From assembly GCF_900198195.1 (NCBI RefSeq), contig NZ_LT899436.1:3934001-3998000 (forward strand): 64,000 nucleotides of DNA, read 5' to 3'. Shown one piece after another: positions 1-64,000 of the stretch. The notes under the pieces were generated by a model. That model was not told the origin of the DNA and searched no databases. It was given only the letters and a program-made list of their open reading frames with translations. Source of the DNA: Tenacibaculum jejuense (lineage in GTDB: Bacteria > Bacteroidota > Bacteroidia > Flavobacteriales > Flavobacteriaceae). Each line of letters starts with the position of its first letter. Within the stretch, counting starts at the first letter, position 1. A program made the translations under genes and the position numbers.

Positions 1-991
1 CTGATAAAGAACATAATTTAATTTTATTTAAAAACTTTCTTCCAGCTTCGATTCCTCCTTTAATTTCAAAAGCTACAATATTACCTCCCAATTTCATCTG
101 CTTTTTTGCTACTTCATATTGAGGATGCGATGGTAAAAAAGGATATTTCACAAAATTTACCGCTGGATGTGCTTCTAAAAATTGAGCTACTTTTAATGCA
201 TTCTGACAATGTTTATCTACTCGAACAGCTAAGGTTTCTAGACTTTTAGATAAAACCCAAGCATTAAATGGTGACATCGCCGGACCAGTATTTCTAGAAA
301 ATAGGTAGATTTCTTTAATCAATTCTGCTTTTCCTACTGTCACTCCACCTAAAACTCTACCTTGTCCGTCAATCAATTTTGTCGCTGAATGAATTACTAA
401 ATCTGCTCCGAATTTTATTGGATTTTGTAAATATGGTGTTGCGAAACAATTGTCTATCACCAATAACAAATTATTTTTTTTAGCAATTTGAGATAAAGCC
501 TCTAAATCCAAAATATCTACTGCTGGATTTGTAGGTGATTCTGCATATAAAATTTTAGTATTCGGTTGGATTAAACTTTCAACTTTATCTAATTCATTAA
601 CTTTAAAATAACTAGTTTCTATATTCCATTTTGGTAAATACTTCGTAAATAAACTGTGTGTTGAACCAAAAACAGAACGTGAAGAAACGATATGATCTCC
701 AGCACTTAATAATGCTGCAAATGTTGAAAACACAGCGCCCATTCCTGTAGCAAATGCATAACCTGCTTCTGCTCCTTCCATTGCAACTATTTTATCTACA
801 AACTCTGTAGTATTTGGATTAGAAAATCTACTGTATAGATTTCTCGGTTTCTCTTCAGCAAAAGATGCTCGCATATCTTCTGCATCATCAAAAACAAAAC
901 TCGATGTTAAATATAATGGTGTAGAATGTTCTGAAAACTGTGAACGTTCTGTCTGAATCCTTACGGCCTGTGTTTCAAAATTCTTACTCAT
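1..991 (-). CDS. metZ: Trans-sulfuration PLP enzyme, O-succinylhomoserine sulfhydrylase-like (C-terminus cut by window edge)
   Basis: This is a Cys/Met-metabolism PLP enzyme of the MetB/MetZ type, expected to join an activated homoserine to sulfide or cysteine. I translated about 330 residues from the ATG at 991; the C-terminus lies outside the window. The PLP-lysine motif reads SATKLIDGQGR, which resembles O-succinylhomoserine sulfhydrylases more than MetY. The sequence PTNPAVDILD also fits the family. The ATG overlaps the stop of the upstream OsmC-like gene by 4 bp (ATGA), so the two are translationally coupled in the SAM-riboswitch operon. The acyl donor (acetyl or succinyl) cannot be decided from sequence; the operon encodes an acetyltransferase-like MetX, so O-acetylhomoserine is possible. 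Confidence 0.85.
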   Translation of the reverse strand, partial: MSKNFETQAVRIQTERSQFSEHSTPLYLTSSFVFDDAEDMRASFAEEKPRNLYSRFSNPNTTEFVDKIVAMEGAEAGYAFATGMGAVFSTFAALLSAGDHIVSSRSVFGSTHSLFTKYLPKWNIETSYFKVNELDKVESLIQPNTKILYAESPTNPAVDILDLEALSQIAKKNNLLLVIDNCFATPYLQNPIKFGADLVIHSATKLIDGQGRVLGGVTVGKAELIKEIYLFSRNTGPAMSPFNAWVLSKSLETLAVRVDKHCQNALKVAQFLEAHPAVNFVKYPFLPSHPQYEVAKKQMKLGGNIVAFEIKGGIEAGRKFLNKIKLCSLS

Positions 992-1410
992 ATCTCTTCG
1001 TTATTCAAAATAATTTTATAGTTAATTTTAGCTGTTTGCTCTATAATCTTAGCTACAGAACAATATTTTTCTACTGCTAAACTTGTTGCCTTTTTTACTT
1101 TTGCACTACTTACGGTTCCATTAAAACTATACGTAATGGTGATATCTTGAAAAATTGCTGGTATTTCATCTTCTTTACGAGTAGCGTCTATTGAAACATT
1201 ATAATCGAAATCGTAAACCTTTTGTTTGTTTAGAATTTTTACGACATCGATACTACTGCAACTTGCCAGACTTACTAACATTAATTCCATCGGACGAATA
1301 GCATTTACTGAAGTTTCATCTTGAGTTTGCCCCACTAATAATGAATAACCCGTTTGATTTTTTGCTTCAAATAATAGGTGTTTGTTATAATTTTTTAGTT
1401 GAATGTTCAT
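988..1410 (-). CDS. OsmC/Ohr-family protein
   Basis: This 140-residue protein has the OsmC fold signature: a first cysteine in LASCSSIDVV (Cys51) and a second in EKYCSVAKI (Cys117). These correspond to the two redox cysteines that reduce organic hydroperoxides in OsmC/Ohr proteins. It lies 5 bp downstream of the metX-thrA fusion and overlaps the next gene by 4 bp, so it is a member of the methionine operon. A role in sulfur redox or peroxide detoxification is inferred from the family; why it sits in this operon is unclear. There is no signal peptide, so it is cytoplasmic. Confidence 0.85.
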   Translation of the reverse strand: MNIQLKNYNKHLLFEAKNQTGYSLLVGQTQDETSVNAIRPMELMLVSLASCSSIDVVKILNKQKVYDFDYNVSIDATRKEDEIPAIFQDITITYSFNGTVSSAKVKKATSLAVEKYCSVAKIIEQTAKINYKIILNNEEI

Positions 1411-1415
1411 TTGTT

Positions 1416-4400
1416 TTATTTTTTTGTTAATCGTAAAATATCTCCGAATACACCTCTTGCTGTAACTTCTGCTCCGGCTCCAGCTCCTTGAATAACTAGC
1501 GGTTGATCTCCATAAGATTCTGTGTAAATTTCAAATATGGCATCAGATCCTTTTAAGCTTCCAAGTGGTGTATCTTTAGCTACAGAAACTAGTTTTACGT
1601 CTAATTCTCCTTTATTTTGTTGTAAGTCTCCATGTAAATCTCCAATATATCTTAGTACATGATTTTCTTTTTGATCTGACTTTTCCGTAGTGTAATATGG
1701 ATCTAACTTTGTTGTATTTGATAAGAAATCTTCAACACTTCCTGATCTCAATTCTTCTGGAATTAAATTCTGAATTTGAATATCTTCAAACTCATTTTCT
1801 AAATCTAATTCTCTAGCTAGGATTAAAAGTTTTCGGGCTACATCATTTCCGCATAAATCTTCTCTAGGATCTGGCTCTGTATATCCATTTTTAATAGCTT
1901 CGGATAACACTTCTGAAAATGAAGTTTCCTTTTCAGAAAATGTATTGAAAATAAAACTTAATGATCCTGAAAAAACTCCTCTAATTCTCGTAATATTTTC
2001 TCCAGAATCGTGTAATAATTTTATAGTATCGATTAATGGTAATCCTGCACCTACGTTGGTTTCGTAGAGATATGTTTTTTTATTTTCTTCTAAAACATCT
2101 CGTAATTCTTTATAAAAAGAATGCTCAACTGTATTGGCTATTTTGTTAGATGAAACTAAATCGAAACCTGCTTTTACTAAAGGAATATAATTGTGTACAA
2201 AATCTTTACTGGCGGTATTATCAACAGCGATTAAGTTTTCTAAATGATGTGCTTTTACAAAACGTATCACTTCTTCTATACTGTTACTTATATCGCTATT
2301 ATCCAGATTGTCTTTCCAGTTTTCATCTATTCCGTTTTTACTTAACAATACATTTTTAGAATTGGCTACGGCAAAAATATTTAACTGGACTTTTCTTCTT
2401 TCTAAGATGTTTTTTGCACTTGCTAAAATTTGTTCAATTAAGGTTCCACCAACTAAACCTTTTCCGAAAATTGCAATGTTTATTTTTTTCGCTACTCCGA
2501 AAACCTGACCGTGAATTACATTAACCGCTTTGTGTAATTCTTCCTTTTTCACCACTAAACTCACATTCTTTCCAGAGATTGTATTATTGAATAATAATGG
2601 AACTATTTGGTTCTGAATTAAAGCATTGTATGGCAAATGGAATTCGCTAAGGTCTTGACCAATAATTGAAATGACAGCAACGTTATTTACTATTGTGATT
2701 TGATTAACATCTTTAGTAATTAAGTCTTGTGCAAATTCTTGTTCTAAAGCTTTAACTGCTAATTCTGATTTTTCTTTATCAACCACCAATCCAATTCCTC
2801 TTTCTGAAGAACCTTGAGAAATAATACTAACACTTATTCCATGATTTCCTAAAGATTTAAAAATACGTGCATCTACTCCGATTTTACCTAACAAACCTCT
2901 TCCTTCAAAATTTAGTAAAGCTACATTTTCTAATACTGAAATTGATTTGATTCCTTTAGTCTTACTTTTTGAAGTAATTAAAGTTCCAGCATCCTTAGGG
3001 TTAAAAGTGTTTAAAATTCTAAGATTTATATTCTTTTCTATTAACGGAATAATTGTTTTTGCATGTAAAATATTCGCTCCGAAATTTGCTAATTCATTCG
3101 CTTCAGAAAATGAAAGTTCTTCAATCTTTTTAGCTTCACTAACCAAATCTGGATTTGCAGTAAAAATCCCATCTACATGTGTATAATTCTGTAATTCTTC
3201 TGCATCTAAATAATTTGCCAATAAAGATGCTGTATAATTACTTCCGTTTCTACCTAGAGTAGTTGTTTCATTCTTTAAATTTGAAGCGATATAACCAGAA
3301 ACAATATTAACTGTACTTCCGTTATGCTCTTTAAAATGATTTACAACATTCTCTTTAGAAAGTGTATCTATAGGTTGTGCATTTCCAAAACTTTCATCAG
3401 TTTTTAGTAAAACTCTAGCATCTGTTGCATGAGCTGGAATTCCTCTTTGCTGTAATAATTCTGTTACTGTTTTTATCGAAATTAACTCACCTTGAGCTAA
3501 AACCTCATCTTTTGTTTTATTACTATAGTCACCCAATAAGCTTACTCCTTCAAATAACTTTTCTAGTTTTTGAAACTCATTAGAAAAATCTAATAATGGT
3601 GTAATTTTAGTTTGCTCATATTTAAAAGCTTCTAATTGCTCTTGATAAGTTTCACTTTTTGAGGCACGTTCTAAAATTGATTCTAATTCGTTTGTAGCAT
3701 TTCCTCTTGCTGAAACTACAACTGTAATATGCTCTCCTTTATTTATTTTATTTTCTATAATATTGATGACATTATCAATTCCTTGATTTGATAAGGATTT
3801 CCCACCAAATTTTAAAACTTTCATCTTTTTAGCTTTTGGATTTTCTTTAAAAATTGATCCGAATATTTTTTCTAGTTGTTCATATTCAATTAAAAATGCA
3901 TCGTGTCCGTGCACAGAATTAATTTCATTGTACGTTACATTAGGATGTTTTTGTGCTAGTTTTTTATGCGTTTCTCTATTTTCTTCCGCAGTAAAAAACA
4001 AATCAGAATCTACTCCAATAATGTGAATATTGGCTTTAATGTTTTCTAAAATATCTTCTGTGTTTTCTCCTTGAGTTACATCAATCGTTTTTAGCAACTG
4101 ATTCATTAATTTATATGAAGCCAATTGGTAACGCTCTTGTAATTTTTTCCCGTGATGTAACAACCAACTTTCTACATTGAAAATTTGTAAACTCTCGTTT
4201 TTACTTCTCTGGAATCGTTGTTTAAATGATGCTGGAGTTCTGTAACATAACATCGCATGAATTCTAGCATCGTGGACTGGATTTTTAGAATTGGTTAAAA
4301 ACAATTCTTGAATTTGACAGTTGGCAATTAACCAATCTGTAGATTTCCAATCTGTTGCTATAGGAATTAAATGCTCTGTGATTTCTGGCTCTAATACTGC

Positions 4401-4799
4401 CATTTCCCAAGCAATTCCGCCTCCTAAAGAACCTCCGATTAAAGCAAAAAGTTTTTCAACATTCAACTCTTTTAAACCTTGAATAAAGATTTGAGCGACA
4501 TCTCTTGCTATAAAACTTTTGTACTCATCAATTAAAAAATCATCGTAGCCATTACCTGGAATATTGAAACATAAAACAGTGTACTTGTTAGTATCAATGA
4601 TTTTATGTTCACCAATTATGTCTTTCCACCAACCGTCTTCTCCCGCGACATTACTATTCCCTGTTAACGCATGATTAACTAAGATCACTGGTGCTTCATG
4701 AAGTGGTTGTCCGAAAAGCTGGTAAGACAAACGTATTGGGATTGTCTTACCACTTTCTGTTATATAACTAGGTAAATTAATATGGCCTAATGTGTGCAT
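1416..4799 (-). CDS. thrA: Trifunctional fusion: homoserine O-acetyltransferase (MetX)-aspartokinase-homoserine dehydrogenase
   Basis: The protein has 1127 residues in three parts. Residues 1-318 are an alpha/beta-hydrolase MetX domain with HALTG, the nucleophile elbow GGSLGGG (Ser124), Asp266 and His299 in GHDAFL, so the catalytic triad looks complete. Residues 326-770 are an aspartokinase with two ACT domains, beginning KFGGKS where KFGGTS is usual; the conserved GRxGSDY motif reads GRNGSNY, replacing the Asp with Asn. Residues 775-1127 are homoserine dehydrogenase with the nucleotide loop GKGLVGG, NVGAGLP, GYTEPDPREDL and GAGAGAEVTARG. It would make homoserine and then activate it for methionine synthesis. 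It sits 23 bp downstream of metY under the SAM-I riboswitch. The altered kinase site suggests weak or lost aspartokinase activity (inference). Confidence 0.92.
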   Translation of the reverse strand: MHTLGHINLPSYITESGKTIPIRLSYQLFGQPLHEAPVILVNHALTGNSNVAGEDGWWKDIIGEHKIIDTNKYTVLCFNIPGNGYDDFLIDEYKSFIARDVAQIFIQGLKELNVEKLFALIGGSLGGGIAWEMAVLEPEITEHLIPIATDWKSTDWLIANCQIQELFLTNSKNPVHDARIHAMLCYRTPASFKQRFQRSKNESLQIFNVESWLLHHGKKLQERYQLASYKLMNQLLKTIDVTQGENTEDILENIKANIHIIGVDSDLFFTAEENRETHKKLAQKHPNVTYNEINSVHGHDAFLIEYEQLEKIFGSIFKENPKAKKMKVLKFGGKSLSNQGIDNVINIIENKINKGEHITVVVSARGNATNELESILERASKSETYQEQLEAFKYEQTKITPLLDFSNEFQKLEKLFEGVSLLGDYSNKTKDEVLAQGELISIKTVTELLQQRGIPAHATDARVLLKTDESFGNAQPIDTLSKENVVNHFKEHNGSTVNIVSGYIASNLKNETTTLGRNGSNYTASLLANYLDAEELQNYTHVDGIFTANPDLVSEAKKIEELSFSEANELANFGANILHAKTIIPLIEKNINLRILNTFNPKDAGTLITSKSKTKGIKSISVLENVALLNFEGRGLLGKIGVDARIFKSLGNHGISVSIISQGSSERGIGLVVDKEKSELAVKALEQEFAQDLITKDVNQITIVNNVAVISIIGQDLSEFHLPYNALIQNQIVPLLFNNTISGKNVSLVVKKEELHKAVNVIHGQVFGVAKKINIAIFGKGLVGGTLIEQILASAKNILERRKVQLNIFAVANSKNVLLSKNGIDENWKDNLDNSDISNSIEEVIRFVKAHHLENLIAVDNTASKDFVHNYIPLVKAGFDLVSSNKIANTVEHSFYKELRDVLEENKKTYLYETNVGAGLPLIDTIKLLHDSGENITRIRGVFSGSLSFIFNTFSEKETSFSEVLSEAIKNGYTEPDPREDLCGNDVARKLLILARELDLENEFEDIQIQNLIPEELRSGSVEDFLSNTTKLDPYYTTEKSDQKENHVLRYIGDLHGDLQQNKGELDVKLVSVAKDTPLGSLKGSDAIFEIYTESYGDQPLVIQGAGAGAEVTARGVFGDILRLTKK

Positions 4800-4822
4800 T
4801 GTACTATGAACTTAGAAACAAA

Positions 4823-6118
4823 TTATTCTTGAATTACTAACAGATTTACAGCTTTAAAAGCTTCTTTTAAATCAGACTTTAAATCTTCAACATTTTCTAA
4901 TCCTACTGAAAGTCGAATTAAATCTTGCGTTACTCCTGTTGCTTCTTGTTCTTCATCACTCAACTGCTGATGTGTTGTACTTGCTGGATGAATTATTAAA
5001 GATTTTGTATCTCCAATATTTGCTAATAATGAGAATAACTTCGTGTTATCTGCTATAGTTTTTGCTGCTTCGTATCCTTTTTTAGCTCCGAATGTTACAA
5101 TTCCACTTTGACCTTTTGGTAAATATTTATCCGCTAAAGCTTTGTATTTATTTCCCTCTAAACCTGGATAATTTACCCAAGCTACTTCATCTTGTTCTTG
5201 TAACCATTTTGCTAATTCTAAAGCATTTTCACTATGTTTTTGAATTCTTACAGGTAAGGTTTCTAAACCTTGAATGATTTGAAATGCATTGGTCGGACTT
5301 AAAGCCCCTCCAAAATCACGTAATCCTTCTAAAATTAATTTGAATGTAAATGATGCAGCTCCTAAAGTCTCGTAATATTTTAATCCGTGATAACCTGCTG
5401 AAGGTTCAGTGAATTCTGGAAATTTACCATTATCCCAATCAAAATTTCCGGCATCAACAATTACTCCTCCAAGAGAATTTCCTTGTCCACCAATGTATTT
5501 TGTTAAAGAATGAATAACAATGTTTGCACCGTATTCAATTGGATTTAGTAAAGATGGTGTAGCAACTGTATTGTCTACGATAAAAGGAACTTTCGCCTTT
5601 TTAGCTTCAGAGGAAATATTCTCAAGATCTAATACATCTAACTTCGGATTTCCTAACGATTCAGCAAAAAATGCTCTTGTGTTTTCCTGTACTGCTTTTC
5701 CGAAATTCTCAGGATCTGATGAATCTACAAAAGTAGTTGTAATTCCTAATCTTGGTAAAGTTACTTTTAGTAAATTATAGGTTCCTCCGTATAAACTACT
5801 AGAAGCTACAATATGATCTCCAGCTCTTAGTAACGTTAATAATCCTGTTGAAATTGCAGCTGTTCCCGAAGCAAAAACTACTGCTCCCACTCCACCTTCT
5901 AAAGCCGCTAAACGTTCTTGCAAAATTTGATTTGTTGGATTATTTAAGCGTGTGTATATAAATCCTAATTCTTTTAATGAAAATAAATTAGCTGCATGAT
6001 CTGCATTATTAAACACATATGAAGTGGTTTGATAAATTGGAACTGCTCTTGTTCCTCCTGTTTGTGTTACATCATGCCCAGCATGTAATGCATTTGTTTC
6101 GAATTGTAATGTACTCAT
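4823..6118 (-). CDS. metY: O-acetylhomoserine sulfhydrylase
   Basis: This 431-residue PLP enzyme converts O-acetylhomoserine plus sulfide to homocysteine. Its length and motifs fit MetY: ETNALHAGHD at the N-terminus, the TARLNNPT-like TRLNNPT substrate region, VDNTVATP, and the PLP lysine Lys207 in HSLTKYIGGQG. It is the first gene after the SAM-I riboswitch and is followed 23 bp later by the MetX-AK-HSD fusion that would make its substrate. Regulation by S-adenosylmethionine through the leader is strongly indicated. No unusual residues were seen. Confidence 0.93.
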   Translation of the reverse strand: MSTLQFETNALHAGHDVTQTGGTRAVPIYQTTSYVFNNADHAANLFSLKELGFIYTRLNNPTNQILQERLAALEGGVGAVVFASGTAAISTGLLTLLRAGDHIVASSSLYGGTYNLLKVTLPRLGITTTFVDSSDPENFGKAVQENTRAFFAESLGNPKLDVLDLENISSEAKKAKVPFIVDNTVATPSLLNPIEYGANIVIHSLTKYIGGQGNSLGGVIVDAGNFDWDNGKFPEFTEPSAGYHGLKYYETLGAASFTFKLILEGLRDFGGALSPTNAFQIIQGLETLPVRIQKHSENALELAKWLQEQDEVAWVNYPGLEGNKYKALADKYLPKGQSGIVTFGAKKGYEAAKTIADNTKLFSLLANIGDTKSLIIHPASTTHQQLSDEEQEATGVTQDLIRLSVGLENVEDLKSDLKEAFKAVNLLVIQE

Positions 6119-6161
6119 TTTTCCTACTTTTTTGAGTTAATAAAAAATTAATCTAAAAAGT

Positions 6162-6186
6162 CAAACCACATCGTTTTACGATGCCG
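6162..6186 (-). terminator. Possible expression-platform hairpin of the SAM riboswitch
   Basis: On the minus strand, CATCG-TAAAA-CGATG (flanked by partly pairing GCGG and TGG) is followed by TTTGACTTTTTAG. This resembles a weak intrinsic terminator between the aptamer and metY and could be the switching element. The stem is short and the U-run is interrupted, so the assignment is tentative; I could not identify the competing antiterminator. Confidence 0.4.
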
Positions 6187-6246
6187 CATATAGAAAAATG
6201 TTATTAAGAAAAAAAGACATTTCGTTAAGTTGTAGAAAGTCTATTT

Positions 6247-6353
6247 TGTTATCTATCCCGATATTTTTTGGGTAGAATTTAGCACCTTCTTTGACTGAGC
6301 AAAGGGTTGCTAAGGTTTCATAGGGTCTATTCCCTCCACCTTTCTTGATAACA
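6247..6353 (-). ncRNA. SAM-I (S-box) riboswitch upstream of metY
   Basis: Read on the minus strand, the leader contains the S-box core in order: AAGAAAGGTGGAGGGA, then ATGAAACCTTAGCAACC, then AAGGTGCTAAATTC, and finally GATAGATAACA. A seven-base P1 helix is visible: TGTTATC (6353-6347) pairs exactly with GATAACA (6253-6247). The aptamer lies about 130 bp upstream of the metY start. SAM-I riboswitches turn off methionine genes when S-adenosylmethionine is plentiful. The 324-bp space between metY and the next gene is taken up by this leader. A 72-codon open frame crossing it is not a gene. Confidence 0.95.
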
Positions 6354-6442
6354 TTATCGATAAGTGTTTGAACTTTACGTTTGCAAATATTCAATCATAA
6401 AAACTTAAAATCCAAATTTTTCAATACTTTTTTACAAAAAAA

Positions 6443-7435
6443 TTATTTTAGTTTAAATTTCATCAACAATGGAAGATGATCTGAAACTTGTCCGAATTCC
6501 TTTAAAACTCTGGCTTCAACAGGAACTATATTTTCAGAAGTATAAAAAATATAATCTAATCTTTTATGAGGTTTATCACTATCATAAGTAAGATCATATT
6601 TTTCTTTTGAAAAAGCAGCATTCCCAACATTTGGGATATTGAAAATCTCTAGAATTGCTGCGTCTTTAAAAGCGGGATCACTATTAAAATCACCCACTAA
6701 AATAGTTGGATAACTCTTAGCATAGGTATTAAATAGTTCTACAACCTTTTTCACATGTTTTATACGTGTATTTTTATCAAAAGCTTCTAAATGTACATTT
6801 AGAATTACTATTTCTTTTCCTTTAATTTCTGTTGTAACAACTTGAACTAGTCTATCTAAATAAAAAGCATCTCTGTAAAATGGATTGTTAGGCACTCTTT
6901 CTAAAATAATTCTCGAATAATTCTTCAATTCATATTTACTTAAAATAGATTGACCAGATACTACTTTTCCGAAATTTACACTTGGTAAACCATAAGGAAA
7001 AGGCACATATTTTTTATCCCAATTTACTGCTCTAGCTATATGATTGTAACCTAATTTAGCGATTTCTTCTTCTTGATTTACATTGAAAGAACGCCCTGAG
7101 TTATAATCAATTTCTTGAAAGGCTATAATATCTGGATTCAATTTTTTAAATTCTTGTAAAGCTTTATTTAAATTTTCAGTAAAAAAATCTTTCGTTTTAG
7201 CTATTGGTTTATTATTCGTCATTCCACTTAAATACCCAATATTATATGTTATGATACTATGTATTGAATCACTTTCATGTTTTACCTCGAAAGTATTTGT
7301 AAACAGTTTCTCATAATCTTGTTTATCTAAAGAAGCACTAGATCCCCAGAAATAAAAAATTGTTAATAACACTAAAAATGCTAATAAAACTCTTGCTAAA
7401 ACAGAAAATAATCTCTTATAAATAGGTTTACTCAT
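6443..7435 (-). CDS. Membrane-anchored endonuclease/exonuclease/phosphatase family protein
   Basis: The protein has 330 residues: one N-terminal membrane segment (about 9-30) and then a complete EEP domain. The usual active-site residues are all visible: Asn65 in TYNIGY, Glu108 in FQEID, His215 in NVHLE, Asp249/Asn251 in GDFNSD, and Asp319/His320 in VSDHLP. It should be a Mg-dependent phosphodiesterase or nuclease acting outside the cytoplasmic membrane. The substrate (DNA, nucleotide or phospholipid) cannot be told from sequence. It appears to be a single-gene unit, divergent from the next gene. Confidence 0.85.
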   Translation of the reverse strand: MSKPIYKRLFSVLARVLLAFLVLLTIFYFWGSSASLDKQDYEKLFTNTFEVKHESDSIHSIITYNIGYLSGMTNNKPIAKTKDFFTENLNKALQEFKKLNPDIIAFQEIDYNSGRSFNVNQEEEIAKLGYNHIARAVNWDKKYVPFPYGLPSVNFGKVVSGQSILSKYELKNYSRIILERVPNNPFYRDAFYLDRLVQVVTTEIKGKEIVILNVHLEAFDKNTRIKHVKKVVELFNTYAKSYPTILVGDFNSDPAFKDAAILEIFNIPNVGNAAFSKEKYDLTYDSDKPHKRLDYIFYTSENIVPVEARVLKEFGQVSDHLPLLMKFKLK

Positions 7436-7545
7436 ATTATACTTTATAAAGGATGACTAATATACATATAAAGTTTTTTTACACTGAGAATTAAACCTTT
7501 TTGAAAATACCCAGTCTTAGAAGTATAAATAAATATATAAAAAGT

Positions 7546-7998
7546 ATGAAGAAAGTAGTAGCAATCGCATTAGTTTTTGGTTTTATCTTAACTAGTTACG
7601 CGCAAAAGAAAAAAAGAAGAGGTGATGATTTTTCTGTTGAGCAAAAAACAGAATTAGCACTTAAAAAAATGACGTTACGATTAGACTTATCTGAACGTCA
7701 ACAAAATAAAATTCGCCCGATGTTAGCTGAGCAAATAACTAGGCGTTCAACATTTAAAAAGAATCGTAAAGCAAAAAGAAAAGAAACTAAACAATTAAGT
7801 AAAGAGGAACGTTATGAAAGAAAAATGGCTCATTTAGATCGTAAGATTGCTTTTAAAAATTCAATGAAAGATATTTTAAACACAAAGCAATATGAGAAGT
7901 TTGAAAAAATGGCAGGTAAGCGAGCACATAAAATGAAAAAAAAGTTGAAGAAAAGAAGAAGACAAAAAGAGCAAATGAATGCTCCTGAAAGAGCATAG
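7546..7998 (+). CDS. Small basic exported protein, Spy/LTXXQ-like
   Basis: The protein has 150 residues counted from ATG 7546; the frame also opens at TTG 7501, but ATG 7546 starts a good signal peptide (MKKVVAIALVFGF...SYAQ). The mature part is very rich in Lys/Arg and helical, with LDLSERQQNKIRPML resembling the helical repeat of Spy/CpxP-type proteins. Family membership would imply periplasmic chaperone or stress-sensing activity, but the similarity I see is only in general pattern. A strong terminator follows. Confidence 0.7.
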   Translation: MKKVVAIALVFGFILTSYAQKKKRRGDDFSVEQKTELALKKMTLRLDLSERQQNKIRPMLAEQITRRSTFKKNRKAKRKETKQLSKEERYERKMAHLDRKIAFKNSMKDILNTKQYEKFEKMAGKRAHKMKKKLKKRRRQKEQMNAPERA

Positions 7999-8022
7999 TA
8001 GTTTGATAATTGGTTTTTAGTA

Positions 8023-8058
8023 AAACCCCAATTCATTTCTGAATTGGGGTTTGTTTTT
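8023..8058. terminator. Intrinsic terminator, probably bidirectional
   Basis: A perfect 12-bp stem, AAACCCCAATTC (8023-8034) and GAATTGGGGTTT (8041-8052), is followed by GTTTTTT on the plus strand. It separates the convergent genes ending at 7998 (+) and 8058 (-). Confidence 0.9.
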
Positions 8059-9113
8059 TATTCCTCTCTACGTAAATTATTATCTTTTGTGTGCTCTTCT
8101 CTAATTAAAGTTTTAATACTATCATTAGGGTTCATATAAATTTTAAAAATACCCCACATATTTTTAGTGCTACCAAAAGATTCATCACACTTTTTCTTTC
8201 CATTATAATAGCCTAAAACTTTAGGAAAATCTCCTTGTTGATAGGTATAAATATCAAAAACTATTTGTTCCTCTAGGTTAGGATATAATAAACCTTTATA
8301 ACATCCTTCTTTCTTTTGTTGTATGCCTTCTGTATTCACTGGAATTTGAAGTATTCCATACTCTAGAATATCGTTTTCTTTTCGCTGCAAAAAATACAAA
8401 CCGGTATTCTTTAACAAACTAAAAAAATGATATTTATGGAATTTACTGACACAGTTCCCAATAAATTTATCTTTTATCTCTTCTCTTATGAACCAATGCT
8501 TAATAAGGTCGGCATTACATGAAGTAAGTGTACGATTTGGGAAAACAGGTAACAAACTACCAATAATTTCTCTCTCTTTAAATAGTTCTAACCTTCTTAA
8601 ATAAACTCCTTGAGTAGTATTTTTTTTAGTTACTTCAAATGCTGACCAATCTCCTGATAAACTTGGCTTAATTTTTCTTCTAAATTCAAGTTTAAAAAGA
8701 TTGTTTACTTGATAAACATATTTAGGTATTGCATATGTTCCTTTTCTGAATAGAATATCATTAAAGATTGTTGGAGAACTTTGATCTATTAACGGATGGA
8801 TAAAGTTCATCGTATCCGCTTTATGTATTATTCTGAGATAACCTGAAACCCCACCTCCTAATGGAGACCTAAATGCTTTTATTCGGTATGAGCCTTTTTC
8901 TCTTTTTACTTCTACAGTTTCTCCCTTTTCCTTTATCCATAAAACTTTGTATTCTTTATTGTTTTTGAAAGAAATTATCAAATCTGAACCATAAGGACTA
9001 GGTTGGGCTTGAAGCTTACGGCATAATAAAATTAAAAATACAATAAATGATAAGCGAATCACTATATTTTTCTTGTATGGAGAAAAACAATCATTCCTTA
9101 AACCAACTTGCAT
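8058..9113 (-). CDS. Exported protein of unknown function
   Basis: The protein has 351 residues and I do not recognise a family. The N-terminus has a hydrophobic stretch (about residues 18-32) followed by CRKLQAQP, consistent with a Sec signal peptide cleaved near LQA/Q, though the region before it is long. A GTG inside the frame (codon for V18) is an alternative start. The mature part is beta-rich with scattered cysteines. Its start lies inside the end of the gamma-carbonic-anhydrase gene (23-bp overlap), so it is probably the last gene of the histidine-kinase operon. Confidence 0.65.
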   Translation of the reverse strand: MQVGLRNDCFSPYKKNIVIRLSFIVFLILLCRKLQAQPSPYGSDLIISFKNNKEYKVLWIKEKGETVEVKREKGSYRIKAFRSPLGGGVSGYLRIIHKADTMNFIHPLIDQSSPTIFNDILFRKGTYAIPKYVYQVNNLFKLEFRRKIKPSLSGDWSAFEVTKKNTTQGVYLRRLELFKEREIIGSLLPVFPNRTLTSCNADLIKHWFIREEIKDKFIGNCVSKFHKYHFFSLLKNTGLYFLQRKENDILEYGILQIPVNTEGIQQKKEGCYKGLLYPNLEEQIVFDIYTYQQGDFPKVLGYYNGKKKCDESFGSTKNMWGIFKIYMNPNDSIKTLIREEHTKDNNLRREE

Positions 9114-9606
9114 ATTTGACGTAATTATTGGCTATTCTATCAACTTCTCCTGAAGTTAATTCTGGAGAAATATCTTTTACTTTTTTTGCTGGAACTCCGG
9201 CATAAATACTCCCACTTTTAACATGAGTGTTTTTAGTCACTACCGCTCCTGCTGCAATTATAGTATTGCTTTCTATGATACAATCATCCATAATAATACT
9301 TCCCATCCCTACTAAAACATTATCATGAATTGTGCAACCATGTACAATCGCATTATGACCTATTGATACATTATTTCCAATTGTTGTAGGAGATTTTTCA
9401 TATGTAGCGTGAATTACTGCTCCATCTTGAACATTTACTTTATTTCCCATTTTTATAAAGTGAACATCTCCTCTAATTACAGCATTAAACCAAACACTAC
9501 ATTGTTCTCCCATTGTTACTTCTCCTACAATGGTTGCATTTTCGGCTACAAAACAATCTTCTGGTATTTGAGGAGATTTACCTCTTACGGTTTTTATTAT
9601 TGGCAT
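9091..9606 (-). CDS. Gamma-carbonic-anhydrase-family hexapeptide-repeat protein
   Basis: The protein has 171 residues and a left-handed beta-helix made of hexapeptide repeats (IGNNVSIGHNAIVHG, CTIHDNVLVGMG and others). The three zinc-binding histidines of the gamma-CA/YrdA/PaaY group appear present: His66 in VIHAT, and His84 and His89 in IGHNAIVHG, the last two with the typical five-residue spacing. It may be a carbonic anhydrase or a related metal-binding acyl hydrolase/transferase; family members differ in activity. It overlaps both neighbours (10 bp upstream, 23 bp downstream), so it is part of a tightly packed operon. Confidence 0.85.
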   Translation of the reverse strand: MPIIKTVRGKSPQIPEDCFVAENATIVGEVTMGEQCSVWFNAVIRGDVHFIKMGNKVNVQDGAVIHATYEKSPTTIGNNVSIGHNAIVHGCTIHDNVLVGMGSIIMDDCIIESNTIIAAGAVVTKNTHVKSGSIYAGVPAKKVKDISPELTSGEVDRIANNYVKYASWFKE

Positions 9607-10049
9607 TTTATAATCTTAAGCTTATTATTATTCCATTCTACTATTTTAAACGTTTTCTTTTCTCTGATAACTTTATTCTCTCTCCAGGGCCATTTAGTGG
9701 TTTCAAAATCAATTGTTATTAAATTCTTATCTAATTTATAACTATGAGCTCTTTTTTTAGATTCACCAACAGGACAAAACATGTTATTTCTATATAAAAT
9801 TGTTCCATTCTTTCTGAATCGTATTTTCTCTCCAAATAAATTCTTTTTCTTCTTTTTTAAAATTTTAGATTCACTTAATCCTTCGAAATCGGTGTCGGGT
9901 TTTTCCTTGGGTAAAAAGCAAATTGAATCATTTTCAAACCAATGAGAGATTTTCCAATATTTGTCTGTCAAAACCTTTAATGAATCTAGCTCTTGAGACT
10001 CACAAAAAAAAGCCGTTAACAGAATAAATAATGTAATTATTCTAATCAT
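9597..10049 (-). CDS. Small secreted protein of unknown function
   Basis: The protein has 150 residues with a clear N-terminal signal peptide (MIRIITLFILLTAFFCESQ). The mature part contains many charged residues and a central YRNNMFCPVGE segment; the predicted beta content suggests a lipocalin-like or domain-sized fold. I recognise no family. It overlaps the response-regulator gene upstream by 4 bp and the gamma-CA gene downstream by 10 bp, so it is co-transcribed with the signalling pair. Confidence 0.65.
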   Translation of the reverse strand: MIRIITLFILLTAFFCESQELDSLKVLTDKYWKISHWFENDSICFLPKEKPDTDFEGLSESKILKKKKKNLFGEKIRFRKNGTILYRNNMFCPVGESKKRAHSYKLDKNLITIDFETTKWPWRENKVIREKKTFKIVEWNNNKLKIIKCQ

Positions 10050-10774
10050 TTAAAATACGCTAGTAAATTTCCTTTCTTCGATGCAGATACTAAAACTTCT
10101 TTTCCATTGATCAGCTCAACACTTCCTCCTTTTCCTTTTTTATACTTCTTGATATGATTGATATTTACCATGTATGATTTATGAATTCTGGCAAAAGGAT
10201 ATTCTTTTAAAACTTCTTCGAAATGTTTTAACGTTTTACTGACAATCTTTTTGGAATTTGAAAAGTGAATTTCTGTGTAATTATCATCTGCCTTGCAAAA
10301 AATTATATCTTCTACATTGATAACTTCAAAACCATCTTGAAGCGGAATTGTTATTTTCCCTTGTATTGTTGCACTTGGGGTAAGAATTTTATTCTGTAGT
10401 TGGTTTTCTTTTTCTTTAATTTCTAAAACTAAATTCACCGATTTAATAAGTTCATCAATAGAAATTGGCTTTAATAAATAATATGTGGCTTGATTATTTA
10501 ATGCCTCAATTGCATAATGATCATAAGCAGTTACAAAAATGGTTTCAAATGTTTTGTCTTCTACTTTCTCAAGTAAATCAAATCCGTTCCCAAATGGCAT
10601 TTCTACATCTAAAAAAACAAGGTCTAATTCATGCTGTTGAATTAACTCATAAGCTTCTTCAATATTGCTTGCTTCTCCCATTAACTCAATGCTTGGACAA
10701 TATTTTTTTACATAATTTTTTAAAATCTCTCTACTGATTTGTTCATCTTCAACAATAATTGTTTTTAGTTTCAT
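10046..10774 (-). CDS. LytTR-family response regulator
   Basis: The protein has 242 residues. The N-terminal receiver domain has acidic residues VEDE and the phospho-acceptor Asp56 in LVFLDVEMP, with the conserved Thr in FVTAYD. The C-terminal LytTR DNA-binding domain (about 135-242) contains ADDNYTEIHF and IHKSYMVN. It should be phosphorylated by the histidine kinase encoded 4 bp upstream and control genes through LytTR sites. The operon layout suggests the two downstream exported proteins and the gamma-CA are co-expressed with it. Confidence 0.92.
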   Translation of the reverse strand: MKLKTIIVEDEQISREILKNYVKKYCPSIELMGEASNIEEAYELIQQHELDLVFLDVEMPFGNGFDLLEKVEDKTFETIFVTAYDHYAIEALNNQATYYLLKPISIDELIKSVNLVLEIKEKENQLQNKILTPSATIQGKITIPLQDGFEVINVEDIIFCKADDNYTEIHFSNSKKIVSKTLKHFEEVLKEYPFARIHKSYMVNINHIKKYKKGKGGSVELINGKEVLVSASKKGNLLAYFK

Positions 10775-10777
10775 AAC

Positions 10778-13030
10778 TTATTTTTTTAAGGTTAGTTGTA
10801 CTTTAGTTCCGCTTCCGTCTTCTAAAAGATCAGTAATAATAACATTAACTTTATCTTGGTACATATCATTTAAAATAGCAATTCTATTCTTAATAGTACT
10901 CATTCCTTTAGATTTCTGTTTTAACTGATTTTTGGTCTTCATTTCTAAAGATTTCTTTCTTCCAATTCCATCATCTTCAATTACTATTGTAATCGCATTT
11001 TCCCCTTGCTTTTTAATTGTTATTCCCAAATGTCCTTTCTCTTTACGATAACGTAAGCCGTGCCAAATGGCATTTTCAATGTAAGGTTGTAATAACATCG
11101 GTGGAATTTGAAATTCATCTAAATTTATAGCTTTATCTACATTGATCGTGTAATCGAATTTATCTTTGAATCGATTATGTTCTAACTTTACATATAATTC
11201 TAAAAGTTCAATTTCTTTCGTAAAAGGAATAAAGTCTTCATCTGAATTTTCTAAAACTGAACGCATTAAAGCTGAAAATTCTGATAAATATCGGTTCGCA
11301 TTTCGCTCATCATTTACTGCTATAAAACTATTTACTGAGTTTAATGCATTAAATATAAAATGCGGATTCATTTGAGAACGCATTGATTTTAAAGCTAACA
11401 AACTGTTAGCTAACTGCTGTTTTTGATTAGCTCTATGTTTGTAAAATGCTAATAATGTCATTAATACCAAACTTCCTACTAAAGAATAAATAACTATTAA
11501 TTGTGTTTTACTTTTTGCTTTGGTTAGCTGTTCTTCTTTTATGGCTAAACTCACTTTATTGTCAGACAGTTCGTTATTCTTTTCTAATACAGTTAAGCGA
11601 CTCTGATAATCGGATATTTTCTTTGTTAATCTTTTAGCCTGGTAAATTTCTTGTTCTTTTCTGATGTATAAAGAATCTACAATGTCTACATAATTTCTAT
11701 AGGTTTGAATTGCTTTAATATGCTTCCCTACTGTCGCATAAACCTCAGATAATTTTCTAGTTGCATGCTTTTGAACTTCTAAATCTTCTTTTTGACCTGC
11801 TTCTTCTACACTCTTCTCTAAATATTCAATGGCTTCTGTGTAGTTTTCTTTTTGCACGTAAGCATTACCTATTTTGTAATTTAATTTTTGAGAGGTTAAA
11901 GAATCTGTATTTTCATCTTCTTTTTTATTTCCTTCAGGAATTGAAAATGATGTATTTTCTAAGTCTACTTTATTTTTAACTTTTGCTTTATCTACACTTT
12001 TTAAAAGTTCTTTTCTTAATTTAATTTCATTATCATACTGTCGAGTTTCATTGTAAAAATCAGCAACTTCCTGTTGAACTTTTAAAGCAGGTTCATTTGG
12101 TAATTCAGAAGCTTCTCTTAATGTAATGTTTATTGTTGTATTGGCTTCTCTAAGATTTCCTTCTTTAGCATAAATATTGGCTAACTTGGTATTTAAATCT
12201 AGAGTTTCTCCATCTATTCCTTTGTCTTTGGCTAATTTTAAAGCTTGCTCATAATATTTTTTAGCATCTTTATCTTTATTCTGTTTTGCTAAAGCATCTG
12301 CTAAACCTTCTAATACCTGAACTTTATCATAATTACTTAAACTTTCATCTTCCAGCATTTTATAAGAAATTTCACTGTCTTCGTATTTCTTTGCTAAAAA
12401 TTGAGTTTTTGCCAACTGCAATCTTGTTTCTTCTTTATCAAAAATTTGCAATGATATTTTATAGTTACTAATTGCTATATCATATTGTTTCCAAAAGAAA
12501 TAAATATCTCCAAGAACTTTATATGTGTTAGCATTTCGCTTTTTAGATTCATTAGCTTCTAAGGCTTCTTCAATAAAGAAAATACTTTTATCTAAATCTT
12601 TTTCCTTGTAGTAGACAGCAGAATCCATTATTTGTGTATAATCTTTAGAAGTAGTTTTTCGCTTTGTTCGGTTTCTAAAGCTTGTCCATTTTTTTTTGGA
12701 ATATCTTGGATTGTCCCTTACTTCAATCGTAATATCATCTTTAATGTCTATGACTTTCCTAACCGTTTCAAAATCTGGATGTCTTACGACTAATTCATCA
12801 TTAATGCGTGCTTTTAATCTATAAAAACCATTAATGTCACTTCTAGTAGTAACAAAAGCATTGATACTAACTTGAGCATTTTTTATGTACTCATTACTCT
12901 CGGTATCATAAATTCTCACTTTTAATTCGAAACCACCTCCTTTGTTTAATACTGGTCCTTGAGATTTTACCTTTAAGGAAGTAATAGTTAATATGATAAA
13001 TGCTATATAATATTTTAATTTCACTTTCAA
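10778..13030 (-). CDS. LytS/YehU-type sensor histidine kinase with extracytoplasmic TPR domain
   Basis: The protein has 750 residues. A signal peptide (about 1-24) is followed by a carboxypeptidase-regulatory-like beta domain (about 33-95), a long set of TPR repeats (about 130-470), a coiled coil and a single membrane helix (about 503-525). The cytoplasmic part is a His_kinase domain with His557 in NPHFIFN and a GHKL ATPase domain with QPYIENAIWHG and EDDGIGR. The TPR block therefore faces the periplasm and is the probable sensor. The gene is followed 3 bp later by its LytTR partner. Confidence 0.9.
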   Translation of the reverse strand: MKVKLKYYIAFIILTITSLKVKSQGPVLNKGGGFELKVRIYDTESNEYIKNAQVSINAFVTTRSDINGFYRLKARINDELVVRHPDFETVRKVIDIKDDITIEVRDNPRYSKKKWTSFRNRTKRKTTSKDYTQIMDSAVYYKEKDLDKSIFFIEEALEANESKKRNANTYKVLGDIYFFWKQYDIAISNYKISLQIFDKEETRLQLAKTQFLAKKYEDSEISYKMLEDESLSNYDKVQVLEGLADALAKQNKDKDAKKYYEQALKLAKDKGIDGETLDLNTKLANIYAKEGNLREANTTINITLREASELPNEPALKVQQEVADFYNETRQYDNEIKLRKELLKSVDKAKVKNKVDLENTSFSIPEGNKKEDENTDSLTSQKLNYKIGNAYVQKENYTEAIEYLEKSVEEAGQKEDLEVQKHATRKLSEVYATVGKHIKAIQTYRNYVDIVDSLYIRKEQEIYQAKRLTKKISDYQSRLTVLEKNNELSDNKVSLAIKEEQLTKAKSKTQLIVIYSLVGSLVLMTLLAFYKHRANQKQQLANSLLALKSMRSQMNPHFIFNALNSVNSFIAVNDERNANRYLSEFSALMRSVLENSDEDFIPFTKEIELLELYVKLEHNRFKDKFDYTINVDKAINLDEFQIPPMLLQPYIENAIWHGLRYRKEKGHLGITIKKQGENAITIVIEDDGIGRKKSLEMKTKNQLKQKSKGMSTIKNRIAILNDMYQDKVNVIITDLLEDGSGTKVQLTLKK

Positions 13031-13236
13031 TTCATCTTAATAAATAGTATGTAAACTTATCACCAAAAAACCAATAAAAAAAATAGCGACATACTCATTC
13101 TACCATAAAAAACAGTAAAAAAGTAAGCTTTACTCACTTTAAAAAACCATTCACTAAACAAAAAAGACATTTTACTCATATTCCTTTTTTTTCAAAAAAT
13201 GTTGGCTTTAATTTTGACTTCAGAATATATCAAGTT

Positions 13237-13932
13237 ATGAAAAAAGTATTATTTGTAATTATCATTTTAACTTCCTTTATTGGTGTAGCACAAACCAATA
13301 TTGATTCACGACCTTTTATTGAAGTAACTGGAGTTGCAGAAAAAGAAGTAGTTCCGAATGAAATTTATTTGGATATACCTGTAGAAGAACGTATTGAAAA
13401 AGGAAGGAAAATTACCATTCAAGAAATTGAAAATGAATTAAAAAAAGGATTAAAATCTTGTGGTGTTCCAGAAGAAAATCTATCAATTTCAAACTTAAAT
13501 TCTAAACTTGTTAAAACTGGATGGTGGAATAAAGAAATTCTTGCCACAGCAGATTATGAATTGAAAGTTAACGATGCGAGTGTTCTTAAAGATTTGTTCG
13601 AAATTTTTGAACGCTTAAAAATTAAGAATGCGAAAATCACGAAGGCTTCTCACGATAAAATAGAAACTATTCGTAAAGAAGTAAGAATTGCAGCTATTAA
13701 AGCCGCTAAAGAAAAAGCGGATTATTTGTTAAATGCTATCGGAGAGAAAACAGGTAAATCTTTAATTATAAGAGATGTTGGTAACCAGCAAATTAATAAT
13801 TTCTCATTTGCTAACACTGCTTACAAACAAAATAAACTGATGTCTAGGGAAGTAAAATTCAAACAAGGAAATATTCAATTTCAAAATATTAAGATTTCAT
13901 CTAGCATATATGTGAAATTTGAAATCAAATAA
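13237..13932 (+). CDS. SIMPL-domain (DUF541) exported protein
   Basis: The protein has 231 residues with a signal peptide (MKKVLFVIIILTSFIGVAQ). The mature part matches the SIMPL/DUF541 pattern: RPFIEVTGVAEKEVVPNE at the start, and the helix AAIKAAKEKADYLLNAIGEKTGK in two halves near residues 152-174. SIMPL proteins are periplasmic or outer-membrane associated and form ring-like oligomers; their biochemical role is not settled. It is monocistronic and followed by a terminator. The 206 bp upstream is AT-rich and I see no clear consensus promoter in it. Confidence 0.85.
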   Translation: MKKVLFVIIILTSFIGVAQTNIDSRPFIEVTGVAEKEVVPNEIYLDIPVEERIEKGRKITIQEIENELKKGLKSCGVPEENLSISNLNSKLVKTGWWNKEILATADYELKVNDASVLKDLFEIFERLKIKNAKITKASHDKIETIRKEVRIAAIKAAKEKADYLLNAIGEKTGKSLIIRDVGNQQINNFSFANTAYKQNKLMSREVKFKQGNIQFQNIKISSSIYVKFEIK

Positions 13933-13954
13933 ATGAGGGGGAAAAGTGACATGT

Positions 13955-13985
13955 AAAAGAGTAACAAACGTTACTCTTTTTTTAT
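13955..13985. terminator. Intrinsic terminator between convergent genes
   Basis: An 11-bp stem, AAAAGAGTAAC (13955-13965) and GTTACTCTTTT (13970-13980), has loop AAAC and is followed by more T on the plus strand. It serves the SIMPL gene and probably also the minus-strand glucosaminidase operon. Confidence 0.85.
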
Positions 13986-14827
13986 TTTTTTAATATTAAT
14001 TCTTGACCAATACTCAATGTATTATCTTTTAAACCATTTAATAGTTTTAATGATTTTACAGAAGTTTTAAATTTTCTTGCTATAGAATATAATGTATCTC
14101 CTTTTATCACCTTGTAAAAAAATCTTGTATTAGTATCGTCGTCTTGAGTAACAATTACTGTCTCTGTCTTTTTAGTAGACGGTGTTGAAGGTTTATATCT
14201 TTCTCTATCGTATTTTGTTAGATCGTACTTTTTAATTAACGCAATTAACTTTTGAGGATATTTTTTATCTGTTGCATAACCAGCTCTTTTAAGGCCGTAT
14301 GCCCAACCTTTATAATCTGTAATTCTTAATCTAAATAATTTCGAATAACGTTTTCTTGATGTTAAAAATTTAGAATGGTCTTCGTATGATCTTTCAGGAT
14401 GTTTATATTTTCTAAAACATTCTGCTATTCTATCATCGTCATGAGTTACACTTTTTCCCTTCCAACCACGATGACATTTAATTCCAAAATGATTGTTAGA
14501 ACGTATTGCTAAATTACTTCTTCCACTACCCGATTCTAAAATTCCTTGAGCTAATGTTATACTCGCTGGAATTTTATATTTATACATTTCTCTTACAGCT
14601 ATTGGAGCAAATTTCTCTACATAATCTTGAGTGGTTTTAACTATACTTTCGTACGATTTTTTCTTTTTCTTTTTTGGTGTAACTGTTGGAACTTCAGTAG
14701 AGCTTTCTATCTCATGATCGTCTACAACTACAGGTTTTTGCGGTGTTCTATTTATTATTTGTTTTTTAGAACCACAACTTGACAATACGAATATTGTTAT
14801 ACACAATAAAAAAAATCTCAACTTCAT
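13982..14827 (-). CDS. Glucosaminidase-LysM lipoprotein
   Basis: The protein has 281 residues. A lipoprotein signal ends LSSCGS (Cys18). Residues about 65-210 form a glucosaminidase (GH73-like) domain with ITLAQGILESGSGRS carrying the catalytic Glu, NHFGIKCHRGW and SYEDHSKFL. A C-terminal LysM peptidoglycan-binding domain (about 235-280) contains GDTLYSIARKF. It should cleave peptidoglycan glycan strands from the envelope. The start abuts the end of the PLP gene upstream (no gap), making it the last gene of a four-gene operon. Confidence 0.9.
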   Translation of the reverse strand: MKLRFFLLCITIFVLSSCGSKKQIINRTPQKPVVVDDHEIESSTEVPTVTPKKKKKKSYESIVKTTQDYVEKFAPIAVREMYKYKIPASITLAQGILESGSGRSNLAIRSNNHFGIKCHRGWKGKSVTHDDDRIAECFRKYKHPERSYEDHSKFLTSRKRYSKLFRLRITDYKGWAYGLKRAGYATDKKYPQKLIALIKKYDLTKYDRERYKPSTPSTKKTETVIVTQDDDTNTRFFYKVIKGDTLYSIARKFKTSVKSLKLLNGLKDNTLSIGQELILKK

Positions 14828-15760
14828 TTACACCTTTATTAAATCTATATTTTTCTTTTTTAGTCTCTTATTAAATCCATCAATCCCTTGTAAACCTCCT
14901 GTATGAATTATTAAAATTTTACTTCCTTTTTTAAATTGCTTTTTTAGCATCATATCTACAATTCCATAAAGCATTTTTCCTGTATAAATAGGATCTAAAG
15001 GAATTTGGGTTTCTAGCTTAAACTGATTGATAAATTCTATTAATTCTTTGTTGAATTTACCGTATCCTCCAAAATGATAATTGGTATTTAAACTCCAATG
15101 GTTACTTTTCGTAAACTTAATAATTTCGTCTTTTAAAAAATCTCCTTTTAAAGCTGGGAATCCTATTATCTTTTGATTTTCGTTAGCTGCATTTATCAAA
15201 CCTGCAATTGTTCCTCCTGTGCCAACTGCTGTACAAATATAGTCGAATTTTTGATCTTCACTTGACAGTATCTCTTCACATCCTTTCACTGCCAAGCTGT
15301 TAGTTCCTCCTTCTGGAATTAAATAAAAATCACCATATTTCTCTTTGAGTTTGTTTATAAAACTTTCTTCATTTTTATTTCTATAAGCTTCTCTTGTAAT
15401 AAACTCAAATTGCATTCCATTAGTATAGGCTACATGCAAAGTATTATTCTCTTTTAGCACTTTATTAAAATTATCAGCCAATTCTTGACCTCTAATAATT
15501 CCAACTGTTTTTATATTGCTTAAATTTCCTGCAACTGCTGTAGCTACAATATGATTAGAATAAGCACCTCCAAAAGTTACTATAGTTTCTTTTTGCGAAC
15601 GTTTGGCTTCTAAAATATTATATTTTAACTTTCTGAACTTGTTTCCTGAAACATATGGATGAATTTTATCTTCTCTTTTCATCCATAATTCAACATCGCT
15701 ATCCTGTAATTGCTTGAGAAAAATTTGTTGATTTTCAGTAGTTAATTCAGTATCAAACAT
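14828..15760 (-). CDS. 1-aminocyclopropane-1-carboxylate deaminase/D-cysteine desulfhydrase-family PLP enzyme
   Basis: The protein has 310 residues of fold-type II PLP enzyme. The PLP lysine is Lys41 in SGNKFRKL, and TFGGAYSNH, AVGTGGTIAG and HTGG fit the ACCD/DcyD group. The substrate could be D-cysteine or another small D- or cyclopropane amino acid; sequence alone does not tell. It begins 1 bp after the stop of the TPR gene and ends flush with the glucosaminidase gene. Confidence 0.85.
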   Translation of the reverse strand: MFDTELTTENQQIFLKQLQDSDVELWMKREDKIHPYVSGNKFRKLKYNILEAKRSQKETIVTFGGAYSNHIVATAVAGNLSNIKTVGIIRGQELADNFNKVLKENNTLHVAYTNGMQFEFITREAYRNKNEESFINKLKEKYGDFYLIPEGGTNSLAVKGCEEILSSEDQKFDYICTAVGTGGTIAGLINAANENQKIIGFPALKGDFLKDEIIKFTKSNHWSLNTNYHFGGYGKFNKELIEFINQFKLETQIPLDPIYTGKMLYGIVDMMLKKQFKKGSKILIIHTGGLQGIDGFNKRLKKKNIDLIKV

Positions 15761-15761
15761 A

Positions 15762-16778
15762 TTATTTTAGCTCTTTATCTAACCAATTGATGAATGACTT
15801 CATTTTATCTTCGTTGTTTTCTAACCAAATTTTAGATTTTGTATCTATTTGAGTAATAAACTTACAATAGGTCTCGATATGTTTACTGTTCCCTATCTTA
15901 CTAAACATAGGAACATAAAAGTTCCACCAAATACTTTTTTTATTTCCACTGGCAGGAAAATCTCCTAATATTTTAAATAATCTCTCTGTGTTTTCTACGA
16001 ATAACTCGCTTTCGCTTTTGTCTTTATTTTTTTCTATCTTTTTTGAAGCTTCCATTACTGAAATCATTAACTCTATTGCTCCAAACTCTGAACTTGAATC
16101 TGCATTGAGATTAATTGTAATGTTTTTTTCATTTTCGCCTTCTTCAACACTACTATTTAAATTTTCTTTTAAAATGTTATAGATATCACTGGCTCTTATT
16201 GTTTCTGGCTCAATTAATAAAAAGTAATAACTTGCTAATAAGGCAGGAACTTTATTTCTATTATGATGATTGATTTTAGCAAGATAAAAATGACTTGAAC
16301 CATGAAGTGGATTATCTAGAACTGCTTTTTTAAAATGAATTTCAGCGTTATCTGTTTCATTCATTTTTAAATAATTTATAGCTAAATTAAAATGTAATAA
16401 ATAATTATTTTCAAGTTTCTCAATTGCTTCTTTAAAAACCTTAATTGATCTTTTGGTTTTCCCCATCAAATCTAACGCGCTTCCTTTGTTGATGTAAGCT
16501 GGCAAAAGATGTTTCTTGCCTTTTTTAAGAATCTTATTACAGTACTTTATAGTGTTTTTGTAATCTTTTAAGCCAAAATATGAAAGTGAAATTTCATAAA
16601 ACGCCAGTTCAGAATTTGGCTGAATCTTTAATGCTTTTTCATAAAATTCTATAGCTTCCTTGTATTTCCCTTTATCGTGGTTTACAATTCCTACTTCTAT
16701 TAATTTAGTAAAATTATTTGCTTCTTGTGCACTTATAGCTGCAGTACACAAAAACAAAATACCAATAATCTTTTTCAT
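15762..16778 (-). CDS. Exported TPR-repeat protein
   Basis: The protein has 338 residues with a signal peptide (MKKIIGILFLCTAAISAQE). TPR motifs cover about residues 25-200 (for example YKEAIEFYEKALKIQPNSE and DNAEIHFKKAVLDNPLHG), followed by a helical C-terminal part. TPR proteins act as binding scaffolds; no partner can be named. It lies 12 bp downstream of the ABC-F gene. Confidence 0.8.
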   Translation of the reverse strand: MKKIIGILFLCTAAISAQEANNFTKLIEVGIVNHDKGKYKEAIEFYEKALKIQPNSELAFYEISLSYFGLKDYKNTIKYCNKILKKGKKHLLPAYINKGSALDLMGKTKRSIKVFKEAIEKLENNYLLHFNLAINYLKMNETDNAEIHFKKAVLDNPLHGSSHFYLAKINHHNRNKVPALLASYYFLLIEPETIRASDIYNILKENLNSSVEEGENEKNITINLNADSSSEFGAIELMISVMEASKKIEKNKDKSESELFVENTERLFKILGDFPASGNKKSIWWNFYVPMFSKIGNSKHIETYCKFITQIDTKSKIWLENNEDKMKSFINWLDKELK

Positions 16779-16790
16779 AATTTATTTTAT

Positions 16791-18710
16791 TTATTTAAAA
16801 TCTGAAATTTTCTCTTCTACTTCTTCCCATTCTATCATTAAATCATCTAGTTTATTTTTCTTTGCTTTATATTCTTCAAAGAAATTTGGCCTTGCAGAAA
16901 CTTCATCATAATTCTGAGCTAACTCTAAATCTATTGCTTCAATTTCAGCTTCTAAATCAGCTATTAAATTTTCTACTTTAGAAGATCTATTTTTTAATTT
17001 CCTCAGTTCTTTCTCTTCTTCTTTAGATAATTTATACGCTTCTTTTTTACTTGTTGATTTTTCTTCTTTTACAACTGTTTTCTTTTCGGCTTCACGTAAG
17101 CTTTCCATTTTATGTTGTTCTAAGAAATAATCAATTCCTCCTAAATATTTTTTAATTTCTTTATCCTTGAAACCATAAACATTCGTTGCCAAACCTTGAA
17201 GAAAATCACGATCGTGCGATACTAAAATTAAAGTTCCTTTAAAGTTTTTTAGTGCTTTTTTGAGAACATTTTTAGAAGCAATATCTAAGTGGTTTGTCGG
17301 CTCATCCATTATTAAAACATTAAATGGAGTCATTAACAACCTACATAATGCTAATCGGTTTCTTTCTCCTCCAGATAATACTTTTGCTTTTTTATCTACT
17401 GCTTCTCCTCCGAATAGAAAAGCTCCTAGCATGTCTCTAACTTTTATTCTGTTGGTATCATTAGCTGCTTCTTCAACAATTTCTAAAACTGTTTTTTCTG
17501 GAGGTAAATATTCAGATTGATTCTGAGCAAAATATCCAACTTCAACATTATGACCTAATTTTAAACTTCCTTCAAAAGGAATTTCACCAACAATCATTTT
17601 AGCTAAAGTTGATTTTCCTTGTCCGTTTTGTCCTACAAATGCAACCTTCGCATTTCTTTCAATCATTAAATTTACATCAGAAAGCACATGTTTTTCACCA
17701 TAACTTTTGCTAACTTCTTCTGCTTCTACAACAATTTTACCTGGCTCTTTAGATATCTCAAAACGTACATTCATCACTGCATTTTCATCTTGATCAACTT
17801 CTATACGTTCAACTTTATCTAATTTTTTTATCAAAGATTGCGCCATAGATGCTTTACTTGCTTTCGCTCTAAACTTTTCTATGAGCTGCTCTGTTCTCTT
17901 GATTTCTTTCTCTTGATTTTTCTGAGCTTGTAATTGTTTTTCTTTAATATCTGCTCTTTGTTCTAAATATTTAGAATAGGCTTTTTTGTAATCGTAAATC
18001 TGTCCTAAAGAAATTTCAATAGTTCTGTTTGTAACATTATCTAAAAACATTTTATCGTGAGATACAGTTACAATTGCTCCTGCATAGCTTTTTAAGAAAT
18101 CCTCAAGCCAAATAATCGATTCTATATCTAAGTGGTTTGTTGGCTCATCTAACAATAAAATATCGTTATTCTGCAATAAGAGTTTAGCTAATTCAATACG
18201 CATTCTCCAACCTCCAGAAAAGGTATCTGTGAGTTTATCGAAATCTTCTCTTTGAAATCCTAAACCTTGAAGAATTTTTTCTGTGTCTCCTTGATAATTG
18301 TAACCTCCAATAAGCTCGTAACGTTCAGTAAGCTCGTTTAAATCGATAATTAGTTGGTTATAACTTTCACTTTCGTAATCTGTACGTTCTGCTAATTGTT
18401 GGTTAATTTCTTCTAATTTTCCTTCAATCTCTTTGATTTCTTCAAAAGCTTGGTATGCTTCTTCTAAAATTGTTCTTCCTTGAACAAAATCGATGTCCTG
18501 ACGTAAAAAACCAATACTTATATCTTTATCAAAAGCTAATGTACCACCGCTACTTTCTATATCTTTTGCTAATACTTTTAATAAGGTAGATTTCCCTGCC
18601 CCATTTTTACCGATAAGTCCTACTCGATCTCCTTTTATTAATTTAAAAGTAATACCTGAGAACAAATCTGTTCCCATAAAAGAGACGGTTAAATTATGTA
18701 CGTTTAACAT
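16791..18710 (-). CDS. ABC-F family ATPase
   Basis: The protein has 639 residues with two ABC ATPase domains and no membrane segments. The first Walker A is GKNGAGKST (34-42) and its signature is FSGGWRMR; the second half has GQNGQGKST and LSGGERNRLAL, with LLDEPTNHLD and IMDEPTNHLD Walker B boxes. The linker between domains and the Lys/Glu-rich C-terminal coiled coil fit the Uup/YheS-like ABC-F group, which acts on ribosomes. Whether it is a translation factor or gives antibiotic resistance cannot be told. It is the first gene of the operon running to 13982. Confidence 0.92.
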   Translation of the reverse strand: MLNVHNLTVSFMGTDLFSGITFKLIKGDRVGLIGKNGAGKSTLLKVLAKDIESSGGTLAFDKDISIGFLRQDIDFVQGRTILEEAYQAFEEIKEIEGKLEEINQQLAERTDYESESYNQLIIDLNELTERYELIGGYNYQGDTEKILQGLGFQREDFDKLTDTFSGGWRMRIELAKLLLQNNDILLLDEPTNHLDIESIIWLEDFLKSYAGAIVTVSHDKMFLDNVTNRTIEISLGQIYDYKKAYSKYLEQRADIKEKQLQAQKNQEKEIKRTEQLIEKFRAKASKASMAQSLIKKLDKVERIEVDQDENAVMNVRFEISKEPGKIVVEAEEVSKSYGEKHVLSDVNLMIERNAKVAFVGQNGQGKSTLAKMIVGEIPFEGSLKLGHNVEVGYFAQNQSEYLPPEKTVLEIVEEAANDTNRIKVRDMLGAFLFGGEAVDKKAKVLSGGERNRLALCRLLMTPFNVLIMDEPTNHLDIASKNVLKKALKNFKGTLILVSHDRDFLQGLATNVYGFKDKEIKKYLGGIDYFLEQHKMESLREAEKKTVVKEEKSTSKKEAYKLSKEEEKELRKLKNRSSKVENLIADLEAEIEAIDLELAQNYDEVSARPNFFEEYKAKKNKLDDLMIEWEEVEEKISDFK

Positions 18711-18839
18711 GTATATTAGTTATTATAATTTCAGAATAGACATATTTTATTCGAATATCTATTAAGTCCTATTTATTTTTCGGAAATTTATACAAACTTA
18801 CAAAACTGTACTCGTACAGCATCTCAAAATTTCTACAAT

Positions 18840-19247
18840 ATGCTAGGTAAAGGATCTAAATTGAATAGCATTCTAAATAATAAATGTCCAAGATGCCAAA
18901 AAGGTGATTTTTTTAAGCATAAAGCATCTTTTAATATTAATAAAGTAACTACAATTCACGATAATTGCTCGCATTGTAATTTAAAATACATGATGGAACC
19001 TTCTTTCTTTTTTGGTGCTATGTATGTTAATTATGCTTTAGCTGTAGCCTTATTTGTCGCTATTTTTATTATTTCAAAAGTATTTTTACAACAAACGATT
19101 CTAACAAGCTTTATTGCTGTAGTTGTAATTTCATTATTACTAACACCTTTCACGTTAAGATTGTCTCGTATTATTTGGATTAATTTGTTTGTGCATTACA
19201 ATAAAAAATACGCTGACAACAAAGTAGTAGAAGAGACTAATTCGTAA
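18840..19247 (+). CDS. DUF983 membrane protein
   Basis: The protein has 135 residues. An N-terminal zinc-ribbon-like part (KCPRCQKGDFF and CSHCNLKYM) is followed by a family motif, PSFFFGAMYVNYAL, and two membrane helices (about 61-80 and 88-106). This layout is typical of DUF983, whose function is unknown. The gene runs convergent to the FAD oxidoreductase and their 3' ends overlap by 11 bp. Confidence 0.85.
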   Translation: MLGKGSKLNSILNNKCPRCQKGDFFKHKASFNINKVTTIHDNCSHCNLKYMMEPSFFFGAMYVNYALAVALFVAIFIISKVFLQQTILTSFIAVVVISLLLTPFTLRLSRIIWINLFVHYNKKYADNKVVEETNS

Positions 19248-20280
19248 ATCTTTTAATATCAATTTCGGGATCTAATTTTTCACCTTTTTCCAGATGATTA
19301 AATAGATTTTTAGCAACAGTTGGTGCTATCATTACACCTCTTGTTCCTAAACCGTTTAAAACAGCTAAATTCGAATATTTTTCGTTCACTCCAACTAAAG
19401 GCCTACGATCTTTAACTGTAGGACGAATTCCTGCTGTTTGATCTATAATTTGATACGGGACTGAAATTGTTTTTTCTAGTTTGTTAACCAATTCTTGTTT
19501 TCCTTCTTCAGTAGGAGATAAGGTTTTATCTGTCCAATTAAAAGTTGCTCCAACTTTATAAAAATCTTTACCAAGTGGTAATACAAAAACAGAAGATTTT
19601 AAAAGAAAATCTATATTTAATTCTGGAGCGTAAATCGTTATGATTTCTCCTTTTGTTCCATTTAAAGGTAAATGATTGAAAAAAGGATTCTTTTTCAATC
19701 CAAAACCTTCACAAAAAACAACTTTAGAAGCTTTTATTTTATGGTAGGAAACTTTTTCATTATCAATATTTAAATTTTCGTAATTAAAAGAGTCAGTTTC
19801 TAGTTTTTGCTGTTCATTTAAGTAAGTTCTGTACTTATTGATTAAATCTTTAGTTGCTATTCTTCCTGTTCCTAATAACTCTCCAAAACCGAAATCACCA
19901 ATTACTCCTTTAATTTTGGTCTTAAATATTTCTGGATTCATATATTGAGCTAACATCGGTTTGTCTGAAGCGATAAACCAATTATTTTCATCGCCAACTG
20001 AATTAAATACTTTTTTGGTTGAAAATCTAGTATCGAATTCTTTGCCTAGTTTTTCTGAAACTTTTTCATAGAAAGGCAATGCTAATTCTAGTTGTTGATG
20101 TCCGTTCCAAACTGGTGTGAAACGTTTTAAAATAACAGGATTGTATGTACCACTTGCCACACTTGAAGAATTTTGAGAATTATCTTCAAAAACAATAAAG
20201 CTTTTATTTGCCTGAATTAACTCTTCGCAAAAAGCTAAACCTGCTAATCCTAAACCAACAACGATATAATCCACTTTCAT
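19237..20280 (-). CDS. DAO-family FAD-dependent oxidoreductase
   Basis: The protein has 347 residues. The FAD-binding motif is VGLGLAGLAFCEEL near residue 8, and the C-terminal AGIRPTVKDRRPLVG and NGLGTRGVM fit D-amino-acid-oxidase/glycine-oxidase-like enzymes, including the MnmC C-terminal domain. The substrate is unknown. A -7 promoter box lies directly before the ATG (see 20285-20292), suggesting a leaderless or nearly leaderless transcript. Its 3' end overlaps the DUF983 gene by 11 bp. Confidence 0.85.
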   Translation of the reverse strand: MKVDYIVVGLGLAGLAFCEELIQANKSFIVFEDNSQNSSSVASGTYNPVILKRFTPVWNGHQQLELALPFYEKVSEKLGKEFDTRFSTKKVFNSVGDENNWFIASDKPMLAQYMNPEIFKTKIKGVIGDFGFGELLGTGRIATKDLINKYRTYLNEQQKLETDSFNYENLNIDNEKVSYHKIKASKVVFCEGFGLKKNPFFNHLPLNGTKGEIITIYAPELNIDFLLKSSVFVLPLGKDFYKVGATFNWTDKTLSPTEEGKQELVNKLEKTISVPYQIIDQTAGIRPTVKDRRPLVGVNEKYSNLAVLNGLGTRGVMIAPTVAKNLFNHLEKGEKLDPEIDIKRFTN

Positions 20281-20284
20281 AGGT

Positions 20285-20292
20285 CAAAAATA
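20285..20292 (-). promoter_or_regulatory. Bacteroidota -7 box directly before the FAD oxidoreductase
   Basis: On the minus strand TATTTTTG matches the TAnnTTTG -7 consensus. It ends 4 bases before the ATG, so transcription would begin within about 2 bases of the start codon. No good -33 TTG was seen at 19-23 bp. Confidence 0.4.
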
Positions 20293-20360
20293 CGATAAAC
20301 AATAAATATATTGTAGATATACTAATCCTTTAAAGGAAATGACTTCATAAATTAAAACAA

Positions 20361-20390
20361 AAAACACTCTGATTTCTCAGAGTGTTTTTT
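20361..20390 (-). terminator. Intrinsic terminator of the gldKLMN operon
   Basis: A 12-bp stem, AAAACACTCTGA (20361-20372) and TCAGAGTGTTTT (20377-20388), with T-runs on both sides, lies 25 bp after the gldN stop. Confidence 0.9.
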
Positions 20391-20414
20391 AAATACTTTA
20401 TAAAATAAAAAGAA

Positions 20415-21290
20415 TTAATAATTCCACATGTCCATTTCACGGTCACGTATTCCTTCTTTAATTCTATTTGCTTCTAACAACTGGAATAAAGAATTCCCTC
20501 TAATATAGTCGCTAATTTGACGGTCACCATATAAATTCTCTTCTTTTATAACTATGGAGTTAAAACGACGAGCATTTAAAAGGTTGTCATAAGAAATTGG
20601 GTGTGCTGAATTCTTTGGGTTAAATACTTTAGAATCATGTAAAACTTCACGAGCATCTGGGAAGAATACCCAAAATAACTCATAAATTTCATCATCTTCA
20701 ATATCATCAACTCCCATCACTTGAACGTCTGGTCCCATAGGTGCAATCGCTAACATTCTATATTTTAACTCACCTTGACGCTTGTCAAAATACCAAATAC
20801 CTTTGATCCTATATCCTTTAATATCCTCTGATTGAACATAGTAAGGATCGTTATAACCACCGTTCTCTTCACCTCCATCTATTTCTCTTAGATTAAATGT
20901 CTTCTCTTCGATTTCTTTCATTCCTATCTTAGAAGTAAAATAAGAGTCATTATAAACTTCCTTAATTCTACCATCTTTGATACCTTTCATTAATGTATCG
21001 AACAACGAGCGTCTGTTATTAGAAGTACTTGCTGTATCAACTGGATAATAGTAAGGTAAGTTGATTTTTTGATTTAAGTCTATAAACTCCCATACCACTT
21101 TAGACCATAAAACGTCTCTATCGCTTATGTATCCATACGGTAGTGGCTTGTCATCATCAGAATCAATTTGTTCTTGACTCTTCACTCCAATCTCCTCTAC
21201 TTTTTTAGCATTTAATAGATTGGCTTGTGCAAATGTAACACTGGTTATAGACAATGCTATAATCACCAAATTAAAACGCTTCCAATTCAT
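20415..21290 (-). CDS. gldN: Gliding motility/type IX secretion protein GldN
   Basis: The protein has 291 residues with a signal peptide (ending TFAQ). The conserved parts ISDRDVLWSKVVWEFIDLNQKIN, in the N-terminal third, and IKGYRIKGIWYFDKRQGELKYRM are typical of GldN/PorN. It forms the periplasmic ring with GldK under the outer membrane. The gene is last in the order gldK-L-M-N, 19 bp after gldM, with a terminator just after it. Confidence 0.95.
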   Translation of the reverse strand: MNWKRFNLVIIALSITSVTFAQANLLNAKKVEEIGVKSQEQIDSDDDKPLPYGYISDRDVLWSKVVWEFIDLNQKINLPYYYPVDTASTSNNRRSLFDTLMKGIKDGRIKEVYNDSYFTSKIGMKEIEEKTFNLREIDGGEENGGYNDPYYVQSEDIKGYRIKGIWYFDKRQGELKYRMLAIAPMGPDVQVMGVDDIEDDEIYELFWVFFPDAREVLHDSKVFNPKNSAHPISYDNLLNARRFNSIVIKEENLYGDRQISDYIRGNSLFQLLEANRIKEGIRDREMDMWNY

Positions 21291-21309
21291 ACTTTCTTTA
21301 TTTAAATTA

Positions 21310-22842
21310 TTAATTTGATACCTTAATATTTACTCCACCAACGCGTTTCACAGGAACTCCTGATCCAGCTACTACAGCTTTGATATCGAAAATATTAATT
21401 AATCCGCCTCTTCTGGCTTTTGCTATTACTTGTTTAGCTCTTGCATTCATTTTTGTTCCAGTAACAGGAACAGCTGGCTGACCTTCTACCTTGATTTTAA
21501 AGCTAACTACTTTTAAATTTAAGTCAAATAAGAAATCAGGTAAACCTGCCGCGATAGTAGTTCTCGCTACACTTGCTTTTGGCATAGATACTGTTCCGTA
21601 TTGACCTCTTACTTTACCTAACGCTGGAGGTATGTCTTTTATTCTAAATTTTTTGTTAGAACTTACTCTTTTTCCGTCAGGTAATGTTCCAGTTACACGA
21701 ATTGTTACTTCGTTTCCTTTACCAGGACGCATAACATAGCTATCTCCTTTACTTCTCGATAAACCTGGTGCGCTTGCTGAAACTTTATTTGAAGGTACAC
21801 CTGGCATAGAAATCGTCATTGGGTTTACTAAACCACGATATACTGCATTCATCTTATCCGCAGAAATTACAGCTTCATTTGGACGAGGGATAACTGAGTA
21901 TCCTCCGCTAATTGGAATTTCAACTAATGAATCATTCTCTTTAAACGTAAATGTTCCTTTAATAGCTCTATCTCCAACACTTCCTGCAGGTCCATCTAAG
22001 ATTACCTGACCAGCTTTAATTTTATCTTCTGGCCAATCTTTACCATTAATAGTAACTTTCTCTGCTGTTAAATTTGGATCATTTTTACCTAATACAATTT
22101 TACCAGATAATTTTTCACCAGGATAGTATGCATTCTTTTCGAATACAACCATTGCTTCATAATTCTTTAATGAAACAGCGCTTTCTAATTCACCTTGTAA
22201 TAAAGTAGATAATGCATCAGATTCAGTAGCTTTAATATCTGCTTGAATTTGAGTTAACTTAGTTAAAGATGCTACTAAAGGGAAACCTTCGTAATGGTAG
22301 TTTAACCAATTTAATTGTTTACCATCTTTATTTTTTACAGGATCTGTACTAAAACGACTAGATACTACACTTGCTAGTTCAGTCTCTCCTAAAACTTCTA
22401 AAGAAGCTTTTTTGAACTCATCCATTTTAGAAACGAATTCTTTTCCTTCTGGAGTGATTGTTCCACTAACAAAAAACAATTCGTCTAAAAATTTAGACTT
22501 ATCCATTGTTTCGTAGTCTTTCTTATCTTTAAGATCAGCAGTCATTTTTCCTTTTAAGTCTTCTAAATAAGAATAAAATGAATCTGCCTGTGCTTTTAAA
22601 GCATCTGTTTTCTCTTTAGCTGCACCATATTGCTTTTCTTGCTCTGATGCTTTTAATGCTAAACTTTCGTATGCTCTTTTATTTGATTCAGTTGCTCTAA
22701 CGTTAGCATCTGATAATTTTTCGTTCATCAATCCAAAAGCTGATAACACCTCTTTACTCATGTTCATTGCTAACATTGCAATGAAGATAAGATACATAAG
22801 GTTAATCATCTTCTGTCTTGGAGATTGTTTTCCGCCTGCCAT
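21310..22842 (-). CDS. gldM: Type IX secretion/gliding motor protein GldM
   Basis: The protein has 510 residues. A single N-terminal membrane helix (LMYLIFIAMLAMNMSKEVL, about 14-32) is followed by a long periplasmic part with helical and beta domains, including FEKNAYYPGEKLSGKIVLG and GGYSVIPRPNEAVISADKMN. GldM spans the periplasm, linking the GldL motor to the GldK/N ring. The length is normal for the family. It lies 34 bp after gldL. Confidence 0.96.
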   Translation of the reverse strand: MAGGKQSPRQKMINLMYLIFIAMLAMNMSKEVLSAFGLMNEKLSDANVRATESNKRAYESLALKASEQEKQYGAAKEKTDALKAQADSFYSYLEDLKGKMTADLKDKKDYETMDKSKFLDELFFVSGTITPEGKEFVSKMDEFKKASLEVLGETELASVVSSRFSTDPVKNKDGKQLNWLNYHYEGFPLVASLTKLTQIQADIKATESDALSTLLQGELESAVSLKNYEAMVVFEKNAYYPGEKLSGKIVLGKNDPNLTAEKVTINGKDWPEDKIKAGQVILDGPAGSVGDRAIKGTFTFKENDSLVEIPISGGYSVIPRPNEAVISADKMNAVYRGLVNPMTISMPGVPSNKVSASAPGLSRSKGDSYVMRPGKGNEVTIRVTGTLPDGKRVSSNKKFRIKDIPPALGKVRGQYGTVSMPKASVARTTIAAGLPDFLFDLNLKVVSFKIKVEGQPAVPVTGTKMNARAKQVIAKARRGGLINIFDIKAVVAGSGVPVKRVGGVNIKVSN

Positions 22843-22876
22843 AATTTAAAATTAGTTTGCTTAGTTAATGTTTAAA

Positions 22877-23533
22877 TTATTTAGTGCTCATAGCAGTAAG
22901 CATTCCACCATACACTCCATTTAATGAAGATAAGTTTGTTGCTAAAGATTGCATTTGTTCTTGTAAACGTTGGCTATTTTCAACCATTGCAGAATTTAAT
23001 TCTGTTTGCTTTGAAGCATTTTCTACTTGCGTTTGATATAAGCTATTTAAAGAAGCCATTTGAGAAGCTGCTTTAGATATTTGCTCATTGTAGTTGTTTG
23101 TAGCAGAAATAGATTGAGATGCTTGTGCTAAAGGCTCAACAGCTCCTTGGAAACCTTTAATACTGTCTCCTAACCTAGATACTAATTGTGCATCTAATTT
23201 AGCCTCTTTTAAAATATTATCTAATTTTTGAGATAATAATGATTGAGCTTCTTCTGGAGTAGCTTCTTTTTCTTTCTTCTTTTTACCAGTAGAAGATCCG
23301 TCTGCTAATTCAGGATAAACTTTAGTCCAATCTAATTCATCTTCAACAGGTTCAAATGCAGATAATGCGAATACAACAGCCTCTACAATCATACCTATGG
23401 TAAGCATAAGTCCACCTGTTAAAGGACCAAGCTTAATGTGCTGGATCTTGAATAACGCTCCAAGAATCACAATTGCAGCTCCTAAACCATAAGCCATGTT
23501 GAATAATTTCTTAGTTGAGTTTGATTGTGCCAT
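22877..23533 (-). CDS. gldL: Type IX secretion/gliding motor protein GldL
   Basis: The protein has 218 residues with two membrane helices (about 14-28 and 37-57). The acidic Glu51 in the second helix (MIVEAVVF), with Lys29 and His32 near the first, match charged residues known to be needed in GldL for the proton-driven motor. A cytoplasmic helical tail with many Gln/Ser follows. It partners GldM encoded 34 bp downstream. Confidence 0.95.
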   Translation of the reverse strand: MAQSNSTKKLFNMAYGLGAAIVILGALFKIQHIKLGPLTGGLMLTIGMIVEAVVFALSAFEPVEDELDWTKVYPELADGSSTGKKKKEKEATPEEAQSLLSQKLDNILKEAKLDAQLVSRLGDSIKGFQGAVEPLAQASQSISATNNYNEQISKAASQMASLNSLYQTQVENASKQTELNSAMVENSQRLQEQMQSLATNLSSLNGVYGGMLTAMSTK

Positions 23534-23580
23534 AATTCTAAAATTTTTATTAATTAGGGATTTTTATTATGTTTATTTAT

Positions 23581-24957
23581 TTACTGTTTTTTTGTACCAA
23601 GGTAATCTTGAACTGTTCTGAAACCTATGTAACTTCTAGCCGTATCTGCATATTCCCAATCACGAGAACCAACTTCTAAAAAGTAAGCTACATCTTTCCA
23701 AGAACCTCCACGAACAATTTTACGATGATTTTCTCTATTTTCAACATTTGGGTTCATTGTTGACCCCATGTAATAAGACATTTGGTTATAAGCTGTGTTA
23801 GTCCACTCTGCAACATTACCTGCCATGTTATACAATCCAAATCCATTTGGATTATACGAAACAGCTTCTACTGTGTATAAAGCACCATCGGCAGCATAAT
23901 CTCCACGTACTGGCTTAAAGTTTGCTAAGAAACAGCCCCTATCACTCGTTGTACTTGGACCTCCCCATGGATATTTTGCATAATCTAAACCTCCACGAGC
24001 GGCATATTCCCATTCTGCTTCTGTAGGTAACCTAAACGCTGGAACTAAACCTAGATTTTTCTTTGATCTTTGATAAGAGTTTTTGTTTTTAGTTCTCCAG
24101 TGACAAAAAGCTCTTGCTTGATGCCAACTAATACCAACAACTGGATAATCTTCGAATGCTTTATGTGCAAAATACTCTTGGTGCATTGGATCGTTATAAG
24201 AGTAGTTGAAGTCTTTAATCCATACAGTAGTATCTGGGTACACATTTAAAGTTTCATCTTTTAAGAAATCTTTTCTGTTTTTACCTGTTCTAGCTGCTTC
24301 TTCATTGTCAAACCAAAAATATCTGTAGTTTAATAATTTTGTATTAAATGTTCTTATACCATTTAAAGACTCATCTTTTTTAATGTATAGAGAATCCATT
24401 ACTTCTACATAATCTTCATCTGGGTAATCTTCTTTATTCCATACTAACTCTTCTTCCCAATTTAATGGTTTTATAGAATCTATCCCTTCTCCTACTTCGT
24501 AGTAGTTCTCTCTCATATATTTCTGGTATGGAGATTCGTTTGTCGTATCTTTAGATGCAAAAGCATACAATTGAATTCCTTCTGCTCTTTTTGCACCATC
24601 ACCTGTTAAATCTTCATCTCCAAGTGCAAATTCTGCTTGATACGCTAATTTTGTTCTAATTACAGAATCTCTAACCCAATGAACGAATTGTTTGTATTCA
24701 CTGTTAGTAATTTCGGTTTCATCCATATAAAATGGTTGAACTGTAACTGTTCTTGTTGGGGCATTCATAGCGCCTAATGGGTCTTCATCTTGTTTACCCA
24801 TAGTAAACGAACCACCTTTAATAAAAACCATTCCGTAAGGTTTTTCTGCGAACCATTTTCTCTTTGATTTAACACCAGTAAGCTCTCCTCTATCATTGTT
24901 AGAACCACAACTGTAAACGAGTGCTATTATTAGGGTAAACAGTGCTACTTTCTTCAT
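23581..24957 (-). CDS. gldK: Type IX secretion/gliding lipoprotein GldK
   Basis: The protein has 458 residues. A lipoprotein signal ends LVYSCGS (Cys17). The rest is a formylglycine-generating-enzyme-like (SUMF1) fold: MVFIKGGSFTMGKQ, DETEITNSEYKQFV, RLPTEAEWEYAARGG, GNVAEWT and VRGGSW. In GldK this fold has a structural role in the periplasmic ring with GldN. First gene of the gld operon, with a TAnnTTTG promoter box about 66 bp upstream. Confidence 0.95.
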   Translation of the reverse strand: MKKVALFTLIIALVYSCGSNNDRGELTGVKSKRKWFAEKPYGMVFIKGGSFTMGKQDEDPLGAMNAPTRTVTVQPFYMDETEITNSEYKQFVHWVRDSVIRTKLAYQAEFALGDEDLTGDGAKRAEGIQLYAFASKDTTNESPYQKYMRENYYEVGEGIDSIKPLNWEEELVWNKEDYPDEDYVEVMDSLYIKKDESLNGIRTFNTKLLNYRYFWFDNEEAARTGKNRKDFLKDETLNVYPDTTVWIKDFNYSYNDPMHQEYFAHKAFEDYPVVGISWHQARAFCHWRTKNKNSYQRSKKNLGLVPAFRLPTEAEWEYAARGGLDYAKYPWGGPSTTSDRGCFLANFKPVRGDYAADGALYTVEAVSYNPNGFGLYNMAGNVAEWTNTAYNQMSYYMGSTMNPNVENRENHRKIVRGGSWKDVAYFLEVGSRDWEYADTARSYIGFRTVQDYLGTKKQ

Positions 24958-25023
24958 ATTTTTTCTATTAAAGAGTTTGTAACTTTTTTATAATTTTATT
25001 CAACATTTTTCTACCAAGGAACG

Positions 25024-25031
25024 CAAATATA
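25024..25031 (-). promoter_or_regulatory. Candidate -7 promoter box for gldK
   Basis: On the minus strand TATATTTG matches TAnnTTTG, 66 bp upstream of the gldK ATG and just after the arginase-like gene. No convincing -33 element was found at the expected distance. Confidence 0.5.
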
Positions 25032-25037
25032 ACTTTT

Positions 25038-26201
25038 TTATGTTAGCTTTTGCTGTGCTTTGTACCATCTTTCAGGAATTTTTTGTTCTATAGCCTTCAA
25101 ATAATCTTGGTAGGCACATGGTATTAACGCATGTCTTCGATATTTATTATCTGTAATTAGATTAATCTCCATCCACCAACGACCACTTTTATCGCTCTTA
25201 TAGAAATTGATAGGGTCATCATCGTCTAAAATTACACTAAACTTTTCGTAATTTTTTTTGCAACAATACGGATAATCCTTCGCTCTATAATTAACACCTT
25301 CGACGAAATACCAAATTGCTTGGGCAATTAGACTAGATGTTTGGTTATAATTATCAAATCTATCGTTATACTCATAGACACCAAAAGAAGATACTTTGTC
25401 ACTTATTCCTGCATATCTTGCTATTGCACAAAGTTTATCTCCAAAAAAACCATTCGGATTTGCATTTCCGTTTCCTGGCGCATCACTTTGCTTAATACTT
25501 CCAATATCTATACTAACGATATCTGCATCTCTTAGAATAGGTTCTACTAACGATATATTATTATTAACTTCTCCCAATCTAAAAGCATCAAAATATAAAT
25601 TTTGTAAAAGTTTAATCTCGTCTTGTGAGTTATAATACGTTTGGTAGCCAATATTACTGTAATTAAACAGATTGTTTGGTTCCTCCATTATAATCTTACT
25701 TAAATAAGATTGAGAGTTCAAATCATCTTCTAATGTTCCTAGATTGAAATGACTATCTACTGATACTAAATTTATTGTTTGTTCTAATGTATCATATGCT
25801 CTATAATTAGCATATGTTACATCTTGCCCTCCTCCGATTATAACTACAGTTATATTCTGTTTTACTAAAGCCGACACCACATTAGACACAGCGAAATATG
25901 TATCTTCTACAGTATTTCCTTGTTCTATATTTCCTAAATCGGCTATAGTAATATTCCAATCACCAGGAAACAATTTGTAAAAACCTTGTCTTATTTTCGA
26001 TAAATCCTCTCCACTACCAAGGTTATTAATTGATTTCCTCCCTTCCTTAACTCCTACTAGAGCTACGCTGACATTTTCTAAGTCAGGAAAACCACTTTCT
26101 TCTGAGTGGATCATTATCTTATTTCCTAAAGTTTCAGTTGGTAAATCAGCTAAACTAGCTGTTATTTTTTTACTGATAGGAGATAAAAAATCTGTATTCA
26201 T
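25038..26201 (-). CDS. Arginase/formimidoylglutamase-fold protein with degenerate metal site
   Basis: The protein has 387 residues with the arginase/agmatinase fold. The three metal motifs are altered: GGDH appears as GGGQD (Gln126 for His), DAHxD as DSHFN (Asp149 and His151 kept, Asn153 for Asp), and SxDxD as SIDIG (Asp232 kept, Gly234 for Asp). Three of six usual manganese ligands are thus missing, so normal ureohydrolase activity is unlikely (inference). It is usually annotated formimidoylglutamase by similarity. It sits between topA and gldK, and a structural or regulatory role near secretion is only a guess. Confidence 0.8.
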   Translation of the reverse strand: MNTDFLSPISKKITASLADLPTETLGNKIMIHSEESGFPDLENVSVALVGVKEGRKSINNLGSGEDLSKIRQGFYKLFPGDWNITIADLGNIEQGNTVEDTYFAVSNVVSALVKQNITVVIIGGGQDVTYANYRAYDTLEQTINLVSVDSHFNLGTLEDDLNSQSYLSKIIMEEPNNLFNYSNIGYQTYYNSQDEIKLLQNLYFDAFRLGEVNNNISLVEPILRDADIVSIDIGSIKQSDAPGNGNANPNGFFGDKLCAIARYAGISDKVSSFGVYEYNDRFDNYNQTSSLIAQAIWYFVEGVNYRAKDYPYCCKKNYEKFSVILDDDDPINFYKSDKSGRWWMEINLITDNKYRRHALIPCAYQDYLKAIEQKIPERWYKAQQKLT

Positions 26202-26239
26202 TAATTTGGGGATTAGTGAATGCTGAGCAATATATAAAT

Positions 26240-28723
26240 TTATTTCTTTTTAGATGTCTTTCTAGTTGTTTTTTTAGTTGATTTTTTCGAATCAACTAAC
26301 TTAACCGCATCTTCTTTTGTGAATTTTTCAATTTCAGTAGTTTTAGGCAACTCTATTTTAGTTTTACCCTTAATTACATTGAATCTTCCCCATCGTGCTT
26401 TTTCAACTCGAATACCAACATCTTCCCAGTTGTGAATTAATTTTTCTCTTTCTTTCTTCTTCTTATCTTCTATTAATTCTTCTAAGTCTGATTGTGTTAA
26501 ATTATCAAAATCATACTTTTTATTCACATTAATAAAGATTGAATTCCATTTAATAAATGGTCCAAACCTACCAACTCCTTTTTGTATTGGGAATCCTTCA
26601 TATTCTCCAATAGGAGCATCTGCTTTTCTTTTTGCTTCGATAAGTTCAATAGCTCTGTCCATATCTACTGACATCGGATTTTCATCTTTATCTAACGAAA
26701 CATACTTTCCATCAAATTTTATATAAGGTCCATATCTACCATTTGCTACTACAACTTCTTTTTCTTCATAATCACCTAAAGTCTTAGGTAACTTAAATAA
26801 GTCCATAGCCTCTTCATAAGTAATAGAACTCATGGTTTGATCACCTTGTAAACTTGCAAATTTAGGTTTTTCTTCATCTGTAGCCTCACCAATTTGAACC
26901 ATAGCTCCGAACCTTCCTAAACGTACGTATACATTTTTACCAGAATCAGGATCGATCCCTAATAATCTTTGTCCACTAGCTCTTTCTGCATTTTCAGCAA
27001 CATCTTCAACAGTTGGATGAAAACCTTTATAAAAATCTTTAATTACTGAAGTCCAATCTTCTTTTCCTCCAGCAATATTATCGAAATCACTTTCTACTTT
27101 AGCAGTAAATCCGTAATCTAGAATACTTGAAAAGTTCTCAACCAAAAAGTCATTCACAATGTTTCCAATATCGGTTGGCATCATTTTTCCTTTATCTGAA
27201 CCTACTTTTTCTATTAAAACCTGTTCTTTAATTGAATCTGATTTCAAAACTAATTGAATATATTCACGTTCAACTCCTTCAGCAGTTCCTTTTTCTACAT
27301 AACCTCTTCTTTGTACTGTAGAAATTGTTGGCGCATAAGTAGAAGGTCTACCTATACCTAACTCTTCTAAGTGTTTTACTAAAGAAGCTTCTGTATATCT
27401 TGCAGGAGGACGAGTATAACGTTGCGTCGTTGTAATATATTCATTATTTAACTCTTCGCCTACCTTCATTTTCGGTAACATTCCTGCTTGTTCTTCTTCT
27501 TCATTATCTGTTCCTTCTAAATATACTTTTAAGAAACCTTCAAATGTAATTACCTCTCCATTTGCAGAAAAATCTTTATCATTTTTATTGTTAGAAATTT
27601 TAACATTAGTTCTTTCTAACTGAGCTTCACTCATTTGAGAAGCAATAGTTCTTTTCCAAATTAAACTATACAATCTATCTTGATCATAATCTACAGAAAC
27701 AGTATGAACCGCCATATTAGTAGGTCGAACAGCTTCGTGAGCTTCTTGTGCTCCTTTAGATTTTGTAGAGAAATTCCTAGGCTTACTATACTCTTTACCA
27801 TAAGAAGCTTCAATTTCTTCCGCTGCTGCATTAACTGCTTCAGAAGATAAATTTACACTATCAGTTCTCATATAAGTAATCAATCCAGCTTCATATAAAC
27901 GTTGCGCCATTAACATCGTTTTTGCAACAGGAAAACCTAACTTACGAGAAGCCTCTTGTTGTAATGTTGATGTTGTAAAAGGTGCAGCCGGCGATTTCTT
28001 AGCTGGTTTTGTTTGTAAATCTGAAACTGAAAAATCTGCAGACAAACATGAATTTAAAAAAGCTTCTGCTTCTTCTTTAGTAGAAAAATTCTTTGGCAAT
28101 TTTGCCTTGAATTTTTTACCATCTGCATTAGTAAACTCAGCATCTACTCTATAAGAAGCTACAGGTTTAAAGTTTTCAATGTCACGTTCACGTTCTACAA
28201 TTAAACGTACAGCTACAGACTGAACTCTACCTGCAGATAAACCTGCTTTTACTTTTCTCCATAATACAGGAGATAATTCATATCCTACAATCCTATCTAG
28301 TACACGTCTTGCCTGTTGCGCATCTACTAAATCATAATTGATAGTTCTCGGATTTTCTATGGCTTTTAAAATTGCATTTTTAGTAATTGAGTTAAATACA
28401 ATACGTTTTGTATTGTCTTTATTTAACTTTAATTGTTCTGCTAAGTGCCATGCAATAGCTTCTCCTTCTCGATCTTCATCGGATGCTAACCAAACCATTT
28501 CTGCTTTCTTAGCTAAATCCTTTAACTTTTTAACTACCGATTTCTTATCTGAAGAAACAATATACTTAGGTTTAAAATCTCCGTCTACATTAACACCTAA
28601 TTCTTTAGATGGTAAATCTGCAATGTGTCCGTAACTTGACTCAACTTGAAAATCTTTACCTAAAAATTTCTCAATAGTTTTTGCTTTTGCAGGAGACTCT
28701 ACAATTACTAAATTCTTTGCCAT
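26240..28723 (-). CDS. topA: DNA topoisomerase I
   Basis: The protein has 827 residues. The N-terminal TOPRIM domain has LVIVESPAKAKTIEKFLG and ASDEDREGEAIAWHL, and the catalytic tyrosine is Tyr284 in LITYMRTDS. The C-terminus has no Cys4 zinc fingers; instead it carries several topoisomerase C-terminal repeats (GRYGPYIKF, GRFGPFIKW, ARWGRFNVI) and a Lys/Thr-rich tail. It relaxes negative supercoils. It lies 39 bp upstream of the arginase-like gene and is divergent from miaB. Confidence 0.96.
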   Translation of the reverse strand: MAKNLVIVESPAKAKTIEKFLGKDFQVESSYGHIADLPSKELGVNVDGDFKPKYIVSSDKKSVVKKLKDLAKKAEMVWLASDEDREGEAIAWHLAEQLKLNKDNTKRIVFNSITKNAILKAIENPRTINYDLVDAQQARRVLDRIVGYELSPVLWRKVKAGLSAGRVQSVAVRLIVERERDIENFKPVASYRVDAEFTNADGKKFKAKLPKNFSTKEEAEAFLNSCLSADFSVSDLQTKPAKKSPAAPFTTSTLQQEASRKLGFPVAKTMLMAQRLYEAGLITYMRTDSVNLSSEAVNAAAEEIEASYGKEYSKPRNFSTKSKGAQEAHEAVRPTNMAVHTVSVDYDQDRLYSLIWKRTIASQMSEAQLERTNVKISNNKNDKDFSANGEVITFEGFLKVYLEGTDNEEEEQAGMLPKMKVGEELNNEYITTTQRYTRPPARYTEASLVKHLEELGIGRPSTYAPTISTVQRRGYVEKGTAEGVEREYIQLVLKSDSIKEQVLIEKVGSDKGKMMPTDIGNIVNDFLVENFSSILDYGFTAKVESDFDNIAGGKEDWTSVIKDFYKGFHPTVEDVAENAERASGQRLLGIDPDSGKNVYVRLGRFGAMVQIGEATDEEKPKFASLQGDQTMSSITYEEAMDLFKLPKTLGDYEEKEVVVANGRYGPYIKFDGKYVSLDKDENPMSVDMDRAIELIEAKRKADAPIGEYEGFPIQKGVGRFGPFIKWNSIFINVNKKYDFDNLTQSDLEELIEDKKKKEREKLIHNWEDVGIRVEKARWGRFNVIKGKTKIELPKTTEIEKFTKEDAVKLVDSKKSTKKTTRKTSKKK

Positions 28724-28778
28724 GTATCTTTTCTTATAGATTTTTTGTTACACCATATATACAGTGCATTTTAAATTG

Positions 28779-28786
28779 CAAAAGTA
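28779..28786 (-). promoter_or_regulatory. Candidate -7 promoter box for topA
   Basis: On the minus strand TACTTTTG fits TAnnTTTG and lies 56 bp upstream of the topA ATG. No clear -33 motif was seen. Confidence 0.45.
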
Positions 28787-28866
28787 TAGAGTTTTTTTTT
28801 ATTAGGAATTGTTTTGAAAGAATTAACGCTAATTTAAATTTAGAACAACACATTATTTAATGACAA

Positions 28867-28901
28867 TTTGTCACATAATCATAAAATTGGTTGTATCTTT
28901 G
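28867..28901 (+). promoter_or_regulatory. Bacteroidota housekeeping promoter for miaB
   Basis: TTTG (28867-28870) and TATCTTTG (28894-28901) are 23 bp apart and match the -33/-7 consensus TTTG...TAnnTTTG. Transcription should start near 28904, about 23 bp before ATG 28927. This also excludes the upstream TTG at 28891 as a start. Confidence 0.65.
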
Positions 28902-28926
28902 CCTACTACTTACAAGAGATAAGATT

Positions 28927-30381
28927 ATGGATCAGGTTGAAAAAGTTATAGACGAAAAAAAACAAGGAAAACCTTTATTAACAGAGCAGAAAGAAGGTAA
29001 TAGCAAGAAACTTTTTATTGAAAGTTATGGCTGTCAAATGAACATGAATGATAGTGAAATTGTTGCTGCTATTCTTGCGGAACAAGGTTTTAATACTACT
29101 GGAGATATTAATGAAGCTGATTTAGTTTTAGTAAATACTTGCTCTATTAGAGAAAAAGCAGAACAAACTGTTCGTAATAGACTACAAAAATACAATCATG
29201 CTAAAAAGCACAATCCTAAAATGAAAGTTGGAGTTTTGGGTTGTATGGCTGAACGTTTAAAAGCTAAATTTCTAGAAGAAGAAAAAATAGTTGATTTAGT
29301 TGTAGGACCTGATGCTTATCGTGATTTACCTAATTTAGTAGAAGAAGTGGAAGCTGGTAGAGATGCTGTAAATGTAATTCTATCTAAAGAAGAAACTTAT
29401 GCCGATGTTTCTCCTGTTCGTTTAAATTCTAACGGAGTTTCTGCATTTGTATCTATTACAAGAGGTTGTGATAATATGTGTACTTTCTGCGTAGTTCCTT
29501 TTACTAGAGGAAGAGAACGAAGTAGAGATCCGCAAAGTATTATTGAAGAAATTCGTTCGATGCACGAGCAAAACTTTAAAGAAATCACTTTACTTGGACA
29601 GAATGTTGATTCATATTTATGGTATGGTGGAGGATTAAAGAAAGATTTCCATAAAGCTTCTGAAATGGCTCAGGCAACTGCAGTAAATTTCGCACAGCTT
29701 TTAGATATGTGTGCTACTGAGTTTCCTAAAATGCGTTTCCGTTTTTCGACATCTAATCCGCAAGACATGACTTTAGATGTAATTCATATTATGGCTAAAC
29801 ATAAAAACATCTGTAAATACATTCACTTACCTATTCAAAGTGGAAGTAACACCATGTTAAAAGCCATGAACAGATTACATACTCGTGAAGAATACCTAGA
29901 GTTAATAGAAAATATTTACAAGATCGTTCCTGAAATGAATTTAAGTCAAGATATGATTGCTGGTTTCTGTGGAGAAACAGAACAGGATCATCAAGACACT
30001 TTAGATTTAATGGAAAAAGTAAAATATAGCTTCGGTTTTATGTTTGCTTATTCTGAAAGACCTGGAACTCTTGCTGCTAAAAAAATGGAAGATGACATTC
30101 CTTTAGCTGTCAAAAAAAGAAGATTACAAGAAATTATAAACTTACAACAAGAACATAGTTTATATAGAGCGAAAGAACATGTTGGAAAAGTTCAAGAAGT
30201 TTTAATTGAGGGAACTTCTAAAAAGAGTGAAAATGAATGGAAAGGTAGAAATACCCAAAATACTGTTGTAGTATTTCCTAAAGAACACTACAAGATTGGT
30301 GATTTTGTTAATGTAAAAATAGAAGATTGTACTTCTACTACATTAAAAGGAACTGCTGTTGGGTATTCTGAAAACAATTAA
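28927..30381 (+). CDS. miaB: tRNA-2-methylthio-N6-dimethylallyladenosine synthase MiaB
   Basis: The protein has 484 residues from ATG 28927; the frame opens earlier at TTG 28891, but that codon lies inside the predicted promoter. It has the UPF0004 domain with SYGCQMN (Cys36), TCSIREKAEQ (Cys72) and GCMAER, the radical-SAM motif CDNMCTFC, and a C-terminal TRAM domain. MiaB adds the methylthio group to A37 of some tRNAs with two [4Fe-4S] clusters. It is followed 23 bp later by the sigma-54 activator gene. Confidence 0.95.
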   Translation: MDQVEKVIDEKKQGKPLLTEQKEGNSKKLFIESYGCQMNMNDSEIVAAILAEQGFNTTGDINEADLVLVNTCSIREKAEQTVRNRLQKYNHAKKHNPKMKVGVLGCMAERLKAKFLEEEKIVDLVVGPDAYRDLPNLVEEVEAGRDAVNVILSKEETYADVSPVRLNSNGVSAFVSITRGCDNMCTFCVVPFTRGRERSRDPQSIIEEIRSMHEQNFKEITLLGQNVDSYLWYGGGLKKDFHKASEMAQATAVNFAQLLDMCATEFPKMRFRFSTSNPQDMTLDVIHIMAKHKNICKYIHLPIQSGSNTMLKAMNRLHTREEYLELIENIYKIVPEMNLSQDMIAGFCGETEQDHQDTLDLMEKVKYSFGFMFAYSERPGTLAAKKMEDDIPLAVKKRRLQEIINLQQEHSLYRAKEHVGKVQEVLIEGTSKKSENEWKGRNTQNTVVVFPKEHYKIGDFVNVKIEDCTSTTLKGTAVGYSENN

Positions 30382-30403
30382 AAAATAATCTAGAAGAAAA
30401 AGA

Positions 30404-31627
30404 ATGGAAAGTTTACAAGCAGTAAAACAACGATTTGGAATTATCGGTAACGATATACAACTCAATAGAGCCATTGAAAAAGCGGTTCGAGTTGCTCCTA
30501 CAGATATTTCTGCTTTAGTAATTGGTGAAAGTGGTGTTGGAAAAGAAAGCATTCCTAAAATTATTCATCAGTTATCTCACAGAAAGCATGCAAAATATAT
30601 TGCTGTAAACTGTGGAGCAATTCCAGAAGGGACTATAGATAGTGAACTTTTCGGTCATGAAAAAGGAGCTTTTACAGGAGCTACTCAAACAAGGAAAGGA
30701 TATTTTGAAGTTGCAGATGGTGGAACAATTTTCTTAGATGAAGTTGGAGAATTGCCTTTAACAACTCAAGTTCGCTTACTTCGTGTTTTAGAAAATGGGG
30801 AATTTATAAAAGTAGGATCTTCTCAAGTACAAAAAACAAATGTTCGAATTGTGGCTGCTACCAACGTTAATATGCATGAAGCCATAAAAAAAGGAAAATT
30901 CAGAGAAGATTTATATTACCGTTTAAGTACTATAGAAATCGGGCTTCCTCCTTTAAGAGAAAGAGGAACAGATATTAAATTATTATTTAGAAAATTTGCT
31001 TCAGATTTCGCTCAAAAAAATAGAATTCCTGTAATTCGTTTAGATGAAAATGCTAGCAATTTATTATTAAACTATCATTTTCCAGGAAATATTAGACAAC
31101 TTAAAAATATTGCCGAACAAATATCAATTATGGAAGAAAATAGAATAATTTCATCTGAAATTATTGCTCAATATCTTCCTAATATCTCTGGGAATTTACC
31201 AATGGTTGTTGGCAATTCTAATTCTTCAAATAACGATTTTGCAAATGAAAGAGACATTATGTATAAGATTTTATTCGACATGCGTAATGACATTAATGAT
31301 TTAAAGAAACTTACTTTAGATTTAATGCAAAATGGCAATAGCACTGAAGTTCAAGAAGAAAACAGGAATTTAATTCAACGTATTTACAACGAAGAAACAC
31401 CTACACATAATGTAGAAGTTGTTGAAATTCCTGAGATAGCTCCACAGAATAATTATGATTTTATTGAGACTATAGAAGAACACGAAAACCTATCTTTACA
31501 AGAAAAAGAAGTAGAGATGATTAAAAAATCGCTAGAACGAAATAAAGGAAAACGTAAACTAGCCGCTAAAGAATTAGGAATTTCTGAGCGAACTTTATAT
31601 AGAAAGATAAAACAATACGATTTATAA
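30404..31627 (+). CDS. Sigma-54 interaction-domain transcription activator without receiver domain
   Basis: The protein has 407 residues. The AAA+ domain starts almost at the N-terminus: Walker A GESGVGKE (41-48), the sigma-54 contact loop GAFTGA (88-93), and Walker B GGTIFLDE (106-112). A Fis-type helix-turn-helix is at the C-terminus (KRKLAAKELGISERTLYRKI). There is no receiver or sensory domain, so its activity would be set by expression or a partner. Between AAA+ and HTH is a long linker rich in Asn and Glu. Its neighbours are envelope genes (lptE, secG). Confidence 0.92.
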   Translation: MESLQAVKQRFGIIGNDIQLNRAIEKAVRVAPTDISALVIGESGVGKESIPKIIHQLSHRKHAKYIAVNCGAIPEGTIDSELFGHEKGAFTGATQTRKGYFEVADGGTIFLDEVGELPLTTQVRLLRVLENGEFIKVGSSQVQKTNVRIVAATNVNMHEAIKKGKFREDLYYRLSTIEIGLPPLRERGTDIKLLFRKFASDFAQKNRIPVIRLDENASNLLLNYHFPGNIRQLKNIAEQISIMEENRIISSEIIAQYLPNISGNLPMVVGNSNSSNNDFANERDIMYKILFDMRNDINDLKKLTLDLMQNGNSTEVQEENRNLIQRIYNEETPTHNVEVVEIPEIAPQNNYDFIETIEEHENLSLQEKEVEMIKKSLERNKGKRKLAAKELGISERTLYRKIKQYDL

Positions 31628-31651
31628 ATCGATAGCAAAGTCAACTAAAAA

Positions 31652-32170
31652 ATGAAAAAAAGCATACTTATACTTTTCTACAGCTTTAGTCTTATTATCT
31701 TGATAGGATGTGGTGCGTATTCATTCACTGGAAAAGGTGATATTGGCGATGCTGAAACTATTCAAATAGACTTCTTTCCAAATCAAGCTCCTTTAGTAGA
31801 ACCAAGTTTAAGTCAACGTTTTACTCAAGACTTACAAGATTTATTTACAAGACAAACGAATTTAACTTTAGTAAGAGCTGGAGGTGATCTGCGTTTTGAA
31901 GGTGAAATTATTGACTATAGAATTACACCTATGAGTGCAACTTCTAGTCAAGGAAGTCAAAGTGCTGCTCAGAATAGATTAACTATTGTAGTTAATGTTA
32001 GATATACAAACTCAAAGAAAGAAGAAGATGATTTTGAAAAACAATTTTCTTTTTATTCAGATTATGGTGCAGCTCAACAATTATCTGGATCAGTTTTAGA
32101 AGCTGCCTTAGATGAAATTTTGACAAGAATACATCAAGATATCTTTAATGCTTCTGTTGCTAAATGGTAA
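31652..32170 (+). CDS. lptE: LPS-assembly lipoprotein LptE
   Basis: The protein has 172 residues with a lipobox LIGCG (Cys20). The following GAYSFTG and IQIDFFPNQAPLVEPSLSQ pattern, plus QDLFTRQTNLTLV, match the Bacteroidota LptE family. LptE plugs the LptD barrel that inserts lipopolysaccharide into the outer membrane. Its 3' end overlaps the next gene by 7 bp. Confidence 0.88.
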   Translation: MKKSILILFYSFSLIILIGCGAYSFTGKGDIGDAETIQIDFFPNQAPLVEPSLSQRFTQDLQDLFTRQTNLTLVRAGGDLRFEGEIIDYRITPMSATSSQGSQSAAQNRLTIVVNVRYTNSKKEEDDFEKQFSFYSDYGAAQQLSGSVLEAALDEILTRIHQDIFNASVAKW

Positions 32171-32880
32171 AAGAAAACTACATAGAAATCCTTAATCAGC
32201 CTGAAAAAATTCAGGATATAAATTCAAGTGAATTACAGTCTATTGTAGATAAATATCCATATTTTCAATCTGCTAGAGTATTACATTTAAAAGCTTTAAA
32301 AGATCAAAAAAGTTTTCGATATAACAATGAATTAAAATTAGCTGCTGCTCACACTTTAGACAGAGCTATTTTATTTAATTTCATTACTTCGACTATTTTT
32401 AAACAGTCTGAAATTACGAGTAAATCACAAGAAGACAAGAGAAAAGAAAGTAATCCTAAAAAAGACAAAAAAGAAAGTATTGAAGAAGAACTTGAAATAG
32501 GAAAACCGTTAACTTTTACTAAAAACGAAGCTTTTTCTTTCAACCAATGGTTACAATTATCTTCAGATATTCCTGAAATTCCAGAAGAAAAAATAGAGAA
32601 AAAAGAGAGAAATATTCAAGAAGATATTATTGATCGTTTTATTAATAATAACCCCAAAATATCTAGGGTTAACAAGAATGCTTCAGTCCCTTCAAAACAA
32701 AATGTAGTAAATCAAGAACCTACATTAATGACTGAAACTTTAGCTAGAATTTATCTAGAACAAAAGAAATATGATAACGCAATAAAAGCTTATGAAATAT
32801 TAAGTTTGAAATATCCAGAAAAAAGTGGTTTCTTTGCAGACCAGATTAAAAAAATAAGAATTTTACAAAATATAAAATAA
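32164..32880 (+). CDS. Tetratricopeptide-like protein of the lptE-secG cluster
   Basis: The protein has 238 residues and no signal peptide. The N-terminal part (about 1-90) is helical, the middle is Lys/Glu-rich and probably disordered, and a single TPR-like motif is near the C-terminus (LARIYLEQKKYDNAIKAYEIL). It overlaps lptE by 7 bp, and its stop overlaps the secG start by 1 bp. The tight packing suggests co-expression with envelope-biogenesis genes; the function is unknown. Confidence 0.75.
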   Translation: MVKENYIEILNQPEKIQDINSSELQSIVDKYPYFQSARVLHLKALKDQKSFRYNNELKLAAAHTLDRAILFNFITSTIFKQSEITSKSQEDKRKESNPKKDKKESIEEELEIGKPLTFTKNEAFSFNQWLQLSSDIPEIPEEKIEKKERNIQEDIIDRFINNNPKISRVNKNASVPSKQNVVNQEPTLMTETLARIYLEQKKYDNAIKAYEILSLKYPEKSGFFADQIKKIRILQNIK

Positions 32881-33218
32881 TGACAACGTATAATTTACTT
32901 TTAATATTAATCTTAATTGTTGCAGTAGCTTTAATTTTAATTGTAATGGTTCAAAACCCTAAAGGAGGAGGATTATCATCTTCTTTCGGTGGAGGCGGTG
33001 GTATGAACATCGGAGGTGTTCAAAACACAAACAACTTTTTAGATCGTACTACATGGACATTAGCTATCGCAATGTTTGCTTTAATTTTATTAGCTAACTT
33101 TGCCATTCCTAGAGCAAACAGCGCAAACAATCCTGATCTTAAAGAATCGTTAGAAGGTATTGAAACTACAGCTCCTGCTGAAACAACACCTCCTGCAACA
33201 AAAGACTCAGTACAGTAA
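32880..33218 (+). CDS. secG: Preprotein translocase subunit SecG
   Basis: The protein has 112 residues with two membrane helices (about 5-24 and 56-76) joined by the family loop QNPKGGGLSSSFGGGGG. The C-terminal tail is Pro/Thr/Ala-rich, as in flavobacterial SecG. It assists SecYEG translocation. It shares one base with the preceding stop (TAATGA). Confidence 0.93.
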   Translation: MTTYNLLLILILIVAVALILIVMVQNPKGGGLSSSFGGGGGMNIGGVQNTNNFLDRTTWTLAIAMFALILLANFAIPRANSANNPDLKESLEGIETTAPAETTPPATKDSVQ

Positions 33219-33240
33219 ATTTTATACGACATAAATTACA

Positions 33241-33273
33241 AAATGCCAACGATGACACGTTGGCATTTTTTTA
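33241..33273 (+). terminator. Intrinsic terminator after secG
   Basis: An 11-bp stem, AAATGCCAACG (33241-33251) and CGTTGGCATTT (33258-33268), is followed by TTTTT. It separates the miaB-secG unit from groES. Confidence 0.93.
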
Positions 33274-33327
33274 TTGCTTTTTTTAAGAAAACAAGACTCC
33301 TAAGAAAAATTGTCAGTTTTATTTCAA

Positions 33328-33342
33328 TGGCACAATTTCTGT
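33328..33342 (+). promoter_or_regulatory. Sigma-54-like -24/-12 element upstream of groES
   Basis: TGGCAC (33328-33333), five bases, then CTGT (33339-33342) resembles TGGCAC-N5-TTGC: the GG is kept, the spacing is exact, but the -12 half deviates at two positions. It lies 50 bp before the groES ATG. The -12 deviation makes the call tentative; a heat-shock promoter of another type is possible. Confidence 0.35.
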
Positions 33343-33392
33343 CAAATAAAAGGAGAATATAAATTAAGATTAATCAATAATTTTTAAATAAA

Positions 33393-33668
33393 ATGGGATT
33401 AAACATCAAACCTTTAGCAGATAGAGTTCTTGTAGAACCAGCTGCAGCTGAAACTACTACCGCTTCAGGAATTATCATACCTGACAACGCAAAAGAAAAA
33501 CCTCAAAAAGGAACTGTTGTAGCAGTTGGAAATGGTAAAAAAGATGAGCCTTTAACTGTAAAAGTTGGCGATACGGTTTTATACGGTAAGTTCTCTGGAA
33601 CTGAACTTAAATTTGAAGGAAAAGATTACTTAATGATGAGAGAATCGGATATTTTAGCGATCATCTAA
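33393..33668 (+). CDS. groES: Co-chaperonin GroES
   Basis: The protein has 91 residues and the full GroES pattern: [12 protein letters not shown] at the start, the mobile loop region [16 protein letters not shown], and [13 protein letters not shown]. It caps GroEL during protein folding. It precedes groEL by 35 bp and the two form the usual operon. Confidence 0.97.
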
Positions 33669-33688
33669 ACAATCAATTAATCTATTAA

Positions 33689-35341
<1,653 letters not shown>

Positions 35342-35402
35342 TTTTAGATTACAAATAGTTTAAAAATTCTATCAAATATTTTTTTAGACTATACACATAT
35401 AT

Positions 35403-35436
35403 AAAAAGCAATCTCATTTTGAGATTGCTTTTTTAT
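35403..35436 (+). terminator. Intrinsic terminator after groEL
   Basis: A 13-bp stem, AAAAAGCAATCTC (35403-35415) and GAGATTGCTTTTT (35421-35433), ends in a T-run. Confidence 0.92.
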
Positions 35437-35458
35437 TTTTACTTAAATATATGATGAA

Positions 35459-36436
35459 ATGTACTACAAAAAGCTTCTTATCTTTTTTTTACTGATATTC
35501 TTTTCAAATAGTGATGCGTTTTCACAAGAATTAATAGAAATTGAAGGAAATAACAAAACACATAAATTTCCTGTTTTAGAATATAACACTCATTCTGATA
35601 TTGAACAAAAAGTAAATTATTTTCTTCAGTTAAAATACCTACTTCATCTCCCTGGGATTTTCAATGTCAATCCGTTTGAAAAAGTTTTAGACAAAGATAT
35701 CGTTAACAATGATTATGAATTTATTAGCTGGAAACAACGTAAGCTAAACAAGAATATAATTTGTATTCAACTTGATCAAAAATTGAATGGAAAATCAATT
35801 ACTTATTTGGAGCATTTTGATAAACGTACAGGTGATTTCTTTGAATTGAATGATCTGTTTAATAAAAAAGGAAGACAAAATTTACATGAGAAAATTTCAA
35901 AAAAAATAAACGAGTTAGTAGAGATTGGAAAAGTTCCTTCCTTAAAACATAACGTTGCACTCTCATATAAAATACAAGAAGATAAATTAGTTATTGTGTT
36001 CTTAAGGTTAGAAAATGAAACATTGGAATTACCATTTTCAGAATTAACACCTTTTTTCTCAGACTACGGAAAAAACTTATTACTACCTTCTAAAACAATA
36101 ATCCGAAGGCCAGATATGGCAAATAAATTTTTAAAAGGAGAAGGAACTGCCTTTAATAGAAAATTAAATTATAGTATCTTGATCTTTAAAATAGGAAAAG
36201 AAGGTAAGGCTACAATTTATAGATGGAAAGATGTCCTGAAAAAAGCTGAAAAATATACTGATGCAACAGTAAAAGATAATGTGATTCAAGCAGATGATTT
36301 TCACTGGGATAAATTTGCAAAAAAGAAAACACATGCATACTACAGTTTGCACCTCGAAAAATTAGCTAATGGTAATTGGGAAGGAAAATTACAATTGGGC
36401 TCTCCTTTTTATAACTTAGTTTTCAAAGAATTTTAA
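35459..36436 (+). CDS. Secreted protein of unknown function
   Basis: The protein has 325 residues with a signal peptide (ending SDAFSQ). The part ITYLEHFDKRTGDFFELNDLFNKKG resembles DUF3298/RsiV-like domains in pattern, and its N-terminal half also fits them, but I could not confirm this. It is the first gene of a plus-strand run that begins right after the groEL terminator. Lys-rich; periplasmic or secreted. Confidence 0.6.
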   Translation: MYYKKLLIFFLLIFFSNSDAFSQELIEIEGNNKTHKFPVLEYNTHSDIEQKVNYFLQLKYLLHLPGIFNVNPFEKVLDKDIVNNDYEFISWKQRKLNKNIICIQLDQKLNGKSITYLEHFDKRTGDFFELNDLFNKKGRQNLHEKISKKINELVEIGKVPSLKHNVALSYKIQEDKLVIVFLRLENETLELPFSELTPFFSDYGKNLLLPSKTIIRRPDMANKFLKGEGTAFNRKLNYSILIFKIGKEGKATIYRWKDVLKKAEKYTDATVKDNVIQADDFHWDKFAKKKTHAYYSLHLEKLANGNWEGKLQLGSPFYNLVFKEF

Positions 36437-36454
36437 ATGAAATAGAATTAAAAA

Positions 36455-36955
36455 ATGGAAATCAACTTACCTAAAAAACTAAATAAGGCTTTAGAAAAGG
36501 AAGCTAACGACGCAAATGTTAGCTTAAATGCACATATTATTAAAAAACTAGAATCTATCACACCTCCTAGTGAATACATAGACCATAAAGTATTGCAAGA
36601 TGGCTTGCCTGTTCTTGTTGATTTTTTAAATACAATACCAAGTGTAGAAGTGCTCTCTAGTGATTTAACACCTGATGCTTATTGGTGGGTTAAATTAAAT
36701 ATTAACATAGAACACACACTTGCTTGGAATGTTGTACAAGAATTAGGTTTTGTTTTAAACTATATTTCAGTTCAAGAACCTCTTCCAACTGTATTTAAAC
36801 CCGTTTCTCCTCCGCCCTATTTAAACGGTGGACCTAACGAATTTTTATCATGGGTATTAGAATCTACCTATAATTATATTGATCCTAAATGGATTAAAAG
36901 TATGTTAGAAGGAAGATTACCTAATCCTGTTGAGGATGAAAGTAATTGGGAATAA
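36455..36955 (+). CDS. Protein with N-terminal ribbon-helix-helix-like segment
   Basis: The protein has 166 residues. Residues 1-33 (MEINLPKKLNKALEKEA and NVSLNAHIIKKLES) look like an Arc/HicB-type ribbon-helix-helix, with a beta strand and two helices. The remainder (about 50-166) is rich in aromatic residues and has no motif I recognise. A DNA-binding antitoxin is one possibility, but no toxin gene is next to it. It follows the secreted protein by 18 bp. Confidence 0.6.
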   Translation: MEINLPKKLNKALEKEANDANVSLNAHIIKKLESITPPSEYIDHKVLQDGLPVLVDFLNTIPSVEVLSSDLTPDAYWWVKLNINIEHTLAWNVVQELGFVLNYISVQEPLPTVFKPVSPPPYLNGGPNEFLSWVLESTYNYIDPKWIKSMLEGRLPNPVEDESNWE

Positions 36956-37001
36956 CTGAAATCATTAAACAAATTAAAAAAAGTAGTAAAATATATAGAT
37001 T

Positions 37002-37559
37002 ATGATGAAAGAAAAAATTGAAATTCCATTAAGTAAAACCAAACTTTTTTTATCTGTTTTAGGAGCTATACTGTTTGTTATAGCTGGGGTTTGGCTATTT
37101 TTCAACACTCAGTTATTTTATAATTTTCCTTTTAAAATTTTTAGAATTCCAATTGTAATTAAAATTATTAGTGTTATCGATATTTTATTCTTTGGAGCTA
37201 TTGGTTTGTACGCCTTAAGAAAATTAAAAGATAAAAAACCTGGACTAACCATAGACGCTGAAGGGATTTTTGACAACTCAAATGCTGCTAGTGTCGGATT
37301 TATAGCCTGGAAAGACATTACTTATATCACGGTCAAAAAAATAATGCCTACAAAAATTATTATCATCGATGTTGTTAACCCTGAAGAATACTTATATAAA
37401 GCTAAAAATAAGACAACTAAAAAATTATTGCGCTCTAATATGAAAATGAATGGAACTCCTATTTCTATTTCTTCTAATAGTTTGAAAATTGATTTTAAAG
37501 AGTTAGAAAAACTTTTACAAACTGGTCTTGAAAGTAGTAAAAATAATACGTCATTATAA
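37002..37559 (+). CDS. STM3941-like membrane protein
   Basis: The protein has 185 residues with two membrane helices (about 14-31 and 47-65), then a soluble domain beginning KKPGLTIDAEGIFDNSN and ending in the GLESSKN tail. The layout matches the STM3941-type family (two helices plus a PH-like domain) of unknown function. It lies 46 bp after the preceding gene and 21 bp before the next. Confidence 0.65.
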   Translation: MMKEKIEIPLSKTKLFLSVLGAILFVIAGVWLFFNTQLFYNFPFKIFRIPIVIKIISVIDILFFGAIGLYALRKLKDKKPGLTIDAEGIFDNSNAASVGFIAWKDITYITVKKIMPTKIIIIDVVNPEEYLYKAKNKTTKKLLRSNMKMNGTPISISSNSLKIDFKELEKLLQTGLESSKNNTSL

Positions 37560-37580
37560 CCTAAGATAAAACATATAAAA

Positions 37581-38162
37581 TTGATTCAAAAACTTTTAAT
37601 ATTTCTATATCTAATTATTTCATTTGTATTTGGGATAGGAATACTACTTAGTTTTTATGATTATAGTTATTCAGGATATTACTCAGAAAAGTTTATCAAT
37701 TGGACTTGGTTATCCATGACTTTCTTGATTGTTTTCAGGTTTTGGAAAAAGCGATTTATTAAAATATTTTCCATTGTATTAATTTCAATTATTTTATTGA
37801 GTATACTCCCCATGGCTATCCCTTTTTTGGGTATTTTAAATTATTTTTCTACCTATGGTGATTATCAACAAATTCAATTAAATTCAAAATACCGTTTAGA
37901 AAGAACTAAACACCACCCTTTGTCTCCTCAGAGAATTTTTATTTATGAAAAAAAAGGAATTTTAGAAAAAAATATATGCCGATCCAATTATGATGAAATT
38001 ATTGCAAATGTTCTAAGTCTTGAACATAATGAATATAAACTTTTACCCTTGCAATATTGTAAGTTGATTGAAGCTAATGAAACTGAAGTTAAAATTGAAT
38101 ATCAAATCTTAAATAAAAAGAAAATAGTACATCACAAGTTAAACAATAATGATGGTTATTAG
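37581..38162 (+). CDS. Membrane protein of unknown function
   Basis: The protein has 193 residues starting at TTG 37581; I saw no upstream ATG in frame. Three membrane helices are likely (about 5-25, 38-52 and 58-85), followed by a soluble part with KYRLERTKHHPLSPQRIFIYEKK. No family recognised. Its 3' end overlaps the next gene by 14 bp, so the two are co-translated. Confidence 0.6.
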   Translation: MIQKLLIFLYLIISFVFGIGILLSFYDYSYSGYYSEKFINWTWLSMTFLIVFRFWKKRFIKIFSIVLISIILLSILPMAIPFLGILNYFSTYGDYQQIQLNSKYRLERTKHHPLSPQRIFIYEKKGILEKNICRSNYDEIIANVLSLEHNEYKLLPLQYCKLIEANETEVKIEYQILNKKKIVHHKLNNNDGY

Positions 38163-39483
38163 AATAACAACTCAAATGATATTGCTGTCTTTTTTAGGAC
38201 TTTTATTGTCTTGCTCAACTAAAGAAAATAAGCCTAAAAAAACTATAGAAAAAAAGAAAGACTCTATACCTATAGAGGTTCCGCTTCAAAATTCAAAATA
38301 TCATTATGTGGCAAATGACGAAACTTTATTATACGGTGATACAAATATAGATTACACTTCTACTAAAATAGATACACTCGATTTTTTAGAACCTGTTGAA
38401 ATCATCGAAAAACATGAAACATTAACGCATACTTACGTTAATCTTGATTCTAGAATTAAGGAACTTAAAGGGTTTGTATGTAAGATTAGAACATTAGATG
38501 CCAAAGAAGGTTATATTTTTAGTGAATTTCTAAGAACTAATCATCAAATAGCTAAATATATCAATGTAACTGGTCTTGATGAAAAAAGTATTTCTAAACA
38601 TGGTAAGTTTAGCAAAGGAAAAGCTTTATTACAACTATTCAATAGTTTTGATAGTACTTCATTAAAAACGTATTATTATACTACCGCAAATCGCCTTTCT
38701 GTTCGTAAAACACCTTCATTAAATGGTGAAAGAATTACTATTCTAAAATATATGTCACCTTTAGAGTTGGTTGAAGATCTACCAAGTAAAAAAGAGATTG
38801 TTAATGATGTTGAACTTGGTAAAATCAGAGGAAACTGGTGTAAAGTAAAACTATTAAATAAGCAAGAAGGTTATGTGTTTAATGGATATCTCTCTTCTTT
38901 TGAAAATTTATCTTCAAAATCAATTCCTAAAGGAATAGAACCGCAAGAATTATTGATTAATGGAAAATTAAAAACAACCACAACGCTAAACCGTTTTTTA
39001 GAAGTTATGGGGAAACCAGATAGTATAAAATATTATAAAGTTGTTAAAGAAGATTTTTCAGATAAAATCAATAGAACCTATAAAAACGGGATATTATATA
39101 TTCAACAAATTACACCTTATGATTATTTTGACTATGGTGGTGGCGGTTGGATATATGACGATGTAAAAATGAAATTCTATTATAAAAATGGAGTTGAGTA
39201 TGAAGAACTCAATGGAGAAGTAAGCTTTGCTGATATAAACTTTAGTTTAAATAATAATCATATTTTATACAACGGGTTTAAAATTGATAGCACAACAACA
39301 TTAAAAACGATTACACAATTATTTCCTATCCAATCTATTCAAAAATTTTGGCGATATAATGATTACCCTTCTAAACTTTATGAGTTTGGAGTGGTAAGAA
39401 ATAAAAACAGTGGCTCGGAAATAAATTGGCAATTATTTTGTGACGAAAAAGCTCGTAGTTTTAACGTATATTGGTACGATTAA
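38149..39483 (+). CDS. Lipoprotein with SH3-like repeats
   Basis: The protein has 444 residues with a lipobox LLLSCST (Cys22). Two SH3b-like segments are seen: about 50-120 (LLYGDTN...FVCKIRTLDAKEGYIFSEFL) and about 170-250 (ANRLSVRKTPSLNGERIT...NKQEGYVFNGYL). A later part has a BamE/SmpA-like MGKPDSIKYY motif. SH3b domains often bind peptidoglycan or peptides. It is part of the unknown cluster after groEL. Confidence 0.65.
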   Translation: MMVIRITTQMILLSFLGLLLSCSTKENKPKKTIEKKKDSIPIEVPLQNSKYHYVANDETLLYGDTNIDYTSTKIDTLDFLEPVEIIEKHETLTHTYVNLDSRIKELKGFVCKIRTLDAKEGYIFSEFLRTNHQIAKYINVTGLDEKSISKHGKFSKGKALLQLFNSFDSTSLKTYYYTTANRLSVRKTPSLNGERITILKYMSPLELVEDLPSKKEIVNDVELGKIRGNWCKVKLLNKQEGYVFNGYLSSFENLSSKSIPKGIEPQELLINGKLKTTTTLNRFLEVMGKPDSIKYYKVVKEDFSDKINRTYKNGILYIQQITPYDYFDYGGGGWIYDDVKMKFYYKNGVEYEELNGEVSFADINFSLNNNHILYNGFKIDSTTTLKTITQLFPIQSIQKFWRYNDYPSKLYEFGVVRNKNSGSEINWQLFCDEKARSFNVYWYD

Positions 39484-39539
39484 ATAACATCTAACAAAAA
39501 ATCAACAGTTAACTAAATAAAAACAAAAAATAAGTTAAT

Positions 39540-40331
39540 ATGGGTTGGGATATTAGCTATCATCCTATTTCTGAAGAACAAATTATTGAACGTTATTTTA
39601 ATGTACTTGATGATAAAACTCTAATTACCGAGTTATCTATCAAATACAATATTAAAGAGTTTTACACTAATAAATATGAAGAACTCATAGATATTGCTTT
39701 AGTTACAACCCCTGAAGATGTTTTTGATAAAACTCACGGATATTACATAGCTGCTGTTCAAGGTTTTTTTGAAAAATATTTTTATGTTAGAGGAAGCGCT
39801 ATTTCTTTTCTAGAAGATAAACACTTGTCTAAATACACTAAAAATTGGCAAGACATACTTCCAAAAGAAAAACTTACTAACGAAGTTCATAATCAGATTT
39901 TAGAAAATTATAGTTCTGGAAAGTTTATTCCGCCAGAAAAAGTTATGCAATTGATAGATGATTATGACACTAATGAAGTGTTGCAAAAAGAAATTAATGC
40001 ACTATTCTCGCATGATCGAATTGCTATCTTTTTTAAAGCTTTGTTTTATGCACACGAAAAAGGGCTTGGGCTTTTAGAAGCTACTGAAATTGTAGAACCT
40101 AATCCTATGAATTTAAACAGTTCTGTTTGTTATTCTAACTTGTTCAACTGTGATCCAGAAGGCGCTTTATTATATAGAGATGCTGCTAGGAAACAATTTG
40201 CTGAAATAGAAAAAAAAGAAAATTTAGATTCAGGAACCATTGCTTCCTCTGCAAAATATGAAGTTATTAACTCTGAAGTTTCTAAACAGAAAAAAAAGAA
40301 AAGTATTTGGAAACGGCTATTTAACAAATAG
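39540..40331 (+). CDS. Cytoplasmic protein of unknown function
   Basis: The protein has 263 residues, starts MGWDISYHPISEEQI and ends in a very basic tail (KQKKKKSIWKRLFNK). No signal peptide or membrane segment. Helical, with TTPEDVFDKTHGYYIAAVQGFFEK as a notable segment. Proteins with this start occur in other Bacteroidota as far as I recall, but I cannot assign a function. It is the last gene of the cluster, 56 bp after the SH3 lipoprotein. Confidence 0.6.
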   Translation: MGWDISYHPISEEQIIERYFNVLDDKTLITELSIKYNIKEFYTNKYEELIDIALVTTPEDVFDKTHGYYIAAVQGFFEKYFYVRGSAISFLEDKHLSKYTKNWQDILPKEKLTNEVHNQILENYSSGKFIPPEKVMQLIDDYDTNEVLQKEINALFSHDRIAIFFKALFYAHEKGLGLLEATEIVEPNPMNLNSSVCYSNLFNCDPEGALLYRDAARKQFAEIEKKENLDSGTIASSAKYEVINSEVSKQKKKKSIWKRLFNK

Positions 40332-40436
40332 GCTGTTCTAAAAATTAATCTTAATAATACATTTCAGACGAACTAAATTTCTCTTTCATAGAATTTAATT
40401 ATTTCAAAAAAAACTTAAGTCTTTATGATAATTTAA

Positions 40437-40475
40437 AAAGAGGCTGGATTACTTTTTAATAATCTCAACCTCTTT
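40437..40475 (-). terminator. Intrinsic terminator of the barrel/coiled-coil gene pair
   Basis: On the minus strand AAAGAGG and CCTCTTT enclose a partly paired stem and are followed by TTTAAAT. It lies 28 bp downstream of the barrel-gene stop. In the 171 bp between the convergent genes I see nothing else. Confidence 0.7.
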
Positions 40476-40502
40476 AATTCATCAAAATGAATAACTAAAC
40501 AA

Positions 40503-41285
40503 TTAATTTAATCTGAAACCAATTTTGAATACATAGTTACTAAAGAAAGAAAAAGTATAGTTTTCTGCTTTCCTCCCTAAAGTTCCTGGTCTTGGTTTTT
40601 TACTATTCACCAAATAATTGAATGTTAAAGGTTTTGCATCAAAACCTATAAACAAATCATCTGTTAAATAATAATCTATTCCTGCTATTCCTTGCAATCC
40701 TACACCAAATAGCTCTACATGTCTTATTCCATAATTAATTTGATCTTGACTAATAGTTGGATCAAAAACTGAGCTTCTTGAATAATCAAATGGAACAGAA
40801 ACCCCTACATAAGGTAATAATTTAGGCCTCTTTAAGTCAAAATACCATTGAATACCTGGAGCGACATGAATATCAATATCATCTTCTCCAACAACTGCAC
40901 TATATGCAGGAACTAAAACATCTCCATCTGTATTTACTACGCCAGGAATATTTATTTGTTCAGGAGTATTTCTATACGTAACACCACCTGTTAGTGTTAA
41001 TGCCATTTTATCTTTTATAAAATACTTCCCTTCTAGCCCGACCATATTTACCAGACTATTGTTATTATTATCTAAAGTTCTATAATAAGGAGCTAATCCG
41101 TCTACTTCGTTTACTCCTAAATTCTGTGCTGAACCAGATTCTAAATACGTTCCTCTACCTAACAATAAAGAAACAGTAAGGCTTCCTTTAACTGGCTTAT
41201 AATTATTAGTGTCTTTTTTACTTTGAGCTATAACTGATTGTAAGCATAGCAGCGATACAACTAGTATTAAAACTACTTTTTTCAT
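40503..41285 (-). CDS. Outer-membrane beta-barrel protein
   Basis: The protein has 260 residues if it starts at ATG 41285, where a signal peptide begins (MKKVVLILVVSLLCLQSVIAQ); a longer frame from 41327 would put 14 residues before it. Alternating polar/hydrophobic strands, GRGTYLESG, GIQWYFDLKRPKLLPYVGVS, and a C-terminal aromatic-rich strand ending GFRLN suit a small 8-10-stranded barrel. It follows the coiled-coil lipoprotein gene, so a complex with it is plausible. Confidence 0.8.
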   Translation of the reverse strand: MKKVVLILVVSLLCLQSVIAQSKKDTNNYKPVKGSLTVSLLLGRGTYLESGSAQNLGVNEVDGLAPYYRTLDNNNNSLVNMVGLEGKYFIKDKMALTLTGGVTYRNTPEQINIPGVVNTDGDVLVPAYSAVVGEDDIDIHVAPGIQWYFDLKRPKLLPYVGVSVPFDYSRSSVFDPTISQDQINYGIRHVELFGVGLQGIAGIDYYLTDDLFIGFDAKPLTFNYLVNSKKPRPGTLGRKAENYTFSFFSNYVFKIGFRLN

Positions 41286-41318
41286 AATACAATTCTTTAA
41301 GAAATTAATGTTTTTTAG

Positions 41319-41345
41319 AGTACCCAAGAAATACTCTTGGGTACT
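41319..41345. other. Perfect inverted repeat between the lipoprotein and barrel genes
   Basis: AGTACCCAAGA (41319-41329) and TCTTGGGTACT (41335-41345) form an 11-bp stem with loop AATAC. On the minus strand, where the genes lie, no T-run follows; T-rich sequence follows only on the plus strand. It may therefore be an RNA-stabilising or attenuating hairpin, or a terminator for antisense RNA. Confidence 0.6.
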
Positions 41346-41368
41346 TTTAATTAAGTCTTAAAGACATC

Positions 41369-43426
41369 TTAAGACGCTAATGCTTCTTCCATTAACTTTT
41401 TGAAACTTTCTGCTAATTCTTTACGTTGCTCAATTTCAGCTTCTGTTTTTTCGATTAAAGCTTCTAACTCAGCAATATCAGCTACTCTCTTTTCTTCTAA
41501 GTTTACTTTATCTTGCTTAATATCTTCTAAATCGTTTTTAGCTTTAGCAATATCTTTTTGAAGTTCTAAAACTGCAGTCTCCTGTGCTTTAATTTCATCT
41601 TCTATCTTTTCCATTCTTTCTTCATAATCTGAACCACTATAAGCACTTGCTTCTAACTCTAATTCTAAACCTTCAAAATAAGCGATATCACCCTGTAAGT
41701 CAGCTATAACTTTTTGGTTTAAATTTACTTCTAAACCTAAAGCATCAATCGTATCTAATAAAGCGGTATACTCATTCAGTTTAGTATCATCTACTAATGC
41801 AGCTAAACGAGTTAATTCATTTTCTGCTGTTTTTAAGTTTTGTTTAGCTTCTTCTAAATTCTTTCTAAGGTCTAGAATACTGTTTTCAATAGTTGTAATT
41901 AACTCTAATTGCATAACAACATCATTCGCTAAATCAAAAGCTTTAACTGCTGCATCTCTTTCAGATTTTGCATTCTCTACTTGAGTTGTAATTGTCGTAT
42001 CAAAAGTATCTTGCTTCTCTTTTAACTCAACTAACTCAGCTTCTTTTTCAGATAATTCTGATTTTGCATTACTTAATGCAACTTGTGCATTAACAAATGC
42101 TGATTGTGCTCTGTTAAAAGCTACTTCATTACTTTCAACAGTATCATCTGCTTCGATATTAAAATATCTTCCACTAGTTGGTGTTGGAGTTATAATTGCA
42201 CCTGGAGGAAGATCTGCAGCGCTAAAATAAGCTGGATTTCCGTAAGAAATTGGATTTGAATTAGCATTTAATACTAATCTGTAAGTAACTGCAGAATTAT
42301 CATTATGATTTCCTGCTTTATCATCTGGACCTACATCAGACACTGTTTTTCCAGAAGGATTCGCATCAAAAATTGCTTTCTTAGCATTATAGTCAGCCTC
42401 TAATACAGCTAAATCATTTTCTATAGTTTCAATCGTTTCTTTATTCTGAGTAATTGAAGCTGAAACTGTAGCTATTTCGTTTATTAAAGCACTATAATCT
42501 GCTGCTAAAGTAGCTATTTCATTGTAAGCTTCTTCTTTTTCATCTTTTAACTTCTCTGCATTAGCTCTATTGATTACTGCTTGATTGAATGTGATTGTAA
42601 CTCCACCCGTTAAATCATTTAACTCGTCTTGAGCATCACTTAAATCTGTATTTGCATTCTCTAAAGCAGTTTCATTTGTTTGAATTGTTTTCTTTTCTGC
42701 TTCTACATCTAATTTTGCTTGTTGATAATCTGCAACATTATCTCCAAATTCAGCTAATTCTGTAGTTCTAATTTCAGTGATTCTCGCGTTTCTTTCCTTA
42801 TTCTCAGCCTTTAAGTCATCGATTTGTTTTTGTATAGCAATCACTTGAGCTCCAATAGAAGTTGGCTCTGATAATACTGCTTTTAACTGAGCTAATTTCT
42901 CTTGATCTTTTGTTAATTGATTCTCTAAAGCAGCTATATCAATATTTTTTAATTCGATTGCTTCGTCTTTATCAAAAACACCGTCAATAACAGTAGCTTT
43001 TAACGCAGCTAAATCACGTTTTTGTCCTTCTAAATCTGACTCTAATGAAATTACAGTACCCATTTCAACTAAATACTTTCCTAAGTATTTTTCAGCTTCT
43101 TGAGATTTTGTAGCTTGAACTTCTAGTTTTAATTGTAATAATGCTTTTAAATGTTCTTCTTTAGCCAATTCTAATGCATTTTCTGCATTCAAAATAGCTA
43201 AAGCATTTTGTGCTTCTTGTGCTTCATTTAACAATAATTGGTGAGCTACTTTTGCAGCTTCTAAATCTGCTTCTGCTTGAATTAAGCTCGTTTGCGCCGC
43301 TAAAAATGCAGCTTGATTTTGGTAAATTACTTTTACTTCTTCTGAGATTTCATCATCTACACACGATGTAAAACCAATGGAAGCTAATACTAGCCCTCCT
43401 AAAGCTAATTTTCTAAAATTTTTCAT
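41369..43426 (-). CDS. Long coiled-coil lipoprotein
   Basis: The protein has 685 residues with a lipobox GFTSCVDD (Cys22). About residues 30-345 and 425-685 are heptad-type coiled coil, very rich in Glu/Ala/Lys/Leu. Between them is a small globular insert (about 350-425) with DANPSGKTVSDVGPDD and PAYFSAADLPPGAIITPTPTS. It should be tethered to the outer membrane and reach far into the periplasm or out from the cell. No family recognised. The barrel gene follows it by 84 bp. The Leu/Glu pattern is uninterrupted, so the frame is real. Confidence 0.8.
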   Translation of the reverse strand: MKNFRKLALGGLVLASIGFTSCVDDEISEEVKVIYQNQAAFLAAQTSLIQAEADLEAAKVAHQLLLNEAQEAQNALAILNAENALELAKEEHLKALLQLKLEVQATKSQEAEKYLGKYLVEMGTVISLESDLEGQKRDLAALKATVIDGVFDKDEAIELKNIDIAALENQLTKDQEKLAQLKAVLSEPTSIGAQVIAIQKQIDDLKAENKERNARITEIRTTELAEFGDNVADYQQAKLDVEAEKKTIQTNETALENANTDLSDAQDELNDLTGGVTITFNQAVINRANAEKLKDEKEEAYNEIATLAADYSALINEIATVSASITQNKETIETIENDLAVLEADYNAKKAIFDANPSGKTVSDVGPDDKAGNHNDNSAVTYRLVLNANSNPISYGNPAYFSAADLPPGAIITPTPTSGRYFNIEADDTVESNEVAFNRAQSAFVNAQVALSNAKSELSEKEAELVELKEKQDTFDTTITTQVENAKSERDAAVKAFDLANDVVMQLELITTIENSILDLRKNLEEAKQNLKTAENELTRLAALVDDTKLNEYTALLDTIDALGLEVNLNQKVIADLQGDIAYFEGLELELEASAYSGSDYEERMEKIEDEIKAQETAVLELQKDIAKAKNDLEDIKQDKVNLEEKRVADIAELEALIEKTEAEIEQRKELAESFKKLMEEALAS

Positions 43427-43515
43427 TTCTAGTTATTTAAGTTTTTAGATTTATTGTAAATGAAGAATCATATCTTTTCTTAAACAATTTTTCATTTACT
43501 TTTCATTTTCGAGTG

Positions 43516-43523
43516 CAAACCTA
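43516..43523 (-). promoter_or_regulatory. Candidate -7 box for the coiled-coil lipoprotein
   Basis: On the minus strand TAGGTTTG fits TAnnTTTG, 90 bp upstream of the ATG. No -33 TTG seen at the expected spacing. Confidence 0.45.
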
Positions 43524-43598
43524 AGATGAGAACAGACTGTAGACTATCGTTAATCTATAACCGCTCTAAAAAAAATACTATTCGTAGTAGTCTGAATC

Positions 43599-43606
43599 TA
43601 TATTTG
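43599..43606 (+). promoter_or_regulatory. Candidate -7 box for the Crp/Fnr gene
   Basis: TATATTTG matches TAnnTTTG and lies about 100 bp upstream of the TTG start at 43707, in a 280-bp gene-free space that holds divergent promoters. Confidence 0.45.
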
Positions 43607-43706
43607 TTTTTTTATTTTTATTTATTATGCCTTAAATCGTACTAAGAAGATTCAAATTTTAACTCTTAAAAGGTGATTTTTTTCATCTACAATAAAACAA
43701 CAGACC

Positions 43707-44273
43707 TTGATACTTGAAGAATATTTGAAAAAATTAACTCCGATGCAAGACGAAAAAGCAGCAAAAATTGCTAGTTTTTTTGAAATGGAAACTTTGAATA
43801 AAGGAGATTTAATTATAAGAGAAGGTAAAACAAGTAAGAAATCTTACTTTTTAGAATCTGGAATAATTAGATGTTATATTATAGATTTAAATGGAGAAGA
43901 AGTTACAACACGCTTTTACAGTGCACCTGATTTTTTAAATGATTATTTGTCTTTTTTTAAACAAAAACCAAGTGAAGAAAACTATGAAGTTTTACTAGAT
44001 TGCAAAGCATGGAGTATTAATTTAGAAAACGTTCAATACTGTTTTCATAATATTCCGGAATTTAGAGAGTGGGGAAGAATGTTATTAACTTTGAATTATG
44101 TGAAAATGCATAAACATATGATCTCATTTCACAAACATACAGCACAAGAACGTTATGAGAACTTACTAAAAAACCATCCCGAAATAATTCAAAACATCCC
44201 TTTAAAAATAATAGCTTCTTATTTGGGTATCACTAAATATTCACTGAGTAGAATTCGAAAAAACATCTCCTAA
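43707..44273 (+). CDS. Crp/Fnr-family transcription regulator
   Basis: The protein has 188 residues starting at TTG 43707 (MILEEYLKKLTPMQ); the next ATG (43743) would remove the first part of the domain. An N-terminal cyclic-nucleotide-binding-like beta roll (GDLIIREGKTSKKSYFLESGIIRCY) is followed by a C-terminal helix-turn-helix (IPLKIIASYLGITKYSLSRIRKN). It lacks an Fnr cysteine cluster. The ligand is unknown; many Bacteroidota members of this group have none identified. Confidence 0.85.
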   Translation: MILEEYLKKLTPMQDEKAAKIASFFEMETLNKGDLIIREGKTSKKSYFLESGIIRCYIIDLNGEEVTTRFYSAPDFLNDYLSFFKQKPSEENYEVLLDCKAWSINLENVQYCFHNIPEFREWGRMLLTLNYVKMHKHMISFHKHTAQERYENLLKNHPEIIQNIPLKIIASYLGITKYSLSRIRKNIS

Positions 44274-44326
44274 ATATTATATTTAAGATCATTAAAACTT
44301 GTAATTACTTACAGAAGTAACTCCAT

Positions 44327-44731
44327 TTAGTTCTTAAAATATTTTTCTTTTAAATCTTCTAGCATTTCTTTTGTCAGTGGTTTGTTTCTAAATTCAGAAA
44401 TAAAATCGTTAGAAATTGCTCTTTCTTTATCAATAATATTCAAAGAAGTGGTTAGCATCACCACTACAATTTGTGCTCTTTTATGTTCTGGTAAATCTTC
44501 ATATTTCTTTAAAAACTCCCAACCATCAACCTTAGGCATATTGATATCTAAGAAAACAATATCTGGAATATCGCTTGCGTCTGCAGTTTCTAAAAATTCA
44601 ATTGCTTCCTCTCCATCATATTTAGTGACGATTTTATCACAATAATTATTATCCTTTATAATTAGTTCATGTATAAAATTCGTAGCCTTATCATCATCAA
44701 CAAGTAGAACAGTATTGATTTTGGTGCCCAT
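44327..44731 (-). CDS. Single-domain response regulator
   Basis: The protein has 134 residues and only a receiver domain: LLVDDDKATNF, phospho-acceptor Asp62 in FLDINMP, VVMLTTS and the conserved Lys in FRNKPLTKE. There is no output domain, so it acts by protein contact. It lies 13 bp after the kinase gene and is likely its partner. Such Rcp1-like regulators are usual next to phytochrome-like kinases. Confidence 0.9.
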   Translation of the reverse strand: MGTKINTVLLVDDDKATNFIHELIIKDNNYCDKIVTKYDGEEAIEFLETADASDIPDIVFLDINMPKVDGWEFLKKYEDLPEHKRAQIVVVMLTTSLNIIDKERAISNDFISEFRNKPLTKEMLEDLKEKYFKN

Positions 44732-44744
44732 TATATGTTGTTTA

Positions 44745-46067
44745 TTATACGTTGAATTTAACTATTTCTTTTTTAATAGTAAAATAAAAGTCACTTCCTT
44801 CTCCCTCTTTTGAGTCTACCCATAGTTTTCCGTCATGCATTTCTACTATTTTTTTGCAATGAGATAATCCTATTCCTGTTCCTTCGTAAGCCTCTTTACT
44901 GTGTATTCTTTTGAATATTGAAAAAATTTTTTCTTTATATTCTTCTTTTATCCCAATTCCATTATCACTTACCTTAAATTTCCAATACTGTTGTATATCT
45001 TCTGAAGATATTTTTATTTTGGGTTGATTTTCTGGATCTTGAAACTTTATTGCATTTGAAATCAAATTTTGAAACAATAATCTTAATTCAGATTTATATG
45101 CAGTTATAATGGGTAAAGTATTCCATTCTATAATCGCATTGTTTTTGGAAATCATCGTACTTAAATCTTGTTTTACATTCATTAAAACCTCATTACAATC
45201 TACTTTAGTTATTTTTTTATTTTGTCCTAATACTGAATATTCTAATAAATCTTTTACTAGGTTTCTCATTCTACTTGTTGCAGCGTTTATAAAACCTAAC
45301 ATGGTTTTTCCTTGTTCATCAAAGCTATCATTATATCTATTATCAAACATATCAACCATTGTTGATACTGTTCTCAAAGGTTCTTGAAGATCGTGGGAAG
45401 CTATATATGTAATTTCATTTAACTCTTTATTTTTTTCTTGTATCTTTTCTAATGCATGATTCAATTTCTCATTTTTATCTTTCAAAATTAGACCTGATTT
45501 TTTCAATTCTTTCTCTATTGGCCTATAAATAAAAAATACTTCTAGAATAAGAACTAATAATGCCAATAAGAAAAGTAAGTACTCTATTCTTACTATAAAA
45601 CTTAATTTTGAATCAGAATTCTTTTCAAGAATCTCTACAATTGCATCCATTTCCAAAAGGAATTTATTCTGATTTTGTATAATTGCTTTAAGAGGTATTT
45701 CTGAGTTTCCTGTATGTTTTACCTGTTCTTTAATGAAGTTTATATATAGTTCTACTGCTTTGAGTTTATCACTTAGACTTGCTTCTTCTTTTGATGTTTT
45801 ATCAATATTATCAACTCGAGATTTTAATAGTTCATGAGCACTTTCCCATTGGGTAAGCAGACTTTTCAAATCTTCTTTGGACTTAGCTTCAGAACCAATC
45901 CTATGAAATTCAACAGCAATTCTTTGACTTAACATACGTTGTTTACCAGCTACATTAATGGTGTTTGCATCTGTCTTTTTTTGTTTTAACCAGTATTGTA
46001 TAAAATATTGATTAATTCCTAAGACCAATACTGTAATACATATACCAAGTATATACCTTTTATTCAT
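44745..46067 (-). CDS. Sensor histidine kinase with PilJ-type periplasmic domain
   Basis: The protein has 440 residues. Two membrane helices (about 6-26 and 160-180) enclose a helical domain with INVAGKQRMLSQRIA, the hallmark of PilJ/NarX-like sensors. The cytoplasmic part has a coiled coil, HisKA with His225 in ASHDLQEPLR, and HATPase with NLISNAIKF and DNGIGI. It senses an unknown periplasmic signal and phosphorylates the receiver encoded next to it. Confidence 0.9.
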   Translation of the reverse strand: MNKRYILGICITVLVLGINQYFIQYWLKQKKTDANTINVAGKQRMLSQRIAVEFHRIGSEAKSKEDLKSLLTQWESAHELLKSRVDNIDKTSKEEASLSDKLKAVELYINFIKEQVKHTGNSEIPLKAIIQNQNKFLLEMDAIVEILEKNSDSKLSFIVRIEYLLFLLALLVLILEVFFIYRPIEKELKKSGLILKDKNEKLNHALEKIQEKNKELNEITYIASHDLQEPLRTVSTMVDMFDNRYNDSFDEQGKTMLGFINAATSRMRNLVKDLLEYSVLGQNKKITKVDCNEVLMNVKQDLSTMISKNNAIIEWNTLPIITAYKSELRLLFQNLISNAIKFQDPENQPKIKISSEDIQQYWKFKVSDNGIGIKEEYKEKIFSIFKRIHSKEAYEGTGIGLSHCKKIVEMHDGKLWVDSKEGEGSDFYFTIKKEIVKFNV

Positions 46068-46266
46068 AGCGCATTAAGTTACAAAAATCACTTTACAAAA
46101 ACAGGTTCTATAAATTAATTAATGCTCTTCTTTAATTTAGATATGCTTGTAATTCTTTAAGGAAAAGTTATTAATGTACTGGAGTATTCTAATTTATTTC
46201 AGAAGTTGTCATAAGGCAATTCTTCTTTGAATTAACACAACTTACTTTGTGAAAAAATAAGTTATT

Positions 46267-47001
46267 ATGGATTTATCTATCACTTCAGTTCCCAATTGGT
46301 TATCTATTTTATTCGCAGTTACCTTTTTCTTTATTCCTCCTTTTTTAATAGCTAAAGCGGCTCAATATGCATACAATACATCAGGAGTTTCTAATGGTCA
46401 AAATATTAAAAAAAATATTCTCTATTTCTATTGGTTATATTTCACTGCTGTGGGTATTATTTCTCTGTTGGGTGTTTTTTCTGTGAATACTTTACCTCCC
46501 AGAATAATTATTATAACAGTCGTTCCTCTGTTTCTTTTTTACCTTTTATACCTTCCACGAAAAAACTGGTTTAAAACTATTATACAGCATATACAACTTG
46601 AACAATTAATTTACATTCATGTATTTAGATTTGTAGGTATTTTCTTTTTCTTGGTGAATTATTATGGAGCTTTACCTGATTTTTTCTCTATTATTGGTGG
46701 AACTGGTGATATGCTTACTGCTATTTTAGTTTTTCCTGTAATTTATGCACTTAAACGAAAATATAACTTTTCCAAAATACTAGTTTGGATCTGGAATATT
46801 ATTGGTCTTCTAGATATAATTTCTGTTTTAATTACAGCGATATCTGTAACTAAATATGCAATAGTAAATGATAAAGCTGGTGTAATAGAATTTGGTACAT
46901 TTCCGTTTAGTTGGATTCCTGCTTTTGCTCCAGCTACTATTATTTTCTTACATGTTTTAATTTTCAAGAAGCTCATTGAAAAACAAAAAACTCAGGAGTA
47001 A
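46267..47001 (+). CDS. Multi-spanning membrane protein of unknown function
   Basis: The protein has 244 residues with about seven membrane helices. LEQLIYIHVFRFVGIFFFLVN near residue 125 (in two halves) and GGTGDMLTAILVFPVIYAL are the most distinctive parts. I recognise no family. It is monocistronic, and its stop codon lies inside a terminator hairpin. Confidence 0.7.
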   Translation: MDLSITSVPNWLSILFAVTFFFIPPFLIAKAAQYAYNTSGVSNGQNIKKNILYFYWLYFTAVGIISLLGVFSVNTLPPRIIIITVVPLFLFYLLYLPRKNWFKTIIQHIQLEQLIYIHVFRFVGIFFFLVNYYGALPDFFSIIGGTGDMLTAILVFPVIYALKRKYNFSKILVWIWNIIGLLDIISVLITAISVTKYAIVNDKAGVIEFGTFPFSWIPAFAPATIIFLHVLIFKKLIEKQKTQE

Positions 47002-47014
47002 TTCCTGAGTTTTT
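46986..47014. terminator. Bidirectional terminator overlapping the gene end
   Basis: A 12-bp stem, AAAAACTCAGGA (46986-46997) and TCCTGAGTTTTT (47003-47014), contains the stop codon of the plus-strand gene in its loop and lies 4 bp from the end of the minus-strand HMA gene. Confidence 0.88.
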
Positions 47015-47017
47015 ATT

Positions 47018-47386
47018 CTAATTTTTCTTATGATTCTTTACAACTTCTTCGTCTCGATATCGACAACAAGCATCTAATTTTTCATAATCTTCTTGAGTTG
47101 CTTTAATCTCTTTAGTATCATGACCTACTTTAGCTACATTTTGACAAACTATTTTTTTATCTGTTTTTCGTTCATCTATAATAACCATTAGTTGATGTGT
47201 TTCTAAATTCCAATTTGCATACTTTACTCCTTTGGTATTTAGTGCTGCTTTCTCAATACGAACTTTACATTCCATACATACACCATCTACTTTAAAAGCT
47301 AACTTTGCGTTTCTTTTCTTTTTTTGTTGCCCAAAACTACTTACTGTAATGAATATTAGACATAATAATGTGATAATTTTCTTCAT
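47018..47386 (-). CDS. Exported heavy-metal-associated (HMA) protein
   Basis: The protein has 122 residues with a signal peptide (ending SSFGQ). An HMA fold follows with the metal motif CMEC (Cys37, Cys40), close to the GMTCxxC pattern, and a second cysteine pair near the C-terminus in DACCRY (Cys107, Cys108). It should bind a soft metal, probably Cu(I), in the periplasm. It is the last gene after the TonB receptor, 13 bp away. Confidence 0.88.
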   Translation of the reverse strand: MKKIITLLCLIFITVSSFGQQKKKRNAKLAFKVDGVCMECKVRIEKAALNTKGVKYANWNLETHQLMVIIDERKTDKKIVCQNVAKVGHDTKEIKATQEDYEKLDACCRYRDEEVVKNHKKN

Positions 47387-47399
47387 GATATTTTAATTT

Positions 47400-49643
47400 T
47401 TAATCGATTTTAAATCTGAATCCTGCATAAAAAGCGCTTCCAAATATTGGAGCATATACTATAGTACTATCAAAACTTGCTCCAAACGGACTCTCACTTC
47501 CCAAAATTGGATTTTCTTGTTGAACATTAGTTAAATTTTCTCCTCCTATATACACTTCAAATTTCTTAGAAAACACCTTAGTAATTTGTGTATTTAATAA
47601 GTTAAAACCGTCGGCGTAATTAGGTAACTGATCTTGAATTGGATTGGAAGTTGTGTTTGGTAATCTTTGTTTGCCAATAAAATTATAGGTTACATCAAAC
47701 TTCCATTGTGATTCATTAATTTTCTTATTTGTATTGTATGAAACATTGGTGAAAAATCTATTTCTAGGCTGTAAAGGCTTTGCTAAATTTCCAGAAACAT
47801 AATCTGTAGAAACATCAAAAAACTTATATGCTGTTCTAATATTGAATCTAGAAAACGGCTCGTAGTTTACTTCTACTTGAAAACTATTAGCAATACTTTT
47901 TCCATCTAAATTATAGAACGAAATAGCTCTTGGATTTTCCCAATCTACTACTGCTTGATTTTCAAAATCTGTCATATAGTAATCGAATGTGATATCTCCT
48001 TTTTTTCCAAACAACTTGAAACCTTGTAAAAAAGAAACTCCGTAATTCCATGCAACTTCTGGATTCAATCCATAAATATTTCCTCCTGTACTATTGATAT
48101 TAATTTGACGTGAGGAAGCAAATAACTGTTGATTTTCAGCGAAAATATTTGGACTTCTTTTTCCTCTACCCACAGAAGCTCTTAAAACTCCTTTCCTCCA
48201 AGGAACATAACGTAAATGCAAACGAGGCGTTAAAAATGTTCCTAATAAATTATGAAAATCTATTCTTAAACCAGCTGTTAAACTAAAATTCTCACTATTA
48301 TCGTAAGCATATTCGAAAAAAGCACCTACAGAATTTTCATCTCTATTAAAGTTTGTTGTCTCTACTAATTCTTCATAATCATCGTAAGTAAAGCTTAAAC
48401 CTGTTTTAAACTTATTTCTTGTGTCTCCGATTATAGAATTAAATATAAAATTTGAGTACACGCTTTGGTGCTGAATATTATAATCTCTTAAACCGAAATA
48501 CGATTCTTGATCGTGATTACTATAGGCTAATTGTAGTCCCATACTTTGAAATGGAAGTTCAGGGAAAACATAACCTAATTTTCCTGAAAAATCGAAACGT
48601 GATGTTTTAATCTCACTTCCCCAAGCATTTGTAGTTTTCTTATCAACATCAGAATCAAAATTTAATTCCCCTGTTTGTTTTCTATCATTTAAATATCTAA
48701 AATTTAAAAAACTCACCCAACCTGTTTCGTTATCAACAAACTGCCAACGATTCATAACATTGATCTGTTCTGCTAATGGTGCATCTAAAAAGTTATCATT
48801 ATTATTATCAAACTTTTCAGTTCTTAAATTCCCATGTACATACAAACCCGTACTCCACTTCTTACTAATTTCTGTATTGAAATGCGTATTTAATTCTAAT
48901 CGTCCGTTTCTATTTCCATAAGCATTTACAAATATTTTCTTATCTGTTAACGGCTTCACTAATTCGGCATTAATTTGACCAGAAATACTTTCAAAACCAT
49001 TAACTACACTTCCTGCTCCTTTGGTTATTTGAATGCTTTCTACCCAAGTTCCTGGAGTAAACGTTAATCCGTACACTTGAGAAGCACCTCTTACCATAGG
49101 AATATTTTCTTGAGCAATTAATAAGTAAGGACTGTTTAATCCTAACATTCTAATTTGTCGAGTTCCTGTTAATGCATCTGAAAAATTAACATCAATAGAA
49201 GGATTTGTTTCAAAACTCTCCGCCAAATTACAACAAGCAGCTTTTAGTAACTCTTCGCTATTTACAGTAAAAACATTTTCTGTTTGTAAAAACGATTTTG
49301 AAGTTGCCTGCTTTTTTACAGAAACAGACACTTCATCTAATATTGCTTGTTCTGTTAAAAAATGATGAATCGGTTTTAAACTATTAACTTCTATCGTATC
49401 TGTTTTGTATCCTACAAAACTTACAACTAACTTTTTATATTCTTTTTTATAAGGTATTTCGAACCAACCTTTTTCGTTTGTGGTTGTTCCTATTTTTGTA
49501 TTTAACCAATGTACATTGGCTCCAAACACTCCAAGGTTATCTTTTGGATTATTTTTATCCATAATCATACCTTTAAATGTTTGTTGTGCATACGTTTGCG
49601 AGCTTATTAAAATAAGCACACAAACCAACATCTTAAAATTCAT
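47400..49643 (-). CDS. TonB-dependent receptor, predicted metal (copper) related
   Basis: The protein has 747 residues. Signal peptide, then a carboxypeptidase-regulatory-like domain (about 22-105), a plug (about 115-240) and a 22-strand barrel to the C-terminus ending FYAGFRFKID. The plug contains LLKAACCNLAESF with adjacent Cys137/Cys138, unusual for this family. Together with the neighbouring HMA and HYC_CC_PP genes this suggests transport of copper or a related metal complex; the substrate is inferred only. Confidence 0.9.
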   Translation of the reverse strand: MNFKMLVCVLILISSQTYAQQTFKGMIMDKNNPKDNLGVFGANVHWLNTKIGTTTNEKGWFEIPYKKEYKKLVVSFVGYKTDTIEVNSLKPIHHFLTEQAILDEVSVSVKKQATSKSFLQTENVFTVNSEELLKAACCNLAESFETNPSIDVNFSDALTGTRQIRMLGLNSPYLLIAQENIPMVRGASQVYGLTFTPGTWVESIQITKGAGSVVNGFESISGQINAELVKPLTDKKIFVNAYGNRNGRLELNTHFNTEISKKWSTGLYVHGNLRTEKFDNNNDNFLDAPLAEQINVMNRWQFVDNETGWVSFLNFRYLNDRKQTGELNFDSDVDKKTTNAWGSEIKTSRFDFSGKLGYVFPELPFQSMGLQLAYSNHDQESYFGLRDYNIQHQSVYSNFIFNSIIGDTRNKFKTGLSFTYDDYEELVETTNFNRDENSVGAFFEYAYDNSENFSLTAGLRIDFHNLLGTFLTPRLHLRYVPWRKGVLRASVGRGKRSPNIFAENQQLFASSRQININSTGGNIYGLNPEVAWNYGVSFLQGFKLFGKKGDITFDYYMTDFENQAVVDWENPRAISFYNLDGKSIANSFQVEVNYEPFSRFNIRTAYKFFDVSTDYVSGNLAKPLQPRNRFFTNVSYNTNKKINESQWKFDVTYNFIGKQRLPNTTSNPIQDQLPNYADGFNLLNTQITKVFSKKFEVYIGGENLTNVQQENPILGSESPFGASFDSTIVYAPIFGSAFYAGFRFKID

Positions 49644-49715
49644 GGTTTATATATGATTTATGTGTACAACTTCTTTTTAATCATCGACATTAAGTCACTA
49701 AAAAAGATGTGTAAA

Positions 49716-50132
49716 TCATATGATGTATACTTCGTGTAAAACCTGCAAATCTAGATCTAGATTTGGTGGTGAGTAAAACTCATTAGTGTTTGTTTGTTTG
49801 CAACTCTCTACAAACAAATTATAATAAGAAGAAAGAAATGCAACTACAAATTGTTGCTTTTGAATATCAAACTTCTCTGCAGTATTTTTAAGATCATCTT
49901 GACCTTGAACTTGTTCTATTTCGTCTTTACAACAATTCTTTTTCTTGATTACTTCAGGATCATCACAATCTTCTTCTCCTACTTCACCTGAACAATCTTC
50001 TCCATTTCCAAAATAAGATACACTTACCAAATAATCGCCACAATAATGCTTTTCTACAGTAAAAGACAATGTAGAAAATAACACTAATAGTGCTAATAAA
50101 ATTGACGATATTTTAGTAAACCATATTTTCAC
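49716..50132 (-). CDS. HYC_CC_PP-family small Cys-rich protein
   Basis: The protein has 138 residues: an N-terminal hydrophobic/signal segment (about 8-25), then HYCGDYL (His29-Tyr30-Cys31), a stretch with several Cys and acidic residues, KKNCCKDE (Cys67, Cys68), and a C-terminal SPPNLDLDL part giving the PP of the family name. The family is known from such metal-receptor clusters but has no proven function. It lies 72 bp upstream of the TonB receptor and likely heads the operon. Confidence 0.85.
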   Translation of the reverse strand: MKIWFTKISSILLALLVLFSTLSFTVEKHYCGDYLVSVSYFGNGEDCSGEVGEEDCDDPEVIKKKNCCKDEIEQVQGQDDLKNTAEKFDIQKQQFVVAFLSSYYNLFVESCKQTNTNEFYSPPNLDLDLQVLHEVYII

Positions 50133-50141
50133 CTTGTTTTA

Positions 50142-50149
50142 CAAAAATA
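50142..50149 (-). promoter_or_regulatory. Candidate -7 box for the metal operon
   Basis: On the minus strand TATTTTTG fits TAnnTTTG and ends 10 bp before the HYC_CC_PP ATG (50132). No -33 element at the usual distance. Confidence 0.4.
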
Positions 50150-50244
50150 AAAAACTTCTGGCAAAAATGTTATAACATTAACATTTCAGTAACTAAATTA
50201 AGATGAATGGTTTAGTTTTATCGACTAACTGTTATACTGATCTG

Positions 50245-51222
50245 TTAAATCTTTCTCTCAACCACATAGTCGATCATCATTAATAGTGATTGTTTGTACT
50301 CAGAATCAGGATAATTTTCAAGAATTTTTAATGCTCTATTTTTATAATTATGCATTTTTTTTACGGTGTATTCGATTCCACCATTTTCTTTCACAAAAGA
50401 AATAACTTCTTTAACCCTTTTTTTATTTGTATTGTGATTTTTTACTGAGTTAATTAACCATTTTCTATCCTTATCGCTACAGTTGTTCAAAGTATAGATT
50501 AAAGGTAATGTCATTTTTTGCTCTTTGATGTCAATACCTGTTGGTTTCCCTATCTTCTCATCTGTATAATCAAACAAATCGTCTTTTATTTGAAAAGCTA
50601 TTCCAATATATTCTCCAAATTTTCGCATTTGTTGAACAACTTCATTACTACACCCTACAGATGCTGCTCCAATACCGCAACACGCAGCAATAAGAGTTGC
50701 TGTTTTTTGGCGAATAATTTCAAAATAAATATCTTCAGTAATATCTAACTTTCTAGCTTTTTCTATTTGTAATAACTCTCCTTCACTCATTTCTCTTACA
50801 GCAATAGAAATCAGTTTTAAAAGGTCAAAATCTTCATTATCTATTGACAATAATAATCCTTTAGAGAGTAAGAAATCACCTACAAGTACTGCTATTTTAT
50901 TCTTCCAAAGTGCATTAATTGAAAAAAAACCTCTTCTTATGTTACTATCATCTACAACATCATCGTGAACTAGTGTGGCTGTATGAATAAGTTCGACTAT
51001 AGATGCTCCTCGGTAAGTTCTTTCATCAAATCCTCCATTGGAAGTCATTTTAGCGACTAAAAAAACAAACATTGGTCGCATTTGCTTTCCTTTTCGTCTT
51101 ACGATATAGTATGTAATTCTGTTTAACAACGGAACTTTAGACAACATTGAATCTTTGAATTTAGATTCAAATAGTTCCATCTCTTTTGCAATCGGAATTT
51201 TTATTTGCTCTACAGGTTTCAT
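50245..51222 (-). CDS. Polyprenyl (isoprenyl diphosphate) synthetase
   Basis: The protein has 325 residues from ATG 51222 (MKPVEQIKIPIAKEM). An ATG at 51240 would add six residues, but the -7 box at 51243-51250 places the transcript start near it, so 51222 is preferred. The two Asp-rich motifs are HDDVVDD and KDDLFDY, with GKQMRPMFVF for the first substrate site. It makes a long-chain prenyl diphosphate for quinones (octaprenyl-type, inference). Single-gene unit. Confidence 0.92.
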   Translation of the reverse strand: MKPVEQIKIPIAKEMELFESKFKDSMLSKVPLLNRITYYIVRRKGKQMRPMFVFLVAKMTSNGGFDERTYRGASIVELIHTATLVHDDVVDDSNIRRGFFSINALWKNKIAVLVGDFLLSKGLLLSIDNEDFDLLKLISIAVREMSEGELLQIEKARKLDITEDIYFEIIRQKTATLIAACCGIGAASVGCSNEVVQQMRKFGEYIGIAFQIKDDLFDYTDEKIGKPTGIDIKEQKMTLPLIYTLNNCSDKDRKWLINSVKNHNTNKKRVKEVISFVKENGGIEYTVKKMHNYKNRALKILENYPDSEYKQSLLMMIDYVVERKI

Positions 51223-51242
51223 TAAGGCTCCCTTATACATGT

Positions 51243-51250
51243 CAAAAATA
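51243..51250 (-). promoter_or_regulatory. -7 box for the polyprenyl synthetase
   Basis: On the minus strand TATTTTTG fits TAnnTTTG. Transcription would begin near 51240, leaving an 18-bp leader to ATG 51222. Confidence 0.5.
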
Positions 51251-51270
51251 AAGAAATAAATTAAGATGCT

Positions 51271-51278
51271 TATATTTG
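51271..51278 (+). promoter_or_regulatory. -7 box for the secreted protein at 51296
   Basis: TATATTTG fits TAnnTTTG and lies 17 bp before the ATG at 51296. It is divergent from the polyprenyl synthetase box, only 20 bp away. Confidence 0.5.
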
Positions 51279-51295
51279 ATTGTAAAGTTTAACTG

Positions 51296-51808
51296 ATGAA
51301 AAAAATTACTTGCTTTTTAATATTCTTATCTTCTCTGATTGTATTTGCTCAAGAAAAAGTTGAAAACTTTCCTCATTCTTTTTTAGGGAAATACAAAGGA
51401 ACTCTTGAAATTACTTCTAAAAGAGGAACCCAGAAGATACCAATGGAATTTCATCTTACTAAAACTGAAAAGGATTCTGTTTTTAATTACGTTATTGTTT
51501 ATGATAAATCTCCAAGAAACTATTTTTTAAAAATAGTAGATCAAGAAAAAGGAATTTATGATATCGATGAAAATAATGGAATTATTCTTCCTGCTTCATT
51601 CCATAAAAATGTTTTGCACAGTTTTTTTGAAGTTCAAGGAAATTTTTTAAGTACACGATTAGCTTTTGACACCAAACAACTTGAATTTGAAATTTTATTT
51701 ACTCGCCTTGAGAATAAAACAACTACAGGCGGAATATCTAAAGAAATACCTGAAGTCTTTGGATATCCAATTGGTGTGTTTCAAAAAGCTATTTTAGTAA
51801 AAGACTAA
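51296..51808 (+). CDS. Small secreted protein of unknown function
   Basis: The protein has 170 residues with a signal peptide (ending IVFAQ). SFLGKYKGTLEITSKRGTQ and VDQEKGIYDIDENNGI suggest a lipocalin-like or beta-sandwich fold. No family recognised. It has its own promoter box, and its stop codon overlaps by 4 bp the 3' end of the convergent gene. Confidence 0.7.
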   Translation: MKKITCFLIFLSSLIVFAQEKVENFPHSFLGKYKGTLEITSKRGTQKIPMEFHLTKTEKDSVFNYVIVYDKSPRNYFLKIVDQEKGIYDIDENNGIILPASFHKNVLHSFFEVQGNFLSTRLAFDTKQLEFEILFTRLENKTTTGGISKEIPEVFGYPIGVFQKAILVKD

Positions 51809-54159
51809 TTATTCTTTTGATTAATATTAATTACTTTTTCTAACGAAATTAATTTACCCTCTTTAGATATTCCTTCTATATAAACACGAATATCTTTTTG
51901 ATTTAAATGAGGAAAAGCAAAAGTATATTCTTTTTTAATTGTATCTAAGGCGATATTAGGTTCCCAATGAATTGCTCCATATTTTTTAAATGTATCGCTG
52001 TTTGTAGCTGTATATTTTGGTTTGTAATATTCTTTTTGAACGTGAAAACCTAGAGGAATTTTATACTTGTAAAAAGTATTTGAATTATCTATGAATTCAG
52101 CCTGATCTTTTGTGTACAAGAAAATCTGCAAATCAAAAATATCTGTAATGTATATTTCTTCATACTCTCCCAATCTAGAAAATCTTAAATTTAATAATCG
52201 AGGAGTATCTCTAGTAATTTCCTGATTGTCTAGGAAGATTCTGGTTTTTGAAAAAAGTATCTCGGTTTGTACTGGACTAAAATTAAATGCTCTTTCTCTG
52301 TTTCTTCTAATTTGTAGACTATTGATGTTAGAACGTACTTCTAAACCTGCATATCTAAGAAAACTTAATAAATCGTAATGTTCAGAATAATCTTCGCTTA
52401 CTTTATACCCTTTTAATTTACCTCCTATTAATGGTTTATGATCGAATTTTATTTTCCCTCTTACTTCTACTTCCTTTAGTACTTCTTCAGTTTCTGTTAA
52501 AAATACTTTGACTTCTTTTTCCTCAGTATTATTAAATTTTAAACTACTTTTTACTGGTATTTTAATATCCTCTTTATTGATATTAGGATACGACTTCACA
52601 TACAAATTTGGTGATGTTAACTCTCCTTTTTCGTTTGCATATGAGATAAAAATTGGAGATCCGTTTCTTAATTTCAGATTTTTAAACTCAAATTTATTAT
52701 CCTTTGCCTTTACATTGACAAATAATTTATTGACATCACTTCGGATAAATACATCTGTAGAATCTTGAGCTTTGGCAATATTCAAACTTCCTTTAACTTT
52801 TATTCCTGCTTCAAAAGGAAAACGTTCAATTGGAGGATTTTTAAATATATTATACCAATTGTATTTAGACCATCCTTGTGTTAAGAACAACAAATCTAAT
52901 TCCCATAATTTTTTTCTATTTATACCTTGAAAAAAATAACTCGCACCACTAAAATCTCCCTTAATAAATGGAGCTATTAAAAATTTAGAATAAATCGAAT
53001 GAGATGGATTGTATGATTTCGTTTTTTCAGGTAAAATAGAAGCACTTAACCTATATTCTGCCTTATTATTTTGTTTGCCCACAGAAAAAAATAGACTATC
53101 ATTTTTCTCTTCAAGGTTAATATCTACTGTATCAAACAACGATTTTTGATAATTAAAGAAAACTCGTTCTGCTATGGGTTTATCTTCATCTGAAAATAGA
53201 GTTAAAATATTCGTTCCTGGTTTAAATAACTTTTTATTTAAAAATAATGTGTAGGTTAGTAAATCTTTTTTAAACTCAATTTCTCTTTTCAAAAATGAGT
53301 TAGTATTGTGTATTAGCACATAATATTTTTTTCCTAAAAGTGATGTTATGGTTTCTTTATTCGTTTTAACAGTGATTTTTGTCATATTACTGCTAATATT
53401 TTCAAAAGTTAGTGCTACGCCTTCCAACTCTTTTTCAGGAAAAAAAGTTTCTATTTTTTCATTTGAATTTGGCAATATTTGAATAGCATACTTTTTGCTA
53501 GGTTCAACAAAGACTTGAACTTTACTCATTCCAAATTTATTTAACTCAAATTCTTTTATGACTTTTCCATTACCTTCTACTACTTGACCTTTTTGAAATC
53601 CAACAGCTATTCCTTTCTTATCTTTTAGAATTACTCCAATTGTATTTAAGGTATTAGCTAACAGATGTCCGCCTTCTGGTAGAACTTGTAAGTCAAAATT
53701 ATCTTTTTTGGTTTCTGTTATTTTTTTATTAGAAACTTGATCTATTATTTTTATTTTTTGAATAAAAGATTGGTCTTCTTCAAAATTCTTCATGTAGTTA
53801 GTAGAAGCCTTGATGTAGTAATTTTTAGTAGTAAAAGTTGAGTCTACTTTAAAACTACCATTTCCAACACCTTCTCTTATGTAAACTAATGCTGTTTTTT
53901 TAAACACTCCTTTTTCATCGTAAATTGAGCAATGCAGATTAGTTGTACGTGAATGTAATTTTTGCGTGTTGGTATTTAAAATATAGGCTTTAAACCAAAT
54001 TTCTTCTCCTTTAGCAAAACTGGTTTTATTTAAATGTAAATAGGGAATTTCTCTTTCGTATTGAAAGTACTTCACATAAGAACTATCAATAATTTTAGTT
54101 TGTGCACTTAGGGTTATCACGCTGAATAACAGCAGAAAAAATACGCTTTTACTTTTCAT
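51805..54159 (-). CDS. Large secreted protein with MG2-like domain
   Basis: The protein has 784 residues with a signal peptide (ending TLSAQ). The N-terminal part HLNKTSFAKGEEIWFKAYI matches the MG2 domain of alpha-2-macroglobulin-type proteins. The middle has further beta domains, and about residues 555-680 contain EVEVRGKIKFDHKP followed by FLRYAGLEVRSNINSLQIRR, which resembles a TonB-receptor plug remnant. No barrel follows. Its role is unknown; such proteins are common in Bacteroidota genomes. A palindrome sits next to its start (54160-54181). Confidence 0.75.
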   Translation of the reverse strand: MKSKSVFFLLLFSVITLSAQTKIIDSSYVKYFQYEREIPYLHLNKTSFAKGEEIWFKAYILNTNTQKLHSRTTNLHCSIYDEKGVFKKTALVYIREGVGNGSFKVDSTFTTKNYYIKASTNYMKNFEEDQSFIQKIKIIDQVSNKKITETKKDNFDLQVLPEGGHLLANTLNTIGVILKDKKGIAVGFQKGQVVEGNGKVIKEFELNKFGMSKVQVFVEPSKKYAIQILPNSNEKIETFFPEKELEGVALTFENISSNMTKITVKTNKETITSLLGKKYYVLIHNTNSFLKREIEFKKDLLTYTLFLNKKLFKPGTNILTLFSDEDKPIAERVFFNYQKSLFDTVDINLEEKNDSLFFSVGKQNNKAEYRLSASILPEKTKSYNPSHSIYSKFLIAPFIKGDFSGASYFFQGINRKKLWELDLLFLTQGWSKYNWYNIFKNPPIERFPFEAGIKVKGSLNIAKAQDSTDVFIRSDVNKLFVNVKAKDNKFEFKNLKLRNGSPIFISYANEKGELTSPNLYVKSYPNINKEDIKIPVKSSLKFNNTEEKEVKVFLTETEEVLKEVEVRGKIKFDHKPLIGGKLKGYKVSEDYSEHYDLLSFLRYAGLEVRSNINSLQIRRNRERAFNFSPVQTEILFSKTRIFLDNQEITRDTPRLLNLRFSRLGEYEEIYITDIFDLQIFLYTKDQAEFIDNSNTFYKYKIPLGFHVQKEYYKPKYTATNSDTFKKYGAIHWEPNIALDTIKKEYTFAFPHLNQKDIRVYIEGISKEGKLISLEKVININQKNN

Positions 54160-54194
54160 AATAGATTTTTAAAATCTATTAAAAGTACAAATAT

Positions 54195-54941
54195 TTATTT
54201 AGTTAAACTTCGAATAGCTTTGAATCTACTCCAAACTCCTTTATTTTTTCTCTTATATATTGAAAGTGTGCCACGATCTAATCCATAGTAGAAAAAGCAA
54301 ATTCCTGAAGGAGGATTTGCACTTGGTAAAAATTCAAACTTACCGTATGCTATACTTGGCCAAACCCAGCAATCTAAAGATGTTCCTACAATTTCAACTA
54401 CTGCTACGATGAAGTACATACTCAAATAAAACAAACGCTCTTTTGGATATTTACGTAAAGAATAAAAAACTAAAATTGTAAGTATAAAACCAAAAATATC
54501 TTTTCTAAAAATTAGAAATAACACAGCATAAATCACGATACAAATTGATATAAATATCTCTATTTGTTTTCTGTATGATTTTACTTTCGGTTTTCTTGAG
54601 AAGAAATAAATTCCTAAAAAGATTACAGCATGACCAAAAGGTACATAATGAGGAATATTGTGTAATCTATAAGCATACATTCCTAAAACTAAAGAAAAAA
54701 GATATTCCCCAATTATTCCTATAATTAAAGCGTAAATTAATTGTTCTCTAACTCTAGATGTTCCTTTAACAAAAAAATAAATATAGACGAAAATGACTAA
54801 TATATTATTCAACCATTGTCCGTGTTCAAAATAGTTTTCAGCAAAAAACTTACTATCTAAAAATAATCCTAGAAAAATAATGAAAATTAGCCAACCAATA
54901 GATTTAACAGTTTGCCCGAATAAGGTTTTAGAAAGATTCAT
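54195..54941 (-). CDS. Multi-spanning membrane protein of unknown function
   Basis: The protein has 248 residues with about seven membrane helices. HYVPFGHAVIFLGIYFFS (about 97-114) and SLDCWVWPSIAYGKFEFLPSAN, near residue 188-209 in its two parts, are distinctive; Cys/His-rich loops are absent. The ATG shares one base with the rlmN stop (TAATG), so the two are translationally coupled. No function assigned. Confidence 0.75.
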   Translation of the reverse strand: MNLSKTLFGQTVKSIGWLIFIIFLGLFLDSKFFAENYFEHGQWLNNILVIFVYIYFFVKGTSRVREQLIYALIIGIIGEYLFSLVLGMYAYRLHNIPHYVPFGHAVIFLGIYFFSRKPKVKSYRKQIEIFISICIVIYAVLFLIFRKDIFGFILTILVFYSLRKYPKERLFYLSMYFIVAVVEIVGTSLDCWVWPSIAYGKFEFLPSANPPSGICFFYYGLDRGTLSIYKRKNKGVWSRFKAIRSLTK

Positions 54942-55984
54942 TAAGATTTATTAGCTAATTGTCCGCACGCAGCATCAATGTCTTTACCTCTAGATCTTCG
55001 AACATTTACTACAATATCGTGCATTTCTAAGTTAGAAATATAATTGTTTAATGCATTTTGAGAAGCTTGCTGAAATTCACCATCGTCAATTGGGTTGTAT
55101 TCAATCAGATTTACTTTTGCCGGCACATATTTACAGAATTTCACTAAGGCATCAATATCTTCTTTTCTATCATTAATTCCTTGCCAAACTACATACTCAT
55201 ATGTTATTTTTCTATTCGTTTTTTCGTACCAATATTCTAATGCTTCTCTTAAATCTTCTAATGGAAATGTAGAGTTGAATGGCATTATTGACGTACGAAC
55301 TTCATCAATAGCTGAATGTAACGATACTGCTAGATTAAATTTCACTTCATCATCAGCCATTTTCTTAATCATTTTTGGCACACCAGAAGTAGATAGAGTA
55401 ATACGTTTTGCAGACATTCCTAAACCTTCAGGAGATGTAATTTTATCTATTGCTTTAATTACGTTATTGTAATTCATCAGCGGTTCTCCCATTCCCATAA
55501 AAACAATATTTGTTAATTTATGATTATGGTACAATCTACTTTGCTGATCGATTGCTACTACCTGATCGTAAATTTCATCTGCATTTAAATTACGCATACG
55601 TTTTAAACGAGCTGTTGCACAGAATTTACAATCTAAACTACAACCAACCTGACTAGAAACACAAGCTGTGGTTCTTTTTTCTGTTGGAATTAAAACCGAT
55701 TCTACAATTAAACCATCGTGAAGTTTAATAGCGTTTTTAATGGTACCATCGTTACTACGCTGCATAGTATCGACTTCGATATGATTAATCACGAAATTTG
55801 TATCTAACATTTCTCGTGTAGCTTTAGAAAGGTTGGTCATATCATCGAAAGTATGTGCAGCTTTATTCCACAACCATTCGTATACTTGATTTCCTCTAAA
55901 AGCTTTATCTCCATTTGCAACAAAGAAATCTCTAAGTTGTTCTTTCGTAAGCGCCCTAATGTCTTTTTTCTGTGATTTCATCAC
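54941..55984 (-). CDS. rlmN: 23S rRNA (adenine-2503-C2)-methyltransferase RlmN
   Basis: The protein has 347 residues. The radical-SAM motif is CSLDCKFC within SSQVGCSLDCKFCATARLKR, broken at position 118-122; GMGEPLMNYNNV and the catalytic C-terminal Cys in AACGQL are present. It methylates A2503 of 23S rRNA (and A37 of some tRNAs). Start chosen at the first Met of MMKSQKKDIR. A -7 box abuts the ATG. Confidence 0.95.
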   Translation of the reverse strand: MMKSQKKDIRALTKEQLRDFFVANGDKAFRGNQVYEWLWNKAAHTFDDMTNLSKATREMLDTNFVINHIEVDTMQRSNDGTIKNAIKLHDGLIVESVLIPTEKRTTACVSSQVGCSLDCKFCATARLKRMRNLNADEIYDQVVAIDQQSRLYHNHKLTNIVFMGMGEPLMNYNNVIKAIDKITSPEGLGMSAKRITLSTSGVPKMIKKMADDEVKFNLAVSLHSAIDEVRTSIMPFNSTFPLEDLREALEYWYEKTNRKITYEYVVWQGINDRKEDIDALVKFCKYVPAKVNLIEYNPIDDGEFQQASQNALNNYISNLEMHDIVVNVRRSRGKDIDAACGQLANKS

Positions 55985-55986
55985 TG

Positions 55987-55994
55987 CAAAAATA
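55987..55994 (-). promoter_or_regulatory. -7 box abutting the rlmN start codon
   Basis: On the minus strand TATTTTTG fits TAnnTTTG and ends 2 bp before the rlmN ATG (55984). A transcript from it would be leaderless. No -33 TTG was located. Confidence 0.4.
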
Positions 55995-56144
55995 CAGTAT
56001 TGATTCTAAAGCCAAAATCTTTAGAATAGTAATACTTAGAATATTTCAAAATAATTAGAATTCCTTTTGGAAATATATTTATGACCTGTAAAATGATTAA
56101 ATTTATATATCTAAAAACATTAATTCTAACTTTAATCTTTGAAT

Positions 56145-56666
56145 ATGAAAATCTTGAATAAAGCAAAATTATTTTCATCTGCTTCCGAAGTAGAAAAACA
56201 ATCTATTTATGATATTCAAATTAATGACATTAAAAATGAACCTATTTCACTTTCAGATTTTAAAGGAAAGAAAATATTATTTGTAAATGTTGCTTCTAAA
56301 TGTGGATTTACAAAACAGTATAAAGAATTACAAGAATTAAGTGAAACCTATAAAGATCAACTTACTGTAATTGGTTTGCCTTGCAATCAATTTGGAAGTC
56401 AGGAACCAGGAAATGAAACTCAAATTCAAGAATTTTGTGATATCAATTTTGGCGTTACTTTTCCTTTAACAGAGAAAATAAAAGTGAAAGGAAGCAAACA
56501 ACATCCTTTGTACAAATGGCTTACATCAAAAAGTTTAAACGGAGAAAAAAGCTCAAAAGTTCGATGGAACTTTCAAAAGTATTTAGTTGATGAGCAAGGA
56601 AATCTAATTGATTATTTTTATTCGACAACTAAACCTACTAGTACTAAAATAACATCAAAATTATAA
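56145..56666 (+). CDS. Glutathione peroxidase-family peroxidase
   Basis: The protein has 173 residues from ATG 56145; an in-frame TTG at 56139 is rejected as start. The thioredoxin-fold active site is NVASKCGFTKQ (Cys53), with the Gln of NQFGSQEPG and the Trp of VRWNFQKYLVD completing the peroxidase triad. Bacterial members usually use thioredoxin rather than glutathione. No signal peptide. Confidence 0.92.
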   Translation: MKILNKAKLFSSASEVEKQSIYDIQINDIKNEPISLSDFKGKKILFVNVASKCGFTKQYKELQELSETYKDQLTVIGLPCNQFGSQEPGNETQIQEFCDINFGVTFPLTEKIKVKGSKQHPLYKWLTSKSLNGEKSSKVRWNFQKYLVDEQGNLIDYFYSTTKPTSTKITSKL

Positions 56667-56671
56667 TCTTT

Positions 56672-57247
56672 TTACTTTAGGTTTTTACCAAGATTAAACA
56701 CTTTATTTAACCATTCTTTTCGAAAATCTTGAGTTGAATTTTTAATTGGAGCAATGTATGTGAGTTTTGTTGGTTTCACCCCACAAAAAGCTAGAATTCC
56801 TTTTTTAAGTTGATTAATTACTGGGCTTTTTAAATAGAGATAGTAATACCATCTTGGAGAATCTGATGTTATAATTAAGCGAGCTGTTTTTCCTTTTAAT
56901 AACTTTTTAGGTAAAAACTTTTCTTCTTCTATGTCGAACATTATTCCTGGTAAAAAAGTTCTGTCTATAAAACCTTTTAACATCGCTGGCATTCCTCCCC
57001 ACCACACTGGCAAAACCCAAACTAAATGATCTGCTGCTTTTATTTTTTCAATTGCTAATTGTAAACCTGGTTCAAGTTCAGTTCGTTTTCGATATCCAAA
57101 CTGTAAATTAGGATTAAAATCGAGCTCTCTTACATTTATAATTTCTACTGAATTCTGTGTAGATTTTACTCCTTGATAATACGTATTAGCCAAAGCGTTA
57201 TTGAAACTTTCTTTATTTGGATGCCCATTTATGATTACAACATTCAT
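56672..57247 (-). CDS. Flavodoxin-fold NAD(P)H dehydrogenase (quinone)-like oxidoreductase
   Basis: The protein has 191 residues. INGHPNKESFNNALANTY binds the FMN/FAD phosphate, and VWVLPVWWGGMPAMLKGFIDRTFLPG is the family signature across about 77-103. It belongs to the NQO1/KefF (Flavodoxin_2) group that reduces quinones or nitro compounds. The Crp/Fnr gene upstream (57 bp) may control it. Confidence 0.88.
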   Translation of the reverse strand: MNVVIINGHPNKESFNNALANTYYQGVKSTQNSVEIINVRELDFNPNLQFGYRKRTELEPGLQLAIEKIKAADHLVWVLPVWWGGMPAMLKGFIDRTFLPGIMFDIEEEKFLPKKLLKGKTARLIITSDSPRWYYYLYLKSPVINQLKKGILAFCGVKPTKLTYIAPIKNSTQDFRKEWLNKVFNLGKNLK

Positions 57248-57303
57248 TGTTAAATTTTTCAGCTAAATAACAATGAACCTAAACTTTAACAAAGGACAAA
57301 TGT

Positions 57304-57867
57304 CTAATAAATCGTTTTTCGAATTCTACTTAAATGTCGTTGTGTAATTCCTAAATATGAAGCTAGATAATTTAATGGAATTTCTTTGATTAATTGAGGC
57401 TGATTCTGCATTAAATCTAAATATTTGTGTTCTGCTGTTTCTTTCTGAAGTATAAATATTCTTCGTTCCAACTCTATGTATTCGTATTCGGTTAAAATTT
57501 TAAGTAACATAGTCCAATTCGTACTTTCTTTTTCTAATTCGATTAATTGACTTTTATTCCAAACCATAATTTCTACATCAGTAATTGCTTGTAGGTTTTC
57601 TACTGATGGTTTTCCTGTTAAATAAGAAGAATAAGCAGATGCAAAAGAACCAGCAAATCTGAAACAATACGTAATATCTTCAGCACTTGAAGACGAATAA
57701 AACGATCTTAAAATTCCTTCTTTTACAAATCCGATTTTGGTATTTACTTTACCACTTTCCGCTAGAAATTCTCCTTTCTTAATCCTTTTTGTTTCGGCTT
57801 GATTCATAAAATTATGAATCTCTTCTTCAGATAAAACTTGAAAACTTCTTAAATACTCTTTTAGCAT
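57304..57867 (-). CDS. Crp/Fnr-family transcription regulator
   Basis: The protein has 187 residues with an N-terminal cNMP-binding-like domain (KGEFLAESGKVNTKIGFVKEG) and a C-terminal helix-turn-helix (IPLNYLASYLGITQRHLSRIRKT). It is related in sequence to the regulator at 43707 and likewise lacks Fnr cysteines. It lies directly upstream of, and in the same direction as, the quinone-oxidoreductase gene, its likely target (inference). Confidence 0.88.
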   Translation of the reverse strand: MLKEYLRSFQVLSEEEIHNFMNQAETKRIKKGEFLAESGKVNTKIGFVKEGILRSFYSSSSAEDITYCFRFAGSFASAYSSYLTGKPSVENLQAITDVEIMVWNKSQLIELEKESTNWTMLLKILTEYEYIELERRIFILQKETAEHKYLDLMQNQPQLIKEIPLNYLASYLGITQRHLSRIRKTIY

Positions 57868-57896
57868 AATTGACTAATAAACTTTCTTTAAATGAA

Positions 57897-57927
57897 AAAA
57901 CCGAATAACGTAAAGTTATCCGGTTTT
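57897..57927 (-). terminator. Intrinsic terminator after queA
   Basis: On the minus strand AAAACCGGATAAC and GTTATTCGGTTTT pair with one mismatch and are followed by TTCATTT. It separates queA from the Crp/Fnr gene. Confidence 0.8.
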
Positions 57928-57948
57928 CTCTATCTTTTTTTGAAAATA

Positions 57949-58998
57949 TTAAATAATTAACATCGCATCTCCGTACGAGTAGAATTTATATTTTTCTTTA
58001 ATTGCTTCTTGATAAGCTTCCATTACGAAATCGTGACCAGCAAATGCTGAAATCATCATTAATAATGTAGACTTCGGTGTATGGAAATTTGTAACCATAC
58101 AGTTTGCAATACTAAAATCGTAAGGAGGGAAAATGAATTTATTTGTCCATCCTTCATATGCATTTAACCTTTGGCTTGCAGAAACTGAAGATTCTACAGT
58201 TCTCATTACAGTCGTTCCTACTGCACAAACTCTTCTTTTCTTTTCGATAGCGTTGTTAACTACATCACAAGCTTCTTGAGGAATGATGATTTTCTCCGAA
58301 TCCATTTTATGTTTAGATAAATCTTCAACCTCAACTGGATTAAAAGTACCTAAACCTACGTGTAAAGTCATTTCTGCAAAATCAACTCCTTTAATTTCTA
58401 AACGCTTCATTAAATGCTTAGAAAAGTGTAAACCTGCAGTTGGTGCAGCTACTGCTCCTTCGTGCTTAGCAAAGATTGTTTGGTAACGTTCTTCATCTTC
58501 TGGCTCAACATCTCTTTTAATATACTTTGGTAATGGTGTTTGTCCTAATTCAATAAGTTTTCTTCTAAACTCATCGTAAGAACCATCAAATAAGAAACGT
58601 AAAGTTCTTCCTCTAGATGTAGTGTTATCAATTACCTCAGCTACTAAACTCTCGTCATCTCCAAAGAATAATTTGTTTCCGATACGAATTTTACGTGCTG
58701 GATCTACTAAAACATCCCATAACCTGTGCTCTGCGTTTAATTCTCTTAATAAGAAAACTTCAATTCTTGCACCAGTTTTTTCTTTGTTACCAAACATACG
58801 AGCAGGAAAAACCTTCGTATTATTCAACATCATTACATCACCTTCATCGAAATAATTGATTAAATCTTTAAACAACTTATGTTCTATAGTTTGTTCTTTA
58901 CGATTTAATACCATTAAACGAGCTTCATCTCTGTGTTCAGAAGGATATTCAGCTAATAATTCACTAGGTAAATCAAAATTAAATTGAGATAATTTCAT
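57949..58998 (-). CDS. queA: S-adenosylmethionine:tRNA ribosyltransferase-isomerase QueA
   Basis: The protein has 349 residues with motifs typical of Que[22 protein letters not shown] at the start (residues 7-27, given in two parts), [37 protein letters not shown] and [19 protein letters not shown]. It adds the cyclopentene ring precursor in queuosine synthesis. It has its own promoter (59022-59053) and is monocistronic. Confidence 0.96.
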
Positions 58999-59021
58999 TG
59001 TAGTTCTATATTATATGGCGG

Positions 59022-59053
59022 CAAATATACGATTTCAACATAGGGCTTGTCAA
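59022..59053 (-). promoter_or_regulatory. Promoter of queA
   Basis: On the minus strand TTG (59053-59051), 21 bp, then TATATTTG (59029-59022) match the Bacteroidota -33/-7 pattern. Transcription should begin near 59019, about 21 bp before the ATG. Confidence 0.7.
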
Positions 59054-59065
59054 GCGTTTCATCTT

Positions 59066-60298
59066 TTATTTTAAGACTTCTTGTTCTATTCCAATCTTTT
59101 CAAAATCAGACCAAAAGTTCTGATACGATTTTGTTACAACTTTAGCATCTGCTATTTTTATTGGAACTTTTAATGCTAAAGGTGCAAAAGCCATAGCCAT
59201 TCTATGATCGTGATATGTTTCTATAGTTATATTCTGATTTATTTTATCAGATTTTTTTAGAAATAATTCTTCATTAGTTACTTGAATGTCTCCTCCTAAC
59301 TTTGTTATTTCTTCTTTTAAAGCTTCTAAACGATCTGTCTCTTTAATTTTCAACGTATGTAATCCTTCTAAATCACATGGAACTTCCAAAGCAAAACAAG
59401 TCACAGCGATAGTTTGTGCGATATCTGGCGCTTTTACTAAATCTAATATTAATTTATCCTGACTCGCTAATTTTTCTTTCTTTAAAGTAATTGTATGATT
59501 ATTAAATTCAGTAGTTACTCCAAAATGCTCATAAATAGACGCCAAACAACTATCTCCTTGTAAACTTTCTTTCTTATATGAAGACAATGTAATTTCTGTA
59601 CCTACTTCACTTAAAGCTACTAAAGAATAATAATATGATGCTGAACTCCAATCTGCCTCAACAATAATATTTTTTGAGGAAACACTTTTTTTATTGAAAA
59701 CTTCTATTGTATTTCCTTCAAAATCTGTTTCAATTCCAAGCTGATTCAACAAACTTAAAGTCATTTTGATATAAGGAATAGATGTAATTTCACCTGTTAA
59801 CTCTAATTTTAATCCGTTAGGTAAACTTGGAGCGATTAACAATAAAGCTGATATATATTGACTACTCACATTTCCTGCTATGGAAACATTGTCTTTAGTT
59901 AACTTCTTCCCTACTATTTTTAATGGTGGATATCCATCTTTTTCCAAATAGGTGATATCTGCACCAAGATCTCTTAATGCATCTACCAAAATTTTAATTG
60001 GCCTGTTATGCATTCTTTCAGATCCTTGTAAAACTCTTGTAGTTCCTTCTTGCGAAGCAAAAAGTGCTGTTAAAAATCGCATTGTAGTACCAGCATGTCC
60101 AATATCAGCAACTTCTGAATCTCCTTTTAATGCGTTTTGCATGTGCACAGAATCATCTGAACTAGAAAGGTTTTCTATGACCAATTCTGGGAATAACTGC
60201 TGAAGAATTAACAATCTATTCGATTCACTTTTAGAACCTGATATAACTATACTATTTTTAAATAATTGATTTTTAGGAATCTTTAACAATAAGTCCAT
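59066..60298 (-). CDS. aroA: 3-phosphoshikimate 1-carboxyvinyltransferase (EPSP synthase)
   Basis: The protein has 410 residues from ATG 60298; an in-frame TTG at 60304 is less likely. Motifs of EPSP synthase are present: GSKSESNRLLIL, GHAGTTMRFLTALF (His where GNAGT is common), KETDRLEALK and DHRMAM. It transfers the enolpyruvyl group to shikimate-3-phosphate. The 67 bp between it and queA hold the queA promoter. Confidence 0.95.
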   Translation of the reverse strand: MDLLLKIPKNQLFKNSIVISGSKSESNRLLILQQLFPELVIENLSSSDDSVHMQNALKGDSEVADIGHAGTTMRFLTALFASQEGTTRVLQGSERMHNRPIKILVDALRDLGADITYLEKDGYPPLKIVGKKLTKDNVSIAGNVSSQYISALLLIAPSLPNGLKLELTGEITSIPYIKMTLSLLNQLGIETDFEGNTIEVFNKKSVSSKNIIVEADWSSASYYYSLVALSEVGTEITLSSYKKESLQGDSCLASIYEHFGVTTEFNNHTITLKKEKLASQDKLILDLVKAPDIAQTIAVTCFALEVPCDLEGLHTLKIKETDRLEALKEEITKLGGDIQVTNEELFLKKSDKINQNITIETYHDHRMAMAFAPLALKVPIKIADAKVVTKSYQNFWSDFEKIGIEQEVLK

Positions 60299-60339
60299 TA
60301 ACAAAATTTTATATTTAGCTTCTTAATCAACTAAATCAA

Positions 60340-63300
60340 ATGAAAAAACTACTTTTTGGAGGAGTAATACTGCTCCTTTTCTTGAGTATCAAAGTTAATG
60401 CTCAAAATAACAATAGCCAATTTTCTGAAGAATATTTTAACGCAATCGATTGGAGAAACATTGGTCCACATCGTGGAGGGCGAAGTTGTGCTGTAACTGG
60501 AGTTCCTAAAAAACCGAATTTATTCTACATGGGAACTACTGGTGGTGGTATCTGGAAGACGATTGATGCTGGAAATACTTGGCAAAACATTTCTGATGGA
60601 TTTTTTGGTGGTTCTGTAGGTTCAATAGCTGTTAGCGAATGGGACAACAATATCATTTATGTTGGAATGGGAGAAAAAACTGTTCGTGGTAATGTTTCTT
60701 CTGGTGACGGTGTTTGGAAATCTGAAGATGCTGGTAAAACATGGAAACATATGGGATTACCAAATTCTAGACATATTCCTAGAATGCGTATTCACCCTAA
60801 AAACCCTGATATTGTTTATGCTGCCGTTTTAGGAGATTTATACAAGTCTACCACAGAAAGAGGTGTTTACAAATCTACTGATGGTGGAAAAACTTGGAAA
60901 AAAGTTTTATACAGCAATGCAGATGCTGGAGCTGTAGATTTAATTATCGATCCAAATAACCCTAGAACTTTATATGCTTCTACTTGGAATATAAGAAGAA
61001 CTCCTTATAGTTTATCTAGTGGCGGTGAAGGTTCTGGAATTTGGAAAAGTACTGATGAAGGTGAAACATGGACAAATATTTCTAAAAACTCTGGATTACC
61101 AAAAGGTATTTGGGGAATTTCTGGTTTAGCTGTTTCTCCTGTAAACTCTGAAATTGTTTACGCACTTATAGAAAATGAAAAAGGTGGCGTGTACAAATCT
61201 TTAAATGGTGGAAAAACTTGGAGATTAATTAATAGCGAACGTAAACTTCGTCAAAGAGCTTGGTATTACACAAGAATTTATGCAGACACTAAAGATGAAA
61301 ACATTGTATACGTTATGAATGTACGCTATCATAAATCTACTGATGGTGGAAAAACCTACAAAACATACAACGCACCACATGGAGATCATCATGATTTATG
61401 GATTGCGCCGGAAGATAATCAGCGTATGATTATTGCTGATGACGGAGGAGGACAAATATCTTTTGACGCTGGTGAAAACTGGTCTACTTATTTAAACCAG
61501 CCTACTTCTCAATTTTATCGTGTTACTACAGATAATCATTTTCCATATAGAATTTATGTAGCTCAACAAGATAATTCTACTATTAGAATTGCGCATAGAA
61601 CAGACGGAAGATATATTACTTCACAAGATTGGGAGTCTACTGCAGGTGGAGAAAGTGCTCACATCGCTGTAGATCCTTTAAATAATGATATCGCTTATGG
61701 TGGAAGTTATGGTGGATTACTAACACGTGTTGATCATAAAACTGGTGCATTTAGAGCAATTAATGTTTGGCCAGATGATCCTATGGGACATGGAGCTGAA
61801 GATTTCAAATATCGTTTCCAATGGAATTTCCCTGTATTATTTTCTCCTAATAATAAAAAGAAATTATACGCTGCTTCAAATCATTTGCATGCAACTACGA
61901 ATGAAGGGCAGTCTTGGGATATTATTAGTCCTGATTTAACAAGAAATGATCCTAAAACTTTAGGACCTTCGGGAGGACCAATTACCAAAGACAACACTGG
62001 TGTTGAATACTATGGAACTATTTTCGCAGTTGCTGAAGTTCCTGGTGAAGATGGAGTTATTTATACTGGTTCAGATGATGGTTTAGTTCATATTACTAAA
62101 GATGGTGGAAAAAATTGGACAAACATTACTCCTAAAAAAATGCCAGAATGGATGATGATTAATTGTATTGAAATTGATCCTTACACAAAAGGTGGTGCTT
62201 ATGTTGTAGGAACAAAATATAAAACAGGAGATTATCAACCTTATATTTATAAAACGGAAGACTACGGAAAGTCTTGGAAAAAAATAACTTCTGGAATTGG
62301 CAATGAGGATTTCACAAGAGCTTTACGTGCTGACCCTAAAAGAAAAGGATTATTATATGCTGGTACAGAAAGAGGAATGTATATTTCTTTTAATGATGGT
62401 AAAAACTGGCAAAAATTCCAATTGAATTTACCTTTAGTTCCTATTACAGATTTAGCTATTAAGGAAAATAACTTAATTGCAGCTACTCAAGGACGTTCTT
62501 TATGGATTATTGATGATTTAACTCCATTACATCAATTAAACAGCAAACTTACGAACCAAGATTTCTTTGTTTACAAACCAAAAGAAAGTTATAGAATGGG
62601 TGGAGGAAACGGAGCTAAATCTAGAAGAAATGGAACAAACTACCATGGAGGTGTTCCAGTGAACTTTTACGTTAAAAATTACACCAAAAAAGATACTGTT
62701 TCTCTTAAGTTTTATGATAGTTCCAAAAATTTGATTCGAGTATTTAGTACCCATCCTGACAAAAAACAAAAAGAAGGAAAATTAAAAGTAAAACAAGGTG
62801 ATAATGTATTTTACTGGGATATGATGTATACTGGAGCAGACCGAGTGAAAGGCATGATTTTATGGTGGGCTTCTTTAAGTGGACCAATGGCTTTACCTGG
62901 TGAATATAGAGTTGATTTAACGGTAAATGGAAAAGCTAAATCTGAAAACTTTACGATTAAAAATAAGCCAAACTCTGAATCAACTCCAGCTGACTTAAAA
63001 GCTCAATTTGATTTTATTAATAGTATCAATTCTAAAATGACTGAAATTCATAAAGCATTAAAGAATGTAAAGAAAATTAGAGCTCAAGTAAATACTTTAA
63101 AGAAATCTATTAAAGATAAAAAGAAACATAAAGACTTATTAGATTTTGCGAATCAATTGGTAAAAGATATGACTGTTGTTGAAAACAATTTATATCAAAC
63201 AAAGAGCAAGAGTAATCAAGATCCTTTAAACTTTCCAATTAAGTTGAACAACAAATTAGGACATTTAAACTCTTTATCTCGTATTGGTGATTACAAACCT

Positions 63301-63447
63301 ACAGATCAAGCTGTAGCATTTAAAAATGAAATCACTAAGCAAATTGACATTGAATTAAATAAATTATACGATATTTTCAACAACAAAGTGAAAGATCTGA
63401 ATCAAAAAGTTAAAACTAGTCAAATTGATTTCATTCAATTAGATTAA
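60340..63447 (+). CDS. BNR/sortilin-type beta-propeller exported protein
   Basis: The protein has 1035 residues with a signal peptide (ending KVNAQN). The first two-thirds contain many BNR-like repeats of the STDGGKTWK type (for example near 50, 115, 175, 235, 280 and 620), typical of sortilin/glycosyl-hydrolase-like WD40/YVTN proteins. The C-terminal third contains a beta part (EYRVDLTVNGKAKSENFTI) and a helical Lys-rich tail. There is no T9SS C-terminal sorting domain, so it is probably periplasmic. Function unknown; some relatives are annotated as glycosidases without proof. Confidence 0.85.
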   Translation: MKKLLFGGVILLLFLSIKVNAQNNNSQFSEEYFNAIDWRNIGPHRGGRSCAVTGVPKKPNLFYMGTTGGGIWKTIDAGNTWQNISDGFFGGSVGSIAVSEWDNNIIYVGMGEKTVRGNVSSGDGVWKSEDAGKTWKHMGLPNSRHIPRMRIHPKNPDIVYAAVLGDLYKSTTERGVYKSTDGGKTWKKVLYSNADAGAVDLIIDPNNPRTLYASTWNIRRTPYSLSSGGEGSGIWKSTDEGETWTNISKNSGLPKGIWGISGLAVSPVNSEIVYALIENEKGGVYKSLNGGKTWRLINSERKLRQRAWYYTRIYADTKDENIVYVMNVRYHKSTDGGKTYKTYNAPHGDHHDLWIAPEDNQRMIIADDGGGQISFDAGENWSTYLNQPTSQFYRVTTDNHFPYRIYVAQQDNSTIRIAHRTDGRYITSQDWESTAGGESAHIAVDPLNNDIAYGGSYGGLLTRVDHKTGAFRAINVWPDDPMGHGAEDFKYRFQWNFPVLFSPNNKKKLYAASNHLHATTNEGQSWDIISPDLTRNDPKTLGPSGGPITKDNTGVEYYGTIFAVAEVPGEDGVIYTGSDDGLVHITKDGGKNWTNITPKKMPEWMMINCIEIDPYTKGGAYVVGTKYKTGDYQPYIYKTEDYGKSWKKITSGIGNEDFTRALRADPKRKGLLYAGTERGMYISFNDGKNWQKFQLNLPLVPITDLAIKENNLIAATQGRSLWIIDDLTPLHQLNSKLTNQDFFVYKPKESYRMGGGNGAKSRRNGTNYHGGVPVNFYVKNYTKKDTVSLKFYDSSKNLIRVFSTHPDKKQKEGKLKVKQGDNVFYWDMMYTGADRVKGMILWWASLSGPMALPGEYRVDLTVNGKAKSENFTIKNKPNSESTPADLKAQFDFINSINSKMTEIHKALKNVKKIRAQVNTLKKSIKDKKKHKDLLDFANQLVKDMTVVENNLYQTKSKSNQDPLNFPIKLNNKLGHLNSLSRIGDYKPTDQAVAFKNEITKQIDIELNKLYDIFNNKVKDLNQKVKTSQIDFIQLD

Positions 63448-63465
63448 AAAGAACTTTTAACCTAT

Positions 63466-63504
63466 AAAAAAAGGCTGTTTAAAATATTTAAACAGCCTTT
63501 TTTA
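63466..63504. terminator. Bidirectional terminator
   Basis: GGCTGTTTAAA and TTTAAACAGCC pair perfectly across ATA, flanked by A-runs and T-runs. It separates the convergent genes ending at 63447 (+) and 63525 (-). Confidence 0.93.
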
Positions 63505-63524
63505 TTTAAGGATTATTTATACAA

Positions 63525-64000
63525 TTACTTAACTATAATTTGTTTTGTAATTTTCGAATAATCGTTACTTAAGTTTAATAAATAAACTCCTGTAGCTAAA
63601 TTATCCGTAGCTATTTCTGAATTCTCTAATCTTCCAGTTTTTAATGCTTGTCCGAATGTATTAAAGATTGTGTAAGAAGTGTTTGTTAATTCTTTAGAAG
63701 AAATTATTCTTAAAACATTTCCTTTCACAACAGGATTTGGTCCTATTTTAACTGAAGCTAATAAATCTTCATCTTCATCTCCTAAAAGATCGTTTCTTAC
63801 GTCAAAATCTTGAGCTGAAACCACAGCAGCAGCAGATGAACAAGATCCTTCGTAAATTCTTACATTAGTAAACGTAGATGTATTTCCAGAACCTCCATCA
63901 TTATCGTTAATAAAAACTAATCTATTCATAGTTCCTGTGTAAGAAGCTCCAACAGTAATTGCATACGTACGAGTTCCTCCAGCATAATTATCAAAATTAG
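63525..64000 (-). CDS. T9SS-secreted protein, C-terminal part only (5' end outside window)
   Basis: About 158 residues are visible; the gene continues past the window edge, and the internal Met at 63929 is not the start. The visible N-terminal part (NYAGGTRTYAITVGASYTG, LVFINDNDGGSGN) is beta-rich. The last ~75 residues are a type A T9SS sorting domain: KIGPNPVVKGNVLRI, YTIFNTFGQALKTGRL and GVYLLNLSNDYSKITKQIIVK (positions about 140-158 for the end). The domain directs export through the gldKLMN-encoded machinery and is then removed. Confidence 0.88.
   Translation of the reverse strand, partial: NFDNYAGGTRTYAITVGASYTGTMNRLVFINDNDGGSGNTSTFTNVRIYEGSCSSAAAVVSAQDFDVRNDLLGDEDEDLLASVKIGPNPVVKGNVLRIISSKELTNTSYTIFNTFGQALKTGRLENSEIATDNLATGVYLLNLSNDYSKITKQIIVK

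Follow-up and report, generated by a model that had tools for sequence, protein, structure and literature searches.

What does an aspartokinase do once it has lost catalytic-site residues and been joined to an acyltransferase? Textbooks place aspartokinase at the entry to the aspartate family, and it is routinely chosen as a target for engineering. In the window, the 64,000-nucleotide stretch of Tenacibaculum jejuense DNA analysed here, one ATG-initiated open reading frame of 1127 amino acids (1416..4799, minus strand) encodes, in order, MetX, a pseudo-aspartokinase lobe, ACT1, ACT2 and homoserine dehydrogenase. Pfam assigned Abhydrolase_1 to residues 37-148, AA_kinase to 325-597, ACT_9 to 631-689, NAD_binding_3 to 779-913 and Homoserine_dh to 921-1122. 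The NCBIfam ThrA model NF006959 matched residues 326-1126 with 759.6 bits (cut-off 726), placing this part of the protein among enzymes of aspartokinase-ACT-ACT-homoserine dehydrogenase order. The three-part fusion of the original prediction was thus borne out by a single frame and by its domains. An assembly or frameshift artefact could be ruled out, as the same single-frame fusion, 1127-1134 amino acids long, is present in 17 named relatives. The architecture is frequent in the host's family: by hand count, at least 139 of 299 genomes have collinear matches across all three domains, and at least 134 of these have no in-frame stop. An AlphaFold2 prediction of the full protein from a shallow alignment of 16 sequences had a pLDDT of 61.5 and a pTM of 0.35, too low in quality for any conclusion to be drawn from it. 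A literature search covering titles and the beginnings of abstracts, with most subscription journals beyond its reach, gave no description of the fusion or of an inactive aspartokinase among the matches listed.

The gene stands in a methionine cluster, all on the minus strand. An SAM-I riboswitch aptamer (RF00162, 6246..6354; 85.8 bits against a gathering threshold of 44.4, complete over positions 1-108) is followed by metY, of the O-acetylhomoserine sulfhydrylase family (4823..6118; TIGR01326, 631.5 bits, cut-off 495.1), which lies 23 nt upstream of the fusion frame. An OsmC-like gene (988..1410) begins 5 nt downstream on the same strand. Among the loci tested, the aptamer was found at 8/8 fused loci, at the one kinase-less locus and at 8 of 12 unfused loci; at the other four unfused loci it was not found.

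The MetX domain (3837..4799, minus strand, residues ~1-321) contains the complete triad that had been predicted, S124, D266 and H299, together with the tunnel residues T46, R179, Y186 and D300. Residue roles come from published work (PMC6937278) and were assigned to the fusion by motif. Of 102 loci searched, 99 had the domain, and the triad and the Thr/Arg/Tyr/Asp tunnel residues were complete in every one. MetX_acetyl (TIGR01392) matched residues 12-314 with 183 bits (E 8e-54), below its cut-off of 500, which none of nine matching control genomes reached either. The fusion shares the triad and substrate-tunnel residues of MetX homoserine O-acetyltransferase (TIGR01392; PDB 2b61, 2pl5) but differs in that its acyltransferase part is ~320 residues long, scores below the model's cut-off and is joined to another enzyme at its C-terminus. 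It is the single MetX match in its genome, where MetA (PF04204) was not found, and so the sole acyltransferase found there. Because metY stands behind the same riboswitch, and its product matches the O-acetylhomoserine sulfhydrylase model, this part probably acetylates homoserine rather than using another acyl donor.

The homoserine dehydrogenase (1419..2486, minus strand, residues ~772-1127) has GxGxxG, K886, E975, D986 and K990. The dehydrogenase motifs had looked complete in the original prediction; those chosen here after the yeast enzyme (GxGxxG, NK, EPDP and DVARK) are complete, and they are also complete in all 101 loci in which the domain was found at 45% identity or more (102 searched). 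The ACT pair between lobe and dehydrogenase (2496..2963, minus strand, residues ~613-768) is unequal. ACT1 retains QGSSE, and ACT2 has a four-residue deletion and reads NNTISGK where QGSSE would stand. The effector motif being lost from ACT2, the dehydrogenase has probably been freed from threonine feedback.

The kinase lobe (2964..3824, minus strand, residues ~326-612) has, at the position of an unfused protein's start codon, M326, which is invariant in 16 aligned sequences. The two motif changes first noticed, GRxGSDY to GRNGSNY (residues 516-522, 3234..3254) and KFGGTS to KFGGKS (residues 330-335, 3795..3812), are both there, on the minus strand, as are further losses, so that the alteration is wider than predicted. 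Using E. coli LysC numbering, K330 (K8) and R517 (R198) are kept, while K334 replaces T12 and N521 replaces D202. In NYTHVDG (3168..3188, minus strand), N538, Y539 and H541 take the places of I219, W220 and the second catalytic-site aspartate, D222, turning TDV into THV; in FGANILH (3063..3083, minus strand), N576 takes that of K257. D202 can be equated, on our own assignment, with D162 of acetylglutamate kinase; structural and mutational work is reported to make D162 a key catalytic residue there, together with K8 (PMC2851564).

These changes are not peculiar to one protein. Across 81 kinase-lobe rows of the fusion's clade, a count in which the window's own protein is included, one G396 gene appears under two entries (L068 and L091) and a species may be present from each of two collections, position 202 is Asn in 81/81 and Asp in none, and position 222 is His, Asn or Ile in all (His in 78). 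T12 has been replaced by Lys in 76 and Arg in three, so the change is nearly fixed. Both aspartates are kept in 81/81 canonical rows, and neither N202 nor H222 occurs in any of them. The canonical set comprised the 30 best loci, 10 picked ThrA rows, 40 lower-ranked rows hand-picked so as to avoid the fusion's clade, two rows from the host's own genome and three from E. coli. Removed from it were four kinase-like rows that were divergent and scored low (L198, L199, L200 and L202), two of which have N202. With those four added, D202 is kept in 81/85 and D222 in 84/85. Asn at the GRxGSDY aspartate is therefore not common in ordinary aspartokinases, which supports and strengthens the original prediction on this point.

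A basic residue at 232 (Arg or Lys) and K257 are likewise absent from all 81 clade rows. These losses are weaker, non-diagnostic evidence, because both positions vary in canonical enzymes: 232 is Arg in 57 and Lys in 19 of 81, 257 is Lys in 61, Arg in seven and Ser in seven, and the host's own ThrA has Thr at 232, its own LysC has Ser at 257 and E. coli MetL has Pro at 257. K8, S39, A40, T45, E119 and S201 are present in 81/81 clade rows and T221 is also kept; R198 persists in 79 rows, and position 184 is Phe in 75 and Tyr in the other six. The residues reported to contact aspartate in LysC are E119, R198, T45, A40, F184 and S201 (PMC5481828). With the catalytic-site aspartates and the basic residues at 232 and 257 gone, the lobe is very probably kinase-dead, although K8, T221 and all but two of the R198 residues remain, and the new lysine at position 12 might compensate.

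A dead lobe could be in decay, and we compared its divergence with that of ThrA lobes at matched dehydrogenase identity. At a dehydrogenase identity of 0.55-0.65, lobe identity is 0.47 for the N part and 0.67 for the C part in 1236 fusion-clade pairs, against 0.47 and 0.68 in six ThrA pairs; at 0.45-0.55, the N part stands at 0.38 in both sets and the C part at 0.63 in the fusion clade (90 pairs) and 0.62 in ThrA (25 pairs). The lobe is as conserved as that of ThrA at equal dehydrogenase divergence, and is therefore not decaying. The same conservation would be expected from a still-active or re-tooled kinase. The earlier suggestion was of a scaffold or an allosteric ACT module; the lobe is distinct from the ACT pair. 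The cell has other aspartokinases. The separate lysC that had been proposed as a check was found (417 amino acids), and so was a full thrA-thrB-thrC operon in the same genome; both ThrA and LysC retain the two catalytic-site aspartates. The fusion was found in 33 of 60 sampled genomes of the host's family, and all 33 also hold a kinase frame of ThrA size (counted by hand, by size).

The history of the clade includes a lineage without the lobe. Deletion of the lobe is seen in a sister family, at 20/20 loci read (L089, L105-L123): the frame that follows metX has its first Met immediately ahead of ACT1, leaving ACT and dehydrogenase beside metX. By hand count over 120 genomes from this sister family, 45 have a match that begins only at residue 591-620. 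In G319, one of the genomes with the kinase-less form, just one aspartokinase, of LysC type, reaches E 1e-40 or better. Of 118 rows, 84 entered a first tree and 56 a second. A further apparent deletion, L104, was rejected, since its contig ends there, and a second contig from that genome has MetX with a piece of the kinase at its end (L164); L104 was included in the first tree and omitted from the second, as was L166, in which a run of N hides the architecture. In the second tree, kinase-less rows form one clade (100/100) within a clade that also holds kinase-bearing rows (99/90). An AU test did not reject a tree with all kinase-bearing rows as one clade (p 0.186). The order in which residues were lost first and the lobe deleted later thus has support but falls short of proof. 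The residue loss itself belongs to a whole methionine-branch clade and looks older than the MetX fusion, since it is also seen in unfused orthologs and in the deepest row. The deletion concerns another family and is no proof of an inactive lobe in the window's lineage.

The reading we favour, with a probability of about 0.78, is that the protein is a dehydrogenase/acyltransferase dedicated to methionine, whose conserved pseudo-aspartokinase is structural or ligand-sensing. When SAM is low, the methionine-branch fusion enzyme would be made; its dehydrogenase part would convert aspartate semialdehyde to homoserine, and its MetX part would acylate the homoserine to feed MetY. The kinase lobe, very probably unable to phosphorylate aspartate, would be maintained by selection for a structural and possibly also a ligand-responsive role, attached to the ACT module, with the pathway's aspartyl phosphate supplied by the other aspartokinases, ThrA and LysC. 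We infer from sequence the loss of aspartokinase activity, the presence of the dehydrogenase and acyltransferase activities and whatever the lobe binds.

Within this reading, the lobe could be a pure scaffold that positions MetX and the ACT-dehydrogenase part in an oligomer and binds no ligand. ThrA-type enzymes are oligomers assembled through these domains, and the lobe is conserved and retained in the unfused form as well, so the idea is a serious one, though short of even odds. It is disfavoured by the aspartate pocket, with A40, T45, E119 and S201 invariant and R198 and F184 nearly so in a lobe that has lost D202 and D222, because a scaffold alone has no need of a substrate pocket; the kinase-less family also does without the lobe. 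A somewhat more tentative possibility is that the dead aspartokinase has become an aspartate-pathway sensor, its aspartate pocket kept, its ATP/Mg side dismantled and Lys12 replacing the charge of Mg-ATP, in which bound aspartate, homoserine or aspartate semialdehyde might set the rate of homoserine formation and acylation through the ACT pair.

Outside the favoured reading, the lobe might be a retuned, active kinase, with Lys12 and His222 substituting for the usual lysine/aspartate set and another metal, donor or acceptor in use. The fixed, non-random changes at 202, 222 and 12, a conservation equal to that of ThrA and the retention of K8 and most aspartate contacts agree with this. It is nevertheless unlikely: D202, D222, R232 and K257 are all lost, N202 and H222 occur in no canonical row, the sister clade lives without the lobe and the cell holds other aspartokinases. 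A relaxed vestige on its way to deletion would account for the replaced residues and for the actual deletion in the sister lineage, but is very improbable given that the lobe shows no excess divergence over matched ThrA pairs. An ordinary active trifunctional enzyme, which the ThrA equivalog model would make of the larger part with its score above cut-off, is hardly credible when both catalytic-site aspartates are lost in all 81 clade rows.

How does this compare with known systems? ThrA (NF006959; E. coli thrA) shares the domain order and matches over its full length, but the fusion has MetX in front, lacks the kinase aspartates and the ACT2 motif, and lies in a SAM-riboswitch methionine cluster instead of thrABC. 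E. coli MetL is likewise the second aspartokinase-homoserine dehydrogenase of its genome and adjoins a gene of the methionine pathway, metB there and metY here; unlike the fusion, it retains both aspartates. In our first tree, a branch with an SH-aLRT of 97 puts MetL on the same side as ThrA, although MetL's own branch is so long that its placement is unsure. A parallel can also be drawn with pseudokinases and other pseudoenzymes in general, in which a conserved fold has its catalytic residues replaced, as here across a whole conserved clade; this lobe differs from other pseudokinases in having the amino acid kinase fold and in lying within a biosynthetic enzyme. A search combining pseudokinase and aspartokinase returned nothing on such a lobe among titles and the openings of abstracts.

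In a large part of the host's family, then, a lobe labelled aspartokinase by an automatic model lacks the catalytic-site aspartates and is nonetheless under selection, and automatic annotation probably credits it with a kinase activity that has been lost. If this is true, many ThrA-type annotations in these bacteria would be wrong in their aspartokinase half. The combination of an intact ThrA paralog, a conserved dead lobe, a natural deletion and a MetX fusion would offer a direct test of what a metabolic pseudokinase is for.

The fusion of MetX, kinase and homoserine dehydrogenase at 1416–4799 on the minus strand is a genuine ORF of 1127 aa, and its domains lie where the original prediction placed them: MetX at residues 1–321, the kinase lobe at 326–612, two ACT domains at 613–768 and the dehydrogenase at 772–1127 (all borders approximate). 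The MetX residues S124, D266 and H299 and the kinase motifs KFGGKS and GRNGSNY were likewise found at the expected places. The closest named relatives, at 98% identity, are from uncultured Tenacibaculum.

Alteration of the kinase motifs, already claimed from the sequence, was borne out, and the lobe departs from canonical aspartokinases at more sites than had been noted. We aligned the lobe to E. coli LysC, ThrA and MetL (LysC numbering is used here) and compared 81 rows of its clade, the methionine-branch kinase-dehydrogenases (53 fused, 18 unfused, with metX as a separate ORF, and 10 from a sister family), with 81 canonical aspartokinases, four divergent kinase-like rows being excluded. D202 is replaced by N in 81/81 clade rows and D222 by H in 78, N in 2 and I in 1; both aspartates are present in 81/81 canonical rows. 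T12 reads K in 76 clade rows and R in 3, I219, W220 and P261 are gone from nearly all, and R232 and K257 are each retained in 0/81. Positions 232 and 257 weigh less as evidence, because canonical rows vary there too (T. jejuense's own ThrA has T232 and its own LysC S257). Aligning by eye, we take D202 to be the equivalent of D162 in acetylglutamate kinase, and D222, R232 and K257 presumably lie along the nucleotide site. The canonical set has 30 columns with an invariance of 95% or more. Of these, 25 are each shared by 80% or more of the clade rows, and the five lost are D202, I219, W220, D222 and P261. Residues K8, S39, A40, T45, E119 and S201 are retained in all 81 clade rows, R198 in 79 and F184 in 75. 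Aspartate is contacted in LysC by E119, R198, A40, T45, F184 and S201 (excerpt of PMC5481828), and K8 and D162 are key catalytic residues of acetylglutamate kinase (excerpt of PMC2851564). With the aspartate contacts largely retained and the presumed nucleotide-site residues lost, the lobe seems to have preserved its substrate side but not its nucleotide side.

The four excluded rows (loci L198, L199, L200 and L202; genomes G823, G847, G835 and G820) are low-scoring, divergent aspartokinase-like proteins of ~400 residues from other members of the phylum. Their residue at the site of D202 is N or T, R198 is replaced by Lys, and they may represent another kinase group that degenerated independently.

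Comparison with ThrA at matched dehydrogenase identity gave no sign that the lobe is decaying: at 0.55–0.65, the N/C parts of the lobe have identities of 0.47/0.67 in the clade (1236 pairs) vs. 0.47/0.68 in ThrA (6 pairs), and at 0.45–0.55, 0.38/0.63 (90 pairs) vs. 0.38/0.62 (25 pairs). This equality argues for a maintained function. A re-tooled kinase would fit, the ThrA-like conservation being equally compatible with it. The lobe is most likely a pseudokinase, serving either to hold the assembly together or to bind some amino acid where aspartate once sat.

The Gln-Gly-Ser-Ser-Glu motif of ACT1 is kept in the fused and unfused rows inspected and reads QQAIE in kinase-less rows (sister-family ACT-dehydrogenases without the lobe), while ACT2 lacks the motif, with a four-residue deletion, in all three forms. 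In plant AK-HSD these motif glutamines bind threonine. Because ACT2 has lost them, it is plausible by analogy that the dehydrogenase escapes threonine feedback.

In the window's family, Flavobacteriaceae, a single collinear MetX-to-dehydrogenase match occurs in at least 139/299 genomes, at least 134 of them without an in-frame stop (hand count). Collinear matches with in-frame stops in G179, G193, G003, G237 and G016 may represent separate genes or damage. In a class-wide sample, 18/396 genomes reach a threshold of 1e-165, and all ten collinear matches among them (one with an in-frame stop) fall in the window's family. The one collinear match in the sister family (G713) has two in-frame stops, metX and the kinase-dehydrogenase being separate ORFs. 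Of 18 loci, most of them selected because the match was unfused, 17 have a co-oriented metX upstream; it overlaps or is no more than ~150 nt away in 15, and the distance is ~315 nt in L088 and ~760 nt in L080. The remaining locus, L090, is a ThrA. In 45/120 sister-family genomes the match begins only at residue 591–620 (hand count). All 20 such loci read have metX followed by an ORF of ~513–550 residues whose first Met falls just before ACT1, and the kinase lobe is therefore absent; ten lobe-keeping genomes read from that family have N202 and H222 in 10/10. G777 seems to carry both forms (L102 and L165), a full kinase-dehydrogenase adjoining metX and a kinase-less ACT-dehydrogenase on a separate contig, in a fragmented assembly (390 contigs, 5% contamination).

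A careful tree of 56 ACT-plus-dehydrogenase rows sets ThrA apart (100/100), and its deepest clade row is unfused, with N202/N222. The kinase-less rows (12/12) group together (100/100), and their sisters are kinase-bearing rows from their own family (99/90); an alternative with the kinase-bearing rows as a single clade is 20.9 log units worse and is not rejected (p-AU 0.186). Fused and unfused states interleave, the starred branches forcing at least two changes. We read the order as one in which the aspartates would have been lost first, with MetX fusion in one family and lobe deletion in another.

The T. jejuense genome (4.61 Mb, single contig) holds a separate thrA with intact kinase motifs, with apparent thrB and thrC genes directly behind it, and the suggested search for a separate lysC returned a 417-aa LysC. 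It has two homoserine dehydrogenases; its single MetX match is the fusion's own, and a genome search for MetA gave no match. Another ThrA-sized kinase frame is present in 33/33 fusion-bearing genomes among 60 sampled (hand count, by size and not motif). In G319, a genome without the lobe, the single aspartokinase at E 1e-40 or better is of LysC type. In G396, which also has a metX/kinase-dehydrogenase pair, a stand-alone homoserine dehydrogenase (L091, 1798–2952, plus strand; 385 aa between stops; 43% identity to the fusion's) sits between metY and metX.

In the window, metY lies 23 nt upstream of the fusion on the same strand, with a SAM-I riboswitch aptamer (85.8 bits) ahead of it, and an OsmC-like gene lies 5 nt downstream. 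Past that gene, just beyond the window (L009, 5498–8992, minus strand), are a second PLP sulfhydrylase-type gene, an Rrf2-type regulator and cysH/cysD-like genes, named from translations alone, which with the window genes form a predicted joined sulfur-assimilation and methionine cluster. SAM-II matches (RF01726) share loci with the SAM-I aptamer in L014, L021, L022, L076, L077, L078, L081, L083 and L086, opposite in strand to the metX genes in 8/9, so that both classes of SAM riboswitch occur close together.

The component parts of the fusion are already known and the arrangement is frequent among sequenced genomes of the family; no published description of it was found among the literature matches listed. 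The ThrA model would label the larger part of the fusion as an aspartokinase. SAM-I riboswitches permit transcription when SAM is low, a state in which metY and the fusion should be transcribed. ThrA and LysC would supply aspartyl phosphate, the fusion would reduce aspartate semialdehyde to homoserine and acylate it, and MetY would form homocysteine.
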